Below, one piece after another: positions 1-64,000 of a stretch of DNA of 64,000 nt (positions are counted from its first letter, which is position 1; each line of letters starts with the position of its first letter). Source of the stretch: an uncultured Methylomonas sp. Its GTDB lineage: Bacteria > Pseudomonadota > Gammaproteobacteria > Methylococcales > Methylomonadaceae. The DNA is taken from the NCBI GenBank assembly GCA_936941155.1, contig CAKZJE010000106.1:62001-126000 (forward strand). The letters are read 5' to 3'. A model generated the notes under the pieces. It was not told the origin of the DNA, searched no databases, and saw only the letters and a program-made list of their open reading frames with translations. A program made the position numbers and the translations under genes.

Positions 1-1
1 A

Positions 2-661
2 GACGTGTTTCCAAACAATTACCGCTGGTTTTGGTGTTTATCGTTTAATCCTGAGAGCGCAAAGAATAGCAATTTTGACACGGATGAATTCCTTTCTCAG
101 TTTATTAGTTATGGTGGGCAATGGGGCATTGATTTTTATGATGGTTCTGATGCAAATGATTCTAAGGATTATAGTTACGCTGTCCGGCTTGTTCGCACTA
201 CACCAGAGCATTCATGGCAAACCCTTGGTAAGTTTAAAATGCCAATCAACGATATTTTCGGTATCGCAAAAGATGAAAGAACAGGGTTAATGTGGCTGCG
301 CTTTGCTTATGGGCAAACATGGGAAAAACATACTTCTGTTGGTGAGATTAACGAAATAGATTGGTATTTCACGAAATATATAGTCGATATTTTTAACGCA
401 AGGGGCGGGTATGCTGGCTTTACGGATTGGCGATTACCTAATATTGACGAATTAAAAAGCTTAATTGATAAAGTTAAGGGCAAAGAAGGCAATTATATTG
501 ATGCAGATGTATTTCCTTGTAATGGATATAGTTTCTGGTCATCGTCTTTAAGTAAGTCGTCTTTTCAAAACCTCCTTATTTTTGTAGACTTTACTTCAGG
601 CAATGATAGCTACGTCAGTAAAACTGGCAGAAATACTATTCGTCTTGTGCGCGGACAATGA
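2..661 (+). CDS. DUF1566 (Lcl C-terminal type) protein, 5' end outside window
   Basis: The reading frame is open to the left edge, so this is the C-terminal 219 residues of a longer protein. Two units can be seen. The first is cut by the edge and runs from DVFPNNY to AVRLVR. The second carries the family hallmarks: GLMWLR, then GFTDWRLPNIDEL, DADVFPCNGYSFWSSS, and a closing TIRLVRGQ. These are typical of DUF1566, a domain of secreted or surface proteins of unknown biochemical role. The first unit has FWCLSF where the second has FWSSS. The GTG at position 5 is not a credible start because it lies inside the repeat unit. No downstream gene is coupled to it; a REP-like palindrome follows 12 bases after the stop. 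The family assignment is good; the function is unknown. Confidence 0.75.
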   Translation, partial: DVFPNNYRWFWCLSFNPESAKNSNFDTDEFLSQFISYGGQWGIDFYDGSDANDSKDYSYAVRLVRTTPEHSWQTLGKFKMPINDIFGIAKDERTGLMWLRFAYGQTWEKHTSVGEINEIDWYFTKYIVDIFNARGGYAGFTDWRLPNIDELKSLIDKVKGKEGNYIDADVFPCNGYSFWSSSLSKSSFQNLLIFVDFTSGNDSYVSKTGRNTIRLVRGQ

Positions 662-672
662 TTTTTTTTATC

Positions 673-779
673 GTTCCCACGCTCTGCGTGGGAATGCAGC
701 TCTAAACGCTAAAGCGTTGTGTGACGAAACGGGACGCTAGAGCGTCCACAGATAAATTCCTACGCCAGAGCGTGGGAAC
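673..779. repeat. REP-like inverted repeat
   Basis: GTTCCCACGCTCTG (673-686) is exactly inverted as CAGAGCGTGGGAAC (766-779). Smaller palindromes lie between them, such as GACGCTAGAGCGTC around 733-746. The layout is that of a REP/BIME-type extragenic palindrome. It lies directly after the DUF1566 gene and could act as a transcript end, but there is no strong T-run. Confidence 0.7.
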
Positions 780-802
780 TATTATGTTTTTGATGAGGAG
801 AA

Positions 803-857
803 ATGAAAATGAATATTTTCGATTTATTACGATTAAATCAACAACATTTGCTGAGGC
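803..857 (+). pseudogene. Gene start cut off by a MITE
   Basis: A ribosome-binding site (GAGGAG, 793-798) stands just before ATG at 803. The frame reads MKMNIFDLLRLNQQHLL and then enters the left terminal repeat of the MITE at 858. After the MITE no continuation is recognisable. The good Shine-Dalgarno sequence suggests a real gene start that was interrupted and lost. The fragment is too short to identify. Confidence 0.3.
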
Positions 858-1117
858 CAGCAATTTTCATTATGACAACTCATTTAAAATCAAATAGATA
901 AGACAATGGGATTTTTAATTTAGCCATTTTCAACCGCAATCAATGCTTAAATTATGTTTGCATTGATTAAGTTCTGAACAAAAAGTCTCTTTATTCAAAA
1001 AATGAGTTATTTTGGCGAATATATTTAATGCTATAAACTCACTTTAAAGGCTAAGATTAAAAAGTAATTGTTTTTTTCAATTAGTTACTTAACAGAAGTT
1101 CATAATGAGAATTGCTG
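858..1117. mobile_element. MITE copy 1 (about 260 bp)
   Basis: The ends are a 17-bp terminal inverted repeat. The left end is CAGCAATTTTCATTATG (858-874) and the right end CATAATGAGAATTGCTG (1101-1117), with one mismatch. A second, very similar copy in the same orientation lies at 59253-59510; the interiors match almost base for base over about 240 bp. An internal hairpin ATCAATGC/GCATTGAT is present in both. There is no coding capacity for a transposase, so this is a non-autonomous element. The same end sequence starts an IS remnant at 58996, the likely source of transposase. No clear target duplication is visible. Confidence 0.8.
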
Positions 1118-1162
1118 AAATAAATCTGCATAAGTTGTTTTTGTTTTATGCACGTTCCTAAG

Positions 1163-2341
1163 CTATTTGTTGGTGTTATGACCGCCAGTCCTTTGCGGAC
1201 TAGCCGTTATTTCAAAGCCTGTAATTTGTTCGCGCGGAATTTTTGCGCCAATTAATTTTTCCACCAAACGCAACGCATTATATTCTTCAGGATCAACCAA
1301 AGACACCGCTTGCCCGCCTAAACCGGCGCGACCTGTGCGTCCTATGCGATGGACATAATCGGTTGAAGAGCGCGGCAATTCAAAATTCACCACATGAGGC
1401 AATTGCGCTATGTCAATCCCGCGTGCGGCAACATCGGTGGCAACTAACACGCGAATATCTCCCGCTTTAAAACCGGATAACGCCGTAATTCGTGCGCCTT
1501 GGCTTTTGTTGCCGTGAATCGCGGCGGATTTAATTTGTGCCGCATTCAGTTTTTCACAGAGTTTATTTGCGCCATGTTTAGTGCTGGTAAAAACTAACAC
1601 TTGTTGCCAGTTGTTGCTTTTCACCAAATGCGTTAAAGCTGCGGTTTTTGAGGTTTTATTCACGGTGTACGCAATTTGTTCTACCGTATCCGCCGCTGCA
1701 TTTTCAGCTGCCACTTCCACCGTCACCGGATTATGCAATAAACCTTGCGTCAATTTGCGAATATCTGCGGAAAAAGTTGCGGAAAACAGTAAATTTTGGC
1801 GTTTTTTCGGCAGCATCGCTAAGATTTTGCGAATGTCGTGAATAAACCCCATATTCAACATTTGATCCGCTTCATCTAACACTAAAATCTCTACTGCATT
1901 TAATTTGACTGCGTTTTGACTCACAAGGTCTAACAGCCGACCGGGTGTGGCAGTGAGAATATCAACGCCGCCTCTCAGTTTCATCATTTGTGGATTTATT
2001 TTTACTCCGCCAAAAACCACTTCAGATTTTAAACGCGGACTTTGATGAATGCCGTATTTAGACACCGATTCTGCCACCTGCATGGCGAGTTCACGGGTCG
2101 GAGTTAATATCAAAGCCCGCACGGGGCGGTTTCTGCCGTGATGAACTTCGGCTAAGCGTTGCAAAATGGGCGTAGCAAAGCTGGCTGTTTTGCCGGTGCC
2201 GGTTTGTGCGGCGGCGAGTAAATCTTGTCCGGTGAGTACCGCAGGAATGGCGCGGAGTTGAATGGGAGTGGGTGTGGTATAACCGGAATCTGCAAGAGCG
2301 CGGAGTAAGGGCTCTGATAAACCGAGGCTAGAAAATGGCAT
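1163..2341 (-). CDS. rhlE: DEAD-box ATP-dependent RNA helicase, RhlE type
   Basis: This is a cytoplasmic RNA helicase that unwinds short RNA duplexes, typically in ribosome assembly or mRNA decay. At 392 residues it has the full motif set. These include the Q motif region ([24 protein letters not shown]), motif [10 protein letters not shown] near residue 41, [13 protein letters not shown] and motif II DEAD near 155. They also include motif III SAT, and in domain 2 [12 protein letters not shown] and HRIGRTGR. The C-terminal tail is short, without the long basic extension seen in some paralogues. RhlE is the best fit among the DEAD-box subfamilies, but SrmB- or DbpA-like roles cannot be excluded. 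The gene for an RRM RNA-binding protein lies 100 bp upstream on the same strand, so the two could share a cold-response or RNA-handling role. Confidence 0.88.
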
Positions 2342-2440
2342 AGTAACTCAATAAAAGGAAATAAATCTGACAGCGATGGGGCGCGTGGAGGTGAACGTTG
2401 TAGGGGTGTGCATAACCCCTACAATGAAAATTTTGTAAAA

Positions 2441-2704
2441 CTAGCGGCGTTTGCCTTTTTTGCCAGAAGAGTCTTCAAAATTAACTTTTAAAGGTTTCTC
2501 GCCATACATAAAGCCATCTAATTTTGCGATAGCAGCTCTTGCTTCATGGCCTTCCATGCCAATAAAACCAAAACCTTTACATCTGCCGTTGAATAAGTCG
2601 GTGACTAATTCAATGGAGCGTACTTTTCCGAATTGGGAAAATAAAGCAAGCACACTGGCTTCAGTGGCATCGCTCGGTAGGTTTCCTACGAATAATTTTT
2701 TCAA
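2441..2704 (-). CDS. Small RRM-type RNA-binding protein
   Basis: The protein is a single RNA recognition motif of 87 residues. RNP2 is LFVGNL at residues 4-9, RNP1 is the KGFGFIGM stretch near residue 43, and the tail is basic (GKKGKRR). Bacterial single-RRM proteins are usually 80-110 residues long and bind single-stranded RNA. I chose the TTG start at 2704 because AGGA lies 8 bases upstream and the RRM begins right there. The open frame continues to an ATG at 2869, which would add 55 residues without any family resemblance. The gene lies upstream of and co-directional with the RhlE-type helicase gene. Confidence 0.8.
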   Translation of the reverse strand: MKKLFVGNLPSDATEASVLALFSQFGKVRSIELVTDLFNGRCKGFGFIGMEGHEARAAIAKLDGFMYGEKPLKVNFEDSSGKKGKRR

Positions 2705-3243
2705 AAGAGGTGTCCTGTGTTGAGGATAAATAAAGGGTTGTATGCGATTAACTTGGTAATCAGGGGATACAACGTGAGGGTAGGAGGGGTGATTTTTACT
2801 AAAATCGTCGTTTTTTAAGAATGCAAAACGCTGCGTTTGAGCTTCCAACTTGGGGCAATGATACCACATTAACGCATAAAGCTTGCGTAAAACCGGATTT
2901 TACTTTAGGCAAGGATTGTTTGAAGCAGGATTTTGATTAGTAGGTACGCGAATAAATTCAGCTACAGGATTAACGCATCACTCGCGAAAAAACGAGACTA
3001 AAACTTCTTGCGCATTTGTATGAAAACTTTTTTTTGAATATTGAGTTCTACGCGACTGAAACTTATAAGACGACCAGTCGTCTTGAAAATTTTTGTAATT
3101 TTGATAAAAAGTGTTGAGTTACGATCAATAAATTAACTCAGCCTACACGTTCCAAAGAATCAGAACTAAAAAACTTGCAAGTTCTTTGATTCTATAGTAT
3201 TTAGGAAAAACTTTTTGACTCATTTTTACTACAAGGAATCACC
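2705..3243. other. AT-rich intergenic region
   Basis: No convincing gene is seen apart from a possible but unlikely upstream extension of the RRM frame to 2869. The region contains one copy of the dispersed 18-bp palindrome (3067-3084). It must also hold the divergent promoters for the RRM protein and for the secreted protein at 3244. I could not pick a promoter with confidence. Confidence 0.5.
3067..3084. repeat. Dispersed 18-bp palindrome, copy 1
   Basis: AAGACGACCAGTCGTCTT is an 8-bp perfect inverted arm pair around CA, followed by GAAAATTTTT. It matches the consensus of eight further intergenic copies in this window. Confidence 0.85.
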
Positions 3244-3795
3244 ATGAACATTTTAAAAAAAGTATTTTGTAGTGGCATTTGCATCTTAGCGATGTCTTTA
3301 CCAACCGCTCAGGCAGATACCATTCAATGGATTAACCATTTCGACTTATTGTCCGGCGATCCATCCGATTTGACTCTAACAACCAATTCAACCAGCTCAG
3401 GCATAGGTTCAGGATTAGCCGGTGTTGTGATACGTTCCAACTCAGTAGGAGATGTTTTTCCTGTCGGAAGCGGTAATAAAGTAGTGCACATGGCACTTAA
3501 CTTGCCGCCGCAAGCACCCGGTATAGCTATCCGAGGAGTTAGAGTCTGTTATGAATCAACTTCTGCCTCAACCTATGTGACACAAACCCGTATTGCTCAA
3601 GTGTTAAGTACGCCTTCAGGAGCAACAGTGCTAATGGATAATCCAACTGATTTAACGACAGTAGGGGCTAACTGTATTACTGTGCCAGGTGCTGTCGCAG
3701 TTGGGGGCGGCCCATTACTTTTATCTTTGCGTATTAATTTTGGCAACATCAGAGATGCCATTGTTATTCGCGGCTTAGGGATTAGTTTAGGCTAA
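3244..3795 (+). CDS. Exported protein of unknown function
   Basis: The protein has 183 residues. The N-terminus MNILKKVFCSGICILAM followed by SLPTAQA is a clear Sec signal peptide with an A-x-A cleavage site near residue 24. The start ATG has an AAGGA ribosome-binding site 9 bases upstream. The mature part is rich in small and beta-forming residues, with many Ser, Thr, Gly and Val, and has two Cys (in VRVCYES and ANCITV) that could form a disulfide in the periplasm. It ends in GLGISLG. No family is recognised. A long AT-rich leader precedes it, and the next feature downstream is an IS element. It is likely a real gene because of its signal peptide, ribosome-binding site and codon use. Confidence 0.6.
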   Translation: MNILKKVFCSGICILAMSLPTAQADTIQWINHFDLLSGDPSDLTLTTNSTSSGIGSGLAGVVIRSNSVGDVFPVGSGNKVVHMALNLPPQAPGIAIRGVRVCYESTSASTYVTQTRIAQVLSTPSGATVLMDNPTDLTTVGANCITVPGAVAVGGGPLLLSLRINFGNIRDAIVIRGLGISLG

Positions 3796-4060
3796 TCTCA
3801 ATTTGAAAAATAAATTGCAAAGAGTCATGGTATAAACTTCAAGCTGAAATATCATCACATTTTTTTGAGGCGTGAAGAATTAAAACCATGACTTTGCCGA
3901 ATAAATTACAATAAAAACCGCAACATAAAATGTCCTAGCAACAAATATTCGCCTAGGTTTAAACCGCAGAAGATGCGCTAATTGTTAGTTTATTAGAAGC
4001 GCGTCGCTAAAGTTTGATGAGGCTTCCTTCGTTAGGCATATCCTATTTTGAATTCATTTT

Positions 4061-4932
4061 TATAGAGTTAACGAACTTTAATTTGATTTTAAAAATGACC
4101 TCTTCAACTGACTTGCGCCGTAAAGTTTTAAGTATCAAAGAACAAGAAAATCTGACAACCACAGAGATTGCGAAGCGTTTTGGAATAGGTACAGCCAACG
4201 TTAGCCGCTGGAACAAAAAAAACGTACTCGCAATAAATCTGCGACCAAAATTGATATGGAAGCGTTAAAGCGTGACGTTGAATTGCATCCAGATGCCTAT
4301 CATTATGAACGAGCTATGCGTTGTGGTGTCACTGAAGGTGGAATTCGCAAAGCGTTAAAACGATTGGGGATCAGCTATAAAAAAACGCTGAAACATCCCA
4401 AAGCCAACGACAACGCACGGCAAACCTTCCAGGAAAAGATGAAAAATTATGAACAGGCTGAAAAACCGATTTTTTTTATTGATGAAAGTGGCTTTTCTCA
4501 CGACATGCCACTCCGCAAAGGCTATGCGCGTATTGGAAAAAGGTGTTTTGGTACACAGGATTGGCATGCGAAAGGTCGCACTAACGTTATTGGTGTCTTA
4601 CTTGGGCTCTGCTTATTAACGGTGACTTTGTTTACTGGCTCGATTAATGCTATGTCTTTTTTGCTTGGATTACACAAGATTTAGTGCCAAAACTACCCAA
4701 AAACTCAGTCATTGTGATGGATAATGCTAGTTTTCATAAACGATTGGATATTAAGCAAGCGATTTTGGCGGCAGGGCATATTTTGGAATATTTACCACCT
4801 TACTAACCCGATTTGAATCCGATTGAGCATAAGTGGGCGCAATCAAAAGCCATTCGCAAACAGAAAAACTATACGGTTGAAAAGCTTTTTTCATCTGGTA
4901 TTTTATAATCATTTTATGGTTCGCTAGCTATA
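4061..4932 (+). mobile_element. Decayed IS630-family insertion sequence
   Basis: The transposase remnant inside (4095-4927) is IS630-like. Candidate ends are TATAGAGTTAACGAAC at 4061 and, inverted, TATAGCTAGCGAACC ending at 4932. The similarity is imperfect, so the exact boundaries are inferred. IS630 elements target TA, and both proposed ends begin with TA. The element abuts the truncated primase gene, so its insertion probably removed or separated the 5' part of that gene. The upstream part of the primase is not found to the left of the element. Confidence 0.6.
4095..4927 (+). pseudogene. IS630-family transposase, frameshifted
   Basis: The frame starts MTSSTDLRRKVLSI and contains a helix-turn-helix (TTTEIAKRFGIGTANVSRW). 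It must then shift near 4225-4256 to continue as MEALKRDVELHPDAY. The catalytic DDE parts are present but scattered: FIDESGF (first Asp), a second shift near 4600-4690, then VIVMDNASFHK (second Asp). LPPY follows, then an in-frame TAA, then PDLNPIEHKWAQ (the Glu region). The C-terminus FYNHFMVR is again in another frame and ends at TAG 4925-4927. With at least two frameshifts and one stop, it cannot make an active transposase. Confidence 0.8.
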
Positions 4933-4935
4933 GAG

Positions 4936-5517
4936 GTGCGGCTACCGTATAAAGAGCCGTTCACGATGACCGATTACGCAAAGCTTATCTTTAACGTCAA
5001 TAAAATGGATTCTGCCAGCATCGAACATACGCACGGTTTTTTCAGACGCTTGCTGATTGTGCCCTTCAATAAAACCATTCCAGACCACGAACAGGACAGA
5101 GATTTGCACAAAAAAATCTTGGCAGATAAAGCAGGAGTGCTGAACTGGATTATTGAAGGAGCGCGGGAAGTCATCAAAAACCGCGATATTTTCATCTCCA
5201 AAGAATGCAGGGATTTTAAGGAGCAGTTCAAAAAAGAAACAGATTCAGTCGCGATGTTTGAAGACCAGACGATTATTGAAAATAAAGTGACCCACTACAG
5301 CGAAACCGTTACTAATGCCCACTTAGCTTATAAGGACTATTGCAATGAGGCAGGTTATAAACCGCTGGGTAGAACTAACTTTGCAAAACGCATGGAGTCA
5401 ATCGGGTTTAAAAAGTCAGATGCAAAAAATACTGGGGTATATCTTGAAAAGGAATATCCCAGTTATTTAGTGATGGATAAACGGAATTACGACCCTGATT
5501 GGGATAATTTTTCATAA
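4936..5517 (+). pseudogene. C-terminal remnant of a phage/plasmid primase-helicase
   Basis: The 193 residues match the C-terminal portion of P4-type/D5-like superfamily III primase-helicases, replication proteins of phages and plasmids. The segment has YKEPFTMTDYAKLIFNVNKM, then HGFFRRLLIVPFN, then KILADKAGVLNWIIEGAREV and a winged-helix-like tail. The Walker A and B motifs and the primase domain are missing. The frame is open upstream only to the IS630 end, so the gene is 5'-truncated. A GTG at 4936 could start translation but has no good ribosome-binding site. It marks the island as derived from a replicating mobile element. Confidence 0.65.
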
Positions 5518-5613
5518 AACAAAAAATTGTTTGGTTTAAAACTTCACTTCTTCACTTTTTAGGCTCTATGCCGCGCCGTTACTAGGTTTAAAGAGTGAAG
5601 ATATGGGGTTTAT

Positions 5614-5686
5614 AAGTTCACTATAACTTCACCACAAGTTCACTTTTCAAAATTTAGTGAAGTATTGGTGAAGTTATAGTGAAGTT
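5614..5686. repeat. Long inverted repeat with CTTCAC motifs
   Basis: The left arm starts AAGTTCACTATAACTTCACC at 5614 (21 nt to 5634). The right arm, 5666-5686, is its reverse complement at 20 of 21 positions. The loop contains a weaker inner inverted pair (AAGTTCACT/AGTGAAGT). A hairpin of this length is unlikely to be chance, and the CTTCAC word recurs elsewhere in the block. Confidence 0.8.
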
Positions 5687-5851
5687 TTAAAGGCAAAGCT
5701 TAACACTTTAACCTATTGATTTGAAAGTATTTTTTAATAAAAAGTGAAGCGGTGAAGTTTTGTTTGAAACATTTTTTAATTTTTTTAGAAGTTGGATTAT
5801 GAGCAACTTAAAAGGGTAAAAAAATATCACCATGCTTTAGAAAGCTGTGAA

Positions 5852-5947
5852 TTCGCTGTGAAGTCTGATTTCATAGGGTTTTCACGGCTGACTTCATAGT
5901 TGCTTCACGCTGAGTTCATAGCTAATTCAAAGCCATTTCACAGCGAA
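5852..5947. repeat. Inverted repeat enclosing TTCATAG words
   Basis: TTCGCTGTGAA (5852-5862) is exactly inverted as TTCACAGCGAA (5937-5947). Between them lie repeated words of the type GACTTCATAG, GCTTCACGCTG and GAGTTCATAG. These resemble short iterons. Confidence 0.6.
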
Positions 5948-6083
5948 TGCTGCTAACTTTGGTTTGTAGGCTGTACCATTTAAGGTCTGGCGACTTTTAA
6001 AAATGGTTTTATCCACTGCTTTTGTGGATAATCAGTTTTATCGTAGCTCAATACAAACGCTCAAATTTAAACAGGCAAACATC

Positions 6084-7028
6084 ATGCAAGCAACAGAACT
6101 AAAATGGTTAGGTTCACCGATTAGCAAACACACTGGCACGATAGAGCAAATTATCGCTCATATTCCAGAATTTGAACGCCGACCGTTTTCATTATCGAAT
6201 GAGCAGCCTTTGATAAATGAAAATCAGTTTATGGATATGATTGTGCGTAAGGCGGTTGCAAATGATAAGGCTGAAATTCCTATTGGTGTGGTGTCAAAAA
6301 GCTATCAACTGGTTCAGCACAAAGAAGTCATTGATACCATTGTCAATGCTTTAAGCAAAGTTGGCATAAAACCCGAAGACGTTACAGCCGAGCTACAAAT
6401 AACAAAATATGGCGAACGGGTAGGTTTGCATTTTCAATTTCCAGAAAAACATGACATTGATCCGGGTGATGGACATAAATTAGCCCTACGATTAGGTGTT
6501 TTTAATTCAGTGGATGGTAGTACCCGATTTAGAGCGGTTTTAGGCTGGCTACGTTTTGTTTGTAGTAACGGTATGGTAGTCGGTTCTGCCCAGAACGATT
6601 ACAAACGCCGACATAATCAAACATTAGTGATTGCAGATGTAAATGAGTTACTGACGCAAGGCATTGAGTTAGCCGTTGCAGATCAGGCAAACTTACAGCG
6701 TTGGTGCAAGACAGCATTGCATCAGGATAAATTGAGCCGTTGGATTGATAAAGAGGTTTCCAATAAATGGGGAGTCATAGCGGCAACACGGGCGTTTCAT
6801 ATTGCGACCAGCGGCAAGGATGTTAAAGTTGTGCCGTTTGCCAAAAAAGCCCTGCCTTCTGAGAAAGAAGTTGAAAAGGGTAAATCAGTGCCAGGGTCAG
6901 AAAAGCCAGCAAAGAACTTGTATGATGTTTCGCAGGTGCTAACATGGCTTGCAGGGCAACGTAACGATGTTGAAGAACAGCTAAACTGGCAGCGCGATGT
7001 CCCTGAATTGATGGCTGCTTTGGCTTGA
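6084..7028 (+). CDS. DUF932 (phage/plasmid-like TIGR03299-type) protein
   Basis: The protein has 314 residues from the chosen ATG (MQATELKWLGSPISKHTG), which is preceded by an AGG-containing site; an in-frame ATG at 6003 would add 27 unconvincing residues. The pattern IPIGVVSKSYQLVQHKEV near the start, then FNSVDGSTRFRAVLGWLRFVCSNGM, is characteristic of DUF932, a family found on plasmids, phages and integrative elements. Its biochemical role is unknown, although single-stranded DNA handling has been suggested from gene context. It follows the repeat block and precedes hsdM by 42 bp on the same strand, so it belongs to the island. Confidence 0.8.
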   Translation: MQATELKWLGSPISKHTGTIEQIIAHIPEFERRPFSLSNEQPLINENQFMDMIVRKAVANDKAEIPIGVVSKSYQLVQHKEVIDTIVNALSKVGIKPEDVTAELQITKYGERVGLHFQFPEKHDIDPGDGHKLALRLGVFNSVDGSTRFRAVLGWLRFVCSNGMVVGSAQNDYKRRHNQTLVIADVNELLTQGIELAVADQANLQRWCKTALHQDKLSRWIDKEVSNKWGVIAATRAFHIATSGKDVKVVPFAKKALPSEKEVEKGKSVPGSEKPAKNLYDVSQVLTWLAGQRNDVEEQLNWQRDVPELMAALA

Positions 7029-7070
7029 AAACATTAAGAATACTGAAGAAATTTAAATACAAAGGGAACG

Positions 7071-9128
7071 ATGGATAACAACATACTGCAATACGAATCA
7101 AAAATCTGGAAAACTGCTGATTTATTATTGGGCGCGGGAATTAAACAAAGTGATTTTCCTAAATATATGATGCCGTTTTTCGCGCTGATTATGGTGGAAA
7201 GCCGTTTTATTCAGTCAGTTGAGGCATTAAAAACCAAGTTAAAAGCCAGTGGCGATAGTTTAAGTCTGGAAGATTTTGCCGCTGAAATTATGGATCAAAG
7301 ACAAGGCTATAACCGCTTTCAACTAGAAAAAAACAAAACCTTAAAAGATATTTGTAAAAGCGAAAAGACCTTTGAAACCGATTTTGATTTGTATTTGAAG
7401 GGGTTTGATTCTGAAACTCAAGATTTGCTAGGCGTTGATAAATCCAATAATGAAGAGAAGTTTTTAGATATTACCGGTATCAGCGGTTTATTGAAGAAAA
7501 AAAGCAAAGATACCTTACTTCAGTTTGCGACGGTATGGAGTGAAATTGAGTTACACAGTTTTAGCAACAGCGAAATAACCACTCTTGAAGAGCATATCAA
7601 GCGCAAATGGGCGGATATATCCGCAGAAACCGCCGGAGAGCAATATACGCCTGATGATGTCATCGCCCTGATTGCTGAAATTATCACCAATCATGTGACG
7701 GAAGGTGAACAGCATTTAACCATTTATGACCCGACTTGCGGCGGTGGCAATATGTTGTTTGGTGTTGAAGACAGAATTAAGGAAAAGTTTAATCGTTTAA
7801 CCGCAACTTACGGGCAAGACTGGAATGATGCGTTATACGCTTTGGCAAAAATTGAGAGTCGGTTTCGTAAAAACTCGCGGATTGAATACGGTAATACTTT
7901 AACCCGCGACAAGTTTGCGCTGAATAAACCGTTTGATGTGGTGGTTGCTAATCCGCCTTATGGATTGGACTGGAAAGGTTATTACAACGACATAAAAAAC
8001 GATGTCACCGGACGTTTTCCTTTTCTGCCGTCCATATCCGACGGGCAGTTGCTGTTTATGCAGCATATTATTTCCAAGTTGGATGAGGTTGGCGTGGGCG
8101 TTGTGGTTCATAACGGCTCAACTTTATTCAGTGGTGATGCAGGTTCAGCCGAAAGCAATATCCGTAAATGGATGCTGGACAGTGATATTGTTGAAGCCGT
8201 GATTCAATTACCGACCGATGAATTTTTTAACACGGGCATTTATACCTATTTGTGGGTTTTGAACAAAAACAAGCCCGCACACAAAAAAGATAAACTGATG
8301 CTGATTAATGCCAGCGAAAAGTTTAAGCCGCTGAAAAAAAGCAAAGGTTCAAAACGTAAAGAAATTGATGAACTGAGCCGTTTAGAGATTGCCGAAACCT
8401 TAAGCCGCTTTGAAAATAACGACTATGCACGGGTATTTGATAAGGAGTTTTTCTACTTTAATAAGCAGGCGATTTTATTAACCAATGTGGACGAAGACGG
8501 CAACACGTTTGCTGCGCAGTTGGAAGAGGACAAAACCAGCCTAAAACTAAAACCTGTTAAATTGAGTAATGGTGAGCGCGAGCTGGCAGAATTCACTGTT
8601 ACTCAGTTTGATGCGGATAAATACAGCAGTTTGATTGATTTGTTTGTCGAAGAGATAAAGCCATTTATTGATTCGCTCAACTACAAAGAACAGCCTTTAG
8701 TGATTAGCACTGCAACCGAAAGCTATCATTTTGATAATGAACGCGAAACGCTGATTAAAACCACAGGTAATAAAACGGAGGTTTTAGGCTGTGGCAAAAT
8801 CGTGGTGAAAGCGGTTTATAAAAAAGCCACCAGCAAATTAGCGCAGCGCATTGAAATCAGTGTTGAATTAACGCCAGACACGCAAAAGGATTATGAAATT
8901 ATCCCTTTTCATAAAGATGAAGCGGTTAATCAACAAGTGATTGCTGATTTTATGGCGAAGTACATACCTAAGCCGTTTGGCTATCTTGATAACGTAGTCG
9001 GGGTGGAGATTAATTTTAACAAGGTGTTTTATAAGCCTGAGACTTTACGCGCCGTGACGGATATTTTAAGTGATATTGAAAGTCTTGATGAACAGTTGCA
9101 AACTTTAGAACAGGAGTTACTGCTATGA
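7071..9128 (+). CDS. hsdM: Type I restriction-modification DNA methyltransferase subunit
   Basis: HsdM transfers a methyl group from S-adenosylmethionine to adenine N6 within the site chosen by HsdS. The 685-residue protein has YTPDDVIALIAEI near residue 196, the SAM-binding motif I DPTCGGGNML near 223, and the catalytic N6-adenine motif IV NPPYG near 297. It has an N-terminal helical part and a long extra C-terminal region (after about residue 480) that makes it longer than the roughly 500-residue classical HsdM. A good ribosome-binding site (AAAGGGAA) precedes ATG 7071. The stop overlaps the next start by 4 bases (ATGA), so the operon is translationally coupled. Confidence 0.9.
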   Translation: MDNNILQYESKIWKTADLLLGAGIKQSDFPKYMMPFFALIMVESRFIQSVEALKTKLKASGDSLSLEDFAAEIMDQRQGYNRFQLEKNKTLKDICKSEKTFETDFDLYLKGFDSETQDLLGVDKSNNEEKFLDITGISGLLKKKSKDTLLQFATVWSEIELHSFSNSEITTLEEHIKRKWADISAETAGEQYTPDDVIALIAEIITNHVTEGEQHLTIYDPTCGGGNMLFGVEDRIKEKFNRLTATYGQDWNDALYALAKIESRFRKNSRIEYGNTLTRDKFALNKPFDVVVANPPYGLDWKGYYNDIKNDVTGRFPFLPSISDGQLLFMQHIISKLDEVGVGVVVHNGSTLFSGDAGSAESNIRKWMLDSDIVEAVIQLPTDEFFNTGIYTYLWVLNKNKPAHKKDKLMLINASEKFKPLKKSKGSKRKEIDELSRLEIAETLSRFENNDYARVFDKEFFYFNKQAILLTNVDEDGNTFAAQLEEDKTSLKLKPVKLSNGERELAEFTVTQFDADKYSSLIDLFVEEIKPFIDSLNYKEQPLVISTATESYHFDNERETLIKTTGNKTEVLGCGKIVVKAVYKKATSKLAQRIEISVELTPDTQKDYEIIPFHKDEAVNQQVIADFMAKYIPKPFGYLDNVVGVEINFNKVFYKPETLRAVTDILSDIESLDEQLQTLEQELLL

Positions 9129-9343
9129 CCACGATTACTTTAAATGACGACTTGATAAGTCGGGTAATTGCTAAAAGCCATTATCAAAATGCAGAGGAAG
9201 CGGTTATTAAAATACTGTCTGATTATTTGAAAAAAAACAATGAGCCGAGTATTACTGAATTATTAGCCATGCCAGAATGCGCTGATATTGACTTTAATCC
9301 GCCAAAATTAAACAGTCTTTTTAATCCAGCAGATTTGTCATGA
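9125..9343 (+). CDS. Antitoxin-like small protein (VapB/Phd position)
   Basis: This 72-residue protein begins MTTITLNDDLISRVIAKSHY, followed by NAEEAVIKILSDYLKK. That beta-strand/helix/helix pattern fits a ribbon-helix-helix DNA-binding antitoxin. The C-terminal part (ITELLAMPECADIDFNPPKL) is the likely toxin-neutralising tail. It overlaps hsdM and the PIN toxin gene by 4 bases each. The VapB-like assignment rests on size, fold pattern and its position before a PIN toxin, not on a strong family motif. Confidence 0.7.
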   Translation: MTTITLNDDLISRVIAKSHYQNAEEAVIKILSDYLKKNNEPSITELLAMPECADIDFNPPKLNSLFNPADLS

Positions 9344-9768
9344 ATTTTTTATTAGATACGAATGTGATTTCTGAATTGCGCAAAGCCAAAACAAAAAAAA
9401 TAAATGAAAATGTTAAGGCTTGGGCGGAAAGTGTTTCACCGAATCAGTTATTTTTGTCGGTTATCAGTTTGCTTGAATTAGAAATGGGGATTGGTTTAAT
9501 TGAACGGCGTGATAAACCGCAAGCCGCTTTATTGCGCGTTTGGCTTAATCACCATGTATTGCCGACTTTTCAGGAGCGTGTTTTGCCTATTGATACCACT
9601 ATTGCGTTGTGTTGTGGCAAATTGCATGTTCCAGACCCGCGTTCAGACCGTGATGCTTTAATTGCCGCGACTGCGTTAGTGCATAATATGACGGTGGTGA
9701 CTCGTAATGTGGCTGATTTTGAACCTACAGCGGTAAAAATACTGAATCCCTGGGATTTTTCATTATGA
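9340..9768 (+). CDS. VapC/FitB-like PIN-domain toxin
   Basis: PIN domains of this class are Mg-dependent ribonucleases. The 142-residue protein has the four expected acidic positions: D6 in FLLDTNVISEL, the Glu of SLLELEMGIGL near residue 48, D in DRDALIAATA near 105, and D in VTRNVADFEPT near 125. The FitB-like signature NVADFEPTAVKILNPW is clear. It overlaps both the antitoxin and hsdS by 4 bases, so it is co-translated inside the restriction-modification operon. A mobile toxin-antitoxin insertion, or a guard that punishes loss of the operon, are both plausible readings. Confidence 0.85.
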   Translation: MNFLLDTNVISELRKAKTKKINENVKAWAESVSPNQLFLSVISLLELEMGIGLIERRDKPQAALLRVWLNHHVLPTFQERVLPIDTTIALCCGKLHVPDPRSDRDALIAATALVHNMTVVTRNVADFEPTAVKILNPWDFSL

Positions 9769-11096
9769 TAAAGGCTGAGTTTGAACGCTATGCGGTGTAT
9801 AAAGATAGTGGTATTGAATGGTTGGGAGAAATGCCTGAGCATTGGATTTTAGATAGACTAAAAAATTTAACGAAAACTCAATCAGGAACTACTCCACAAA
9901 GCGGATTAAATGAATATTATGATAATGGCGTTTTTTATTGGGTTAGAACTACTGATTTAAACAACGGGCATTTATATGAATCAGAACATAAAATTAGTAA
10001 TATTGCATTTGAAAATTGTAATTTAAAAATTATTCCTGTTAATAGCGTGTTATTAGCTATGTATGGCGGAATGGGAACAATTGGTAAAAATGCACTTCTT
10101 AAAGTTGAATCTACAATTAATCAATCTGTTTGTGCTGTATTACCTAATAAAAAACGTTTTAATTCAGTTTATTTTTGGTATTACGTTCAATATTTTCGTC
10201 CTCATTGGGAAATATTTGCAGATAGTGCAAGAAAAGACCCGAATATTAATCAAGAGGCGATTAAACGATTATGGCTTATTTTACCTCCACCTTTAGAACA
10301 ACAAACAATTGCCAATTATCTTGATATTAAAACCGCGCAAATTGACCGCAAAATAGAGTTATTGACACAAAAGGCAACTCTTTACGGCAAGCTTAAACAA
10401 TCATTGATTAACGAAACCGTGACTCGTGGACTGGATAAAACCGTACCCATGAAAAATAGTGGCGTTGAATGGATAGGCAAAATTCCCGCGCATTGGGAAA
10501 TAAAACGAATTAAGGAAATTGGATTAATCGTTTTAGGTAAAATGCTTAATAATGTAAATAGTGAAAAAAATTTCTATCGTAGTTATCTGAAATCAAAAAA
10601 TATTGGATGGCTTAAAGTTTATGACTCTAATATAGAAAAAATGTATTTTTCCGCCGAAGAATTGAAAACTTATCGGCTAAAAAAAGGAGATATATTGTTA
10701 AGCGAAGGCGGAGAAGTTGGAAAAACTTGTTCTTGGAATGAAGAAATAGAAGAATGTTATATTCAAAATTCTGTTCATAAAATTACAGTATATAAAAATA
10801 ATTCCTCACGCTATTTTCTTTATCAATCATTCTTACTTGGTAGCATTAAATATTATGATTCAATAGTTACTTCCGTGAGTATCAAACATCTTACAAAAGA
10901 AAAACTATCTAGGGTTATTTTGATTCGTCCTCCACTTTCCGAACAACAAGCCATAGCCAAATACCTAGACGAAAAAACCGCCCACATAGACCGCATTATT
11001 GAAACCATTAACGCTCAAATCGAAAAATTAAAAGAATTGCGCAAAACCTTAATTAATGATGTTGTCACCGGAAAAATAAAAGTCACCCATTGCTAA
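9765..11096 (+). CDS. hsdS: Type I restriction-modification specificity subunit
   Basis: HsdS recognises the two halves of the DNA target. The 443 residues show two tandem target-recognition halves. Half 1 starts SGIEWLGEMPEHWILDRL (near residue 12) and ends in PPPLEQQTIANYL plus a coiled coil. Half 2 starts SGVEWIGKIPAHWEIKRI (near 230) and ends in PPLSEQQAIAKYLDEKTAHI plus a coiled coil. The two TRDs differ strongly, implying an asymmetric bipartite site, and cannot be decoded by eye. The AT content of the TRDs is higher than in hsdM, which is common for exchangeable specificity domains. It overlaps the PIN toxin gene by 4 bases. Confidence 0.92.
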   Translation: MIKAEFERYAVYKDSGIEWLGEMPEHWILDRLKNLTKTQSGTTPQSGLNEYYDNGVFYWVRTTDLNNGHLYESEHKISNIAFENCNLKIIPVNSVLLAMYGGMGTIGKNALLKVESTINQSVCAVLPNKKRFNSVYFWYYVQYFRPHWEIFADSARKDPNINQEAIKRLWLILPPPLEQQTIANYLDIKTAQIDRKIELLTQKATLYGKLKQSLINETVTRGLDKTVPMKNSGVEWIGKIPAHWEIKRIKEIGLIVLGKMLNNVNSEKNFYRSYLKSKNIGWLKVYDSNIEKMYFSAEELKTYRLKKGDILLSEGGEVGKTCSWNEEIEECYIQNSVHKITVYKNNSSRYFLYQSFLLGSIKYYDSIVTSVSIKHLTKEKLSRVILIRPPLSEQQAIAKYLDEKTAHIDRIIETINAQIEKLKELRKTLINDVVTGKIKVTHC

Positions 11097-11106
11097 AGGA
11101 AAAATA

Positions 11107-11304
11107 ATGAACAATGCTATACAAACAGAAATACCCAGCCAATTATTTCAACAAGCGCAATTATTAATACAACAAGGTTGGGCAACCAATTTACAAGAAA
11201 TAATTAATGAAGCATTGCGTCGTTATTTAGACTCGCATCAAGAAATATTAACCGAAATGTTTATTCAGGAAGATGTCGAATGGGGCTTAAATGACCAAGA
11301 CTAA
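11107..11304 (+). CDS. Antitoxin-like small protein, second pair
   Basis: This 65-residue protein has an amphipathic N-terminus (IQTEIPSQLFQQAQLLIQQG) and then ATNLQEIINEALRRYLDSH, a ribbon-helix-helix-like core. Its tail is acidic (FIQEDVEWGLNDQD), as in many antitoxins. The start follows an AAAGGAAAA ribosome-binding site 10 bases after hsdS. The end overlaps the following PIN gene by 14 bases. The antitoxin role is inferred from the pair organisation. Confidence 0.65.
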   Translation: MNNAIQTEIPSQLFQQAQLLIQQGWATNLQEIINEALRRYLDSHQEILTEMFIQEDVEWGLNDQD

Positions 11305-11812
11305 AGAAACGTTAGTTGTTGCTGATGCAGGCGTTTTAATTCATTTAGATGAATTAAGCGCGTTAGATGTATTAAACCATTATGAAGCGGTATTTGTGCC
11401 TCATGCTGTTTGGGCAGAAGTGCAATATCATCGCCCACAAGCTTTGCAACACAACAATATAAAACTCATTCACTATCCCAGCCAACCCTATTCAGCCAAA
11501 ATCAATGCGTTATCTGCACTTTTTACTTTGCATCATGGCGAAAGTGAAGCCCTATCGCTATGCTTAGAACAATCCATTAATACATTACTAACCGATGACA
11601 CAGCAGCACGATTAGCCGCTAAAAATCTTAATCTCAATGTTCATGGCACATTAGGATTATTGCTAAAATCGGTGCATTATCAATTAAGAACCCCGCTTGA
11701 AGTTTTGGCATTATTAAAAGAAATTCCTGAAAAAACAACGCTGCATATCCGTCCTCAATTACTCAGCGATATTATTGTTAAAGCGCAAACTGAATGGAAA
11801 ATCAAATCGTGA
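11291..11812 (+). CDS. PIN-domain protein, DUF3368-like toxin
   Basis: The 173 residues begin TLVVADAGVLIHLDEL, with a PIN first Asp in VVADAGVLI. Later come VPHAVWAEV (Glu), HHGESEALSLCLEQ (Glu) and LLTDDTAARLAAKNL (Asp-Asp). This is the pattern of DUF3368-type PIN proteins, which usually pair with a small UPF0175 or ribbon-helix-helix antitoxin. The 3' end overlaps hsdR by 19 bases, so this second toxin-antitoxin-like pair is also embedded in the hsd operon. Confidence 0.75.
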   Translation: MTKTKETLVVADAGVLIHLDELSALDVLNHYEAVFVPHAVWAEVQYHRPQALQHNNIKLIHYPSQPYSAKINALSALFTLHHGESEALSLCLEQSINTLLTDDTAARLAAKNLNLNVHGTLGLLLKSVHYQLRTPLEVLALLKEIPEKTTLHIRPQLLSDIIVKAQTEWKIKS

Positions 11813-14800
11813 ACGAACTCCACTTACAGGATAAATTCTTAATCCCTTTTTTCACTGCCCAAAATGGCACTGGCTTAAGTTATCAGGAAGTTCCCCCCAA
11901 TACGGTCAATCAATCGCTTATCATTAAAAACGATTTGCAAAACTTTCTGCAACACACCGACCTGAATAAAAAGCCTTATCAAAAATTAATTCACCAGTTT
12001 AAAGGCGACGAACAGGCTTTAATCACAGCGATTATGCTTTTCTTACAAAACCGCCTAAAAGATTATCGCAATATGGCATTGTTTATTAATAACAATCGCA
12101 AAATTGTTTTTGAAGGCATTGAATTAAATCTGTTTTATACCAGCGGTAGCGAATTGCGCAATGATGAATTATTTGAACAAAATATTTTCTCAGTGGTACA
12201 AGAATTAGCTTATAAATATGACTATAACGACAGAGAAATATTTTCTTTTCGCCCTGATATAAGCCTGTTTGTAAATGGGCTTTATTTAGGTTACAGCGAA
12301 TTAAAATCAAACTACACCAACCAAAGCGCACATAAAAATGGACGTGCCAAAGTCGCTAAAGACTACCGAAATGCAGTATGGGCTTATTTACAACACATAG
12401 ACGCAGATAAAGATTTAACGGATACCGATAAATGTCGCTTGCGTAAAGACATGCTGAAAGTGTTTGAAAAGGCGGTTTTAATCTCAACCACTGATTTGGA
12501 AGAAACCTATATTTTGCGCGATATTGCCCGTTCTTTTAAAGACATTAAACAAGATTATGACAATAACAAATTCGATGCAGAAAACTATCAAAAACGTCTC
12601 TATCAGCGTTTTAAATCCTATCCTTTAAACAGCAAAAGCGAAGATAAACAGGACAAATTAAAAGAAATTTTTAGCGCACACTATGCTAAAAAAATGCAGG
12701 AAAAAGAGATTCTGTATTTCAACTTTATTGAACGCGAAGTGGTTGCTGGTGCAGACGGTAAAACCTTTAAAAATGAAAAAGGATATTTAATCAGCCCACG
12801 TCCTAAACAAAAATTTGGCGTTGATAAAATCATGGCAAAAATTGATGACTTTTTAAACCATGAACATGATCCTGATTATTTTATTCAGCAGTTAAAATCC
12901 CAATTGCACGGCATTAGCGAAGCACAAAAACAAGAGCTAATTGAAAAACGCCTGCGCTATCAAAACAATAAAAATATTTACTCACTATTACTGCAATATG
13001 CCGCAGGTTTTGGCAAAAGCAATATTATCGGCTGGACAGCATTACAACTAAAAGACCTGAAAAAAGACAATGCTTACGTTTATGACAAAGTGTTGCTTAT
13101 CGTGGATAGGTTGCAATTGCGTGACCAATTAGCCAACAAGCTGTTTAACATGAACATTAACAACAGCATGTATCTGGAAGCCAGTGACAGGAGTAGTTTT
13201 AAAAAAGCCTTATCCAGCAATATCCGTTTAGTGATTGTCAATATTCAAAAGTTTAATGGCATTGCTGAAATAATTGGTAAAGACAGCTTAAAGAAAATGG
13301 CAAGTTTGCGCGTAGTGTTCTTAATTGATGAAATTCATCGCTCCAACAATGGCGAACAAAATCAGGAAATGATTAGTTCATTTGATGAATTACAAAACCA
13401 ATTCGATAATGATAAAAACTATAGTAAAACCGTTCATAAAAAGAATTTAATTATCGGTTTTACCGCAACCCCTAGCGATCATACTTTAGCCCGTTTTGGT
13501 GAATTTAATAAATATGCGGAAGGGGAAAAATTATGGCGACCCTTTGACAGCTACACCATGCGAGAAGCCATTACTGACGGTTATATTTTAAATCCGCTAG
13601 ATGGCATTGTGCCCATTTCTGCAAAAATGTATTTTGAGTTACCTAAAGACATACTCAAAGGCTTTGAAGACAAAGACTCAGAAAAAGTTTATCGAATTCT
13701 AAACAAAAAAATTTATGAAAATGATGAACGCATAGACGCAATTGCTAAATATATTGCTCAATTTTTAGTTAAATACACCTATAAGCAAATTCGAGGATAT
13801 GCAAAAGCAATGCTGGCAGCCGCTTCAATCAAAAGCGCGATTAAATATAAAGACCGGATTACTTACCATTTTAATAAAATCGTACAAGAAGAAAAATTTA
13901 GCCGATTTAATGATGCTGGTATTTACATTGTTTATAGCGACAGTCAGGAACATCAGCGCAGCAGTAACTTGAACAAGGACTTATCAGAAGAAAAGGTTCT
14001 TCAAGCCTTTATGCAAAATAAAAATGGCTTAATGATAGTCGTTGATAAATTACAGACTGGCTTTGATGAGCCGAAACTGCACACACTCTTTTTAGATAAA
14101 GAAATTAAAGGTATTAATGCAATACAAACTATTTCACGAGTAAACCGAACTACCGCACATAAAATAGATTGTCGGATTGTGGATTTTTCCTATAAAAACG
14201 TGAACGTAAGTAATATTAAAACCGCCTTTGAACATTTTAGCGATGTGGTTGTGAGCGATTTTGACCCGTTAAACATGGAAACGGTTTTAGAATTATTGTA
14301 CAAAGATTTAAAAAACTCAGTCCCTTACCGCAGTCATTTTGCCGCTTTTTTAAAGTTGTTCCACATTCGTGATTCAATTAAATTGGATATTGAAAATAGC
14401 CTTACTGATTTTATTAAAAAACACCCAAATGAAAGTAAAGAGCTTAAATATAAAATCAACCGCTACTTCCATATTTTAGAACTGATTACTGGTGTGATTA
14501 GTTTGCCTGATAAATACAGTGAAGCGGCATTTTTAGACTTTTTTAAACGTTTCAACCATATTTATAACACTCTAAATAGAAGTAACAGCGCAATAGATAA
14601 TGTGACTATTTATTTCGATAATAATATTGGTATTGTAGAACCTTTTGAAAAGCCCATAAAAGAACCTAAACCACCTTTTGTTGGAATTGAAATACCAGAG
14701 GGTGGCTTTAAATACAATATTTTAGAAGAAATAGCTAAACGCAATAAAGAGGAAGAGGCAATTAAACTGTTAATTGAAGATTTTGAAAAACATATTGAAA

Positions 14801-15018
14801 TGTTATTTGAGTTTGTCCGCAGTCAAGATGATTCTCAAGATTTAATCGCAAAAATCAGAGGTAATCGCTTTTCAGAAGAAGAAATTAAAGAAGATTTTAG
14901 AAAAATTTACGACAGCTTCATTCGGCGTAAGAAACTTAATCTATCCGAATTTTTTATCCAAGAAACTGAAAAGCTTTTTGATAAGCTTTACGATGATTTT
15001 GCCGAGTCGGTGAAATGA
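11794..15018 (+). CDS. hsdR: Type I restriction endonuclease subunit R
   Basis: HsdR is the ATP-driven translocase and nuclease of the type I complex. The 1074 residues start with the nuclease domain, where RPDISLFVNGLYLGYSELKS near residue 153 gives the D...ExK catalytic triad. The superfamily 2 motor follows: Walker A-like AAGFGKSN near 403, DEIH box (VVFLIDEIHRS) near 510, GFTATPSD near 556. Domain 2 has GLMIVVDKLQTGFDEP and the arginine-finger motif QTISRVNRT near 782. A C-terminal helical region completes it. The length fits the family. The start ATG 11794 lies inside the preceding PIN gene; a GTG at 11809 is an alternative. Confidence 0.92.
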   Translation: MENQIVNELHLQDKFLIPFFTAQNGTGLSYQEVPPNTVNQSLIIKNDLQNFLQHTDLNKKPYQKLIHQFKGDEQALITAIMLFLQNRLKDYRNMALFINNNRKIVFEGIELNLFYTSGSELRNDELFEQNIFSVVQELAYKYDYNDREIFSFRPDISLFVNGLYLGYSELKSNYTNQSAHKNGRAKVAKDYRNAVWAYLQHIDADKDLTDTDKCRLRKDMLKVFEKAVLISTTDLEETYILRDIARSFKDIKQDYDNNKFDAENYQKRLYQRFKSYPLNSKSEDKQDKLKEIFSAHYAKKMQEKEILYFNFIEREVVAGADGKTFKNEKGYLISPRPKQKFGVDKIMAKIDDFLNHEHDPDYFIQQLKSQLHGISEAQKQELIEKRLRYQNNKNIYSLLLQYAAGFGKSNIIGWTALQLKDLKKDNAYVYDKVLLIVDRLQLRDQLANKLFNMNINNSMYLEASDRSSFKKALSSNIRLVIVNIQKFNGIAEIIGKDSLKKMASLRVVFLIDEIHRSNNGEQNQEMISSFDELQNQFDNDKNYSKTVHKKNLIIGFTATPSDHTLARFGEFNKYAEGEKLWRPFDSYTMREAITDGYILNPLDGIVPISAKMYFELPKDILKGFEDKDSEKVYRILNKKIYENDERIDAIAKYIAQFLVKYTYKQIRGYAKAMLAAASIKSAIKYKDRITYHFNKIVQEEKFSRFNDAGIYIVYSDSQEHQRSSNLNKDLSEEKVLQAFMQNKNGLMIVVDKLQTGFDEPKLHTLFLDKEIKGINAIQTISRVNRTTAHKIDCRIVDFSYKNVNVSNIKTAFEHFSDVVVSDFDPLNMETVLELLYKDLKNSVPYRSHFAAFLKLFHIRDSIKLDIENSLTDFIKKHPNESKELKYKINRYFHILELITGVISLPDKYSEAAFLDFFKRFNHIYNTLNRSNSAIDNVTIYFDNNIGIVEPFEKPIKEPKPPFVGIEIPEGGFKYNILEEIAKRNKEEEAIKLLIEDFEKHIEMLFEFVRSQDDSQDLIAKIRGNRFSEEEIKEDFRKIYDSFIRRKKLNLSEFFIQETEKLFDKLYDDFAESVK

Positions 15019-15077
15019 AAATAACCACAGCATCAGAAAATTCTCGCACGATTAAATAACAGCAAAATGAGGATGAT

Positions 15078-15284
15078 ATGGGCAGCGCAGCAGGGCTTCT
15101 TTGGGGCGTGTTATTTAGTTCTTTGGGCTTGGGATATTTTATGTATGGCAAAAAACAGAAAGCCAGCGTTCCCTTTGCTTGCGGCGTGGCATTAATGCTG
15201 TATCCCTATTTTGTAACTAACACGATTATATTGGTCGTGGTTGGGGTGGCACTTGCGGCGATACCGTATTTTGTCAAATTTTGA
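15078..15284 (+). CDS. Small membrane protein
   Basis: The 68 residues form two or three hydrophobic segments: GLLWGVLFSSLGLGYFMYG, then FACGVALMLYPYFV and IILVVVGVALAAIPYF. The pattern with GYFMYGKKQ and a central YPYF resembles a widespread small membrane protein family of unknown function that is often labelled as amino acid transport, without evidence. A ribosome-binding site (ATGAGGAT) precedes the ATG. It lies 59 bp after hsdR on the same strand. Confidence 0.65.
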   Translation: MGSAAGLLWGVLFSSLGLGYFMYGKKQKASVPFACGVALMLYPYFVTNTIILVVVGVALAAIPYFVKF

Positions 15285-15469
15285 TTGGTGATGCGGTGCG
15301 ATGAATCATTCTGTGATTTCTCACTGACTTAAACCGCTTAGTAATGGCTGAAGAAACTTTGCAAGCTCAAATTAAACGGCAACGATTGCCGATGAAATTT
15401 ATTTGAGGGAAGGAGGCAGAAAAGCAGAAACTTTTTTCTGGTGGTGACTTATTGGTGACTCAAATAAAA

Positions 15470-15499
15470 AAGGCTCAGAATAAAAATACTCTAAGCCTT
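15470..15499 (-). terminator. Rho-independent terminator after the csrA-tRNA unit
   Basis: Read on the minus strand, AAGGCTTAGA pairs with TCTGAGCCTT (one G-T pair) around a loop and is followed by six T residues. It lies 10 bases beyond the 3' end of tRNA-Asn, so it would end the lysC/csrA/tRNA transcript. Confidence 0.75.
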
Positions 15500-15508
15500 T
15501 GTTTTTAT

Positions 15509-15584
15509 TGGCTCCTCCGACAGGACTCGAACCTGTGACCCAATGATTAACAGTCATTTGCTCTACCGACTGAGCTACAGAGGA
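15509..15584 (-). tRNA. tRNA-Asn (GTT)
   Basis: 76 nt including encoded CCA. The 7-bp acceptor stem is TCCTCTG/CGGAGGA, with one G-T pair. The anticodon loop is CTGTTAA (GTT) and the T loop TTCGAGT is normal. The 3' end faces the restriction-modification island. Confidence 0.95.
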
Positions 15585-15602
15585 ATAAAACTATTTTAAT
15601 AA

Positions 15603-15679
15603 TGGCGCGCCCGAAGAGATTCGAACTCCTGACCGCTCGGTTCGTAGCCGAGTACTCTATCCAGCTGAGCTACGGGCGC
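15603..15679 (-). tRNA. tRNA-Arg (ACG)
   Basis: 77 nt including encoded CCA. The acceptor stem is GCGCCCG/CGGGCGC, and the anticodon stem-loop CTCGGCTACGAACCGAG carries ACG (A34 is expected to become inosine). It lies 18 bases after the end of the neighbouring tRNA gene. Confidence 0.95.
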
Positions 15680-15759
15680 ATATTATTTTGTTTACACATT
15701 ATCGGTTGTTTTTTACTACTTGTCAACTTAAATTTTTATCAAATTAACAATTTTAAACG

Positions 15760-15850
15760 TGGCGGAGAGAGAGGGATTCGAACCCTCGATGCGCTTTTGG
15801 CACATACTCCCTTAGCAGGGGAGCGCCTTCGGCCTCTCGGCCATCTCTCC
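15760..15850 (-). tRNA. tRNA-Ser (GCT)
   Basis: 91 nt including encoded CCA, with the long variable arm expected for serine. The anticodon loop within CTCCCCTGCTAAGGGAG carries GCT. It starts 8 bases after the csrA stop; csrA followed by tRNA-Ser is a conserved gammaproteobacterial arrangement. Confidence 0.95.
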
Positions 15851-15858
15851 TAAACTTT

Positions 15859-16059
15859 TTACTCAACAGAACCGGACTGTCCTGCTGACTCGGCTTGTTC
15901 TTTTTTTATTCTTTCGTAGATTTCTTCGCGGTGAACCGAAACTTCTTTTGGTGCGTTTACACCAATCCGAACTTGATTACCTTTAACCCCAAGAACAGTG
16001 ACCGTAACATCATCACCAATCATTAAGGTCTCTCCAACACGGCGAGTTAAGATCAGCAT
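15859..16059 (-). CDS. csrA: Carbon storage regulator CsrA
   Basis: CsrA is a homodimeric RNA-binding protein that blocks or stabilises mRNAs at GGA motifs. The 66 residues start [18 protein letters not shown] and include the RNA-contacting region [16 protein letters not shown], with the conserved VHR and Arg. The length is normal for the family. The ribosome-binding site is GGGAGA, 7 bases before the ATG. It lies about 95 bp after lysC and directly before tRNA-Ser. Confidence 0.96.
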
Positions 16060-16153
16060 AATATCTCCCTACATTCTTAATAAAAATCTACTGTCCAAGA
16101 ACAGCAACCGATCAAGCTGCGCATTATACCAGATTTCTGCAAAAAATAAAGCT

Positions 16154-17380
16154 TTATGCGACCTTTACTTTATCTAAGTCAAAAGCAGCATGTAACGCTC
16201 TAACAGCTAATTCTAAATATTTTTCATCAACAACGACTGAAATTTTGATTTCTGAGGTTGAAATCATTTGAATATTGATGTTTTCAGCTGCCAATGTTTT
16301 AAACATCGTACTAGCAATTCCAGCGTGTGAACGCATCCCAACACCGACAATCGAAACTTTAACAATGCTATTATCCCCAATCACTTCTTTGGCACTTAAC
16401 TGAGCGCAAATATCTTCAAGAATTTTTTTGGCTTTCGCATAATCATTACGATGAACAGTAAAGGTAAAATCTGTCGTGCCATGTGCTGAAATATTTTGAA
16501 TAATCATATCAATTTCAACATTTTCATCCGCAATGGGAGCTAAAATTTTTGACGCAACTCCTGGCATATCAGGTACGCCGATAATAGTTAATTTAGCTTC
16601 GTCGCGATTAAATGCAATTCCTGATATTAAAGCACTTTCCATTTGTGTGTCCTCGTAGGTAATAAGTGTGCCGTTGCCTTCGGTAAATGATGATAAAACT
16701 CGTAATTTGACGTTGTATTTGCCGGCGAATTCTACTGATCTGATTTGCAAAACTTTTGAGCCTAAACTCGCCATTTCCAGCATTTCTTCAAAAGTAATTT
16801 TTTCTAAACGGCGAGCTTTTGGCTCAATGCGCGGATCAGTGGTATAAACGCCGTCCACATCAGTATAAATATGGCATTCATCCGCCTTTAAAGCGGCTGC
16901 TAACGCAACGCCTGTGGTATCAGAACCGCCGCGCCCCAAGGTGGTGATATTTCCATGTTCATCAATGCCTTGAAATCCAGCAACTACCACCACTTTGCCA
17001 GCATCTAGATCCGCACGAATTCGACTGTCATCAATTTTGCGAATTCGCGCTTTAGTATGAATGCTGTCGGTTAAGATTTTCACTTGCCCGCCCGTGTAAG
17101 AACACGCAGGGCATCCTAAATCTTCCAACGCCATACTTAATAAAGTTGTGGTTACTTGTTCGCCGGTAGAAATCAACGCATCCAATTCACGCCCATTCGG
17201 TTGCGATTGCATCTGTTTTGCCATATCAATCAAGCGATTAGTTTCACCACTCATCGCTGAAACTACCACCACAAGCTGATGACCTTCATCTCGAACTTTT
17301 TTTACTTTTTGTGCGACCGCTTTAATCCTTTCGATTGTACCTACGGAAGTGCCGCCAAATTTATAAACATAAACTGCCAT
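16154..17380 (-). CDS. lysC: Aspartate kinase
   Basis: Aspartokinase phosphorylates L-aspartate, the first step towards lysine, methionine and threonine. The 408 residues start with the conserved KFGGTSVGTIERI motif, then VVVVSAMSGETNRLI and GRGGSDTTGVALAAAL in the kinase domain. Two C-terminal ACT domains (from about residue 265, including GVPDMPGVASKI and IVGVGMRSHAGIASTM) give feedback control. The arrangement fits the monofunctional lysine-sensitive class common outside enterics. A ribosome-binding site AAGGAG lies upstream of ATG. No lysine riboswitch is evident in the 225 bp before it, which carry only a small hairpin (17427-17450). Confidence 0.95.
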   Translation of the reverse strand: MAVYVYKFGGTSVGTIERIKAVAQKVKKVRDEGHQLVVVVSAMSGETNRLIDMAKQMQSQPNGRELDALISTGEQVTTTLLSMALEDLGCPACSYTGGQVKILTDSIHTKARIRKIDDSRIRADLDAGKVVVVAGFQGIDEHGNITTLGRGGSDTTGVALAAALKADECHIYTDVDGVYTTDPRIEPKARRLEKITFEEMLEMASLGSKVLQIRSVEFAGKYNVKLRVLSSFTEGNGTLITYEDTQMESALISGIAFNRDEAKLTIIGVPDMPGVASKILAPIADENVEIDMIIQNISAHGTTDFTFTVHRNDYAKAKKILEDICAQLSAKEVIGDNSIVKVSIVGVGMRSHAGIASTMFKTLAAENINIQMISTSEIKISVVVDEKYLELAVRALHAAFDLDKVKVA

Positions 17381-17605
17381 TGTTGTCGAAATCTCCTTTG
17401 ATAATGTGTGTCATGTTTTAGATGATGAGTCAAAATACGTTTTTTGACTCCAAAGTTTAAGTTAGGCTAAAAATTTTTCGTCTTTAGCATAAAAATTTAC
17501 GCAGTTATTTTTATTGGTTTAAATGTGTTTTTACATTTCTGTTTTTTATGCAAAAGCGTTTGTTTTTATTTTATGCACATTGTAATGTTAGAAAACTAAA
17601 TATTT

Positions 17606-17821
17606 TTAAGCAAACAACAACCGCCCTTTAGGTTCAGGAATATCACGCCCCAATTCTTTAGCCATCTCCAACCATTCAGAAATAACCTGTTCCGCATTTT
17701 CAACCGCTTCCCTGTACGTCGCCCCATCCGCCATACAACCTGACAATTCGGGTACTTCCGCTAAATAAGCCTGATCTATTTCGCTCCAATAAATAATCAT
17801 TTCATACTTAATCATGGGCAA
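17606..17821 (-). CDS. hicB: HicB-family antitoxin
   Basis: This 71-residue protein has the HicB partial RNase-H-like core: KYEMIIYWSEIDQAYLAEVPELSGCMADGATYREAVENAEQ, written here as two adjoining parts WSEIDQAYLAEVPEL and GCMADGATYREAVENA. It ends with WLEMAKELGRDIPEPKGRLLF. There is no C-terminal DNA-binding domain, so repression would need the complex or another factor. It overlaps the hicA end by 14 bases. Confidence 0.88.
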   Translation of the reverse strand: MPMIKYEMIIYWSEIDQAYLAEVPELSGCMADGATYREAVENAEQVISEWLEMAKELGRDIPEPKGRLLFA

Positions 17822-18068
17822 TATCTCCTAATTGGTAGCGAATAATCAAATCACGCACTTGCTTAACTTGATAAGGTTTTGCCATTGCGCCTTTAGGTTG
17901 TAAATTGATGATTTCGCTGACATCGCTACGGGTAAAAATGTGATGGTCGCCGCGTATTCTGACTTCAAATTCTAAGCGTTGTAGCAATTGCATCAATTCT
18001 GAAAAGGCAACATTGCTATCTGAGCGACCGCTTAAAATTTTAAATAGCAACTTGTCGTATTTGCTCAT
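17808..18068 (-). CDS. hicA: HicA-family mRNA interferase toxin
   Basis: HicA cleaves mRNAs in a translation-independent way. From ATG 18068 the protein has 86 residues, MSKYDKLLFKILSGRSDSN and so on, with the double-stranded-RNA-binding-like fold and the key His in IRGDHHIFTRSD near residue 42. The HicA toxins normally start near this Met; the open frame to 18116 adds 16 residues without support. The pair sits between alaS and lysC, where most relatives have no toxin gene, so it is probably a mobile insertion. Confidence 0.85.
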   Translation of the reverse strand: MSKYDKLLFKILSGRSDSNVAFSELMQLLQRLEFEVRIRGDHHIFTRSDVSEIINLQPKGAMAKPYQVKQVRDLIIRYQLGDIAHD

Positions 18069-18138
18069 TGATATTTTTTCTCTTAATCCATTATTCACGT
18101 CTTGCCAATTAAGCAAACAACAATCACTTTTCAGATTG

Positions 18139-20751
18139 TTAATTTCCTAACTGTTGCGCTACCCAAGCCGGAACATTTTCTAATGCGGCAGCCAATCCTG
18201 ACACATCATCACCGCCCGCTTGCGCCATATCAGGACGACCGCCGCCTTTACCGCCGACTTTCAGTGCAACAGAATTCACCAAATCCCCTGCTTTTACACG
18301 ATGAATTTGATCTTTGGAAACCCCTGCAATCAAGCTGATTTTGCCATCTTTGACATTTGCTAACACAATTGCCGTGCTGCCTAATTTATTTTTCAATTGG
18401 TCAACCATATCGCGCATGGTTTTTGGATCAATATCATCTAAACGGACTGCCAAAACTTTAATTCCATCAATTTCAATAGCTTGTGCAGTTAAATCGCCAC
18501 CTGCGGAACTGGCGATTTTTGATTTCAAACGCTCTAACTCTTTTTCTAAAGAACGATTTTTATCCAGCAATTGTGCAACTTTATCAACGGTTTTATCTAA
18601 AGGTGCTTTTAATAAGCTGGCGATATGATTTAACGCGCTGTCGGTGTTTTTGACCCAATCTAAAGCCGCTTGACCTGTGACACCTTCAATCCGTCTGACT
18701 CCCGCAGCCACACCCGATTCGCTGATAATTTTGAAAATCCCAATATCACCCGCTCTTTCCACATGCGTTCCGCCGCAAAGTTCGGTAGAAAACTCACCGA
18801 TTTTCAAAACGCGCACTTCATCTCCATATTTTTCGCCAAATAACGCCATTGCGCCAGCTTGCATTGCTTCATCTTTTGCCATCACTTGTGCATGAACGGC
18901 ATTATTCAAGCGAATTTGCGCATTCACGATTTGTTCAACTTGACTAATTTCTGTTGCGGTCATCGGTTCAAAATGCGAAAAATCGAACCGCAAACGTTCA
19001 GGATTAACCAACGAACCTTTTTGCGCAACGTGTTCGCCTAAAGTTAAACGCAACGCCGCATGGAGTAAATGGGTTGCGGAATGGTTCAATTCAGTCGCCG
19101 TTCTTTTATCAACATTCACTCGTGCATGGCAAGGTTGATTGACTTTCAGCTCGCCGGAAACGATTTTTCCTTTATGCAAGAATAAGTTACCGCCCTGTTT
19201 TTGAGTATCCGCCACTTCAAACACCGCGCCATTGGTTTCAATCAAACCGCAATCACCAACTTGACCACCTGACTCAGCATAAAACGGCGTTTTATCCAAC
19301 AACACGACACCTTCTTCACCAGCCGATAAGTTATCAACCGCCGCGCCTTTGCTAAATAATCCCACAATCGTGGCTTCGTCATCCGTGTAATGATAGCCCA
19401 CGAACTCGGTTTGGCTGTCGTGGCTAATTTCTTGATTATAATCTGTGCCAAAATTGCTTGCGCCGCGCGCTCTTTCGCGTTGTTCCGCCATTGCCACTTC
19501 AAAACCGGCATGGTCAACTGTGAGGTTATTTTCACGCGCAAAATCGGTGGTTAAATCCACTGGAAAGCCATAAGTGTCATACAGCAAAAATGCCGTGTCA
19601 CCTGGAATCACATTGCCGTCCATTTTTTCCACACAGGCTTCCAGAATTTTCATGCCCTGTTCTAAGGTTTCGGCAAAACGTTGTTCTTCTTTTTGCAACA
19701 CGCGCTCTACTTGCGCTTGTGCGGCTGTTAATTCAGGATACGCTGCGCCCATTTCTTCCACTAACGGCGCAACCAGTTTGTAGAAAAATACTTCCCGAAT
19801 CCCTAAGCGATAGCCATGTCGAATTGCGCGGCGAATAATACGGCGCAATACATAGCCGCGACCTTCGTTAGATGGCATCACACCATCCGTAATTAAAAAC
19901 GCACAAGAGCGAATGTGGTCGGCAATCACACGCAAAGAGCTGATGGTCAAATCATCCGTATTTGCTAATTGTGCAGCAACTTTCAATAGTTTTTGAAATA
20001 AATCAATCTCATAATTGTTATGTACATGTTGCACAACAGCGGCAATTCGCTCTAAACCCATGCCTGTGTCTACTGAGGGTTTTGGCAAGGGATGCAACGT
20101 ACCGTCCGCATCGCGGTTGTATTGCATGAACACCAGATTCCACACTTCAATATAACGATCGCCGTCTGCATCAGGACTGCCCGGAGGCCCTCCGGCAATG
20201 TCTTCACCGTGATCGTAAAAAATTTCGCTGCAAGGTCCACAAGGCCCTGTATCCCCCATTGACCAGAAATTATCTTTCGCACCAATGCGTGAAAAACGAG
20301 TCGCATCAATCCCAACTTCTTCTAACCAGATTTTTTCCGCTTCAGAATCTTCCTCAAAGACGGTAACCCACAGTTTTTCGGCTGGAATTTCTAATGTTTG
20401 CGTTAAAAAATCCCACGCAAATTGAATCGCTTCTCTTTTAAAATAATCACCAAAACTGAAATTGCCGAGCATTTCAAAAAAAGTATGGTGTCTGGCAGTG
20501 TAGCCGACATTTTCTAAATCGTTATGTTTGCCACCAGCGCGTACACAGCGTTGACTGGTTGCAGCCCGCGTGAAATCACGTTGCTCGCGCCCCAAAAACA
20601 CATCTTTAAACTGCACCATGCCAGCGTTAGTAAAAAGCAAAGTGGGGTCATTGCCGGGGACAAGAGAACTGCTGGGTTGTACGGAATGTCCGTGTTCGTG
20701 GAAAAAATCCAAAAAGGCAGCACGCAGTTGTGCGCTGGTCATGTTTTTCAT
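18139..20751 (-). CDS. alaS: Alanyl-tRNA synthetase
   Basis: AlaRS charges tRNA-Ala and edits mischarged serine and glycine. The 870 residues begin with the class II catalytic core: [20 protein letters not shown], then [15 protein letters not shown] and [13 protein letters not shown]. The editing domain carries [11 protein letters not shown] near residue 558 and the Zn-binding [13 protein letters not shown] near 662. The C-terminal oligomerisation and tRNA-binding domain ends [16 protein letters not shown]. The length is normal. It follows recA by 106 bp, but without the recX gene that often lies between them. Confidence 0.97.
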
Positions 20752-20857
20752 AATGTTAAAAACGGGTTAATAATAAAAATTTAAAGACTGTGTAAAAAAG
20801 TGGGAGCGCGAATAGATTGAATGAGCTGTCCTGTTAATTTTTCAACGCAATCACAGA

Positions 20858-21919
20858 TTATAACGGTGCATAAGGATCATCTATATCGCTGTAAAATGCG
20901 GCATCGTTATTGATTGGCGTTTGAATCCGCTTATTAAAAACTAAATCGCGAATTTGCGCCTCTAATTGTTGGGCTTTTTCAGGATGTTCTGCTAAAAAGG
21001 AGCGCACATTTTCTTTGCCTTGCCCCAATTTTTCATCACCGTAAGCATACCAAGAACCTGATTTTTTTAACAAACCATATTGCACACCTAAATCAATCAG
21101 TTCACCGAAAAACGACACACCTTCACCGTATAAAATTTCAAAAACTGCTTCTTTAAAAGGCGGCGCAACTTTATTTTTCACCACTTTAATGCGCGTTTCG
21201 TTACCAATGACTTCATCATCTTTTTTCACTGAACCAATCCGGCGAATATCAAGGCGAATTGAAGAATAAAATTTTAACGCATTCCCGCCTGTGGTCGTTT
21301 CTGGGCTGCCAAACGTGACACCAATTTTACTTCTTAATTGGTTAATAAAAATCACTAAGGTATTGGTTCGGTTGATGTTTGCTGTTAATTTGCGTAACGC
21401 TTGCGACATTAATCGTGCTTGCAAACCCATGTGGGACGCGCCCATATCGCCTTCCAGCTCTGCTTTCGGGGTTAAAGCCGCCACAGAATCTATCACCACA
21501 ATATCCACCGCGCCAGAACGCACCAACATATCGGCGATTTCTAAAGCTTGTTCGCCATTATCGGGTTGCGAAACCAGCAAATCATCCATATTTACGCCGA
21601 TTTTTTCGGCATAACTCGGATCTAACGCATGTTCTGCATCCACAAAAGCCGCTGTGCCGCCGGTTTTCTGCACCTGCGCAATCACTTCCAGAGTCATGGT
21701 GGTTTTGCCTGATGATTCAGGGCCATAAATTTCAATCACTCGCCCTTTCGGTAAACCGCCACAGCCCAGCGCAATATCTAAGGATAAAGAGCCAGTAGGC
21801 ACAACTTGAATATCGCGAAACGTAGCGACATCGCCCATGCGCATCACAGAACCTTTGCCGAATTGCTTTTCAATTTGCAATAAAGCGGCGTTGAGAGCTT
21901 GCTGTTTATTCGTGTCCAT
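20858..21919 (-). CDS. recA: Recombinase RecA
   Basis: RecA forms filaments on single-stranded DNA for strand exchange and stimulates LexA self-cleavage. From ATG 21919 the protein has 353 residues, starting [20 protein letters not shown] and including [11 protein letters not shown], the Walker [10 protein letters not shown] near residue 67, [14 protein letters not shown], and [21 protein letters not shown] (loop 2 region). The open frame reaches 21970, adding 17 residues that RecA proteins do not normally have. No clear SOS box (CTG-N10-CAG) is seen in the short upstream gap, and the upstream gene ends just 59 bases before the start. Confidence 0.97.
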
Positions 21920-21978
21920 ATATTTTAAGCCTAGAGGTTTAACGTTTAAGGAGGAAGAGGGAGTTTGCATTGCTTGAA

Positions 21979-22572
21979 TTATGCGGCAACGGGTAATTTT
22001 AAAAGATTGGCAACATATTCACTTGGTTTTTGCTTAAGCGCGAACACGCTGATTTCAAAATTTCCAACCGAATAATAAGTGATTGGAAAGCCGCATTCTT
22101 TTAAAACAGATAACAAAGATTTGGTGAAAAATCCGGTTTTGTGCGCATAAAAATCTTGCCCGCTGCGTTCTATTTGTTTGCCAAAACCGTAAATAACGTC
22201 TTTTACTGCGATAGGCCCTGCGGGGGATTGATACAAAACGTCATTAATATCCATATTGTTTTTTACCACATGCTGCATCAATGCTTGAATATCAGGAACT
22301 CTGATATGCGCAAAGCCGTCGCTTTTTAAAATATGGTGAAAGCCTTTTAAGACTTTTGGCACATCGTGGCTGTAATAATGTTCTAAATTGTGCGAGCAAT
22401 AAACGCTGTCGTAGTCATCGCTGGTGATTTGATCTAACAAACGGGCATCACAAACGATGTCAGGGTTGCCTGTGGGGTCAATATCTAAAAGGTGGTGCGT
22501 CCAGCCGTCATAGTGTGCAGGAATTGCGATAGCTTTGCTGTTGCCGCCTACGTTGAGCAGTTTTTTTTGCAT
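21979..22572 (-). CDS. Class I SAM-dependent methyltransferase, unknown substrate
   Basis: The 197 residues carry a methyltransferase-11-like fold. [20 protein letters not shown] replaces the usual glycine-rich motif [21 protein letters not shown] holds the acidic residue after strand 2, and [21 protein letters not shown] is the typical motif IV/HNLEH. Later come [14 protein letters not shown] and a C-terminal substrate domain. HNLEHY methyltransferases of this type often act on sugars or lipids, but no specific substrate can be given. The gene ends 59 bases before recA and may be co-transcribed with it, an unusual upstream partner. Confidence 0.7.
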
Positions 22573-22918
22573 AGATGTTGTCGCTTTTTCAATTTAGTGT
22601 AATGAGCGGTGATGATAACGTGATGTTTGGTTTTTATCAATTAAACAGAGTGACTATTGTCAGTGCAATCAAGACTTTTTCTTTAACTTGTAAATATCTG
22701 CTCAAAAGTTTTTGGGTATTGCAAACGGTAGGCGCAAATTTATTCACGATTTAACAGGATGAAAACTTTTCAAGACGACCAGTCGACTTGAAAGTTTCAC
22801 GATATTCAAACTTTGAAATAACAAGTCCGTAGCTATAAATTATGAGTGCATCTTACAATCACAACTATTTGTTTCTGCATTGCTTTTAAGAGAATGACAG
22901 ATGCTTTTGAGCAATAAA
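22573..22918. other. Intergenic region with one palindrome copy
   Basis: No coding sequence is visible in about 345 bp. It lies downstream of the LOG-family gene and upstream of the methyltransferase gene (both minus strand). It contains the variant palindrome at 22772-22789. Confidence 0.6.
22772..22789. repeat. Dispersed 18-bp palindrome, copy 2 (variant)
   Basis: AAGACGACCAGTCGACTT differs from the consensus by one base in the right arm (GTCGACTT for GTCGTCTT). It is preceded by AAAACTTTTC and followed by GAAAGTTTC. Confidence 0.75.
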
Positions 22919-23509
22919 TTAACACTCTTCTTTAACAAGCCATTGTTTTGCAGCAGGCGCGGCATAATTCAGATAGCGTTCTATCAGCGCGTCTGGATTT
23001 TTCTCCACCATCAACAACTCACGGTGATGGTGTTTAACAAACTGCTCTGCCAAAACGTGATCCAAAAAGGCAATCAATGAATCGTAATAACCTTCCACAT
23101 TCAGCAGTCCACAAGGCTTGTGATGAAATCCCAATTGCGCCCAAGTCCAAATCTCAAACAACTCTTCTAACGTGCCAATTCCGCCGGGAAGCGCAGTAAA
23201 TCCATCTGAAAGCTCTGCCATGCGCATTTTTCGCTCGTGCATAGACTGAGTGATGTGCAATTCAGTCAGATGGTTGTGTAGAATTTCTTTATGCGCTAAA
23301 GCTTGCGGGATAACGCCGATGACTTGACCGCCAAGCTCTAACACGCGATTGGCGATGATTCCCATGATGCCGATACTAGCACCGCCATACACTAATCTAA
23401 TGTTTCGGCGCACTAATGCGTCGGCAAGTGAATGAGCGGCAAAGCTGTATGCTTCAAGCCGCCCAGAACTAGAGCCACAATAGACACACAGACTATTTAT
23501 CGTGGACAT
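22919..23509 (-). CDS. LOG-family nucleotide 5'-monophosphate phosphoribohydrolase
   Basis: LOG-family enzymes release a base from nucleoside 5'-monophosphates, first studied as cytokinin activation in plants; in bacteria they act on AMP and related nucleotides. The 196 residues start INSLCVYCGSSSGR, then have LVYGGASIGIMGIIANRVLE and the signature PGGIGTLEELFEIWTW near residue 108, with the catalytic Arg and Glu environment intact. The length fits. The gene follows the yebC-like gene by 17 bp on the same strand, so they probably share a transcript. Confidence 0.88.
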   Translation of the reverse strand: MSTINSLCVYCGSSSGRLEAYSFAAHSLADALVRRNIRLVYGGASIGIMGIIANRVLELGGQVIGVIPQALAHKEILHNHLTELHITQSMHERKMRMAELSDGFTALPGGIGTLEELFEIWTWAQLGFHHKPCGLLNVEGYYDSLIAFLDHVLAEQFVKHHHRELLMVEKNPDALIERYLNYAAPAAKQWLVKEEC

Positions 23510-23526
23510 GATTTTTTCCTGATGAT

Positions 23527-24252
23527 TTAAGCGGCTGCAAATTCGGCATCATGGTAAACATTCTGCACATCATCCAACTCGTTCAACATATCAATAAATT
23601 TATCGAACATCACAATGTCATCACCGCTAATCGTAGTTGAATCTTTGGGCAAAAATTGAATTTCATCCACATCAAAATCAATATCGCCCAACAAATCTAA
23701 TAACGCTTGTTTGGCTTTAAAATAATCTGTTTGCGGCATAAACACAGTGACTTTTGCATCTTCGCTTTCAATATCCGCCACATCCACATCTGCCGAAAGC
23801 AATGCTTCAAGAATTGCGTCTTCGTTATCATTTTTAAAGACGAAAATAGCCGCGTGATCAAACATGTGACTGACTGTGCCTTGCGTGCCGATTTTGCATT
23901 TTGTTTTGGTAAAACACAGGCGCACATCACCAAACGTGCGATTAGGATTATCCGTTAAGCAATCAACAATCACCTTGCAACCGCCTGGGCCATAACCTTC
24001 ATAACGCGCCGGCGCAAAATCTTCACCGCCACCGCCTTTGGCTTTATCGAGGGCTTTTTCAATCACATGCGTAGGCACTTGGTCTTTTTTGGCACGCTCA
24101 ATCAAGCCGCGCAATGCTAAATTTCCGGCAGGGTCAAAACCGCCTGCTTTAGCACTCACATAGATTTCTCGACCATATTTGCTGTAAACCTTCGCTTTGG
24201 CATCAGATGTTTTGGCCATCGACTCTTTGCGGTTTTGATACGCTCTTCCCAT
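23527..24252 (-). CDS. yebC: YebC/PmpR (TACO1-like) family protein
   Basis: This family has been described as transcriptional regulators and, more recently, as factors that help ribosomes through difficult sequences. The 241 residues match it throughout: [19 protein letters not shown], then [39 protein letters not shown], and [20 protein letters not shown]. The start MGRAYQ is the family-typical one. Unlike the usual YebC neighbourhood it is not beside ruvC; the LOG-family gene follows it. Confidence 0.9.
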
Positions 24253-24416
24253 TTTGTTGCGGCTCCAAATAATAATAAAACCACAGATTTTACCGATTAA
24301 GCATGATGATTGGAAACTTATTGCGTCTTAGCAAGAATATTCTTAAACCAAAAATCTTTATGCACGGGTCACTAAACCTCATCTAATTTGAGAAACGTAG
24401 TTTTTTGTTGAACCGT

Positions 24417-24440
24417 AGAGACGCAATATTTTGCGTCTCT
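24417..24440. repeat. Perfect hairpin of an extragenic palindrome
   Basis: AGAGACGCAA and TTGCGTCTCT are exact inverted arms around TATT. The form is that of a dispersed extragenic palindrome rather than a terminator, since both neighbouring genes point away from it. Confidence 0.75.
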
Positions 24441-24653
24441 TGTATTATAACCTCGCCTTGAAAGCAAGATTCAGGGCAAAAGTCACTGGATGCCGGTTGC
24501 GTCTTTGGATTCCCAAATCCGTGTTGTAGATATTGCAGCAGTGACTTACTTTAAACCAACAATCGAACAGTATCTACAAAGAACGATAAATGAATAATTT
24601 ATTACATACACTGCCCCCAAGAAACGCTCTTTATAAGTTGCACAAAATTTTTA

Positions 24654-24671
24654 AAGACGACTGGTCATCTT
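24654..24671. repeat. Dispersed 18-bp palindrome, copy 3 (variant)
   Basis: AAGACGACTGGTCATCTT, one mismatch between the arms. It lies 13 bases before copy 4, so two copies are in tandem here. Confidence 0.75.
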
Positions 24672-24684
24672 AAGAAAATTTTAA

Positions 24685-24702
24685 AAAACGACCGGTCGTC
24701 TT
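24685..24702. repeat. Dispersed 18-bp palindrome, copy 4
   Basis: AAAACGACCGGTCGTCTT, followed by GAAAATTTTC. The centre is CG, and one outer base differs from the consensus. Confidence 0.75.
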
Positions 24703-24899
24703 GAAAATTTTCAAGCGTTTAATACGTTACAAACTTATGTAAACGCGACTAATCGTATCTCTACTGAACACACAGCCTAAGCAATTGACTCAAAACACAT
24801 CCAAAACCCACTTTCCTTGCAACAATACCCCGCCCACCTCACAAAATCTCTGCTATCCTATTCGCATTTTATTTTTACACTTTTTAACACTCAAAAATT

Positions 24900-25859
24900 A
24901 TGCAAATTGACGTATTTAATGGCGATGCTGACGGCATCTGCGCACTAGTGCAACTGCGCCTTGCGCAACCTGTTGACTCTGTTTTAATCACAGGAATCAA
25001 ACGCGATATTGAATTATTAAGCCAAGTCCAAGCCAGCAGCGGCGATAAAGTCGCGGTTTTGGACATTTCCTTAGCCAGCAACCACACACACTTACTCCGA
25101 GTTTTAGACGCGGGCGCGGAAGTTTTTTATGTCGATCACCATGCCGCCGGCGAAATTCCACAGCATCCCGCCCTGAAAACCTTAATTAATACCGATGCCA
25201 ATATCTGCACCAGTTTATTAGTTGACCAACACTTAAAGGGACAATTTAAAGCATGGGCAGTCACCGCCGCCTTTGGCGACAATATGGACACCAGCGCAAT
25301 GCAAGCCGCAGCGGGTTTGGGATTAACGCAATCGCAACTGGAACAATTAAAAAACCTAGGAATTTGCATTAACTACAACGGCTACGGCGCAAACGTCAGC
25401 GACTTACACTTTCCACCCGCCACGCTGTACCGCGAATTATCGCGTTACGCCTCACCGTTTGACTTTATGACAGACAACGCGCCAACCTATCAAAAATTGT
25501 TAGCGGGCTATGCGGATGATATGAACCAAGCTTTACAAACTCCCACAGAATATGCCAATGAAAATGTGGCAGTTTATAGTTTGCCGGATGAAGCATGGTC
25601 GCGGCGCATCAGCGGTGTGTTTGGCAATGAACTCGCGAATCAATTTCCCACTCGCGCCCACGCCGTGCTCAGTTTCAACACACAAGGCGGCTATTTAATC
25701 AGTGTGCGTGCGCCTTTAACCAACAAAACCGGCGCGGATGAATTATGCTCCGCGTTTCCAACAGGCGGCGGGCGCAAAGGCGCGGCAGGGATAAATCACT
25801 TGCCAAAAGAACAACTTTCTGAATTTATTCAACGCTTTGCATCAAAATACGCTGTTTAA
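24900..25859 (+). CDS. DHH-family phosphoesterase
   Basis: DHH enzymes cleave phosphodiesters in short RNA, nanoRNA or cyclic dinucleotides with Mn ions. The 319 residues have the metal-binding set: DVFNGDADGICAL near residue 5, VAVLDISLASNHTHL near 50, and YVDHHAAGEIP (the DHH motif) near 79. The second half ends SAFPTGGGRKGAAGINHL. The DHHA1 family signature here is usually GGGH; this protein has GGGR, which suggests an altered substrate pocket. No ribosome-binding site is obvious. Its exact substrate cannot be told. Confidence 0.8.
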   Translation: MQIDVFNGDADGICALVQLRLAQPVDSVLITGIKRDIELLSQVQASSGDKVAVLDISLASNHTHLLRVLDAGAEVFYVDHHAAGEIPQHPALKTLINTDANICTSLLVDQHLKGQFKAWAVTAAFGDNMDTSAMQAAAGLGLTQSQLEQLKNLGICINYNGYGANVSDLHFPPATLYRELSRYASPFDFMTDNAPTYQKLLAGYADDMNQALQTPTEYANENVAVYSLPDEAWSRRISGVFGNELANQFPTRAHAVLSFNTQGGYLISVRAPLTNKTGADELCSAFPTGGGRKGAAGINHLPKEQLSEFIQRFASKYAV

Positions 25860-25867
25860 ATTCATTG

Positions 25868-25956
25868 GTCTGAATCAAGATTCACACGATTTTAGGATTC
25901 ACAGGATTTTTAGATTATCTTGAAAATCCTCAAATTCTGAAAATCCTGATTCAGAC
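25868..25956. repeat. Inverted repeat of the 'aatcctgattcagac' type
   Basis: GTCTGAATCAAGATT (25868-25882) pairs with AATCCTGATTCAGAC (25942-25956) with one mismatch, with further AATCCT words between. A related half-copy occurs near 63484-63525 (ATCTTGCTTCAGAC). It could serve as terminator of the DHH gene, but it looks like a dispersed extragenic repeat. Confidence 0.6.
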
Positions 25957-26002
25957 AAAAAATAATCTTATCAATCACTTATTTTGAAATTGGAAACAAT
26001 TT

Positions 26003-26266
26003 ATGAAAACACTTATTTCAATCTCGTTGTTGCTTTTGCTCACTGGTTGCAAACAAGACCAACAAAACGAATTAGCTCGCAAAGTCGTTGAATATTTAGA
26101 CGGTAATTATCAAATTACTTACGCCAACGGCTCAACGTCAAAAACTTGGATTGTTCGCAATGGCAAAGTCACCTCTAACCCAAAAGGTTATTACTTTTTT
26201 TGGGATGAGAAAAAACATTACATCCAAACGCCGATTGAAAATACCTTTATGGAGGAAATTGATTAA
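26003..26266 (+). CDS. Small lipoprotein of unknown function
   Basis: The 87 residues start MKTLISISLLLLLTGCKQDQ. LLTGC is a good lipobox, so Cys16 should be lipidated. The mature part (YLDGNYQITYANGSTSKTWI and onward) is short and has no recognised domain. Its TAA stop overlaps the A of the rlmJ ATG, so the two genes are translationally coupled. Confidence 0.65.
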   Translation: MKTLISISLLLLLTGCKQDQQNELARKVVEYLDGNYQITYANGSTSKTWIVRNGKVTSNPKGYYFFWDEKKHYIQTPIENTFMEEID

Positions 26267-27114
26267 TGCTCAGTTATCGTCATGCTTTTCACGCTGGAAA
26301 TTATGCGGATGTGGTTAAGCACTTGATTTTAAATTTAATAATGGAGTCTTTATGCAAAAAAGAATCGCCATTTTGTTATTTAGAAACCCACGCAGGCACG
26401 GGTTTTTATGATTTAAGCAGTGAATTTGCCGAAAAAACCGGCGAATTTAAAGAGGGAATTCAACTTTTGTGGCGATTGCCGGAAGCTGTGATTCATCCGT
26501 TAGCGACAACGTATATGCGCACACTGCGGGCGTTTAATCCGGGGCAGAATTTGAACACTTATTTAGGCTCGCCTGCATTTGCGCGGCATTTTTTGCGTCC
26601 GCACGATGCCATGAATTTGATGGAACTCCACCCGCAGGATGTGGAATTGCTGAAAAATAGTTTCAAAAAAGATAAACAAGTGCATATTCATCAGCGCGAC
26701 GGTTTTGAGGGTTTGATTGCGCTGGTGCCGCCGAAAGAAAAACGTGGGCTGGTGTTGATTGATCCGTCTTATGAGTTGAAACAGGATTATTTGCAGGTGG
26801 TGGAAACCTTGAAACTGGCGCATAAGCGTTGGCAGCAGGGGATTTATGCGGTGTGGTATCCGTTGTTGAATGGTTTGCCGCAGGAGGCGATGCTGAAAAA
26901 GTTGGCAAATAGCGGGATTAAAAAGATTTTGGTGGTGGAGTTGAGTCGTGAAGCCAGCCACACGCCGCGCGCGATGTATGGCACGGGGATGGTGATTATT
27001 AATCCGCCGTATCAATTGGAGGAAAAGTTGCAGGCGTTGTTGCCTTGGTTGTGGAAGTTGTTGTCGCCGCAGGCTGAGGGAAAATGGCGGGTTGAGTGGT
27101 TGGTGGGTGAGTAA
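26266..27114 (+). CDS. rlmJ: 23S rRNA (adenine2030-N6)-methyltransferase RlmJ
   Basis: RlmJ methylates A2030 of 23S rRNA. The 282 residues start with the family signature MLSYRHAFHAGNYADVVKH and then have LETHAGTGFYDL (SAM motif I region) near residue 44, LHPQDVELL, and the catalytic motif LVLIDPSYELKQDY near 161 (DPPY-type, here DPSY). The C-terminus MVIINPPYQLEEKL is also family-typical. The length fits. It overlaps the upstream lipoprotein gene by 1 base and precedes the defence-like cluster by 3 bases. Confidence 0.93.
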   Translation: MLSYRHAFHAGNYADVVKHLILNLIMESLCKKESPFCYLETHAGTGFYDLSSEFAEKTGEFKEGIQLLWRLPEAVIHPLATTYMRTLRAFNPGQNLNTYLGSPAFARHFLRPHDAMNLMELHPQDVELLKNSFKKDKQVHIHQRDGFEGLIALVPPKEKRGLVLIDPSYELKQDYLQVVETLKLAHKRWQQGIYAVWYPLLNGLPQEAMLKKLANSGIKKILVVELSREASHTPRAMYGTGMVIINPPYQLEEKLQALLPWLWKLLSPQAEGKWRVEWLVGE

Positions 27115-27117
27115 AAT

Positions 27118-27921
27118 ATGTTTGATTTTCTAGGGATATTTGAACAACTTCACGAAGCTCAAGCGCATTTTATCGGTCAAATAGGCGAGTCTGCTTTTAG
27201 TCAATATGCTCAACAACATTTGAGCAATGATTATTATATTTTTAACAACATTGTTCTAAAAGCAAATAATGGCACAACACAAATAGATCAAATTATTCTT
27301 TCTAAATTTGGTCTGTTTGTTGTTGAAATAAAAAGTTATAAAGGCTGGATTTGGGGCGATGCCAATAATGCGCAATGGACACAAACATTACCAAGTGGTA
27401 AATATAAATTTCAAAATCCTTTAAGACAAAACTATAAGCATATTAAAACCTTGCAATCTATTTTAGGTTGCCCTGAAAGTCATTTGAAATCTCTTATTGT
27501 TTTTTCAGCGCATTCTGAATTTAGAACTGAATTACCTAATAATGTAGTGCGCGGCGGTATAGACTACATTAACTTTATTAAACAATATCAATCAGTTTTG
27601 CTATCCGATAAAGAGGTAACTCTTATCATTGAAAAAATACTGAGTAATCGTTTGAGTAATGAAGAACATCAGGCGCATATTCAAAAAATAAAAGAGCAAT
27701 ACAATAATGCTGATGAAAAGAATGCGCCTCAGTGTCCACGATGCGCTAAGACAATGGTTTTGAGAAAATCAAAATCCGCAAATAATTATGGACAGACTTT
27801 CTGGGGCTGTAGTCAATATCCTAATTGTAAAGCGATTATTAATATAAAGGGCGATAAAGAAAAAGCAGAGGAAGCAGCAAGGCAAGTTAATAGACTTATT
27901 AATTCTCTTTTAAGATTTTAA
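27118..27921 (+). CDS. NERD-domain nuclease-like protein with zinc finger
   Basis: NERD is a nuclease-related domain of the PD-(D/E)xK class. In this 267-residue protein IGESAFSQYAQQHL begins the domain, and TQIDQIILSKFGLFVVEIKS gives Asp near residue 58 and the E-I-K catalytic pair near 70. A C-terminal topoisomerase-type C4 zinc finger follows from residue 203, with CPRC and then CSQYPNC, separated by KSANNYGQTFWG. Such NERD plus zinc-finger proteins are widespread with unknown function. The gene starts 3 bases after rlmJ and ends 15 bases before the ATPase gene, in a same-strand run with the PIN and Fic genes. Confidence 0.85.
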   Translation: MFDFLGIFEQLHEAQAHFIGQIGESAFSQYAQQHLSNDYYIFNNIVLKANNGTTQIDQIILSKFGLFVVEIKSYKGWIWGDANNAQWTQTLPSGKYKFQNPLRQNYKHIKTLQSILGCPESHLKSLIVFSAHSEFRTELPNNVVRGGIDYINFIKQYQSVLLSDKEVTLIIEKILSNRLSNEEHQAHIQKIKEQYNNADEKNAPQCPRCAKTMVLRKSKSANNYGQTFWGCSQYPNCKAIINIKGDKEKAEEAARQVNRLINSLLRF

Positions 27922-27935
27922 ATATTAAAAATAAA

Positions 27936-29105
27936 ATGCTAACTGAATTAAAACTTTCAAATTTTAAATCTTGGCGCGAGTTGGATATGAAACTCGGTCG
28001 GGTGACGGGGTTATTTGGCACAAATAGTTCAGGGAAAAGTAGCATTTTGCAGTTTTTGTTGATGTTGAAACAGACCGCAGAATCTTCTGATAAAGGATTG
28101 GTTTTGGATTTAGGCGGACAAAATCAATTAGTGAACTTGGGTTCGTTTAGAGATTTAATTTATCAGCATCAAGAAGACTTAGCACTGAAATGGAGTATAG
28201 ATTGGATACCAAGTCACTTTCAGCATCAAAGATTATGCAAAATGACTAGTGAAATTATTTTTATTGATAAACAAATAAAACTATTTTCACAAACATATTA
28301 TCTTTCTAGTTCTACAGCTCATGGTTCAAGCGTTGTTGAGCCAGCTTATAAAAAAATGATGGAGCAAACATATTACCTTGCTCCATTACGCGAATATCCT
28401 AAGCGAGAATATCAATGGTCGGGGGCAAGTCCATCACATGTCGGTTATCGTGGTGAAAATTCCATCAATGCTATTTTAGCCGCTACCATTCGCAATGAAA
28501 CCAGAACATTACCTAATTCAGAAAAAAAACCTTTTCAAGAAGTGATTGCGTATTGGCTAAAAGAATTAGGTTTAATTCACGAATTTTCCGTTAAAGAAAT
28601 TGCCGAAGGCACAGGTTTATTTCGCGCAATTGTAAAAAAATCCCCAGAAAGCCCCGAAGCCTTTTTAACCGATGTCGGTTTTGGTGTTTCGCAAGTGTTA
28701 CCTGCTTTAGTTCTACTGTATTACGTTCCCCAAGGCAGTATTATTTTAATGGAACAACCGGAAATTCATTTGCACCCGTCCGTGCAAAGCGGTTTAGCTG
28801 ATGTGATTTTGCAAGTGTCAAAACAGCGCAATCTGCAAGTAATTGTCGAAAGCCACAGCGAACATTTATTGCAACGTTTTCAACGCCGCGTTGCTGAAGA
28901 AAGCTATGCAGTGGACGAGTTAAAACTGTATTTTTGCGACATTCAGCAAGGTGAATCGAAATTAATTGATTTAAAACTCAATGAATACGGTGAAATTGAG
29001 AATTATCCGGATAATTTTTTTGGCGATGAAATGGCTGAAATCGCGGCAACTCGTCGAGCGAGCTTAAAACATAGAATTCGCAAAGCAGAACAACAAAATG
29101 GCTAA
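27936..29105 (+). CDS. AAA-type ATPase with DUF3696 C-terminus
   Basis: This 389-residue protein resembles the SMC/ABC-like ATPases of OLD and defence proteins. It has Walker A GLFGTNSSGKSSILQ near residue 26, an ABC-signature-like stretch DVGFGVSQVLPALV near 246, Walker B IILMEQPEIHLHP near 269, and the switch His region VIVESHSEHLLQRFQRRV near 307. The last 70 residues contain the DUF3696 hallmark LNEYGEIENYPDNFFGDEM. There is no TOPRIM domain. Its 3' end overlaps the PIN gene by 8 bases, a coupling that suggests one functional unit. The role is not known; defence is inferred from architecture and context. Confidence 0.8.
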   Translation: MLTELKLSNFKSWRELDMKLGRVTGLFGTNSSGKSSILQFLLMLKQTAESSDKGLVLDLGGQNQLVNLGSFRDLIYQHQEDLALKWSIDWIPSHFQHQRLCKMTSEIIFIDKQIKLFSQTYYLSSSTAHGSSVVEPAYKKMMEQTYYLAPLREYPKREYQWSGASPSHVGYRGENSINAILAATIRNETRTLPNSEKKPFQEVIAYWLKELGLIHEFSVKEIAEGTGLFRAIVKKSPESPEAFLTDVGFGVSQVLPALVLLYYVPQGSIILMEQPEIHLHPSVQSGLADVILQVSKQRNLQVIVESHSEHLLQRFQRRVAEESYAVDELKLYFCDIQQGESKLIDLKLNEYGEIENYPDNFFGDEMAEIAATRRASLKHRIRKAEQQNG

Positions 29106-29568
29106 TTTTGTCATTGATACGAATGTCGGAATTTGTGCGAATGGGCGAGATACTCATGCTTCTTTGCGTTGCCAATTAGCGTGCAGTGATTTTTTAGAAA
29201 CCTGTCGCACATTACATATCACGCTGGATAATCAAAATTTGATCATGTCCGAATATGAAAAACACTTTTATCATAAAGGCGAACCTGGCATGGGCGATGC
29301 GTTTTTCAAATATTTGTATCACAATCAACATGCTGGCGACAAAATTCAACTTGTCGAAATCACTCCAATCAATGAAGAAAAAACTGAATTTGCGGAACTT
29401 CCTAAAAATCAAGTTGACCCATCCGACCGCAAATTTTTAGCCACTGCTGTCGTTGCAAAAGCCATTCTTGTGAATGCAACCGATAGCGATTGGACAGAAC
29501 AAAAAAACTTGCTTGAAACACTGCAAATTGAAGTCAAACAGCTTTGCCCTGAACATTCTTGCAAATGA
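29098..29568 (+). CDS. PIN-like nuclease paired with the DUF3696 ATPase
   Basis: The 156 residues begin MANFVIDTNVGICANG, with Asp7 in the usual first PIN position. Further acidic residues follow: Glu in IMSEYEKHFY near residue 45, Asp in VDPSDRKFLATAVVAKA near 105, and Asp in LVNATDSDWTE near 125. This is a plausible PIN active-site quartet. The gene overlaps the ATPase gene by 8 bases. It is not preceded by an antitoxin-like small ORF, so it is not an ordinary VapBC pair; the ATPase would be the partner that controls it. Confidence 0.7.
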   Translation: MANFVIDTNVGICANGRDTHASLRCQLACSDFLETCRTLHITLDNQNLIMSEYEKHFYHKGEPGMGDAFFKYLYHNQHAGDKIQLVEITPINEEKTEFAELPKNQVDPSDRKFLATAVVAKAILVNATDSDWTEQKNLLETLQIEVKQLCPEHSCK

Positions 29569-29586
29569 AATTTGAGAAAAACCTTG

Positions 29587-30579
29587 ATGAAAAACAGCCA
29601 ACCAACAGAACCTTTCGCGCCTTTATCTGACTCTCAAAAACAAGAACTTCTCGCATTAAAAAACAACTTTCACCGCTTAACTCTGGCAATGGATTCTGAA
29701 CAGCCGCCGTTTAATCTATTGGAAATTTACCCCGAAACCAGCGATATTGGCATTTTGTCAGCGCAATTGACTGATTTAAAAAAATGTTTAGACAGTTTTA
29801 GACCGCTTTCAGCGGAGCAAGTTGCGCATTTAAACGAAGTTTTTGATACGGAATACACTTACGAATCGAACAAAATAGAAGGAAATACGCTGACTTTGAT
29901 GGAAACCGATTTAATTATTAACAAAGGTTTGACGGTTTCAGGTAAAAAAATGCAGGAACATTTGGAAGCGGTGAATCATAAAAACGCGATTGAATACATC
30001 CGCGATATTGCGCACAGCGAAACAGCGTTGACGGAAGAAGTTTTAAGAAAAATCCACGCGATTGTGTTGGCTGGCATTGATTTTAAAAACGCTGGAAATT
30101 GGCGCGTGGACAGAGTGCGCATTGCCGGAAGTCAGCATATTTGCCCAAATCCGATTAAAATTCCAATGCTGATGAATGAATTTTTTGACTATTATGAAAC
30201 CCATAAAAACACCCAGCATCCGGTGGTTTTATCTGCGAATCTGCACGAAAAATTAGTCACCATTCATCCGTTTATTGATGGCAATGGCAGAACCGCGCGG
30301 CTGTTAATGAATCTGATTTTATTGCAACATGGCTATCCGATTACGATTATTTCAGCGGAAAATAAAGCTCGCGCCGACTATTACAAAACTTTGGAAATGG
30401 CGCAAATTTCAGCGAATAAAGACAATAGCGCGTTTGTTTTATTCGTTGCGCAATGCGTGAAGAAATGGTTGTTTGTTTATTTGGAAATGCTCTCAGCCAG
30501 CATTGGCGAAGAAAACAAAGAAAAAGGGTATTATTTTTTCAAAAAAATTGCGGCGCAATTGTTGATAACAACTATCTGA
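29587..30579 (+). CDS. fic: Fic-family protein
   Basis: Fic enzymes modify proteins by transferring AMP or related groups. The 330 residues have the inhibitory-helix motif near residue 90 (YESNKIEGNTLTLMETD, SxxxEGN type), which keeps class II Fic proteins silent by blocking the ATP gamma-phosphate. The catalytic motif HPFIDGNGRTARLLMNLI near residue 230 is complete, with catalytic His and HPFxDGNGR. ATG 29587 is chosen over the TTG at 29572, since MKNSQPTEPF starts there and a GAG-type site lies upstream. It follows the PIN gene by 18 bases. The target is unknown. Confidence 0.88.
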   Translation: MKNSQPTEPFAPLSDSQKQELLALKNNFHRLTLAMDSEQPPFNLLEIYPETSDIGILSAQLTDLKKCLDSFRPLSAEQVAHLNEVFDTEYTYESNKIEGNTLTLMETDLIINKGLTVSGKKMQEHLEAVNHKNAIEYIRDIAHSETALTEEVLRKIHAIVLAGIDFKNAGNWRVDRVRIAGSQHICPNPIKIPMLMNEFFDYYETHKNTQHPVVLSANLHEKLVTIHPFIDGNGRTARLLMNLILLQHGYPITIISAENKARADYYKTLEMAQISANKDNSAFVLFVAQCVKKWLFVYLEMLSASIGEENKEKGYYFFKKIAAQLLITTI

Positions 30580-30651
30580 AATCAAAATAAGAAATGTAAG
30601 AACAATCGGCTGTGGTTGAGAAATCAACTAATCAAAGTTCTGAAATTTTCT

Positions 30652-30669
30652 AAGACGACCAGTCGTCTT
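30652..30669. repeat. Dispersed 18-bp palindrome, copy 5
   Basis: AAGACGACCAGTCGTCTT, identical to copy 1, followed by GAAAAAATTTC. It lies in the 250-bp gap between the convergent fic gene and the next minus-strand gene. Confidence 0.85.
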
Positions 30670-30831
30670 GAAAAAATTTCGCAATTTATTGCAAAACCTA
30701 AACATGAATTCTTACTCTAAAAATGCTGCTTAAAATAGATTGGCAGTATCTTGAAAATTGCTACAAATAGCGTGCGGCGGGAGATTTGAGATTTGTAACT
30801 ACCTCGCAAGGTAGTTACAAACATTGAGAAA

Positions 30832-31689
30832 TTATTTTTTCTTTTTAGTGAAAGACTTAATCCGGCTAAAAAACATACTTTCACTTAACATATCAGTCAA
30901 GCCAACGTTTTGTTTTTCTTCCTCTTCTTTTTCTTTGGCTTCTTCTATCTTGATTTCTTCCAGCCACTTAGCCCGCTGCTGCTGTTCTTCTTCCGCTTTT
31001 CGTTGAATCCGCTGTTTATCCTGATTATTAATATCCAGCTGAATAAAATCACTGTCTTGTCTGAGCATAAACCGTATCACTTCATCTAATAACGAATCAG
31101 TCACCGCCTCCGGCTCAAAGTTTTTCTTATACACGTTAAAATTTTCGTGATTGTGAATTAACAATCTGATTTTCGACTCGTTGTAATCCACTTCAAATTT
31201 AAAGCGCACCGGCACTTTTCGGGTGATATTAAACGCAGCCGCCTCAACACCACGACTATTAATAAACTGATTCCATTTTAACGGCAGATTTTTTGAGTTT
31301 AAAAACGCAATTTCTTGCTCAATTTTGGATCTGCCTTCCACTTCATAACTAAAACTGCCAGCACCTATGCAATTAAACAACACGTTGACCTGCATAATGC
31401 GATTAAAATCGGCAAGTCCACCATAACCATCGGTGTTAATTTTATAATCGGTTTGCGATAACGTGCCCATCTGTGGAAAGCGTTGACAATAATCCGTAAT
31501 TTCAATGGCTTTTTCTAAATAGCTTAAATGCTCAACGACTTCTTTAAGATCTTGATAGATTTTTTGCATTTTCGGCAAAATTTTAGCTTTATATTCGCCT
31601 TCTAATTGTTGCTGAACATCGGCTGCAACTGATTCATGCTTTTCTTTGCTAATTCTTTCGTTTCTTAATTGATCCAGAACACCCATCAT
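30832..31689 (-). CDS. Unknown protein with basic and acidic charged C-terminus
   Basis: The 285 residues have no recognised domain. The first 90 look helical and coiled-coil-like (LRNERISKEKHESVAADVQ, then KMQKIYQDLKEVVEHLSYLE). The middle is a mixed alpha/beta region (FNITRKVPVRFKFEVDYNES). A long charged helix follows (QRIQRKAEEEQQQRAKWLEE and onward), and the end is basic (RIKSFTKKKK). The start at 31689 overlaps the rlmB stop by 1 base, so it is translated from the rnr-rlmB transcript. A role near RNA is an inference only. Confidence 0.65.
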   Translation of the reverse strand: MMGVLDQLRNERISKEKHESVAADVQQQLEGEYKAKILPKMQKIYQDLKEVVEHLSYLEKAIEITDYCQRFPQMGTLSQTDYKINTDGYGGLADFNRIMQVNVLFNCIGAGSFSYEVEGRSKIEQEIAFLNSKNLPLKWNQFINSRGVEAAAFNITRKVPVRFKFEVDYNESKIRLLIHNHENFNVYKKNFEPEAVTDSLLDEVIRFMLRQDSDFIQLDINNQDKQRIQRKAEEEQQQRAKWLEEIKIEEAKEKEEEEKQNVGLTDMLSESMFFSRIKSFTKKKK

Positions 31690-32429
31690 TATTCCCCTTT
31701 TTGTCTTAATACTTCATAAATCATAATTGCTGCGGCAACTGAGACATTGAGACTTTCCACTTGTCCACGCATGGGTATTTTTACCAAAAAATCACAGTTT
31801 TCCTGTGTTAAATGGCGCATCCCTGTTCCTTCCGCTCCCATCACTAACGCCAAAGACATTTTTAAGTCTAAACTAAAAATCGTCTGTTCCGCCTCGCCTG
31901 TAGAGCCTATTATCCATATATTTTGCTCTTTCATCCAGCGCAAAGTACGGACTAAATTGGTCACTTGATAGACCGGCACAGTTTCGGCTGCACCACTGGC
32001 AATTTTGCAAACAGTTGGGGTAATTCCTATCGCATTATCTTTGGTAATAATAATGCCATGCACGCCAGCGGCATCGGCAGTACGCAAACAAGCCCCCAGA
32101 TTATGCGGGTCTTGCACATGATCTAATACCAGAAAAAATGCTGGCTCAGTTAAGCTCTTAATTTTATGTTTTAATTGTTCTTCTGACTGTACGCTAGGCA
32201 ACTCAACTTCAGCCACAATCCCTTGATGATTTTTGCCATCTGCAAATTTATCTAACTTTTTCTTATCCGCTATTTCAGTTTTAATATTTAAAGAATTCAA
32301 CTGAGTTTGCAATTCTTTTAAACGTACATCTTGCCGCTGACTATCCAGCCAAACTTGGGTGATTTTTTCAGGTGAATAATCAAGCGCGGCTTGTACGGCA
32401 TGAATTCCGAATAATTTACTTAGATTCAT
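31689..32429 (-). CDS. rlmB: 23S rRNA (guanosine2251-2'-O)-methyltransferase RlmB
   Basis: RlmB is a SpoU-family (trefoil-knot) enzyme that methylates G2251 of 23S rRNA. The 246 residues have the N-terminal substrate-binding domain starting LFGIHAVQAALDYSPEKI, then FFLVLDHVQDPHNLGACLRT (SpoU motif 1) near residue 103. VMGAEGTGMRHLTQENCDF (motif 2) and IPMRGQVESLNVSVAAAIMI (motif 3) form the SAM-binding knot. It overlaps the rnr stop by 4 bases (ATGA), a well-known rnr-rlmB coupling in gammaproteobacteria. Confidence 0.95.
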   Translation of the reverse strand: MNLSKLFGIHAVQAALDYSPEKITQVWLDSQRQDVRLKELQTQLNSLNIKTEIADKKKLDKFADGKNHQGIVAEVELPSVQSEEQLKHKIKSLTEPAFFLVLDHVQDPHNLGACLRTADAAGVHGIIITKDNAIGITPTVCKIASGAAETVPVYQVTNLVRTLRWMKEQNIWIIGSTGEAEQTIFSLDLKMSLALVMGAEGTGMRHLTQENCDFLVKIPMRGQVESLNVSVAAAIMIYEVLRQKGE

Positions 32430-34696
32430 TTTTTATGACGTTTTTTAACGTTTTTTTTAGGAGGGGTGGAAACCGGCAGCGGAATGGTTTTTTTCACTTT
32501 AACGGTGTGCAATAAATCAAAATCAATTTTCTTTTCGTCTAAATCGACTCGCGCAACTCTCACTTTAACGCTATCGCCTAAACGATAAGTGATGCCAGTG
32601 CGCTCGCCTTTTAAATGCCGTGAAGTGGCATCAAAATGAAAATAATCTTCCGGCAAGTTGGAAATGTGAACTAAGCCTTCCACATAAACATCTTTTAATT
32701 CCACAAAGAAACCAAAGCCTGTCACCGCAGAAATAATGCCGCTAAACTCTTCGCCGAGTTTGTCCTGCATATATTCACACTTTAGCCAATTCACCACATC
32801 GCGGGTTGCTTCATCTGCTCGGCGTTCATTTGCCGAACAATGCTCACCTAAGACAATCATATCTGGAAATCCATAGATAAAAGTTTCTGGCGGTTTCTCA
32901 GCTAAACAATGTTTAATGGCGCGATGTACTAATAAATCTGGATAACGGCGAATCGGTGAGGTGAAATGTGTATATGCCTCAAGTGCCAAACCAAAATGCC
33001 CTTTATTATCAGGACTATATACAGCTTGCGACATAGAGCGCAACAACACGGTATGAATTAAATGGGCATCGGCTCTGCCTTGACTGGCGTTAATCACCGC
33101 CATGAAATCCAGCGGCGTTGGTTCTTCGCCACCACCTAAATGCAATCCCATTTCGTTTAAAAAGGTTCTTAACGTCGCGAGTTTTTCAATGCCGGGCCCT
33201 TCATGGATTCGTAAAAGACGCGGAATTTTTTTCCGATTGAGATAACGTGCCGCTGCAATATTGGCACTAATCATAAATTCTTCAATCAATTTGTGCGCAT
33301 CATTGCGTTGTACTGGCACAATTTGTTCAATTTTGCGCTCAGTACCAAACACAATTTTAGTTTCTTGCGTTTCAAAATCCATTGCGCCGCGCTGTTCGCG
33401 TTTCACTCGCATCACTTTGTATAAAGCGTAGAGTTCTTGCAAATGCGGTAACAGAGGTTGATATTTTTTCGCTAACTCCGCATCGCCATCCACTAAAATT
33501 TTCGCAACTTCTGTGTACGTCATTCGCGCATGAGAGCGCATCACCGCTTCAAAAAACTTGGAGCGCAAAATAGTGCCTTCTGCATCAATCACTAGCTCAC
33601 ACACCATACACAGGCGATCTACGTCTGGATTGAGTGAACATAAGCCATTTGAGAGAATCTCAGGCAACATCGGAATAACTTGTTCGGGAAAATAAACGGA
33701 GGTACTGCGATTTTTGGCTTCATCATCTAAAGCGGTACTGACTTGCACATAGTGCGCGACATCAGCAATGGCAACCAGCAACTTCCAGCCTTTCGGTGTT
33801 TTTTTGCAAAATACAGCGTCATCAAAATCACGCGCATCTTCACCATCAATCGTAACTAACGGTGTATCTCGTAAATCAACTCGGTTTTTCTTAGCGGCTT
33901 CAGGCACATCTTTTTTTAGATGTTTGATTTCTTTGAGTAATTTATCCGGCCATTCATTCGGTAAATCATAAGACCGAATTGCAACTTCAATTTCCATGCC
34001 CGGAGCTAAATGTTTTCCTAAAACTTCAGTCACTCGCCCTATCGGCTGATGTCGTTGATTAGGTTGCTGCACAATTTCTGCGACAACAATTTGCCCTTTT
34101 TTCGCTTTTCCCAATCCTTCTTTTGGAATCAGAATGTCTTGCGCTATTTTTTTATTATCCGCAACGACAAAATAAAAACCTTTTTCACTAAACAATCGCC
34201 CGACAACTTGATGCGTATTTCTTTCCAACACTTCAACAACGGCTGCTTCGCGTCGCCCTTTCCTATCAAGTCCTGAAATTCGCACCACAGCACGGTCATT
34301 GTGCATCAGCTCTTTCATTTCGCGCGGTGATAAAAATAAATCCGCAGAACCATCATCAGGCTTTAAAAAACCAAACCCATCAGGATGCCCTAGCACTCGT
34401 CCGGCAATTAAATCTTGATTATTGACTAAACAATATTGCTGTTTGCGATTAAACAATAACTGCCCATCTCGTTCCATTGCTCGCAAACGGCGGCGCAGAG
34501 CTTCTAAATCCGCATCAGACTGTAAGCCAAATGATTCTACAATTTGCTTACGCTGCAAGGGTTGTCCTGCTTGCTCTAGCAAATGCAGAATCAGTTCGCG
34601 ACTAGGGATTGGTTGCTCATATTTCGCGGCTTCGCGTTGAGCATAAGGGTCTTGGGTTGATTTAAAATCAATATCGGGGGGAGACTTCTGGGTCAT
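32426..34696 (-). CDS. rnr: Ribonuclease R
   Basis: RNase R is a 3'-to-5' exoribonuclease that degrades structured RNA. The 756 residues have an N-terminal winged helix (RELILHLLEQAGQPLQRKQI), two cold-shock domains, then the RNB catalytic domain. The Mg-binding acids lie in LVTIDGEDARDFDDAVFC near residue 284. The S1 domain starts EFSGIISAVTGFGFFVELKD near 650. The C-terminus is lysine-rich (KKNVKKRHKK), which is typical of RNase R but not of RNase II. The gene is first in the rnr-rlmB-unknown operon. Confidence 0.95.
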   Translation of the reverse strand: MTQKSPPDIDFKSTQDPYAQREAAKYEQPIPSRELILHLLEQAGQPLQRKQIVESFGLQSDADLEALRRRLRAMERDGQLLFNRKQQYCLVNNQDLIAGRVLGHPDGFGFLKPDDGSADLFLSPREMKELMHNDRAVVRISGLDRKGRREAAVVEVLERNTHQVVGRLFSEKGFYFVVADNKKIAQDILIPKEGLGKAKKGQIVVAEIVQQPNQRHQPIGRVTEVLGKHLAPGMEIEVAIRSYDLPNEWPDKLLKEIKHLKKDVPEAAKKNRVDLRDTPLVTIDGEDARDFDDAVFCKKTPKGWKLLVAIADVAHYVQVSTALDDEAKNRSTSVYFPEQVIPMLPEILSNGLCSLNPDVDRLCMVCELVIDAEGTILRSKFFEAVMRSHARMTYTEVAKILVDGDAELAKKYQPLLPHLQELYALYKVMRVKREQRGAMDFETQETKIVFGTERKIEQIVPVQRNDAHKLIEEFMISANIAAARYLNRKKIPRLLRIHEGPGIEKLATLRTFLNEMGLHLGGGEEPTPLDFMAVINASQGRADAHLIHTVLLRSMSQAVYSPDNKGHFGLALEAYTHFTSPIRRYPDLLVHRAIKHCLAEKPPETFIYGFPDMIVLGEHCSANERRADEATRDVVNWLKCEYMQDKLGEEFSGIISAVTGFGFFVELKDVYVEGLVHISNLPEDYFHFDATSRHLKGERTGITYRLGDSVKVRVARVDLDEKKIDFDLLHTVKVKKTIPLPVSTPPKKNVKKRHKK

Positions 34697-34973
34697 TTAT
34701 GAGGGAATCTGCGTGTAACGATGTGATAATGAAGTAATTTGAGCTTTTGTTCCCAAACTAAAATGAGCCTATAAACATACCACAGACGATGTGTTTTCAC
34801 CAATGATAGTAGCTGCTTGGAATAAATAGAGTTTAAAAAGACACGAATAGCTTGATTTTCTTGTTGTTTGCTGTGAAAAATCGAAGCGAAAGTTCAATGT
34901 ATTTTTATGATGTGAGTTTGGAATAACTCAAAAGGAAATTTGTTTGATGTCACTTAAAGTCTTAACTTTTAAG

Positions 34974-35049
34974 TGGCGTCCCCAAGGGGGTTCGAACCCC
35001 TGTTACCGCCGTGAAAGGGCAGTGTCCTAGGCCGCTAGACGATGGGGAC
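34974..35049 (-). tRNA. tRNA-Glu (TTC)
   Basis: 76 nt including encoded CCA. The acceptor stem is GTCCCCA/TGGGGAC, the anticodon loop contains TTC in CCCTTTCACGG, and the T loop is TTCGAAC. Two genes away lies gltX, which charges it. Confidence 0.95.
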
Positions 35050-35079
35050 CTTGGATCTTACAGTTTATAATCAACTAAT

Positions 35080-35155
35080 TGGTGGAGCCAGACGGGATCG
35101 AACCGACGACCTTAACACTGCCAGCGTTACGCTCTCCCAATTGAGCTATGGCCCC
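35080..35155 (-). tRNA. tRNA-Ala (GGC)
   Basis: 76 nt including encoded CCA. The acceptor stem is GGGGCCA/TGGCTCC with the characteristic G3-T70 pair of alanine tRNA, and the anticodon loop in AACGCTGGCAGTGTT carries GGC. It precedes tRNA-Glu in the same orientation. Confidence 0.95.
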
Positions 35156-35196
35156 TGAGTTGATTTCAGCCATTATACAGGTATTTTTAAAAATGT

Positions 35197-36606
35197 CTAC
35201 CCTTGACTTAAGTTTTCAATATATTTGATAGCGCGTTTAATTCTAGCTAACGTTTTTTCGCGTCCTAACAATGACAAAGTTATATCAATTGCAGGAGAAA
35301 CAGCTGAGCCACACACCGCTACCCGCAACGGTTGCGCTACTTTTCCTAGTTTTAATTCCATCGCTTCAGCAACATCCAGTACAATCTGATGTAATTGCGT
35401 TCCATCCCAAGCATCCACGCTTTCAAATTCATTCAGTAAGCGTTGTAAAACTGCATCAGTACCGACTTTGAAATTATTTTTTGCCGCTTTTTCATCATAC
35501 TCAGCAAAGTCTTTATAAAAATAAACACTCGCCGCCGCCATTTCCACCAACGTTTTACAGCGTTCGCGTTGCGCTTTCACTATATCAATTAAAGCCGCTC
35601 CTTCTGTAGGGTCTATACCTAATTGCCCGATATGCCAGCTCAAATGATGGGCAACATGAGCAGGGTCACTATTCATAATATACTGATGATTCAGCCACAA
35701 TAGTTTTTCTGGATTAAAAGTTGAAGCAGAAACATTTACATTTTCCAGAACAAAATGTTCAATCATTTCATCAACAGAAAACACTTCTTGATCGCCATGT
35801 GACCAACCTAAACGCACCAAATAGTTCAGCAATGCTTCTGGTAAAAATCCATCATCACGGTATTGCATCACGCTCACCGCACCATGCCGCTTTGATAAGC
35901 GTGCGCCATCAGAACCCAAAATCATTGGCAAATGCGCATAAAGTGGCAAATCCGCTTTGAGTGCTTTTAAGATATTGATTTGTCTAGGCGTATTGTTGAT
36001 ATGGTCATCGCCGCGAATCACATGGGTAATTTTCATATCCATATCATCCACAACTACCGTTAAATTATAGGTGGGCGAACTATCTGAACGCGCAATAATT
36101 AAATCATCCAACTCTTTGTTTTGGATAACAATATCGCCTTTCACTACATCATTAATGACAACCGCACCATCAACAGGATTGCGAAAGCGGACTACACACT
36201 CATGTTCGGCAGGATCTTGTGGATTATCGCGACAATGCCCGTCATAACGCGGCTTTTCCTTATTTTGCATTTGCGTTTCACGCAATGTTTCTAACCGCTC
36301 TTTACTGCAAGAGCAATAATAAGCATCACCTTGGCTCAATAACTGCTGAATAATCTCTTTATAGCGATCAAAATGCTGGGTTTGGTAGAAAGGGCCTTCA
36401 TCATATTCCAATCCTAACCAAGTCATGCCTTCTAAAATAGCATTCACCGATTCTTGCGTGGAGCGTTCCAAATCGGTATCTTCGATTCTTAAAACGAATC
36501 TGCCGCCATGTTTACGCGCATAAAGCCATGAAAATAAAGCGGTTCTAGCTCCGCCAATGTGTAAATAACCAGTAGGACTAGGGGCAAAGCGTGTTTTTAT
36601 ACTCAT
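35197..36606 (-). CDS. gltX: Glutamyl-tRNA synthetase
   Basis: GluRS charges tRNA-Glu, and in some bacteria also tRNA-Gln. The 469 residues start with the class I signature [20 protein letters not shown] (HIGH motif HIGG), followed by [16 protein letters not shown] zinc-site region ([15 protein letters not shown]) comes next, and the KMSKS motif is [12 protein letters not shown] near residue 237. The C-terminal anticodon-binding helical domain is complete. It is the last gene of a run beginning with the ABC transporter, and tRNA-Glu and tRNA-Ala lie downstream on the same strand, so they may be co-transcribed. Confidence 0.96.
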
Positions 36607-36610
36607 TTAA

Positions 36611-37090
36611 TTATTTCTTTCTCAAAATTTGTTTTGCATATTCTGCGGGAATTTGTTTCGCAGCTCCTAAGCGAATGCGTTTATAGTCAAAAGCAATACC
36701 ACCTTTTGCTATTTCATTTCTGCCTAAAATCGCCAAAGAGGGTTTATGACCTTGAGCGGCGGCTTTTTCATACCAAGCTGTAGCTTTGTGCACATCCATT
36801 TCCATTCCCATTCCTCGGTCATACATGGCTGCGACAATCACTTGTGCTTCCAAAAAACCTTGATTAGCGGCTTTTAACATCCATTCAGCAGCTTTTTTAT
36901 CATCTTGTTCTTTGCCTTCTTTACCTAACAAATACATAGCACCGATTTTTGCCTGAGCTAAAGAGTTTCCTTGCTCTGCTAACTGCATTATTGTATTTTC
37001 AGATGTGGATGTATTTGATTCATTTGCATAAACATCATTCACCAGTACTAGTGAAAATATCAACAACATCCAGTTTAGTATTTTTAACAT
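36611..37090 (-). CDS. Exported Sel1-repeat protein
   Basis: From ATG 37090, preceded by AAGGAT, the protein has 159 residues; a start at 37114 is less likely. It begins with a signal peptide (MLKILNWMLLIFSLVLVNDV, then YANES). Sel1-like repeats follow: EQGNSLAQAKIGAMYLLGKE, KAAEWMLKAANQGFLEAQVI and KATAWYEKAAAQGHKPSLAI. Sel1 proteins bind other proteins in the cell envelope or help signalling. It lies between def and gltX with 4-bp and 32-bp gaps, so it belongs to the same operon; its target is unknown. Confidence 0.85.
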   Translation of the reverse strand: MLKILNWMLLIFSLVLVNDVYANESNTSTSENTIMQLAEQGNSLAQAKIGAMYLLGKEGKEQDDKKAAEWMLKAANQGFLEAQVIVAAMYDRGMGMEMDVHKATAWYEKAAAQGHKPSLAILGRNEIAKGGIAFDYKRIRLGAAKQIPAEYAKQILRKK

Positions 37091-37122
37091 GTGTGTATCC
37101 TTAAAATTAGCCAACCATAAAT

Positions 37123-37650
37123 TTAAGCTGCTATTAATTTAAAAAACTCGGCTTCTGAAATAATGTCTCGATTATTTTCCACTCGATCTAAATAAACCAA
37201 TCCTTGTAAATGATCATATTCATGCTGAAAAATGCGTGCGATAAAATCTTTCAGCTGAATCATGTTGAAATCGCCATTCACATCAGTGTAATTGACTTCA
37301 ATTTCTTGATAACGTGGGACTAACGCTCTAATTCCTGAGATGCTTAAGCAGCCTTCCCAATCTTTTTTTTGCTTATCCGATAACGCTTGAAAAGAGGGAT
37401 TTATCATCACAACCGGTTGCATTAAAGGCGCGTCAGGATAGCGTTTAGTGGGTTTTGAGGCGACTACAATAGCACAAATTGAATGGCCAATTTGCGGAGC
37501 GGCTAAACCAACACCACTTGAATCAGCTAAAACATCCAGCATTTCTGCAATAACGCCAGTCACATCTGGTGATTTTACATCGGCAATTGGAGTTGCTGTC
37601 ATCCTTAATACAGGATTCCCCAATTGCGCTATTTCAGTATTTTTTTGCAT
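37123..37650 (-). CDS. def: Peptide deformylase
   Basis: Deformylase removes the formyl group of new polypeptides. The 175 residues have the three family motifs: GVGLAAPQIG near residue 46, WEGCLSISG (Cys metal ligand) near 98, and QHEYDHLQGLVYLDR (the two His metal ligands and Glu) near 140. This is a paralogue outside the usual def-fmt pair, in an ABC transporter operon. The sequence RYPDAPLMQPVVMINP and the slightly altered EGCLS neighbourhood suggest a secondary, type I-like deformylase. Its start overlaps the end of the substrate-binding protein gene by 1 base. Confidence 0.93.
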   Translation of the reverse strand: MQKNTEIAQLGNPVLRMTATPIADVKSPDVTGVIAEMLDVLADSSGVGLAAPQIGHSICAIVVASKPTKRYPDAPLMQPVVMINPSFQALSDKQKKDWEGCLSISGIRALVPRYQEIEVNYTDVNGDFNMIQLKDFIARIFQHEYDHLQGLVYLDRVENNRDIISEAEFFKLIAA

Positions 37651-38669
37651 TATTTAGGGAAAATAGAGTGAATATCGTCACCGATATTATTTAAATCCGC
37701 TGTTTTTGCAAATTGATCGTCCACTAATCCGACAATATTATTATTTTTTATCAATCCCAAACTTAACATATCATCCGCCATAGCCTGCATTTCTTCTTGT
37801 TTTGGTTGATAAAGATTAAACAGGACTCTATCAGCCGGTGTGTTTAAAGCGTAATTAACCAACGGCAAAGGCGCATTCCAATATTTTGACGCAATTTTTG
37901 CAGCCTGACCTAAATGACTTTTAGCCCAAAAACCAGATCGAGCTGCCGCAGTAACCATCATTTTGACGGTTTCAGGGTCTCTTTTAATAAAATCACCTCT
38001 TACTACCATCAAATTACAAATAAAATGTTCCGCAATTTCCTCTACATAAAACAGTTTTTCCGCTTCACCTGCTTTTAACGTTCTAGCTGCAAAAGGTTCA
38101 CCAACAAAATAAGCATCTAATACACCAGAGGCCAAAGCAGCCGCCATATCAGGTGGATTCATTTCCACGATTTTAATTTGCCCCTCCAACCCTCTTTTTT
38201 TCAACAGCTTTCTCAGGGTGATATTATGCCCTGAAAAACGAGTAGGGACGGCAATCGTGCTGCCTGCTAAATCACTTAATGATCGGATTTTTAAGCCTTT
38301 GCGGGTCACTAATGTGCTTTCATGGCGATTGCCAATATAAACGACTTTAACATCTTCACCTTGTTGCTTTAAAACGATGGAAAGCGGTGCAATAATAAAT
38401 GCTGCATCAATTTTTCCGTTGCGTAAAGACTCCGCCATTTCAGAAAAAGAGGAAAATTTCAAAGCGTTAAAACGAATATCTTCATTTCCTAAGCTTGCAT
38501 AATCCAATAAAGGAGCTGCCAAATTAGTTATTACAGGCATGTAGCCCATGTAAACTGTTTTTTTACTACCGTGATCAAAGTTTAAGTAATAATGCGCTGC
38601 TGAAATAAAAACTAACCAACTGATGACAATAGCCGTAATTTTTACAGGTAGGCTTAGTTTAAACGGCAT
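37650..38669 (-). CDS. NitT/TauT-family ABC transporter substrate-binding protein
   Basis: The protein (339 residues from ATG 38669) has an N-terminal hydrophobic segment (ITAIVISWLVFISAAHYYL) that could anchor it or be a signal sequence; no lipobox is visible. The NMT1/SsuA-like core follows: GYMPVITNLAAPLLDYASLG, then GKIDAAFIIAPLSIVLKQQ, and IRSLSDLAGSTIAVPTRFSG. Such proteins bind sulfonates, taurine, nitrate, bicarbonate or pyrimidine precursors; the substrate cannot be told by eye. The ATP-binding protein gene overlaps it by 11 bases; a GTG at 38678 is another possible start. Confidence 0.82.
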   Translation of the reverse strand: MPFKLSLPVKITAIVISWLVFISAAHYYLNFDHGSKKTVYMGYMPVITNLAAPLLDYASLGNEDIRFNALKFSSFSEMAESLRNGKIDAAFIIAPLSIVLKQQGEDVKVVYIGNRHESTLVTRKGLKIRSLSDLAGSTIAVPTRFSGHNITLRKLLKKRGLEGQIKIVEMNPPDMAAALASGVLDAYFVGEPFAARTLKAGEAEKLFYVEEIAEHFICNLMVVRGDFIKRDPETVKMMVTAAARSGFWAKSHLGQAAKIASKYWNAPLPLVNYALNTPADRVLFNLYQPKQEEMQAMADDMLSLGLIKNNNIVGLVDDQFAKTADLNNIGDDIHSIFPK

Positions 38670-39450
38670 AACTAACACCTAACATGAAAAATATCTCATC
38701 GCGTAATTCTCTTAGTTCTGGATGAGAACCTAAGTCTCGGGGTCTGCCAAAACTTAACTTTCGCTCCAATTTCACTTGTGAAGGTCGTCCACTCATCACA
38801 ATCACTCTGTCCCCCATAATCAATGCGTCATCAATATCATGAGTAACAACCAACGTGGTTTTTTTGATGAACTCGTGCATATTCACCACTTCTTCACGCA
38901 TTTTCATGTGCGTTAAAAAATCTAATCCACTAAAAGGCTCATCCATAATTAAAGTATCTGGATTAACCGCTAAAGCCCTTGCCAATTCTGCTCGACGCAA
39001 CATACCACCGGATAATTGATGCGGATAATGGTTTTCAAAATTCCCCAATTCAACCATATTAATGTAATCTTGAATAATTTTATGTTTTTTTTCTGTATCT
39101 TCTAAATGACGCACGCCAAGTTCAACATTTTCCCAAACAGTCATCCAAGGTAATAAACCGCTATGCTGAAACACAAAAATACTATCTGCTCGCGGCTGGC
39201 TAACCACCTCACCATTGATCAGCACATGTCCTGAAGTTGGTTTTTCAAACCCTGCAATCATACGCAACATAGTTGATTTTCCACAACCAGAAGGCCCTAA
39301 AATACAAACCATTTCTCCATCTTGGAATTCTAAATTAATATCATTTAAAACAACAATATCTTGATTTTTAAAACTTTTTTCTTCTCCACGAGCTATACGT
39401 CTTTGATCAATATAGGATTTTTTTAAATTTTTTATTTGAATATGACTCAT
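38659..39450 (-). CDS. NitT/TauT-family ABC transporter ATP-binding protein
   Basis: The ATPase subunit has 263 residues from ATG 39450 and contains Walker A GPSGCGKST near residue 56. The signature follows (LSGGMLRRAELARALAVNP), then Walker B TLIMDEPFSGLDFLT and switch His VVTHDIDDAL. It belongs to the SsuB/TauB/NrtC class. The start codon overlaps the permease stop by 1 base. An insertion of about 15 residues after the first strand (DQRRIARGEEKSFKNQD) is unusual. Confidence 0.92.
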   Translation of the reverse strand: MSHIQIKNLKKSYIDQRRIARGEEKSFKNQDIVVLNDINLEFQDGEMVCILGPSGCGKSTMLRMIAGFEKPTSGHVLINGEVVSQPRADSIFVFQHSGLLPWMTVWENVELGVRHLEDTEKKHKIIQDYINMVELGNFENHYPHQLSGGMLRRAELARALAVNPDTLIMDEPFSGLDFLTHMKMREEVVNMHEFIKKTTLVVTHDIDDALIMGDRVIVMSGRPSQVKLERKLSFGRPRDLGSHPELRELRDEIFFMLGVSYAV

Positions 39451-40211
39451 TATTTTGTCAGCCTTCCCCACGCAGTGGATTCAATATTGCCTAGTTTGCG
39501 CATAATAAAATCCAATAATAATCCTATAATTCCAATCGCAATCATTCCTACCATCACATAATCCATCCGCAGTGCGTTTCTGGAATCTAAAATCAAATAA
39601 CCCAGCCCAGATTGTACCGCTATCATTTCAGCAGCCACCACAACCAACCAAGCAATCGCAATAGTCATTCTTAACGCAGTAATCACTTGCGGAGTAATGG
39701 CGGGAATCACTATTTTTGTTAAAACCTCGTAACGGCTAAAATTAAAATTTGCCGCAACTTGGAAAAAAGTAGGTCTAATAGACTCAACAGCAACGCTAGT
39801 TGACACAACCATTGGAAAAAAGCTCGCTAAAAATATTAAAAAAATAGCAGGAGGGTCGCCAATTCCAAACCACAACATTGCTAAAGGAATCCACGCTAAT
39901 GGAGAAATAGGACGTAAAAACTGTACTAGAGGATTAAATAAAAACTTTGCATTTTCTAAGCGTCCTAAAATAATTCCTAAAGGTACGCCTAATAATACAG
40001 CAAGTGAAAAACCAATACTGACCCTAAAAAGACTCGCAACTGTATTTTTTAATAATTTACCATTAACAATTAACTCTTCAGTGCTTATTAAAACTTCAAT
40101 CGGCTTTGGAAAGTTATTGCTACTTATATCACCAAAGCGCGTAACTAACTCCCATAGAATTATGATAAAAAAAAATGTTACTAATGGATAAATTATTCTT
40201 TTATGAGGCAT
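39450..40211 (-). CDS. NitT/TauT-family ABC transporter permease
   Basis: The 253 residues have six membrane segments, starting IIYPLVTFFFIIILWELVTR, and the BPD_transp_1 EAA region FFPMVVSTSVAVESIRPTFF with a coupling helix ANFNFSRYEVLTKIVIPAIT. It is an SsuC/TauC-type permease. The gene starts a six-gene minus-strand run (permease, ATPase, binding protein, def, Sel1 protein, gltX). The 122 bp upstream of it separate it from the chemosensory operon, whose parA ends at 40334. Confidence 0.92.
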   Translation of the reverse strand: MPHKRIIYPLVTFFFIIILWELVTRFGDISSNNFPKPIEVLISTEELIVNGKLLKNTVASLFRVSIGFSLAVLLGVPLGIILGRLENAKFLFNPLVQFLRPISPLAWIPLAMLWFGIGDPPAIFLIFLASFFPMVVSTSVAVESIRPTFFQVAANFNFSRYEVLTKIVIPAITPQVITALRMTIAIAWLVVVAAEMIAVQSGLGYLILDSRNALRMDYVMVGMIAIGIIGLLLDFIMRKLGNIESTAWGRLTK

Positions 40212-40333
40212 TCATTGTCCTTTGTGAACTAAAATAATTAACATAAAAACATTAAAATATTTTTTAAATATATTTAAGATTTTATCAACTTATCTACATT
40301 ATTTAGAATAGAGGTACAGTTAAAAATCTGACT

Positions 40334-41236
40334 TTAAACCGCTTCAACTTCTTTAGCTAATGCTTTATATTGCAGTGCGGAAGTTGATTTTTCATCATAA
40401 AATATCACAGGCTGATTCACTATTTGTGACTCTTGCATTTTAAAATCAAAATTGATAATCGTATTAAACATTTTGTCTTTATAGCGGGCTTTTAATTTGG
40501 AAAAAACAACTTTCGACGCAGTGTTTTTTTCATCATACATTGTTAATAATACTCGGTAATCTAACAAATGTGTTTTTGCTAACGCTTTGATAATATTCTC
40601 AGTTTGCATCACGCCATTCATTGCTAAAAACTCGGCTTGTGTTGGCACGATCACAAAATCAGCGGCGAGCAAAGCATTCGGAGTAAAAAATTTTATTGAA
40701 GGCGGTGTATCAATTAAAATGCAATCAAAATGACTTTTAATCGGCTCTAATAAATTGCGCAGAAAAAAACCAAAATCTTTTTGTTGTAAACAATCTTTTG
40801 CTAATAACGACATTTTGCTATTAGCTGGCAATAACCATAAATTAGGACGAACACTTTTCACTATTTTTAATATTTCGGCTTCTTTTTTCATCACTTCATA
40901 AAAAGAAAGCTGATTTTTTTGTCCTAATAACAAACTTAAATTAGCTTGCACATCAAAATCAATTAATAAAACTCTTTTTCCTGATAATGACAGAGATGCG
41001 CCTAAATTAAGACAAGTTGATGTTTTTGCTACGCCGCCTTTTTGATTGCAAATTGCAATAATTTTTTTATCAGGGGCAATATTGTGGGGAGTTAATTCAT
41101 AAACATCTTCTTTGGGAGATGTATCAACTGAAAAAACATGTTCGCATTTTGAACATCTGACTTTAAATAAAGTTTTTTTGATTAAACTAATATCTAATTG
41201 AAATCGTGTTTTGCATTTATCACAAATAATAATCAT
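40334..41236 (-). CDS. ParA-type ATPase with N-terminal zinc ribbon
   Basis: The 300-residue protein is a fusion. Residues 1-42 are an MJ0042-type zinc ribbon (CDKC near 5 and CSKC near 29). A ParA/MinD/Soj ATPase follows: deviant Walker A CNQKGGVAKTSTCLNLG near residue 64, DFDVQANLSLLLGQ, and Walker B-like CILIDTPPSIKF. ParA ATPases of this class position plasmids, chromosomes and chemosensory arrays. It is the last gene of the chemosensory operon, 20 bases after the CheB-like gene, so an array-positioning role like ParC is plausible. The zinc-ribbon fusion is not part of known ParC proteins. Confidence 0.85.
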   Translation of the reverse strand: MIIICDKCKTRFQLDISLIKKTLFKVRCSKCEHVFSVDTSPKEDVYELTPHNIAPDKKIIAICNQKGGVAKTSTCLNLGASLSLSGKRVLLIDFDVQANLSLLLGQKNQLSFYEVMKKEAEILKIVKSVRPNLWLLPANSKMSLLAKDCLQQKDFGFFLRNLLEPIKSHFDCILIDTPPSIKFFTPNALLAADFVIVPTQAEFLAMNGVMQTENIIKALAKTHLLDYRVLLTMYDEKNTASKVVFSKLKARYKDKMFNTIINFDFKMQESQIVNQPVIFYDEKSTSALQYKALAKEVEAV

Positions 41237-41256
41237 AACAGGCTCGTATTTAATGC

Positions 41257-42315
41257 TTAAGATAAAGTAGCTGCTTTTTCATTAATTAAAGCTTCTATTT
41301 CATGGGAGAGTTTTATTTCTTCAACAATCATATCAACTACCCCTCTTTCAATAGCGCATTTAGCTAAATTAGGATAAACACAAGTATCCGTTTTTTGTGC
41401 CATTGTAATGCCTGATTTTTCTTTAATATTAAAAAATCCGTCAGAGCCATCATCGCCAATCCCTGTCAATAATAGCCCGATTGTACGTCGCCCAAACACA
41501 TTAGCAGCGGATGAAAACAAGGTATTTAAAGGTTTTCCCACTGCCTCGCCTACTTTTAAATACGCTTCTTGGTTGTCATTAACTTCTATGGATAATGAAT
41601 ATTCATTAGAGGCCACATAACACACACCGGCTTCTAAAATAGTTCCATCTGTTGCCTCGCACATATGCCAAGCCGTATATTTATCAAACTCTTTTACAAA
41701 TGCGGGTAAAATTTTGGGAGAAATTTCTTGCATAACAACGGCGGCGGCGGATAGTTTAGGCGGTAATTCTGAAAAAATACGAATGGACGTATTAGGCCCA
41801 CCTAACGTTGTTCCCATTAACAATAAATAATCTAACGCCTGTAATCCATAATAATCTTCTAGTTTATTTAATTCATCCGATGGTTGAATTTTTACTCGAT
41901 GGATATTATCAATATTAACGGCAACCGCCATTTTTATCCTATCAATAATCTGTTGTTTAGCTTTGTGAATATCTTGCGAAATTGCTCCAGATGGTTTAGG
42001 CAGAAAATCCACCACACCTAATCTTAACGCTTCAAAAGTAATCGCTCCGTTGTTAAAAAGCGAACTTAGCATGACGATGGGAACTGGGCATTCTAACATA
42101 ATATGCCGCACGGTTCTGAGCCCGTCCATAATCGGCATATCAACATCAAGCGTAATCACATCAGGGCAAAGTTCTTTGATTTTTTCCAACGCTTGCAAGC
42201 CATTTTTTGCAGAACCTACCACTTCAATCTCTGCATCAGAATTTAAAATTTCGCTCACAGCCTTGACCATAAAACTTGCATCATCAACGACTAAAACTTT
42301 TATTTTTTCCGCCAC
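41257..42315 (-). CDS. CheB-like response regulator with degenerate methylesterase domain (copy 1)
   Basis: I chose GTG 42315, since AGGA lies 6 bases upstream; ATG 42345 is an alternative. The 352 residues start with a receiver domain (VLVVDDASFM, phospho-Asp in VITLDVDMPIMDG, then SSLFNNGA). The second half follows the CheB methylesterase order but lacks key residues. The Ser of the family GASTGG motif is replaced in LLMGTTLGGPN, and the catalytic His of the MQHMP motif is Glu in VVMQEISPKI. The Asp in LLTGIGDDGSDG is retained. It should therefore be inactive as an esterase/deamidase. The gene lies between cheA and parA. Confidence 0.85.
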   Translation of the reverse strand: MAEKIKVLVVDDASFMVKAVSEILNSDAEIEVVGSAKNGLQALEKIKELCPDVITLDVDMPIMDGLRTVRHIMLECPVPIVMLSSLFNNGAITFEALRLGVVDFLPKPSGAISQDIHKAKQQIIDRIKMAVAVNIDNIHRVKIQPSDELNKLEDYYGLQALDYLLLMGTTLGGPNTSIRIFSELPPKLSAAAVVMQEISPKILPAFVKEFDKYTAWHMCEATDGTILEAGVCYVASNEYSLSIEVNDNQEAYLKVGEAVGKPLNTLFSSAANVFGRRTIGLLLTGIGDDGSDGFFNIKEKSGITMAQKTDTCVYPNLAKCAIERGVVDMIVEEIKLSHEIEALINEKAATLS

Positions 42316-42387
42316 AGCGATCCTCTCAACTCGGAAGTATTTCAACAGATGAAACAGGCTAAATGCCCTAAAATCACTAGCCCCACA

Positions 42388-45300
42388 CTATTCAGCTAGT
42401 GATGCTAATGATTTTTTCTCTTGCTCGTGATGCTTTTTAATTTGCTTATCGGTCGTCATATTAATTAATTCATACACATCTAAAATTAAAGAAATACGTC
42501 CATCACCAATAATAGTTGCGCCAGAAAAACAATTTTGCTCATGCAAATAATCGGCTAGCGGTTTAATAACCACTTCTTCTTGTCCTAAGAGCGCGTCAAC
42601 CATTAAACCAATCCGTTGATTGCCCGTGTTTACGACAACCACAAAGAAATCGGTTTCGCCTGATTTTTGACTGGATTGAAGTCGGAATAACGTAGCCAAA
42701 CGGAAAATAGGCAAAGTTTTACCGCGTAAATACATCACCTCGGTTTCTTCCATAATTGAAATTTCCGATTCAGAAACCCGCAATGTTTCTTCTACGTTAG
42801 CTAATGGAATCGTGAAAGAATCTTCTCCAACCCGCACCAACAATGCCTGAATAATCGCAAGTGTTAGTGGGATTTTTAAGCGAATTTTAGTTTCAATCCC
42901 AATTTTTGATTCAACTTCAATTGTGCCATTTAATTTCTCAATATTCTTTTTCACCACATCCATGCCCACGCCACGCCCGGAAGTGCTGTTTATTTCTTTC
43001 GCAGTTGAAAAACCCGGCATCATAATAAAACGCGTTAAATCTTCTTTCGTCATTCTGTTTAGCTCTTCTTTGCTAAACAAATTCATTTCTTCGGCTTTAG
43101 CTTTGATTTTATCCGTATCAATGCCTTTGCCATCATCGGTCACTTCAATCACGATATGGTTACTTTCATGGTACGCCTCTAAAATCAACGTGCCTGTTTC
43201 GGATTTGCCTGCTTTTTTCCGCATCTCAGGTGTTTCAATGCCATGACCTATCGCATTTCTAATCATGTGGATTAAAGGATCTGAAATTTCTTCAATAATC
43301 ATTTTATCCAGCTCAGTTTCCTCGCCTCGAATTTCTAACTGAACTTTTTTAGCGTTTACATGAGCCAAATCGTGCACTAAGCGTGGATAGCGATTGAAAA
43401 TCTGTGCAATCGGCAACATCCTGACTTTCATCACGCCTTCTTGCAATTCATTTGAGGTGCGACCTAACGAAATCACCGCCTCACTAAAACGATACGCAAA
43501 AGTGCGCACAGGTTTTAAATCTTTTTGCCCTAACCCAGTCACAGATTTTAAATACTGTTGTAGCTCATTAATTTCACTGGCTAATTGGAAAAAATACGCT
43601 CTATCAACAATTAACTCACCGACTTGATTCATTAACGAATCAATTTTATCGGCATCTACGCGAATACTTTTCTTAAATGCCTTATCTGCACTAACTTCTG
43701 TTTTAGCTTTTTTCACAGTATTGTTATCTACTGCATTTATCACTGCGTTTGGTTTTGGCGTTGCTTCGGGCGTTGAAGTTCCTTTAACTTCTTCTTTGAT
43801 AGCATTGATAACTTTAGTGGGAATTTCTTGGTTTGCCTGATCTAACGTTTTAATATTCAGTTGCAAACTGTGTTCTTTTTCAGCTTTGGCTCGACTTTGC
43901 TCTTCTTTGCTAGTCGCAAGCAATGCACCAAATAACTCGTTAACCGGCTCAGAAGTAATGGAATGTTCAATAGAAGAATCTAAAGCACTGCTTAGTTTTT
44001 TAAATAAATCTGAGTCTTCCCCATCGTCTTCGGCGTAATTTATTTCTACACCAGATGGCTCTGGAATACTCACTATGGCAAGTTTTTCTGCTGCAACAGT
44101 ATTCGGCTGTTCTTGAATTAAGTCGTTAATGAAAGCAAGAGTCGCCGTTTCTGTCGCCTCATCAATCACTAAATTATCTAAAGAATGTACGAATGGATTT
44201 AACTCTGGAGTTGGTTTTTTTACCGCTGTTGCGGCTTCTTGCAGTTGTGGAAAAATAGATTGCAGCTTCCGCAAATAGTCATTCATAAATGCAAATGACA
44301 TAGGCTCAGTGACAATTGTTAAATTTTCCAAACAATCAATCACTTCCTCTATCCATTTGACATAAATGATTGTCAATTGTTGGTACGCCATATAATTAGC
44401 TGAAAACTTAAGGCTTTCCAACGCTTCCAGCGAGGCGTTTAATAATTCTGCTGGATTGTTTGCGCTAGGTAGTTTCTCAACATAGTCATTGAGTAATGAA
44501 AATTTTTCTTTCAGCTGTTGTATAAAGATACCAAACAGTTCTTGGTCATATTCTTCATCTGGTAAAACAAAATCTTCATTCAATTCAGGCGCAAGTTCAA
44601 TCGCTGTTTCTGGCTGCGTTTCTTCAGACAAAAATTCAGAAATCTCATTGTCCGCACTGCTTTCTGCCAAAAATTCTGATAAGTCATCTTCTTGATTATT
44701 ATCGTTATTCTCTACAGAAAGAAAATCTTCCGCTTGCTCCTGAGTATCTCCAGATAAGAATGAACTGATGTCATCATCTATCTTTTCTTCCGTGACAAAT
44801 GACGATAATTCTTCTTCAGGATTCTCATTGCTGAGAAAACTCACTTGTTGTTCTTCAGTGCTTTCAGACAAGAAAGAACTAAAGTCATCTTCTAAATTAT
44901 CTTCAGTTAAAAATGCCGATAAATCCTCATCCCCAGTGGCTTCTTCTAGGAATGAGGAAATCTCTACATCATCTTGTGATGCAGATGTTGCTGTTGGACT
45001 TTCGGCTATGACTGTTGCACTATCCTCTGTTAAGTGGTGATTAATTTGTGCAATTAAATCATCTACTTCGGTTTGCTCTGTTTGGGTTCGCTCTAAGTCC
45101 GTAACTAATAAACTAATCCTATCTTTAGTCTTAATCATTAGGTCAACAATCTCTATTGTGACTTGTCTTTGCCCATTTCTGAGCAAATCGAGCAAATCTT
45201 CTAACACATGACTTAAAGCTGACACTTTATCTAACCCCACAAACTGTGCTGCGCCTTTAATGGTGTGCATCGCTCGGAAAATAGTATTCAGTAGCTCAAG

Positions 45301-45402
45301 ATTATTTGGATTTGTTTCAAGCTCAAGCAAGGCATTTTCCATTTCATCCAAGCTCTCCCCTGCACCTGTTACAAAGTCTTCAAGTAGAGATAAATCAATC
45401 AT
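42388..45402 (-). CDS. cheA: Chemotaxis histidine kinase CheA
   Basis: CheA passes phosphate from the receptor array to response regulators. ATG 45402 (ribosome-binding site AAGG) gives 1004 residues. HPt P1 carries the phospho-His in FRAMHTIKGAAQFV near residue 46. About 145-270 is an acidic linker of nine FL-centred units (for example DLSAFLTED, DISSFLSGD). A second HPt-like helical segment (LFGIFIQQLKEKFSLL, then ALESLKFSANYMAY) lacks a His. The dimerisation region, then the HATPase boxes DPLIHMIRNAIGHGIETP, VTDDGKGID and GRGVGMDVVKKNIEKL follow, and a CheW-like regulatory domain ends the protein. The genes before and after are cheY and cheB-like. Confidence 0.94.
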   Translation of the reverse strand: MIDLSLLEDFVTGAGESLDEMENALLELETNPNNLELLNTIFRAMHTIKGAAQFVGLDKVSALSHVLEDLLDLLRNGQRQVTIEIVDLMIKTKDRISLLVTDLERTQTEQTEVDDLIAQINHHLTEDSATVIAESPTATSASQDDVEISSFLEEATGDEDLSAFLTEDNLEDDFSSFLSESTEEQQVSFLSNENPEEELSSFVTEEKIDDDISSFLSGDTQEQAEDFLSVENNDNNQEDDLSEFLAESSADNEISEFLSEETQPETAIELAPELNEDFVLPDEEYDQELFGIFIQQLKEKFSLLNDYVEKLPSANNPAELLNASLEALESLKFSANYMAYQQLTIIYVKWIEEVIDCLENLTIVTEPMSFAFMNDYLRKLQSIFPQLQEAATAVKKPTPELNPFVHSLDNLVIDEATETATLAFINDLIQEQPNTVAAEKLAIVSIPEPSGVEINYAEDDGEDSDLFKKLSSALDSSIEHSITSEPVNELFGALLATSKEEQSRAKAEKEHSLQLNIKTLDQANQEIPTKVINAIKEEVKGTSTPEATPKPNAVINAVDNNTVKKAKTEVSADKAFKKSIRVDADKIDSLMNQVGELIVDRAYFFQLASEINELQQYLKSVTGLGQKDLKPVRTFAYRFSEAVISLGRTSNELQEGVMKVRMLPIAQIFNRYPRLVHDLAHVNAKKVQLEIRGEETELDKMIIEEISDPLIHMIRNAIGHGIETPEMRKKAGKSETGTLILEAYHESNHIVIEVTDDGKGIDTDKIKAKAEEMNLFSKEELNRMTKEDLTRFIMMPGFSTAKEINSTSGRGVGMDVVKKNIEKLNGTIEVESKIGIETKIRLKIPLTLAIIQALLVRVGEDSFTIPLANVEETLRVSESEISIMEETEVMYLRGKTLPIFRLATLFRLQSSQKSGETDFFVVVVNTGNQRIGLMVDALLGQEEVVIKPLADYLHEQNCFSGATIIGDGRISLILDVYELINMTTDKQIKKHHEQEKKSLASLAE

Positions 45403-45414
45403 AGCCAATCCTTA

Positions 45415-45768
45415 TCAATCGCTGATAACATCAAGAATATCTTGTGCTTTATGCTTATTTACAAAGCCTACTGCGCCAATACTTGCTACATCATTGCCGT
45501 ATTTTTCTTTATCTAAGTTCGATAGAAAAAGGATGTGAGCATCGCCGTCATAATTTAAGATTAACCTCGCCGCGCTCAAGCCATCCATTTCACCCATGGT
45601 AATATCCATTGTGACTAAATCGGGCTTTAAGCTTTTGTAAAGCTCTAAGGCCTCAAGCCCGTTTTTAGCTTCGCCCACAATAGAATGACCACCTTTATCA
45701 GCTAGGACTTTAGACAGCATTTTTCGCATCATTGAGGAGTCATCAACAATTAAGATACGTTTGCTCAT
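45415..45768 (-). CDS. cheY: CheY-like single-domain response regulator
   Basis: The 117 residues are one receiver domain: ILIVDDSSMMRKML (acidic pair), phospho-Asp in LVTMDITMGEMDGL near residue 55, and FLSNLDKEKYG (Ser in place of Thr87). The end has AVGFVNKHKAQDILDVI with the conserved Lys. No output domain. It lies directly before cheA, as expected for an operon CheY. The partner could be a flagellar or pilus motor. Confidence 0.9.
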   Translation of the reverse strand: MSKRILIVDDSSMMRKMLSKVLADKGGHSIVGEAKNGLEALELYKSLKPDLVTMDITMGEMDGLSAARLILNYDGDAHILFLSNLDKEKYGNDVASIGAVGFVNKHKAQDILDVISD

Positions 45769-45798
45769 AAATTCACCACTTTTGTCATACTTAACTTA

Positions 45799-46332
45799 TT
45801 ATTCATCCGCATCATTATTGTCCTGATTAAGCGTGATGCTTTTTAGTTTTTTCACTTCGTCAACCAGCAAAATGCGACTAAAATCAAGTAGGATAAGTAG
45901 GTTGTCATCAATTTCACAAACACCTCTGATGTATTGACTGTGCAATCCTGCCACTAAAATATCAGGCGGTGGGTCAATGCTATTTTCTTGAACTTTGATA
46001 ACTTCAGTAACAGAATCAACAATAAAGCCTGTGACTCTGCCACCTATATCTAAAATTAAAATCCAATCCTTTTCTTTTGCATAACTTGAGCTATGCAGAT
46101 TAAGCCGTTTGCGTAAATCAATGACGGGAATAATGCTACCGCGCAAATTAATCACACCTTCTACAAACTCAGGTGAATTAGGAACATAGGTAATCGGCGC
46201 GGAACGAATAATCTCCTGAACCATCAGAATGTCCACGCCAAAAATTTCTTTACCTATCTTAAAGCCCACCAGTTGAATGAGTTGTTCTTTATCCGATGAG
46301 TCAATTCTACTTGCTGTATATCTATCAGCCAC
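45799..46332 (-). CDS. cheW: CheW coupling protein
   Basis: CheW links receptors to CheA. The 177 residues match the CheW beta-barrel fold: LVGFKIGKEIFGVDILMVQE, then NSPEFVEGVINLRGSIIPVI and IGGRVTGFIVDSVTEVIKV. GLHSQYIRGVCEIDDNLLIL is near the end. It lies 18 bases after the MCP gene and 30 bases before cheY. Confidence 0.93.
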   Translation of the reverse strand: MADRYTASRIDSSDKEQLIQLVGFKIGKEIFGVDILMVQEIIRSAPITYVPNSPEFVEGVINLRGSIIPVIDLRKRLNLHSSSYAKEKDWILILDIGGRVTGFIVDSVTEVIKVQENSIDPPPDILVAGLHSQYIRGVCEIDDNLLILLDFSRILLVDEVKKLKSITLNQDNNDADE

Positions 46333-46350
46333 AACAAATACTCCTTAAGA

Positions 46351-49300
46351 CTAGATTTTGAACTGTTTTACCTGAGTAGTCAGTTCTTGTGACAAGTCTT
46401 GCAAGCCTTTGGTAATGCTCACAACCACACCCGCTCCTTCCACAGTTTGTGCCGCAGCATCTGCTGAAGCGGTGGAAAGTTCTGTTACTTTTTTAGACCG
46501 CACTGCTTGTTCGCCTGTCATTTTACTCATTTCATCAGTACGCACCACAATCCCTGTCATTTCTTGACCGATGTCTGTTGCGCCTTTGTTTGCCTCCGCA
46601 ACCAATGCAGTAATACGCTCTGATTCTTCTAGTAACAATGTCAACGCTTTTTCCGCAGCAACCCGACGTGTTCCTTGCTCACCCGCCATACCAGCAATGT
46701 TTTCAGCCAATTTATTCAACTCTTTCATCAGGTTTTGTACCTGAGCAGTTCCTGTTGCCAATACTGTTGCAGTTTTTTCAATTTCGTCAATCGCCTGCAT
46801 GTTGACTCGACCACCTTCGTCAATTTTAATCAACGATTTTTGTGACTCGTCGGTTAATTTTGATCCGTCTTCAACCCTTGCGCTTGAGTCTTTAATCAAC
46901 TGTGTAATTTCTTTGGCAGCCTCTGAAGAACGTTGTGCTAGTTTACCAACCTCGTCCGCAACCACCGCAAAACCTTTACCATGCGCACCCGCTCTTGCCG
47001 CCTCAATCGCAGCGTTCAAAGCAAGTAAGTTGGTTTGTTCTGCGATTTCGGTGATTACACCGATGATGTCAGAAATTTGCTCGGAAGATTCAGCAATCGC
47101 CTGCATCCCTTCTACCGTTGAAGCTACTGAACGTCTACCTTCTTCAGCCGCTAACAGCGAAGCCTTGCCATGTAAGGTCGCCTGCGCAACCGCTTTGTTC
47201 ATGCTTTCTACCGCGCTGGTGATTGAAGTAACCGCAGTTGATACTTTTGCCACCATCGCGCCTTGCTCTCTTGCAGTTGCCACAACCTGTGCACCTGTTG
47301 CCCCCATTTCAGAAACCCTAGCCATCGTTTCTTTCGCTTCCTTGTTTTGGGTTTTCGCCGCTTCCGATACTTCGCTAACTGATTTTAATAGATTTCTAAC
47401 GGTTTTCGCTGATACTTCCGCCGCTACTTTTTGTCCTTCAGAAGCTTGGTTTACCTTAGCAGCCGTGCTACCCATGTCACCAATAATGCCCACAGATTCT
47501 TTGGCTCGCACCAACTCATTTGCAGCCCTTTCTCTGTTACCAGCGGCACGTTTCGCCACATTTTCCGCACTTTCAGCAACATTCACCGCAGAATTGTTTA
47601 CAACGATAAAGGCTTTGTGAATCACGCTAATCATAGTGTTAAACGCTTTTGACATTGTGCCGATCTCGTCGTTACCCCCTTCTGGAACGGTTAAAGTCAA
47701 ATCACGCTCATTCGCAATCTGCGTAATAACGCTCGCCATTTTTGTAATCGGACCCGCAATAGATGCAGCAACCAATAACGCAATTAAAATAACCGATACC
47801 AATACCACACTACCCATCACACCCATAGTACGAGCAAATCTGGTGACAGGCGCGAAAGCTTCATCTGTATTTTGTTTCGCAATTAACACCCAAGTTAAAT
47901 CACCGTAAATTTTTACAGGTGCGTAGGCGGCAATAATTTCTTTACCCGTGTAACCCATCATGGTTTTTGCATCGGCTTTTTGGAATCCTTCTTCAGTCGC
48001 AACAGTTTTTACTACGCCTGTTTCAGGTTTATCAAATGACGCTTGCAGTTTGTGGTCAGTATCCTGAATCGAGTCAGATCGCATTAAATAATCAGGCCCT
48101 ACAACATAAGACTCGCCTGTTTCACCCAAACCAGTTCGTTCTTGCATGATGGCGTTAATACCATCGGGCGGTAACTGTACGGCCACCGTGAACAAAGTCT
48201 TGCCTTTATCTATAACAGGTTGAGCAACGAAAGCAGCTACCCTGTTACCAGAAGCAGCGTAACGATCGAAGTCTTCAAATGCGAAACCGCGTTTATCGAA
48301 AGATTTTTTTGCCACACGAGCCAGACCGGTGTTTTTATATTGACCAGTGAAAACGTTGGTATTGTAATCTGCCTCATGTGCCACTGTGTAGAAGACCTGA
48401 CCGTCTTCTGCTACTAGCATAATGTCATAATAGTTATAGTCTTTAACATATTTAGCAAAGTAATCCTCTGTTTCACCTTGCGCTTTTGGCGAGATAATCT
48501 CTTCAACCGGTACAGTGGTAATAATACCCCAGTTAAAACCAGGTAATTTGACGGTATCGTAAAGCGATAACTCGTATTTGCCGGTTGCACCAACCTTAAA
48601 GTCAATGCCTGATTGTCCACCAACCGCCGCTTCAACATAACCAATTGCGGCTCTTTCCTCACCGATTTTACCTTCTTTCACCACGCGGTCAGAGCGGTAA
48701 GTAAATTTACCGTTAGGGTCTTTTGCGATTACAAACGATTCACCAGCAGCAGTATAACCAGTTCGTTCCTGAAGAATAGCGTTAATCTCTTCGTTTCTTA
48801 TCTGAAAAGCTGCCGCACCTAAATATGCGCCCGTTTCATCAAATAAGGGTGTTGCCGCAAAAGAAGCGAAAGCTTTTAGCGGCTCGTAAAAAGCAAAGTC
48901 TTCTACTGCCGCTTCAGTACGCGATTTGGCAAAAACTTTTCCTAGCACAGAGTCTTTCAAATTGCCGGTTTTGACATTTTGCCCAACATCAGTACCCGCA
49001 TTAGTTGAGTAAATCACGTTGCCGTTATAGTCAATCAAGATAACGTCTGCCACCGCAAAGTTTTCTTTAATGGACTTCAGACCTTTTTCCCGTGCAGCCT
49101 GTACCGCTTTATACTGCGGACTCGACATACCTAAAGCATAAGCTTGGGTAAATTCTCTGATACCAACAGTAAAACGAATGTTCAAACGGGTATCATCTGT
49201 TAGGTTGATAATCCGGTTATAGTAGTTTTGCACCCGATCGCGTTTTTGCGACTGAATCCCCTCTAACGCCGAGGAAGATTGTTGCCAGAATACTTGCGCC

Positions 49301-49530
49301 GTTTGAGCCAATGTACCCATAACGTCTTTACGCTGCTCAAAGTACATTTCAAGCTGCTTCTTTTTGGTTTCTCGAATACCTTCGAGCTGAGCTGTAATCT
49401 GATTTCTTAACGCGCTATCAGAAGTAAGATAAGCGATAGAACTACCGCCTATGAAAGGAATTAAACCTACCATTAAGAAGAAAGCCAGAAGCTTGATTCT
49501 TAAGTTAAGATCATTGAACCATGTCATCAT
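46351..49530 (-). CDS. Large methyl-accepting chemotaxis-type receptor with tandem sensory domains
   Basis: The 1059 residues are about twice a typical MCP. TM1 is [19 protein letters not shown] near residue 14. The large extracytoplasmic part has two related cache-like halves, with repeated motifs [18 protein letters not shown] (near 250) and [18 protein letters not shown] (near 463). TM2 is [20 protein letters not shown] near 570, followed by a HAMP domain ([20 protein letters not shown]). The signalling tip is [20 protein letters not shown]. No C-terminal CheR/CheB-binding pentapeptide like NWETF is visible; the end is TTQVKQFKI. It is the only receptor gene in the operon. Confidence 0.9.
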
Positions 49531-49566
49531 TATGGATTCTCCGCTTGAATAAACATTTTATTAGAC

Positions 49567-50628
49567 TTAAAAATTTAATTTGGGTAAAAATTTCACGATT
49601 TCTGCGGCTATTTCCGTGTCCGCCACCACAACTTCCGCTTCACACATATCTAAAGCTGATAATGCCATGCCTTTGTACAAACAGCTGACCGGAGCTTGAA
49701 TAATTGCGCCGCCCCCTACGCGCACAATCTCTTCCAATCCTTCTGACCCGTCTGTACCTTCACCTGATAACACCACGCCTAGCGAATATCTTCCGACCGT
49801 TTCTGCCACTGAAAACATCAACATATCAATGGTGCCGCGACGCGAAGAAAAAGGAGCTGGACTGACATAAGAAACTACACTACCGCGCTGCCCGTGTACT
49901 GTGACGTATTCTTCACCAGAACTTATATAACAAACACCTGCTTCGAGCAAGGTATTGTTCTGCGGTCTTTGTACTTTCACGGCGGTATATTGATTAAGAT
50001 ATTTAATAAATCCGTCAACATGAGCGGATGTTTCATAAAATATCACCATATACGCTGTTGCAGGATAAGGTGTGAGTCGCAAAATGATTTTTAATAATGT
50101 TCCGTATCCGCCTTCTGCTACACCTAAGGCAACAATATTTTTACAAGCTTTTTGCAACGGCAATCCTAATTCAATCTTAGCTTTAGGATTCACTCTAATA
50201 TATTGAATCGCATTAACTTTAACTCTTGCAGCTAACCGTATTTTTTGAATAATTTGTCGGGCTTGATTTTTTAAAACCTCACTATTTTCAAGTTTAGAAG
50301 GTTTAGCAATAAAGTCAATTGCACCATATCTCAGTGCGTCAAAAGTAATATCCGCGCCTTCTTGTGCTAAAGAGCTGAGCATAACGGTCGGCACAGGACT
50401 AAAAATCATAATGTGCTTAAGCGTTGTCAGCCCATTCATGCCCGGCATAATAATATCAAGCGTCACCAAGTCTGGCTTAAGCTTTGGAATCAGTGCCAAT
50501 GCTTCTGCGCCGCTGCTTGCTTGCCCTACCACTTGCAAGTCATCGCTGCTATTAATGATGTCAACAATTGCTTGCCGGATAAGACTGGAATCGTCAACGA
50601 CTAAAATTTTATAAAGTGCTTTTGCCAT
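49567..50628 (-). CDS. CheB-like response regulator with degenerate methylesterase domain (copy 2)
   Basis: The 353 residues begin with a receiver domain (ILVVDDSSLIRQAI, phospho-Asp in LVTLDIIMPGMNGL). The CheB catalytic-domain order is kept, but the Ser of GASTGG is gone in NIVALGVAEGGYGTL, the His site is a Tyr in VIFYETSAHVDGFI, and only the Asp near VVLSGEGTDGSEG remains. It shares about the same layout as the copy at 41257-42315, so the two are paralogues with independent or common loss. It follows the PatA-like gene by 2 bases. Methylesterase and deamidase activity is unlikely; the domain may be a CheW/receptor-binding or phosphate-sink module. Confidence 0.83.
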   Translation of the reverse strand: MAKALYKILVVDDSSLIRQAIVDIINSSDDLQVVGQASSGAEALALIPKLKPDLVTLDIIMPGMNGLTTLKHIMIFSPVPTVMLSSLAQEGADITFDALRYGAIDFIAKPSKLENSEVLKNQARQIIQKIRLAARVKVNAIQYIRVNPKAKIELGLPLQKACKNIVALGVAEGGYGTLLKIILRLTPYPATAYMVIFYETSAHVDGFIKYLNQYTAVKVQRPQNNTLLEAGVCYISSGEEYVTVHGQRGSVVSYVSPAPFSSRRGTIDMLMFSVAETVGRYSLGVVLSGEGTDGSEGLEEIVRVGGGAIIQAPVSCLYKGMALSALDMCEAEVVVADTEIAAEIVKFLPKLNF

Positions 50629-50630
50629 GA

Positions 50631-52862
50631 CTATTTATTTAAGTATTTGCGAACAACCATTAATAGTTGATCCGGTTGAAAAGGTTTTGTCAGATACTCA
50701 TTTGCATCCGATACCTTTCCTTTTAGTTTGTCAAACAAACTATCACGCGAAGTCAACATCACCACTGGCAATTTTTCAAACATTGGCTTTTGTCTGATTT
50801 CAGCCAATATTTCATAGCCATCTTTACCCGGTAAAATAATATCTAACAACACTAAATCAGGATTTCTTTCTTCTATATCTGTCAGAGCTTCAAACGCATT
50901 TTTGGCTTCAAAAACGTGATAACCACTCGCTATTAATGTTCTGGCAATCACTTTACGAGTCACCATACTATCTTCAACAACCAGAATTTTTTGTTGATGT
51001 GCCGATGCACTATAAACCATGCTATGACTTTCGTGATGCAAATGATCTGTAGTGGCTAACGCCAATCCCATGGAATTCATGTAATCGTGCAAAATCTTGC
51101 TCTGCATCAGCAAGGCATTATTTTCAGACGTTTGTTTAGAAATTTCATGCAGTTGATCTAAGCCTTCTTGATAATATTTGCGATTAAGATAAGCCATTGC
51201 CAAATAAAAACGCAGGTAAAGATTTTGCTTCCCTAACTGTTCTTGTTGTAAGGCATTGGAATATCGCTCAATAGCTTTGTCTAATACATCAAATTTCGCT
51301 TTTCCGACCAGTTTAAAAAAATCAGGCGTAATAAAAAAATGCGCTTTGCAATGAGGGCATTCAACGTCCTGCTCATCGGTTGGCATCCAACAAAATGGGC
51401 AGCGTAAAACAAAGTCGCCTTTGATTATTTTTTTCGCTTGGGTAAATTTTTTTATCTCTTCGATTAAATCAGGATTTCTGGCATTGAGATGTGCGGCTTT
51501 TTTTAATGCAATTTCTATCGCAGTCATGTTATGAACAACACGCGACAACCAAAGCCAGCCTTTAAAATTATCTTCATAACTGATTAGAATTTGACACAAC
51601 AACTGCTCGGCACTGCTGGGGTCAAAACTTTCGGCAAGATGAATTGCTTTTGCAATCAACACAATTTCATCGGATTTACTCATTGTAGGTTTATGTAACT
51701 GGGAAAGAGGTGCTTCTTGCAGCTTTTCCACCTCTTTTACCAACACATCAACCGTTTGATGAATTTTTCGAGAAACGCCCTCCTGTGCTACACCTCTAAA
51801 TACCATGTAATCGGCAACCCATTGCATCATTTCCATTGCAACCACTTTGCCATTCATATCGCACTGCACAGCGTTAGTTAAAATCCCTTTGTCAAAATAA
51901 AATCCACCGACTTTTTCTTTTTCCCGTACTTCCAGCAAACCAGTTTTGCCTGACTTTTCCAGCAAATGCAAAACATCTAACAAGGTAACTGAGTTACCTA
52001 TATTGCCTGCCTGCTCAAGTTGTACAGCTAATCTGTTCAGCAAATTTGCATCAAGCTCATTTTGTCCACTATGCGTAGTAATACAAAGAGCTAAACACAA
52101 AGGATTTAAGCGGATTTTTTTCTGCGAGCCTTTTAATCCAGCTAAAACAGCGTCCTGACTTTTTAAATTGTATTGTTTGATAAACGTGACAATGCCTTGC
52201 TTAAAAAACTGTTGTTGTTCAAGGCTTAAGGTTTGTTTGGCGATTTTTTCGATAACAGCATTTAACTCTTTAAAATCAACTGAATTGATAATCTCTTTCA
52301 AGTAATCCAAATAAACAATTCTAGCAACGGGGCCTATCAGAACGGCTAATTGTTCTTCAATACCAACCATGCCGGTTACAGCAAGAATCTCTGGAATTTG
52401 TTGTGCAACCTCTGAAACCTGATAGCTCGATGGCACTTCAATATTTAAAGGATTATGTTGTTGCGTGCGTTCAACTGATTCAGGTTTTTCTGCTACCGCT
52501 TGGGTAATATGCGTGGGTTGAGTTTGTGCAGTAGCTGATTGCATACCAGCCACTAACAGCCGAAAGATTTCTTCTGTTGATAACGCAATTTTAGGTGCAG
52601 TGTCAGATGCTTGTCCTAAGCGACTGGAAAAAGAAGCCTGTCCTTGTTTGATAGTTTTAATTAATGCAAGAGCGGCCTCGCCCGTTTGACCTTTGAAAAT
52701 AACATCAAAAATCACGCCTTGTTCAAGCACTAACTTGGCTGAATGCTCTGAGCCGTCATTAATAAACATAGTGCCCGTTCTGTTTTCTTTACACAAACGC
52801 TGTAAAGTTAAAAGCAGCTCACGATAATTTAATAATCGCACGGTAGATGTGTCTTGCTGCAT
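50631..52862 (-). CDS. PatA-like DUF4388/receiver protein of the chemosensory operon
   Basis: From ATG 52862, with ribosome-binding site GGGAG 9 bases upstream, the protein has 743 residues. It has an N-terminal DUF4388 domain (NRTGTMFINDGSEHSAKLVL, residues 25-80) and a second near 295-360 (LLEKSGKTGLLEVREKEKVG). A helical stretch follows, then a zinc-ribbon-like CPFCWMPTDEQDVECPHC near 490 and TPR-like helices. A C-terminal receiver domain starts ILVVEDSMVTRKVIARTL (phospho-Asp in LVLLDIILPGKDG). DUF4388/REC proteins of the PatA type act in gliding or heterocyst signalling. It is the first gene of the operon. Confidence 0.82.
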   Translation of the reverse strand: MQQDTSTVRLLNYRELLLTLQRLCKENRTGTMFINDGSEHSAKLVLEQGVIFDVIFKGQTGEAALALIKTIKQGQASFSSRLGQASDTAPKIALSTEEIFRLLVAGMQSATAQTQPTHITQAVAEKPESVERTQQHNPLNIEVPSSYQVSEVAQQIPEILAVTGMVGIEEQLAVLIGPVARIVYLDYLKEIINSVDFKELNAVIEKIAKQTLSLEQQQFFKQGIVTFIKQYNLKSQDAVLAGLKGSQKKIRLNPLCLALCITTHSGQNELDANLLNRLAVQLEQAGNIGNSVTLLDVLHLLEKSGKTGLLEVREKEKVGGFYFDKGILTNAVQCDMNGKVVAMEMMQWVADYMVFRGVAQEGVSRKIHQTVDVLVKEVEKLQEAPLSQLHKPTMSKSDEIVLIAKAIHLAESFDPSSAEQLLCQILISYEDNFKGWLWLSRVVHNMTAIEIALKKAAHLNARNPDLIEEIKKFTQAKKIIKGDFVLRCPFCWMPTDEQDVECPHCKAHFFITPDFFKLVGKAKFDVLDKAIERYSNALQQEQLGKQNLYLRFYLAMAYLNRKYYQEGLDQLHEISKQTSENNALLMQSKILHDYMNSMGLALATTDHLHHESHSMVYSASAHQQKILVVEDSMVTRKVIARTLIASGYHVFEAKNAFEALTDIEERNPDLVLLDIILPGKDGYEILAEIRQKPMFEKLPVVMLTSRDSLFDKLKGKVSDANEYLTKPFQPDQLLMVVRKYLNK

Positions 52863-53143
52863 TAAGAAATCTCCCATTGCTCGAATGAAAAACAAATTTT
52901 CAACATAACTTATGATTTCCGATCAATCTAACTTACGGTCTGTAAGTGATAAGTATAGTTAAAAAAGCGAATTTCTTAACTTAATTCTTTTTAAGTTTTA
53001 AGAATAATGCCAATCTCACTTAGCATCAAAAATACGTTATTTTTACAAGGTAATGACACCATAATAGTGCAATCGTTTAGTGGGGTCAAAAGTAGATTGA
53101 TTGAATAGATAGAATAAGACTGCGGAAAATCAATTGCCGAGAG

Positions 53144-53449
53144 TTAAAAATGCACTTGCGCATCCCAACTGATGATATGTTTTAAGCCTAAGCGAGTTTG
53201 TAATATATTGATAGCCTTAATTACTTTTTCGGGTTCATCATAAAACTCCAATATCAATGGCAGTTCTAAAGAAAGGCTTAATAACGATGAAGTGTGCACT
53301 TGTCGATCAGCACCAAAGCCTGCAATGCCGCGCAATACAGTGACCCCAGTGATTTTTTCTTCATCATGCAAAATATTTAAAGCTAAATTAAGGTGATCAT
53401 GTCCTTCTAAAGCATAGACTCGCGCCATAGTCACTTGTTTTACATTCAT
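53144..53449 (-). CDS. DUF190 protein next to a CrcB channel
   Basis: The 101 residues (VYALEGHDHLNLALNILHDE, then GITGVTVLRGIAGFGADR-like, here KITGVTVLRGIAGFGADR) match DUF190. Their family is repeatedly found beside crcB and may regulate fluoride transport as a PII-like protein. It starts 4 bases inside the crcB gene's 3' end, so the pair is translationally coupled. It lacks any membrane segment. Confidence 0.85.
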   Translation of the reverse strand: MNVKQVTMARVYALEGHDHLNLALNILHDEEKITGVTVLRGIAGFGADRQVHTSSLLSLSLELPLILEFYDEPEKVIKAINILQTRLGLKHIISWDAQVHF

Positions 53450-54153
53450 ATTTGTTTACCCGTTAATAATCCTAACCACACGGTTAATCCGCATATTCCC
53501 GCATTCACCACAAATACCAATAACATTGAATTGATATTTGCTTGAAACGAATGACTTTGTTCAAGTAAATACAATAACAAATACAAACTTGATAACGTAG
53601 CAAATGCACCAATCACCAACAATAAAATTGCGGCTTGATATTCCATCGTCAACGAAACTTTATGCAGCAAAATCGCACAAACCAAACCGATTAAAAATGC
53701 CACTAACGCATTCGCCAACAACAATGCGTAAGGAAACATCCAGCCCATCCAATGGAATACGCCACCAGAATACAAAAACAGCGTTCTGCCTGCTAATAAT
53801 CCTAGCCAAGTCGCAAATAAACAAGCACAAACGCTAATCAAAACATTTAATCCCGCCTTAGGCAGATTTCCTTGTTCAATCAACAACAAAGTTTCCAAAG
53901 AAAATGTTGAAAATGTGGTAAATCCGCCTAATACGCCAACCAAAATTGCAGACCGATATTCCACACCAAAGGTGATGCGTTGCAAAATCAATACTTCTGC
54001 CAGAAATCCAATTAAAAGCGAGCCGATTAAATTAACTGCAAGTGTACCATAGGGGAAACTACGCCCTAGCCATTGATATACCCCGCTAGACACTAAAAAA
54101 CGGAGCACTGAGCCAAACGCACCGCCTAAAGCGATACCGACTAATTGATTCAT
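53446..54153 (-). CDS. crcB: Fused double CrcB/Fluc fluoride channel with a degenerate second half
   Basis: A typical CrcB is about 125 residues with four helices and works as an antiparallel dimer. This protein has 235 residues. Half 1 is canonical: GGAFGSVLRFLVSSGVYQW, SFPYGTLAVNLIGSLLIGF, then GGFTTFSTFSLET near residue 75. Half 2 repeats the order (VFHWMGWMFPYALLLANALV, then MEYQAAILLLVIGAFATLSS) but lacks the GGxxGxxxRF helix and the TTFSTFS motif. I count four helices plus three, so the second half would be inverted in the membrane relative to the first, as the fluoride channel needs. The DUF190 gene follows. Confidence 0.85.
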   Translation of the reverse strand: MNQLVGIALGGAFGSVLRFLVSSGVYQWLGRSFPYGTLAVNLIGSLLIGFLAEVLILQRITFGVEYRSAILVGVLGGFTTFSTFSLETLLLIEQGNLPKAGLNVLISVCACLFATWLGLLAGRTLFLYSGGVFHWMGWMFPYALLLANALVAFLIGLVCAILLHKVSLTMEYQAAILLLVIGAFATLSSLYLLLYLLEQSHSFQANINSMLLVFVVNAGICGLTVWLGLLTGKQI

Positions 54154-54181
54154 GGTAAATAAGAATTGTGTGTTTTAAATC

Positions 54182-54295
54182 CTCACCTTACGCAAAAATA
54201 AACCTAGCCAACGAAGAATCAATAACTTAGAAAACACCAAAATTTTGCAACCTATTGATTTTTCGTAATCAGAAATATTTTTTGCGTAAGGTGAG
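54182..54295. mobile_element. MITE of 114 bp with terminal repeats and 7-bp target duplication
   Basis: The left end CTCACCTTACGCAAAAATA (54182-54200) is inverted at the right end TATTTTTTGCGTAAGGTGAG (54276-54295). The element is flanked on both sides by TTAAATC (54175-54181 and 54296-54302), a direct target duplication. It has no coding capacity. It lies between the crcB start and the decarboxylase gene, within the crcB upstream region. Confidence 0.85.
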
Positions 54296-54448
54296 TTAAA
54301 TCGTTTTTGCAGATTTCGCGTTCTTTCAGAACATTTGCAAAACAAAAAGGGGAGAATTTGCTGAAAATAAATTAAAGTTATGTGATTTTAATTTTTAAGA
54401 CACTGGAATCGCAAAACAGATTTGCAATAACAAAAGATGGTGATTTTA

Positions 54449-54485
54449 AAATTAGGCTGCTTATTTTTTTAAAGCAGCCTAATTT
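54449..54485 (-). terminator. Hairpin terminator behind the decarboxylase gene
   Basis: AAATTAGGCTGCTT (54449-54462) and AAGCAGCCTAATTT (54472-54485) form a 14-bp perfect stem with a 9-base loop. It lies 20 bases beyond the stop of the minus-strand decarboxylase gene, followed by AT-rich DNA. Confidence 0.75.
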
Positions 54486-54505
54486 AAAACCTAGATTATG
54501 ATGCG

Positions 54506-55678
54506 TTAAACGTAATAATCTTTTAAAGGAGGAAAGCCGTTAAACTCAATCGCACTGTAAGTTGTGGTATACGCGCCTGTTGAAAACCAATACATTCTGT
54601 CGCCAATGGCTAAATTGAGCGGCAAGCCGTATTTATAGTTCTCATACATAATATCCGCACTATCACAGGTGGGCCCTGCAATAACAACCTCTTCTAGTTC
54701 GCCAGTTTTTTCGGTATAAATCGGATATTTAATAGATTCATCTAAAGTTTCGATTAATCCTGAAAATTTACCCACATCCGTGTAAATCCAACGATGCAAA
54801 GAGGTGCGTGCTTTACGCGAAATCAACACTACTTCACTGACTAAAATGCCTGCGTTAGAAATCAACGAGCGACCGGGTTCTAAAATAATTTCAGGAAAAT
54901 CATCGCCAAAATCTTCTTGAATAAAACGAATAATTTCCTGCGCATACGTCGCTAAATCATTGGTTTTAGTAATATAGTTAGCAGGAAAACCGCCGCCTAA
55001 GTTAATCATTTTAAGCGTGATACCGTCTTCTTCTTGCAGACGCTCAAAAATCACTTTCACTTTGCCAATCGCCGCATCCCAGCTATCAATATCACGTTGT
55101 TGTGAACCCACATGAAAAGACACACCATACGGGTTTAGTCCTAAATCACGCGCCAAAATCAATAAATCCATTGCCATATCATTTTGGCAACCAAATTTGC
55201 GTGATAACGGCCAATCAGCGGTATAACTACCTTCGGTTAAAATTCGGACATAAATTTTAGAGCCTGGAGCTGCTTTGGCAATGTTGCGTAAATCGGCTTC
55301 AGAGTCTGTTGCAAACATACGCACGCCTTTATCATAAAAATAGCGAATATCTTTGCTTTTTTTAATGGTGTTACCATAACTACAACGCTCGGGTGAAACC
55401 CCTAGGTTTAACACTTTATTGAGTTCGTAAATTGAAGCAATGTCAAAACTTGAACCCTTGTCACTCAGCAACTTAAGAATTTCAGGAGCTGGGTTTGCCT
55501 TCACCGCATAATAGATGTTAGCAAAGGGGAAATTTCCCGTTAACTCATCATAGTTACGGTCAACAGTTGCAGTATCAATCACTACAAACGGGGTTTCTTT
55601 TGTATCAGCAAAAGCCTTCATGCGGCTAAAGGTTGCCTGATCATAGTAATCTTCCACTTTAATAGACTGATTGCTCAT
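54506..55678 (-). CDS. Type III PLP-dependent decarboxylase (ornithine/lysine type)
   Basis: These fold-III enzymes decarboxylate ornithine, lysine or diaminopimelate-like substrates for polyamine synthesis. The 390 residues have the PLP Lys in IYYAVKANPAPEILK near residue 58, FDIASIYELNKVL, the HVGSQ motif (SFHVGSQQRDIDSWD) near 192, and EPGRSLISNAG for phosphate binding. The catalytic Cys region is GPTCDSADIMYENY near 336. It fits ornithine decarboxylase-type enzymes better than arginine or diaminopimelate decarboxylase; substrate choice is uncertain. A hairpin terminator lies 20 bases beyond its stop. Confidence 0.85.
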   Translation of the reverse strand: MSNQSIKVEDYYDQATFSRMKAFADTKETPFVVIDTATVDRNYDELTGNFPFANIYYAVKANPAPEILKLLSDKGSSFDIASIYELNKVLNLGVSPERCSYGNTIKKSKDIRYFYDKGVRMFATDSEADLRNIAKAAPGSKIYVRILTEGSYTADWPLSRKFGCQNDMAMDLLILARDLGLNPYGVSFHVGSQQRDIDSWDAAIGKVKVIFERLQEEDGITLKMINLGGGFPANYITKTNDLATYAQEIIRFIQEDFGDDFPEIILEPGRSLISNAGILVSEVVLISRKARTSLHRWIYTDVGKFSGLIETLDESIKYPIYTEKTGELEEVVIAGPTCDSADIMYENYKYGLPLNLAIGDRMYWFSTGAYTTTYSAIEFNGFPPLKDYYV

Positions 55679-56163
55679 TAGCGGGGGGAACTCCTTAACG
55701 ATAAAATAGGTGACAGAATCTTTTTAAGTGTCAACTTGTTGGGTAATAATCTTAAAAAGCGGGGTATTCTATAGCAGAACTCTCTGTATGCAAGGAACAT
55801 TTCTTTCTTTGCGCTCAGCTGCGAAAAATATAGCATTTTTTTTCGTTGGCAATATGACAGTTTGATGACAAAAACATCTCTATTTACAGAGAGTTAATGG
55901 TCATTTTTTTGCGCAGCATTATTGAATATTTTGTGAAGATAATCATCGCTGTTTTAGCTATAGTCGTTACGTTTTGCGTTAACGTTTTAAATCATCATAA
56001 TAACCTCTTTTAAGATAATTTAATCATTTAAAATCAAAAACTTGCATTCTTAAACATTGCAAAAATGAGATGCAGCTAAATTTGTATGCACAAAATTAAG
56101 TTTTAATTCAGATAAAATCACTGCTCTCAATCATTCCATAAAGACTAGCCTCCCCAAAAAACT
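55679..56163. other. Intergenic region between divergent genes
   Basis: No gene is seen in 485 bp between the divergent decarboxylase and MtaD genes. On the minus strand TTGACA (around 55732) and CCTATT-like sequence at suitable spacing could be a promoter for the decarboxylase gene, but it is a weak match. The segment also has an inverted repeat CTTTTTAAG/CTTAAAAAG around 55720-55760. Confidence 0.4.
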
Positions 56164-57480
56164 ATGAAAGTTGACACTTTGTTACACGCCCGCTGGGTTA
56201 TTCCGGTTGAACCTGAAAACGTGGTTTATGAAAACCATAGCTTGGTGATTAATCACGGGCGGATTATAGATTTGCTGCCAACAACTGAAGCAAATCAACA
56301 ATATCATGCCACAACGGTGGAAAACTTAACGCAACACGCTTTGATTCCGGGCTTAATTAACAGCCACACCCACGCGCCAATGGTTTTAATGCGCGGAATT
56401 GCAGACGATTTGCCGTTACACGAATGGCTAGAGCAGCATATTTGGCCTTTGGAAAAAAAATGGGTGAGTGAGGAGTTTGTCAGTGACGGCTCAAATTTAG
56501 CGATCGCAGAAATGTTACGCGGTGGCACAACTTGTTTTAACGATATGTATTTTTTCCCCGAAATCACCGCACGGCAAGCAATCAAACATGGAATGCGAGC
56601 CAGTATCGGATTGATTTTAATCGACTTTCCGACAGCATGGGCAGAAAATCGTGATGCCTATATTGCCAAAGGCTTGGCGTTGCATGAATCTTTGCGCCAT
56701 GAACCTTTAATCACCACGCCTTTTGCACCACACGCACCTTATACCGTTTCTGACGATCCACTACAGAAAGTTTTGAGGTATGCCCAACAACTTGCAGTGC
56801 CGATTCATATTCATCTGCATGAAACGGAATTTGAAGTACAGCAACAATTAGCGCAAACCGGACAAACGCCCTTGCAACGTTTAGAAGGCTTAGGTTTATT
56901 AGCTCCAAATTTGATAGCCGTACACATGACGCAATTATCAGAAGCGGATATTGCTTTGGTCGCTAAATATGGCGTGAATATCGTGCATTGTCCTGAGTCG
57001 AATTTAAAACTCGCCAGCGGTTTTTGTCCGGTTAATGCGTGTTTAAATGCTGGAATTAATGTCGCCTTAGGCACAGACGGCGCGGCGAGTAATAACGATT
57101 TAGATATGCTGGGCGAAATGCGTACCGCAGCGTTGCTGGGCAAAGGCGTGGCAAAAGATGCCAGCGCGGTGAATGCGATGACAGTGTTAAAAATGGCAAC
57201 AATCAATGGTGCGAAAGCGTTGGGATTGGAAAAAATCTGCGGTTCGTTAGAAGTGGGAAAATTCGCGGATGTGGTCGCGATTAATTTGGAACATTTGGAA
57301 ACTTTGCCGCTGTATCATCCAATTTCACATATTGTGTATGCCAGTTCTCGCCATCAAGTCACCGATGTTTGGGTGGCAGGCAAACAATTATTAAAACAAC
57401 GTCACTTGACCACTTTTAATGAAAGTGAGTTAAAAATCAAAGCAGCGCAATGGCAGCAGCGTTTGTCAGCGTTTAGTTGA
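56164..57480 (+). CDS. mtaD: TRZ/ATZ-family amidohydrolase, 5-methylthioadenosine/S-adenosylhomocysteine deaminase type
   Basis: MtaD removes the amine of methylthioadenosine or S-adenosylhomocysteine. The 438 residues show the amidohydrolase set: IPGLINSHTHAPMVLMRG (metal HxH) near residue 65, IHIHLHETEFEVQQQL near 216 (metal His), and VALGTDGAASNNDLDMLGEM (catalytic Asp region) near 300. The start MKVDTLLHARWVIPVEPE is family-typical. MtaD belongs to the methylthioadenosine salvage and SAM recycling pathways. The gene is not clustered with other salvage genes here. Confidence 0.88.
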   Translation: MKVDTLLHARWVIPVEPENVVYENHSLVINHGRIIDLLPTTEANQQYHATTVENLTQHALIPGLINSHTHAPMVLMRGIADDLPLHEWLEQHIWPLEKKWVSEEFVSDGSNLAIAEMLRGGTTCFNDMYFFPEITARQAIKHGMRASIGLILIDFPTAWAENRDAYIAKGLALHESLRHEPLITTPFAPHAPYTVSDDPLQKVLRYAQQLAVPIHIHLHETEFEVQQQLAQTGQTPLQRLEGLGLLAPNLIAVHMTQLSEADIALVAKYGVNIVHCPESNLKLASGFCPVNACLNAGINVALGTDGAASNNDLDMLGEMRTAALLGKGVAKDASAVNAMTVLKMATINGAKALGLEKICGSLEVGKFADVVAINLEHLETLPLYHPISHIVYASSRHQVTDVWVAGKQLLKQRHLTTFNESELKIKAAQWQQRLSAFS

Positions 57481-57501
57481 TAAGTTATGACGCTTAAGCC
57501 T

Positions 57502-57534
57502 AAACCCTTCAGGTCTTAAAGACCTGAAGGGTTT
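57502..57534 (+). terminator. Perfect 14-bp hairpin after mtaD
   Basis: AAACCCTTCAGGTC (57502-57515) and GACCTGAAGGGTTT (57521-57534) form an exact stem with a 5-base loop. It lies 22 bases after the mtaD stop. There is no T-run, so it could equally be an extragenic palindrome. Confidence 0.55.
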
Positions 57535-57583
57535 GTGAGAAAAATTATGTTTAATAACTTACCTTTACCTGTTCTTACAAAAA

Positions 57584-58834
57584 ATGACTTTAAAAAATAA
57601 TCAGGTCGCAGCGGTGGCTGTTATCGGTGCAGGGCCTGCGGGTTTGATGGCAGCAGAGGTTTTATCCGCAGCGGGTGTGCAAGTGGATGTTTACGATGCC
57701 ATGCCGTCTGTTGGTCGTAAATTTTTACTGGCAGGAATCGGTGGTTTAAATCTCACTCATGCTGAACCTTACGAAACTTTTGTGACGCGCTATAGCCAGC
57801 AAAATTATTTAGAACCGATGCTAGCGCAATTTCCACCACTGAAACTCCGTGAATGGGCGCGTGAATTGGGAATTGAAACTTTTGTAGGCTCTTCGCAGCG
57901 CGTTTTTCCCGTAGAAATGAAAGCCGCGCCATTATTACGCGCTTGGTTGAAACGCTTACGCGCTGCTGGAGTTGTTTTTCATCCGCGTCATCGCTGGAAT
58001 GGCTGGAATAATGCACAAGCGTTGTGTTTTAGTACGCCAGAAGGTGAAAAAATCATTCAAGCGGATGCCACTATTTTGGCGTTAGGCGGTGGCAGCTGGG
58101 CAAAACTCGGTTCGGATGGCGCGTGGTTGCCGTTACTAGCCAAACACGGCATTGAAATTGCGCCCTTGCAGCCTGCCAATTGTGGTTTTGAGGTGGCTTG
58201 GAGCGATTATTTTCGTCATCGCTTTGCAGCGCAACCGTTGAAATCTGTGCAATTGAGTTTTACCGATGCGCATGGAAAATTTTATCAACAACGCGGCGAA
58301 TTCATGTTGACAGCAACAGGCGTGGAAGGAAGTTTGATTTATGCTTTTTCCGCGCCATTGCGTGATCGTGTGAATGCGCAAGGTTCGGTCACTATTTATC
58401 TTGATTTGACTCCAGACAAAGATTTAACCCGCGTAACGCAAGAATTGGCAAAGCCGCGCGGCTCTAAATCTATGGCAAATCATTTGCGCAGTCGTTTAGG
58501 CATTGATGGCGCAAAAGCAGCATTATTACGCGAATTTTTATCTGCACAGGATTTTTCTGACCTGTCAAAACTAGCGGCAGCGATTAAAAATTTGCCGATA
58601 ACATTGACGGCAACACGTCCGATAGATGAGGCGATTAGTACCGCTGGCGGGGTTTGTTTTGCGTCGTTGGATGCACAATTAATGTTAACAGCAATTCCGG
58701 GAGTATTTTGTGCGGGGGAAATGTTGGATTGGGAAGCTCCGACCGGTGGCTATTTACTAACAGGCGCGTTTGCCAGTGGGCGTGTTGCTGGATTAGGAGC
58801 ATTAAATTGGTTGCAAAATTTGATTCGTGATTGA
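57584..58834 (+). CDS. HI0933/TIGR03862-type flavoprotein
   Basis: This 416-residue protein has an N-terminal FAD-binding Rossmann fold: AVIGAGPAGLMAAEVLSAAG near residue 12, DAMPSVGRKFLLAGIGGLNL near 38, and a second family hallmark LALGGGSWAKLGSDGAW near 167. The C-terminal FAD motif is FCAGEMLDWEAPTGGYLLTG near 380. HI0933-like proteins are widespread oxidoreductases of unknown substrate. The start ATG lies 50 bases after the mtaD hairpin. Confidence 0.88.
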   Translation: MTLKNNQVAAVAVIGAGPAGLMAAEVLSAAGVQVDVYDAMPSVGRKFLLAGIGGLNLTHAEPYETFVTRYSQQNYLEPMLAQFPPLKLREWARELGIETFVGSSQRVFPVEMKAAPLLRAWLKRLRAAGVVFHPRHRWNGWNNAQALCFSTPEGEKIIQADATILALGGGSWAKLGSDGAWLPLLAKHGIEIAPLQPANCGFEVAWSDYFRHRFAAQPLKSVQLSFTDAHGKFYQQRGEFMLTATGVEGSLIYAFSAPLRDRVNAQGSVTIYLDLTPDKDLTRVTQELAKPRGSKSMANHLRSRLGIDGAKAALLREFLSAQDFSDLSKLAAAIKNLPITLTATRPIDEAISTAGGVCFASLDAQLMLTAIPGVFCAGEMLDWEAPTGGYLLTGAFASGRVAGLGALNWLQNLIRD

Positions 58835-58893
58835 TTTATTTTTTTAGAAAGATTGTTTGCTTGTATTTATCAAAAACAAGGCGGAAAATTTTC

Positions 58894-58911
58894 AAGACGA
58901 CTGGTCGTCTT
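58894..58911. repeat. Dispersed 18-bp palindrome, copy 6
   Basis: AAGACGACTGGTCGTCTT with GAAAATTTTC directly before it. This is the reverse-complement orientation of copies 1 and 5. Confidence 0.85.
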
Positions 58912-58995
58912 TATAAATTTCCATTAATTAAGACGATTTATGCAAACAAAAATAATACCGCTTTTTGTTCGATTTACTGTTGGTGAGTTGTGTTG

Positions 58996-59252
58996 CAGCA
59001 ATTCTCATTATGGCAAAAACGCGCTAATGTGTAGATTAACGCTGTAAAGCATAAGGAAAATTACCTCATGGCATTCCCATTTGGAGAAACACAAAAACTG
59101 AACTAAGCCAAAAATCATTAGTTGCGATGATTAAAAACAAATTCGCTAACCTAACCGATAAAAGAACAGGAAAAAATACCCAATATGAAATCAGTGATGC
59201 CGCTTTAAGTGCTTTTGCAGTCTTTTTTCTACAAAATCCCTCGTTTTTAGCC
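58996..59252 (+). mobile_element. Left end of an IS element, cut by the MITE
   Basis: CAGCAATTCTCATTATG (58996-59012) is the same end sequence as the 260-bp MITEs. A transposase start follows at 59127. The element is interrupted at 59253, where a MITE with identical ends begins; the rest of the IS is missing. It therefore looks like the parent or close relative of the MITE family. Confidence 0.65.
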
Positions 59253-59270
59253 CAGCAATTCTCATTATAA
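59127..59270 (+). pseudogene. Transposase N-terminal fragment
   Basis: The 47 codons from ATG 59127 read MIKNKFANLTDKRTGKNTQY, then EISDAALSAFAVFFLQNPSF. This pattern is that of the N-terminus of a transposase family (LTDKRTGKNTQY, DAALSAFAVFF, PSFLA) seen in environmental proteobacteria. The frame enters the MITE end at 59253 and stops at 59268-59270. The exact IS family is uncertain. Confidence 0.6.
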
Positions 59271-59510
59271 AAACTCATTGAAAATCAAATAGATAACGCA
59301 ATTGGATTTTTAATTTAGCCATTTTCAACCGCAATCAATGCTTAAATTATGTTTGCATTGATTAAGTTCTGAACAAAAAAGTCTCTTTATTCAAAAAATG
59401 AGTTATTTTGGCGAATATATTTCATTCTATAAACTCACTTTAAAGGCTAAGATTAAAAAATATTTTTTTTCAATTAGTTACTTAACAGAAGTTCATAATG
59501 AGAATTGCTG
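59253..59510. mobile_element. MITE copy 2 (258 bp)
   Basis: The ends are CAGCAATTCTCATTAT (59253-59268) and ATAATGAGAATTGCTG (59495-59510), an exact 16-bp inverted repeat. The interior matches the copy at 858-1117 almost throughout. It sits at the junction between an IS transposase fragment and a protease pseudogene. No clear target duplication is found. Confidence 0.8.
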
Positions 59511-60034
59511 GCGACAAAGTGCAAATCACTTATGTGCGTGGCAGCCAAGTGAACACTACTTATTTAACCGCGCAAAAAAAACATCCAAAAGACCATGAAC
59601 TTATCGCGCCGATTGAGTTTGACACACCACCGCGTTATTACATTTACGGTGGAATTTTGTTTGTACCGCTGACGAATAATTTGTTGTATATGATGGATAG
59701 AAATCCACTGGACGTGTAGCAATCCCCTTCTGAATTGTACGAAACTAAAGATAAACATGAAATAGTGATTGGGTTGCAAGTGCTCACTGCGGATGTGAAT
59801 TTTGGTTATAACAGTATGCGCGGCTGGATGGTTGATTTTATTAATGGCACGCCAGTACGAGATTTTGCGCAATTTGCTCAGCTGTTAGAACAAAATAAAA
59901 ATAAATATGTGCTGTTTGAAGATAAAAACGGTCGGCAAGTGGTGATTAATCATGCGCAGGCTTTGCAAAGTGAAAGTGCGATTTTCAAAAACTATGGTGT
60001 GAACAATCGTTATTCGGACGGTTTGTTTAAATAA
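59511..60034 (+). pseudogene. Deg/HtrA-type protease remnant, PDZ part only
   Basis: One frame, interrupted by TAG at 59717-59719, reads through GDKVQITYVRGSQVNTTYLT, then PPRYYIYGGILFVPLTNNLL. After the stop it continues QVLTADVNFGYNSMRGWMVD and FINGTPVRDFAQFAQLLEQN. This is the C-terminal PDZ region of a Deg-type serine protease. The trypsin-like domain is missing, and the left boundary is exactly the MITE right end. The gene is dead: no start, one stop, no catalytic domain. Confidence 0.7.
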
Positions 60035-60095
60035 TTGCTGTCCTGCTCTCACTCACTTAGAATCACAGGTTTACCTTAATTTTTACGAGATTGAT

Positions 60096-60503
60096 ATGAA
60101 AATTTTCCAAGTGTTTTTTTTAGGCTTCGCAACAATAAGCGCGTTGTCGGGCTGTTCTTCACTCACAGACAGTATTGGCGCAACCACGCAAACCTTTACC
60201 AATACCACTGAATCCTCTTCCAGAATTAGCTCTGGCAATGCAGGACAAGCCAGCTTAAAAATGCAGCAAGCAATTGAGTTTGCAAAGATTAATTGGATGC
60301 AATTGAGCTCTAATATGGCAAATGGCGAAGGTGAGCATTTAAGCACAATGGCGGATTTGTTAGGCGTTGATGCGGCGCAAAAACCTGCATTTTATAGCAT
60401 GACAAAAAGTAAATTTAGCCAGTTATTTCCAAGCACGGAAGTCACAGCTGAGCAGTTAGTCAATAGTTTGAAAGTTGAAATTGGTCGATTGAATAAAGCT
60501 TAA
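60096..60503 (+). CDS. DUF3015-type lipoprotein
   Basis: The 135 residues begin MKIFQVFFLGFATISALSGC; LSGC is a lipobox with Cys at residue 20. The mature region has many Ser and Thr, then AIEFAKINWMQLSSNMANGE and GEHLSTMADLLGVDAAQKPA, which resembles DUF3015 (unknown function, envelope-located). The next upstream feature is a pseudogene and it stands alone. The family call rests on pattern memory and is moderate. Confidence 0.65.
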   Translation: MKIFQVFFLGFATISALSGCSSLTDSIGATTQTFTNTTESSSRISSGNAGQASLKMQQAIEFAKINWMQLSSNMANGEGEHLSTMADLLGVDAAQKPAFYSMTKSKFSQLFPSTEVTAEQLVNSLKVEIGRLNKA

Positions 60504-60537
60504 AACGTCTTATGCTTTATTTTTCAATAAGATATTT

Positions 60538-60863
60538 GTAGGGTGGGCACGCTTTTTTGCCCACCTTATGAGAGGGAGATAAATCGGTGGACATGAACAG
60601 TTGTACCCACCGGTTTATCTAAAAAATTTTCAAGACGACTGGTCGTCTTAGATATGTAGGCTGGGTTAGCTGCTTTTTTCGATAGAAAAAATAGCGTAAC
60701 CCAGCGGTGGATGTTTTAAAACGCTGAATGCTGGGTTACGATTATTTCGCTACCGCTTGATAAGCTAACCCAACCTACAATTTATCCATTTGATTTAGAA
60801 TAGTTTTTTTTTAACTTAATGACAGTGGCTCATAAGGTGGGCAGAAAAGCCTGCTCACCCTAC
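60538..60863. repeat. Nested inverted repeats (GTAGGGTGGGCA type)
   Basis: The outer arms are GTAGGGTGGGCACGC (from 60538) and the inverted GGTGAGCAGG-type sequence ending CTCACCCTAC at 60863. The inner arms are GTAGGCTGGGTTAGC (60656-60670) and GCTAACCCAACCTAC (60764-60778), with one mismatch. One copy of the 18-bp palindrome lies between the left arms at 60632-60649. The block has no gene and seems to be an assembly of extragenic palindromes. Confidence 0.65.
60632..60649. repeat. Dispersed 18-bp palindrome, copy 7
   Basis: AAGACGACTGGTCGTCTT, preceded by AAAATTTTC, in the same orientation as copy 6. It lies inside the nested repeat block. Confidence 0.85.
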
Positions 60864-60877
60864 GAAAATAAGCATTT

Positions 60878-62941
60878 CTATTTAATTTCGACCTCAAGCA
60901 ACTCCAATTTGCTTTCGGTTTTATCGCCAGAAACCAAATAAACATTATTGCCAATCACCAACGGATCATCACCGGGATTTAAGCGAATATGCGAACCTAA
61001 CGTCAATACTGTACTCAACTTGTTGCCCAAACTATCCACCACGATTGCATAAGTATTCACATAACTGCTAGGAGTCCACGCCTCCCATAACAGCAAAACT
61101 TTATTTTCTGCCAGTTTCACCGCTTTCAAACGCGAAGCATTTTTGACATCTTTATTCAAATAATTCACTAGCCAAACCACGCCTAAGTTTTGTTGCGCTG
61201 ACCATGTGCCATTAAACGTATAAAAACCCCCTGTTTCGGTAATACCTTGGCTTAACACAATCGAACTTAACGTGCTGCTATTAGTAAAGTTTTTGCTCAC
61301 TTTCACCATGCCAATATCACGCGCATCATTCAACGCCGCTCCCACGCGGGCATTATTTAACGCCAATTTATTAGCATCTGGTTCACCAATAAAAAACACA
61401 CTATAACCATCGGCATTTTCGATAACGCTGCCTAATTCTGCATAGCTATTATTATCATTTGACCATTTGTAATAGGTTTTTAAAGTGCTGCTAATCGCAT
61501 CATATTTGGGATAACTCGCTCCCGATGGGCTGGTTGGTGAAGTGCCATGCTCGGTTTTAAACGCATAAACCACTTTTGAGTTTTTGGTCGTTTGCGTAAA
61601 ACGATGCAAATTAACGCCGCGCGGATAGTTATCGCCTAAATCAATCGCTAAAAACTCATTCGCTGAATTTTTAGTTAAAAACGTCCCGAAAGAATGCCCT
61701 GATGTTTGTCCCCAGTTTTTCAACTGCGCCAAGGTGTTGGCATTAAAAACCACCGCAATTCCACCTTGATGATTTAAGCCATCACTGGTTTGAAACATGG
61801 TGCGCTCCAACATTAAGCCCAGAAAACCGTTAGCATATTTCAAATTGGCAGCAGGAAAAAACTCCACCATATTCAAGCCGCCCGCTGCATTTGAAGCATC
61901 TAAGTTGTTGCTGAGCAATAAACTGCCTGCTGAATTGGTTTTATACAGCGTGACGGTGCGAGCCGTATTCGGTTTGCCGTTTCCACTTTGAATGGTTAAG
62001 TAATATAAATTTCCCGCATCATCAAACGTTGCAGCGGCTAATAATTCACTGCGTGTATTTGGAAGCACAATCGTCTTGCCACTGATTTTGCTCGTCCATG
62101 TCAGATTAATCGCCTTGCTAGATTGATCTTGCCATACGGTCGCATTCTTTTTTGCAGTGGCATCAAACCCTAGAAAAAACCGCTGCGCTTGTCCATAGCG
62201 GCTTTGCCAATCATTAGGCCCAAAGTTAAAACCAGTGCGGGTATCATAAAGTTGCCCTGTGAGGCTGTAACGCAACTTATTGATATTCAAAACAGCATTG
62301 CTAGCAACCCGCGCACCTTCTATACCTACGGCAAAGCTAGTAAATACACTGACTCGCTGGCTGTCCGGGGCAAAAATATAAGTGACTGAGCCTTTAATGG
62401 TACTGACATTTAAACTGGCAACTTTAATAAATTGGGCGGTATTAATTTGGCTGGCGGCAATGCTGGCAACTTTTCTGATTTCGTTGCTTGTGCCATTAAA
62501 CGCATAAACCGAGTAGGGTTCAGCGGTTGGAAATTTATAATAAATCACATGGGTTGAAGCCAAAAACTGTGTGGCTTTTTTGGCAGGTTCAGTGATGTCA
62601 TAAGCGACAAAGGTTTTTGAGCCAGTTGTATTTTTGACCGTGCCTTGTTTCACCAAAAAATTATTATGGTTGTATCTGCCATCGGTGTAACAGCCATTTT
62701 GATAAAACGTGGCAACCAGCGCGAGATTGCCGATTTGATCGGCTGCTTTGATGCCGCTATTGCAATTCCAGCCTGTTGCTGTTTCTGTGCTAGAGCCGAG
62801 AATGACTTTGTTTTGTTGTTCTTGAAAGCTGTATTTGATTAAACTCGGCACAGTGCCAAACATTGAGGTGGCTGCACAAAGTTGACTTGCACTCAATGCT
62901 GCAATGAAAACGCTTAGCCTAATTTGTTTTAAATAATTCAT
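60878..62941 (-). CDS. Large exported protein of unknown function
   Basis: The 687 residues start with a signal peptide (MNYLKQIRLSVFIAALSASQ, then LCAAT). The mature protein is Ser, Thr, Asn and aromatic-rich and looks all-beta, with repeated segments such as NLYYLTIQSGNGKPNTARTV, VFFIGEPDANKLALNNARVG and TYAIVVDSLGNKLSTVLTLG. Their spacing suggests a beta-propeller-like fold, but no known repeat motif is exact. It ends LELLEVEIK. No neighbour is coupled. The function is unknown. Confidence 0.6.
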   Translation of the reverse strand: MNYLKQIRLSVFIAALSASQLCAATSMFGTVPSLIKYSFQEQQNKVILGSSTETATGWNCNSGIKAADQIGNLALVATFYQNGCYTDGRYNHNNFLVKQGTVKNTTGSKTFVAYDITEPAKKATQFLASTHVIYYKFPTAEPYSVYAFNGTSNEIRKVASIAASQINTAQFIKVASLNVSTIKGSVTYIFAPDSQRVSVFTSFAVGIEGARVASNAVLNINKLRYSLTGQLYDTRTGFNFGPNDWQSRYGQAQRFFLGFDATAKKNATVWQDQSSKAINLTWTSKISGKTIVLPNTRSELLAAATFDDAGNLYYLTIQSGNGKPNTARTVTLYKTNSAGSLLLSNNLDASNAAGGLNMVEFFPAANLKYANGFLGLMLERTMFQTSDGLNHQGGIAVVFNANTLAQLKNWGQTSGHSFGTFLTKNSANEFLAIDLGDNYPRGVNLHRFTQTTKNSKVVYAFKTEHGTSPTSPSGASYPKYDAISSTLKTYYKWSNDNNSYAELGSVIENADGYSVFFIGEPDANKLALNNARVGAALNDARDIGMVKVSKNFTNSSTLSSIVLSQGITETGGFYTFNGTWSAQQNLGVVWLVNYLNKDVKNASRLKAVKLAENKVLLLWEAWTPSSYVNTYAIVVDSLGNKLSTVLTLGSHIRLNPGDDPLVIGNNVYLVSGDKTESKLELLEVEIK

Positions 62942-63125
62942 TTTTTCTCTCCTGTGGACTAACTAACATTCAGGATGCTACTTGAAGGCTATTTGCAGAA
63001 CAAGATAGAAAGCAACTATTTTGCTGAAATGCCATCTGCGTCATAAACCGCTTGGTGTAAAAAAAATCTGTGCGTTTTTGGTTTTTGATTTTGGTTGTGT
63101 AACCTGATTTGAGCTGAAATTTTTC

Positions 63126-63143
63126 AAGACGACTGGTCATTTT
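63126..63143. repeat. Dispersed 18-bp palindrome, copy 8 (variant)
   Basis: AAGACGACTGGTCATTTT; two bases in the right arm differ from the consensus. It is preceded by ATTTTTC. Confidence 0.7.
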
Positions 63144-63244
63144 TAAAAATTTTGTTGATAGACTTGTTTTAACTTTACTAATTAATCAGTTATAAAAAAA
63201 TCAATTTGAAAAGTATTCTTTTAAACTGTTGATTTTATTATCTG

Positions 63245-63274
63245 CTGGAGTACAAAACATGTTTTGTACTCCAG
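63245..63274. repeat. Perfect 30-bp palindrome
   Basis: The left half is CTGGAGTACAAAACA and the right half is its exact reverse complement, so the whole is a self-complementary inverted repeat without a loop. It is not found elsewhere in the window. A terminator is unlikely because both flanking genes point away. Confidence 0.8.
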
Positions 63275-63422
63275 TTTCTAGCTATAACTGTTTGATATAT
63301 AATAATTCTTTATTTTTGTTCGGATAACTTTGAGCCTACATAAACATGCTTGCGCTGCTAAACGCATCATGTGTAACTTAAATTTTACGCTGTCAATTTC
63401 TGCAAAATTCTGAAATTTTTAT

Positions 63423-63440
63423 AAAACGACCGCTCGTCTT
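63423..63440. repeat. Dispersed 18-bp palindrome, copy 9 (variant)
   Basis: AAAACGACCGCTCGTCTT, with changes in the outer base and centre. It is followed by TAAAATG. Confidence 0.65.
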
Positions 63441-63638
63441 TAAAATGTTCTCTGTAAATTATCTATGCGTAACATCTGTTAGAATCTTGATTATCCTAAA
63501 GTCCTGCAAATCTTGCTTCAGACAAAAAACTGCTTAAACTCATCAAAAAAACCTAGTTACACGCCATAAAGGTTATAATTATTCATCAATCCACGCAGCT
63601 AGCGTGGGTTCAAGATAACTCAACGCAACACACTTACT

Positions 63639-64000
63639 ATGACACAAAATAATTTCTCTCTGGGTATTCCAGGCTTTACTTATCCTGATTTATACGATTC
63701 AAGCCGTTTAAAAGATTTATTGGAAGTATTTGATAATTCAGTGAAATATCATGATGCAGACCTCCATGCAGAATTTTTAAATTACCGCGAAACACAAGGC
63801 GCGGGACTTGCGCCTGAAAAAATTTCTGATTTATTAGTGCGCACCGCACCTTTTGTGGGGCAGTTTGTCGCTAAATTATTCAATGTCACGGAAGAACACG
63901 AAGCGCAACTGGCAAAAACGCAAGACGAATTCGCCACCATTTTTACTTATAAAAATGAAGTGGTTGCCAACACCGAAAAACTGTTCAAAAACCAAGCGGC
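63639..64000 (+). CDS. Start of an unfinished gene, possibly a large FAD/Fe-S oxidoreductase
   Basis: The frame opens at ATG 63639 and is open to the right edge, giving 120 residues. They read MTQNNFSLGIPGFTYPDLYD, then SSRLKDLLEVFDNSVKYHDA, and ISDLLVRTAPFVGQFVAKLF. This resembles the N-terminal helical part of a large FAD/4Fe-4S oxidoreductase known in chemolithotrophs, but the catalytic part lies outside the window, so the call is tentative. No clear ribosome-binding site is present. Confidence 0.6.
   Translation, partial: MTQNNFSLGIPGFTYPDLYDSSRLKDLLEVFDNSVKYHDADLHAEFLNYRETQGAGLAPEKISDLLVRTAPFVGQFVAKLFNVTEEHEAQLAKTQDEFATIFTYKNEVVANTEKLFKNQA

Follow-up and report, generated by a model that had tools for sequence, protein, structure and literature searches.

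HEC-03, an already catalogued candidate defence pair, and its two unrelated neighbours in an uncultured Methylomonas

Defence systems that join an ATPase to a small nuclease are the closest described relatives of the locus considered here. In PARIS, the ABC-ATPase AriA is a sensor of phage proteins that sequesters and then releases the tRNase AriB (PMC12409363). The effectors of Septu and of retrons Ec78 and Ec83 combine an ATPase, PtuA, with an HNH protein, PtuB. PIN-fold VapC toxins are partnered in VapBC with small DNA-binding antitoxins, and PIN domains without a cognate antitoxin are needed for phage defence in DS-3 and DS-5, so that a PIN effector is not unprecedented (PMC13092281). A further set of candidates, the HECs (Hma-embedded candidates), derives from a 2024 preprint by Payne et al. 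as cited in PMC12988326; the citing paper describes several HECs, including HEC-06, as antiviral and does not name HEC-03 among them. In the literature searched, HEC-03 occurs by name in a single paper, only as a detection label, and a search for DUF3696 together with a PIN domain found nothing.

The window (the whole 64,000-nucleotide stretch analysed, from an uncultured Methylomonas sp.) carries an ATPase-PIN pair that is real, conserved, and already catalogued as a candidate defence system, flanked by two genes unrelated to it.

A HEC-03 copy behind rlmJ

Four genes follow rlmJ, all on the forward strand in the order NERD, ATPase, PIN, Fic, with successive gaps of 3, 14, −8, and 18 bp. The upstream chromosomal boundary is rlmJ itself (26266 to 27114, +; Pfam RsmJ/RlmJ, 1.2e-78). 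Next come a NERD nuclease-like gene (27118 to 27921, +; Pfam NERD, 6.3e-31), the ATPase gene (27936 to 29105, +), and the PIN gene (29098 to 29568, +), the last two sharing 8 bp at 29098 to 29105 (ATGGCTAA). The Fic gene (29587 to 30579, +; Pfam Fic, 1.2e-23) was taken to start at the ATG at 29587, the mechanical open reading frame beginning at a TTG at 29572; a motif search found the Fic motif HPFIDGNGRTAR and, upstream of it, an inhibitory-type motif, SNKIEG. A conserved ORF, rlmB/trmH, and rnr on the reverse strand (30832 to 34696) form the downstream boundary. The first-pass annotation had described four same-strand genes after rlmJ with an 8-base overlap between the second and third; its coordinates and gaps agree with the sequence, and Pfam backs its NERD, ATPase, and Fic labels. 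The NERD protein also ends in a Top1-type zinc ribbon (7.3e-10) absent from that annotation.

The four genes occupy a synteny break. Both rlmJ and the conserved ORF-rlmB/trmH-rnr block are kept in congeners, with different genes adjoining each: two genes that match nothing in Pfam come after rlmJ in congener G001, a tilS-like gene and pyrG (both named by eye from sequence) do so in G002, and the continuation on the rlmB side differs as well. The GC content of the four-gene stretch, 0.32 to 0.39 against 0.465 for rlmJ, is compatible with its acquisition and is no proof of it, the window mean itself being 0.395. Promoter and terminator scans gave results no better than shuffles.

A comparison with PADLOC-DB, which the first-pass annotation had proposed, assigns both middle genes to a named candidate. 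The ATPase matches HEC-03B (PDLC04148; E = 2.9e-180, 598 bits) and the PIN protein HEC-03A (PDLC04147; E = 1.1e-67, residues 3 to 156 on model positions 2 to 157 of 159). With both components matched and their genes side by side, overlapping, and, as is usual, with the ATPase first, the pair at 27936 to 29568 is, on these profile matches, a copy of the PADLOC-DB candidate defence system HEC-03. The earlier suggestion that no described system was known for this set therefore fails for the pair, whose prior naming that annotation had itself listed as an outcome that would count against it. Two differences set the window copy apart, namely a shortened variable insert in the ATPase and a position outside any known defence operon, behind rlmJ and the NERD gene.

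The 389-residue HEC-03B is an ABC/OLD-type ATPase with Pfam matches to AAA_15 (1.6e-24), AAA_21 (4.6e-18), and DUF3696 (5.6e-07). Its Walker A, a GFGVSQ signature, Walker B (E273-Q-P-E276-H-L-H280), a switch histidine in ESHSE (residues 305 to 309), and the DUF3696 motifs are all present, as had been read from the window alone, and in an alignment of 34 to 38 ATPase relatives each is invariant or nearly so. In the AF2 model (pLDDT 84.8), which is unreliable around a variable insert at residues 91 to 135, matches to SMC, Rad50, and PtuA are tied at Z about 20. Other full-length rows have 444 to 473 residues and all contain the insert; the window protein is about 55 to 70 residues short there, at approximately residues 91 to 135. 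This may reflect a naturally short variant or a partial deletion, and because these insert residues are missing, the window HEC-03 copy is perhaps altered or inactive.

Pfam matches to the 156-residue PIN protein stay below threshold (best E 0.0076), and the assignment stands nonetheless because of the HEC-03A match and a confident AF2 model (pLDDT 92.2) with a PIN fold. The closest structure is VapC21 (Z 10.2, rmsd 3.2 over 120 residues), followed at lower rank by other VapC toxins, PRORP/HARP RNase P, and SMG6, with identity to the nearest PDB matches of only about 10 to 20%. Residues D7, E52, D107, D110, and D129 are invariant across 36 PIN sequences and intact in the window copy. From the fold model, the protein is predicted to be a nuclease that probably cuts RNA. 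The first reading of a PIN-like nuclease with an acidic set and no antitoxin is thus upheld: no antitoxin-like gene lies beside it, the neighbours being the ATPase gene upstream and the Fic gene downstream.

The likeness to PARIS and Septu that had been proposed holds for the ATPase, which resembles both AriA and PtuA, but not for its partner, which is neither a TOPRIM nor an HNH protein. Like PARIS, the pair joins an ABC ATPase to a small nuclease effector, a tRNase in the PARIS case (PMC12409363), and it differs in having PIN in place of TOPRIM and a DUF3696 tail on the ATPase; the ATPase is related to AriA, but its match to PADLOC's AriA (8.8e-28) is far weaker than that to HEC-03B. In Pfam and PADLOC the ATPase partner had no TOPRIM or HNH family match and corresponds instead to the PIN-fold HEC-03A, and membership was ruled out both for PARIS, with no AriB TOPRIM partner, and for Septu, with no PtuB HNH partner. 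The PtuA-like head, also seen in profile matches, is a superfamily-level likeness because SMC and Rad50 heads score equally, and PIN again replaces the HNH protein. Related ATPases occur in PADLOC's NsnB, of Menshen, and in PDC-M55/PDC-M07 (4.4e-63, 4.8e-47, and 7.3e-22), but these matches are much weaker than that to HEC-03B and the other components were not found at the locus. VapBC, for all the closeness of the PIN fold to VapC toxins, was ruled out too, the PIN protein being partnered with an overlapping ATPase and followed by Fic, with no VapB-type small DNA-binding antitoxin.

A two-gene unit in defence-rich surroundings

We collected 74 loci overall, with a genome scan yielding 41 loci and a plasmid search 12 records. 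They span at least seven phyla (Pseudomonadota, Acidobacteriota, Actinomycetota, Chloroflexota, Cyanobacteriota, Binatota, and Thermodesulfobacteriota) and both chromosomes and plasmids, the latter from Aeromonas, Acinetobacter, Azotobacter, Rhodococcus, and Tistrella. Distribution is patchy: among genomes drawn at random, the pair turned up in 15 of 398 from the host phylum, Pseudomonadota, in 11 of 297 from the phylum to which an Acidobacteriota locus belongs, and in 2 of 296 from that of a Frankia locus. The loci nearest to the window pair come from Methylococcaceae and Methylovulum MAGs, in keeping with a host that is probably a methanotroph. A phage-borne origin was dropped, as two peptide patterns found no relative in IMG/VR and a tblastn search of 50,697 phage records also gave none.

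In 72 of the 74 loci the ATPase gene immediately precedes the PIN gene in the same orientation; the exceptions are L069, where PIN is split into two pieces, and L093, where it is contained in a long reading frame and an ATPase did not score. When start codons are set by rule, 31 of 45 loci show an overlap of 1 to 20 bp between the two genes, and this recurrence puts the overlap beyond chance. The conservation that the first-pass annotation had asked about is thus borne out.

The surroundings are rich in defence genes. The pair comes after HmaB in L067 and after a DrmD-type helicase in L041; in L053 it is flanked by DrmMI and DrmA, and in L050 it is followed by a type III restriction enzyme. 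Its 119 neighbouring proteins matched 224 PADLOC models at E 1e-10 or better, against 44 matched by 117 control proteins (a small set from elsewhere in pair-carrying genomes and some relatives), a difference that is indicative only, because the counts are of models and a single protein can match many related ones. Within that limit, these Hma, DISARM-like, and restriction contexts agree with the expectation that such pairs should be enriched near known defence genes.

The pair also occurs elsewhere as an insertion of two genes. Five methanotroph loci (L035, L036, L038, L051, and L052) carry it in the ccmE-ccmF interval, L051 with one extra small ORF; in L032 the ccm site holds a D12 DNA methyltransferase and a further gene besides the pair, and a family member without HEC-03 (genome G005, locus L133) has a ccmE-ccmF spacing of about 745 bp. 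The NERD and Fic genes behave differently. No Fic gene was found near the pair in the 41 genome loci, within the stretch covered, NERD occurred once among them, about 4 kb off, and neither was annotated beside the pair on five plasmids examined, so that a four-gene defence cluster, as first annotated, finds no parallel: 46 other loci were checked, and neither NERD nor Fic adjoins the pair in any of them. Congener G002 has a NERD relative (62%) but lacks HEC-03. Judged from gene neighbourhoods, the functional unit is the ATPase and PIN genes, and because NERD and Fic show no recurrent association with the pair, we exclude them from the system as unrelated passengers outside HEC-03.

An RNA ligase behind PIN in relatives

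In 29 of the 74 loci an RNA ligase (PF09414; E = 1.7e-17 to 2.9e-34 for seven ligases tested) is encoded behind PIN in the same orientation, and for 28 of the 29 the distance from the end of the PIN match is 25 to 59 bp. These loci include plasmids of Aeromonas, Azotobacter, and Rhodococcus, as well as Bryobacterales, Binatota, and Proteobacteria, and they fall in at least three places on the PIN tree. Placing the ligase on that tree takes a minimum of 8 changes, compared with an average of about 22 after shuffling, and the well-supported branches by themselves require no fewer than 6. The window copy is without a ligase and PF09414 is absent from the host genome; none of the ligase loci falls in the window's well-supported 16-row PIN clade, two rows of which are not judgeable. 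No title or abstract in our anti-phage literature search mentions the ligase-PIN association, the defining HEC preprint (Payne 2024) lying outside that search.

Cleavage by PIN RNases produces 5'-phosphate and 3'-OH ends, and Rnl2-type ligases are able to seal such ends directly. Since relatives add an RNA ligase and ends of the PIN type are ligatable, RNA is a likely target of HEC-03, and the ligase-bearing form suggests a reversible reaction.

A proposed mechanism and its alternatives

With confidence slightly above even, we favour a reading in which the pair, as a HEC-03 copy, uses its ATPase to sense infection and to gate a PIN nuclease that cuts host RNA, likely tRNA, and so halts translation and phage growth. 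HEC-03B would hold HEC-03A inactive, or dock it, and on sensing infection would release or activate it; the freed PIN protein would then cut host RNA, with tRNA the most likely substrate, and the loss of translation would stop phage growth in an abortive outcome. The sensing and gating roles are suggested by the AriA/AriB analogy together with the AriA match, PARIS being, as an analogue, the closest studied for a HEC-03 mechanism. We infer likewise the ATPase-PIN complex, the sensing of a trigger, the RNA substrate, its identity as tRNA, and the abortive end.

Of the other explanations, a self-maintaining element of the toxin-antitoxin kind, living on plasmids and chromosomes, in which the ATPase would act as antitoxin and defence would be incidental, could account for the VapC-like fold, the tight overlap, and the plasmid carriage, but we regard it as unlikely: there is no antitoxin-like small protein, the supposed antitoxin is an ABC ATPase whose catalytic motifs are fully conserved, and the surroundings are rich in Hma, DISARM-like, and restriction genes. 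We give similarly little weight to degradation of phage DNA by the PIN protein, as is thought for the Septu HNH protein PtuB, with the ATPase sensing a DNA end or state. The resemblance of the ATPase to PtuA, Rad50, and SMC heads, all linked to DNA, speaks for such a target, but the PIN fold matches mostly ribonucleases and the enzyme added in relatives is an RNA ligase rather than a DNA ligase.

That same ligase could instead point to a non-immune device for RNA processing or repair, made up of ATPase, PIN endonuclease, and ligase, all the more because the ends left by PIN RNases can be sealed. This reading is quite improbable given the patchy distribution of the pair, its carriage on plasmids, its embedding in defence operons, and the lack of a ligase at most loci, the window's included. 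Far less probable still is a single system of NERD, ATPase, PIN, and Fic, for which the shared strand and the spacing of −8 to 18 bp would argue; it was dropped because the pair recurs without NERD and Fic and stands alone inside the ccm operon, and because G002 has NERD without HEC-03.

The favoured reading, an ATPase-gated PIN RNase, makes the window pair a further copy of a catalogued candidate, and the comparison narrows the question to two genes and a likely RNA target. The main value of the finding is the RNA-ligase association in its relatives. Tentatively, and with well under even confidence, HEC-03 could lie at one edge of a broader, undescribed family of PIN RNases gated by an ATPase, in which at least three branches have recruited a ligase, so that infection-triggered cutting of the cell's own RNA would be followed by resealing and shutdown would be reversible; the window copy would then be a ligase-free, one-way form. 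The ligase-bearing relatives make such a self-repairing shutdown a directly testable idea. Phage T4 RNA ligase defeats a host anticodon nuclease, and if this reading of the relatives is true, the RNA ligase would here be on the bacterial side.

RNA ligase and methyltransferase genes behind the nuclease

An RNA ligase gene (PF09414) lies directly 3' of the PIN nuclease gene of HEC-03, the candidate anti-phage pair, in 29 of the 74 loci collected, L070-L072, L074, L075, L076 and L077 among them, and these ligase-bearing loci represent at least 3 branches of the PIN tree. The gene found directly 3' of the pair in Methylovulum STB_151 encodes a D12-class adenine DNA methyltransferase (L032 8493-9401).

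Variant forms of the ATPase

The window ATPase, HEC-03B (27936-29105), is about 55-70 residues shorter than other full-length family members, with the shortfall located in a variable insert (residues ~91-135); this copy is possibly a short form or carries a deletion. HEC-03B of the Acinetobacter soli plasmid pAS843-2 (L073 6639-8004) is annotated as two overlapping pieces, possibly reflecting a frameshift. It is preceded by genes for a DpdE/DrmD-like helicase and a DrmMI-like methylase and followed downstream by an HNH gene.

Genomic sites and the Fic neighbor

In methanotroph loci L035, L036, L038, L051, and L052, HEC-03 is inserted in the gap from ccmE to ccmF and has the same orientation as this operon for cytochrome c maturation; the spacing between these 2 genes is ~745 bp in L133, from a relative without HEC-03. 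In the congener G001, the window's cluster after rlmJ is replaced by 2 similar-looking genes (L026 4982-6379), neither of which has a Pfam match. The window Fic protein (29587-30579), a neighbor outside the pair, contains the catalytic motif HPFIDGNGRTAR and, upstream of it, an SNKIEG motif similar to the one through which self-regulated Fic enzymes are inhibited.

Follow-up and report, generated by a model that had tools for sequence, protein, structure and literature searches.

CheB is a response regulator with an enzymatic effector that resets chemoreceptors, and its methylesterase activity requires a Ser, a His, and an Asp. Why, then, does a chemosensory operon of an uncultured Methylomonas sp. 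encode two CheB-like proteins that both lack the Ser and the His? We addressed this question in a window of 64,000 nucleotides, the whole stretch of DNA that was analysed, from a host genome of 4.26 Mb in 124 contigs. The operon extends from 37650 to 52895, beyond the 41257-50628 first assigned to it, and it takes in a PATAN-receiver regulator up to 52895 and, on the other side, ParA and ABC transporter genes that reach 37650. Its genes and motifs are given here in the order of transcription, with positions in the window, and the two CheB-like proteins are referred to as c1 and c2.

50631-52895, minus strand: PATAN/DUF4388-receiver response regulator, 754 aa, with N-terminal DUF4388/PATAN-like domains, a TPR-like region, and a C-terminal receiver (Pfam DUF4388 and Response_reg)
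51348-51401, minus strand: zinc-ribbon motif of this regulator
49567-50628, minus strand: CheB-like pseudoenzyme 2 (c2), 353 aa, predicted receiver and CheB fold (Pfam Response_reg and CheB_methylest)
50107-50124, minus strand: GVAEGG of c2 (Ser to Ala)
50029-50040, minus strand: FYET of c2 (His to Tyr)
49747-49764, minus strand: GEGTDG of c2 (Asp kept)
46351-49530, minus strand: chemoreceptor with dCache, HAMP, and signalling domains
47011-47040, minus strand: hairpin tip of the chemoreceptor, with 229 aa of signalling domain past the tip
45799-46332, minus strand: CheW (Pfam CheW)
45415-45768, minus strand: CheY (Pfam Response_reg)
42388-45408, minus strand: CheA, 1006 aa, with Hpt, acidic linker, Hpt-like region, dimerisation, kinase, and CheW domains
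45253-45270, minus strand: intact Hpt of CheA, His in MHTIKG
about 44623-44964, minus strand: acidic linker of CheA with [DE][IL]SSFL[ST]E repeats
44392-44421, minus strand: Hpt-like region of CheA, LESLKFSANY, Glu at the His position
41257-42315, minus strand: CheB-like pseudoenzyme 1 (c1), 352 aa, predicted receiver and CheB fold (Pfam Response_reg and CheB_methylest)
41797-41814, minus strand: GTTLGG of c1 (Ser to Thr)
41719-41730, minus strand: QEIS of c1 (His to Glu)
41446-41463, minus strand: GIGDDG of c1 (Asp kept)
40334-41236, minus strand: ParA/Soj-type ATPase with an N-terminal MJ0042-type zinc ribbon (Pfam AAA_31 and Zn_ribbon_4, TIGR02098, Soj/ParA structure matches)
41144-41224, minus strand: MJ0042-type zinc ribbon of ParA
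39450-40211, minus strand: ABC transporter permease (Pfam BPD_transp_1; synteny)
38659-39471, minus strand: ABC transporter ATPase (Pfam ABC_tran; synteny)
37650-38678, minus strand: NMT1/SsuA-like substrate-binding protein (Pfam NMT1_2; TIGR01728 below cut-off; synteny)

A CheA core, a CheW, and a receptor are encoded together, which identifies a CheA-CheW-MCP chemosensory system. The operon CheA has one Pfam Hpt domain and no receiver, unlike the Type IV pilus (Tfp/Chp) class, which is marked by a PilJ-like receptor and a ChpA that has a receiver and several Hpt domains. Searching with this CheA across the phylum gave matches of only about 39-48% that were confined to the core. The [DE][IL]SSFL[ST]E repeats of its linker number between 0 and 7 among orthologues, and the LESLKFSANY-type motif with Glu in place of His is found in 4/7 of them; these acidic repeats and the Glu-bearing Hpt-like region might have a docking role. 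Apart from this, a separate Chp-like operon is present on another contig (C33, L202), with a 1725-aa CheA, a PilJ-like receptor, CheW, and CheY, and with no cheR or cheB seen. A promoter scan returned sites no more numerous than in shuffled sequences.

To ask whether c1 and c2 are CheB proteins, we compared them with profiles and structures. Both are above the Pfam cut-offs for the receiver (PF00072) and CheB_methylest (PF01339) domains, and full-length CheB is the top structural match of both AlphaFold models (mean pLDDT of 91.6 and 91.1, in the range of 91-92), in line with the original prediction of two paralogues that each combine a receiver with a CheB-like domain. The c1 model matched 6ymz and 1a2o with a Z-score of 42.1 each (rmsd 1.9-2.0, 328-330 residues aligned), while the c2 model matched 6ymz with 39.7 (rmsd 3.0, 338 aligned) and 1a2o with 39.4. 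In the NCBIfam CheB subfamily NF001965 the two proteins scored 268.7 and 241.9 bits, both under the cut-off of 293. The catalytic triad of the reference, P. atrosepticum CheB (6ymz), is S165-H191-D287 (PMC7698151), and in alignments to this structure that are gapless around the sites, the equivalents are T170/E197/D289 in c1 and A171/Y198/D293 in c2. We also built 39-row alignments of c1, c2, one orthologue, and 36 other CheBs, in which the Ser and Thr of the G-x-S-T-G-G motif and the Gln and His of the Q-H motif are >90% conserved; c1 and c2 deviate at the Ser, Thr, and His, and c2 additionally at the Gln. Based on the structure matches and the triad mapping, c1 and c2 are predicted to have the fold of CheB but not its active site. 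The possibility that the Ser and His are supplied from shifted positions found no support, as the sites are free of indels and H203, a His close to the old site in c2, is not invariant. The hydroxyl of Thr170 is retained by c1 in 7/8 orthologues, and a feeble activity by way of this residue is formally conceivable, although the His is gone.

The next question is whether this loss is recent decay. Our orthologue sets comprise 8 proteins for c1 and 11 for c2, the latter from a c2 profile search that recovered an orthologue in 11/311 genomes of the order, in four genera of methanotrophs. The absence of Ser and His with retention of the Asp, as originally predicted for the two copies, extends to every one of these orthologues: the former Ser position holds only T/N in c1 and only A/G in c2, and the former His position is E in 8/8 c1 and Y in 11/11 c2. 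The newly fixed residues are L171 and E197 in c1 and E172 and Y198 in c2. In a set of 62 CheB domains, made up of loci from a genome-collection scan and the orthologues then known, both Ser and His are kept in 53, and c1 or c2 orthologues account for the other nine; every other aligned CheB of the order has retained both residues. The dN/dS of the CheB-like domains against the host genome is about 0.07-0.18 (Nei-Gojobori, over pairs with measurable dS; several pairs are saturated), and because of these low values we regard c1 and c2 as maintained pseudoenzymes and not decaying genes. The loss of the catalytic residues is fixed and old. A pseudogene or assembly artefact was rejected on the basis of orthologues in several genera and the low dN/dS.

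The surrounding genes are maintained as well, and the order PATAN-c2-MCP-CheW-CheY-CheA-c1-ParA-ABC permease is kept in seven relatives with sufficiently long contigs. The operon is also carried by the MAG Methylococcaceae bacterium CSMAG_547 (G896), one of the 11 genomes with an orthologue. The idea that paired inactive CheBs occur more widely was not borne out in a genome-collection scan, which found only one further genome but relied on two peptide patterns only and may miss distant cases. A search for the PATAN regulator in 369 genomes of the class had the host genome as its sole match. In a 105-row CheB tree, c1 and c2 cluster with support of 99/95, and the program warns of long branches meeting there. 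This grouping is consistent with an origin of the pair in one duplication.

If c1 and c2 cannot demethylate receptors, is the operon receptor methylated at all? The original prediction of an operon lacking a methyltransferase stood, as there is no cheR in it; elsewhere in the genome, two CheR domains are found. One is a standalone protein on C47, encoded in a second che operon whose CheB is intact and whose receptor is hemerythrin-like. The other is part of a CheB-CheR-PAS fusion (on C18). A CheR acting on the operon receptor is therefore possible in the host genome, and impossible in relatives where CheR is absent. Among operon-bearing relatives, G517 has two CheRs and G130 (99% complete) has a CheB-CheR-PAS fusion as its only CheR, while no CheR was found in the drafts G516 (90% complete) and G896, such drafts being about 90-92% complete; in these two, no CheB domains were found besides c1 and c2. 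The consensus methylation site, [ASTG]2xx[EQ]2xx[ASTG]2, which is a rule of thumb only, is absent from the signalling domain of the host receptor and 6/7 orthologues, even when one position is relaxed. The exception is the receptor of G1053, which has some matches, and the strict consensus is matched by two other receptors of the host genome and one of G517. The operon receptor also has no C-terminal CheR pentapeptide. As no standalone CheR was found in G130, G516, and G896 and the receptor has no consensus sites, the operon system probably works without receptor methylation. Methylation-based adaptation had been proposed to be replaced, and of this proposal the results support the loss.

This evidence also bears on methylation in trans, whereby the C47 CheR would methylate the operon receptor and the C47 CheB would demethylate it, with c1 and c2 acting as competitors or decoys. 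The host does have both enzymes on C47, but the whole operon is kept in a relative that has no standalone CheR (G130) and in those in which none was found (G516 and G896), and the receptor lacks both consensus sites and pentapeptide, so we consider this explanation highly improbable.

What selection maintains in c1 and c2 can be examined by comparing their two domains. The c1 receiver keeps both acidic residues and the phosphorylation Asp, Ser, and Lys in 8/8 orthologues, and it is the most conserved part of the protein (mean conservation of 0.92, compared to 0.79 for the CheB-like part). The phosphorylation residues of the c2 receiver are kept in most orthologues, and mean conservation is 0.75 in this receiver, compared to 0.78 in the CheB-like part. 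Two c2 orthologues, located at L236:2968-4068 and L237:9227-10303, have broken receivers: that of G1050, an incomplete draft (73%), lacks the acidic pair as well as the Lys, and that of G1053 lacks the Lys. In both, the GV[AG]EGGY motif and the Tyr stay in place despite the damage to the receiver. The retention of the CheB-like motif beside a broken receiver makes it unlikely that c2 is purely a phosphate sink.

It has been suggested that these proteins serve as phosphate sinks, scaffolds, or output modules, and a scaffold or binding role fits both of them. In the more general form of the sink explanation, c1 and c2 would essentially drain phosphoryl groups from CheA, and the CheB-like domain would be an inert remnant. 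Receivers that act as sinks have precedent (PMC10782961), and the highly conserved c1 receiver with all of its phosphorylation residues would suit such a function. However, purifying selection on the CheB-like domains is strong, residues at their former active site are fixed, and in c2 this domain is slightly better conserved than a receiver that two relatives have broken. We therefore find it rather improbable that c1 and c2 are sinks.

The fixed residues at the former active site raise another possibility, namely that the pockets have been re-tooled, with E172, Y198, and D293 in c2 and T/N170, E197, and D289 in c1 binding a small molecule or performing different chemistry. E172 and Y198 of c2 and E197 of c1, which occupy or adjoin the old triad positions, are invariant, and this is in favor of re-tooling. 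In contrast, c2 has no nucleophile (Ala/Gly), a structural role may explain the conserved residues, nothing in the models points to a ligand, and the pockets have no known activity or ligand, and we regard re-tooling as unlikely. It is similarly a long shot that pockets rebuilt as new sites for catalysis or ligand binding (Glu172-Tyr198-Asp293 in c2 and Thr/Asn170-Glu197-Asp289 in c1) would give the array feedback through a metabolite or some new modification and not through receptor methylation.

The explanation that we favor, and consider moderately probable, is a chemosensory array that does not depend on methylation and has reused CheB as a binding or scaffold response regulator. The dCache receptor and CheW would control CheA, which would phosphorylate CheY, the PATAN-receiver regulator, and the c1 and c2 receivers. 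In true CheB the fold acts on the receptor, and here it would be a binding module. Because its receiver is nearly invariant, c1 may be a phosphorylation-gated partner that binds the receptor or CheA, with this feedback substituting for demethylation. Because its receiver is dispensable in some relatives, c2 may be mainly a structural scaffold.

Compared to the CheB methylesterases 1a2o and 6ymz, c1 and c2 are alike in predicted fold, domain order, triad Asp, and the GG and GxGxDG loops, but they differ in having no Ser/His in any orthologue, in falling under the NCBIfam cut-off, in being two copies, and in lacking an operon cheR. Chemosensory systems without CheR/CheB adaptation exist in Helicobacter pylori and in the cyanobacterial Pix/Tax systems, and the operon shares with these a CheA-CheW-CheY-receptor logic without a methylation cycle. 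Those systems lack CheB, whereas this one keeps two putative CheB-fold pseudoenzymes and has adjoining ParA and ABC transporter genes. Arrays are segregated by ParA-type proteins such as PpfA of R. sphaeroides and ParC of Vibrio, and a ParA gene is likewise found in this che operon, although it differs by its zinc ribbon; this ParA probably positions the chemosensory array. Degenerate CheA domains have been described in ChpA, with Hpt domains that have no His, and in CheA3 of R. sphaeroides (PMC10782961). There, too, a che domain is retained past the loss of a catalytic or phosphorylation residue, but in CheA and not in CheB. We found no report of inactive CheB paralogues in the open-access literature, a scope that leaves most subscription papers outside. 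We rate a chemosensory system with CheB pseudoenzymes as a new variation on known chemosensory systems. The presence of such a pair without an operon CheR suggests that the fold can persist for something besides catalysis, and the operon would be a natural system in which to study non-enzymatic roles of CheB and methylation-free adaptation.

The first gene, encoding the PATAN-receiver regulator, is likely the output of the system, and it would be the main one, perhaps acting on a motility or pilus machine. Regulators of this kind are also encoded in cyanobacterial tax operons (PMC5812497, PMC10519157), where their target is the pilus motor PilB (PMC10519157), and by analogy with these a motility output is plausible here. 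The regulator is longer in some relatives, at about 890-906 aa (L233:5773-8490 and L221:1388-4066), and that of CSMAG_547 has two receiver domains at its end. At the other end, the ABC transporter with its NMT1/SsuA-like binding protein may share the operon and couple ligand uptake to sensing. In relatives with contigs that reach that far, this transporter lies directly behind ParA, with a gap of 18 bp in G130.
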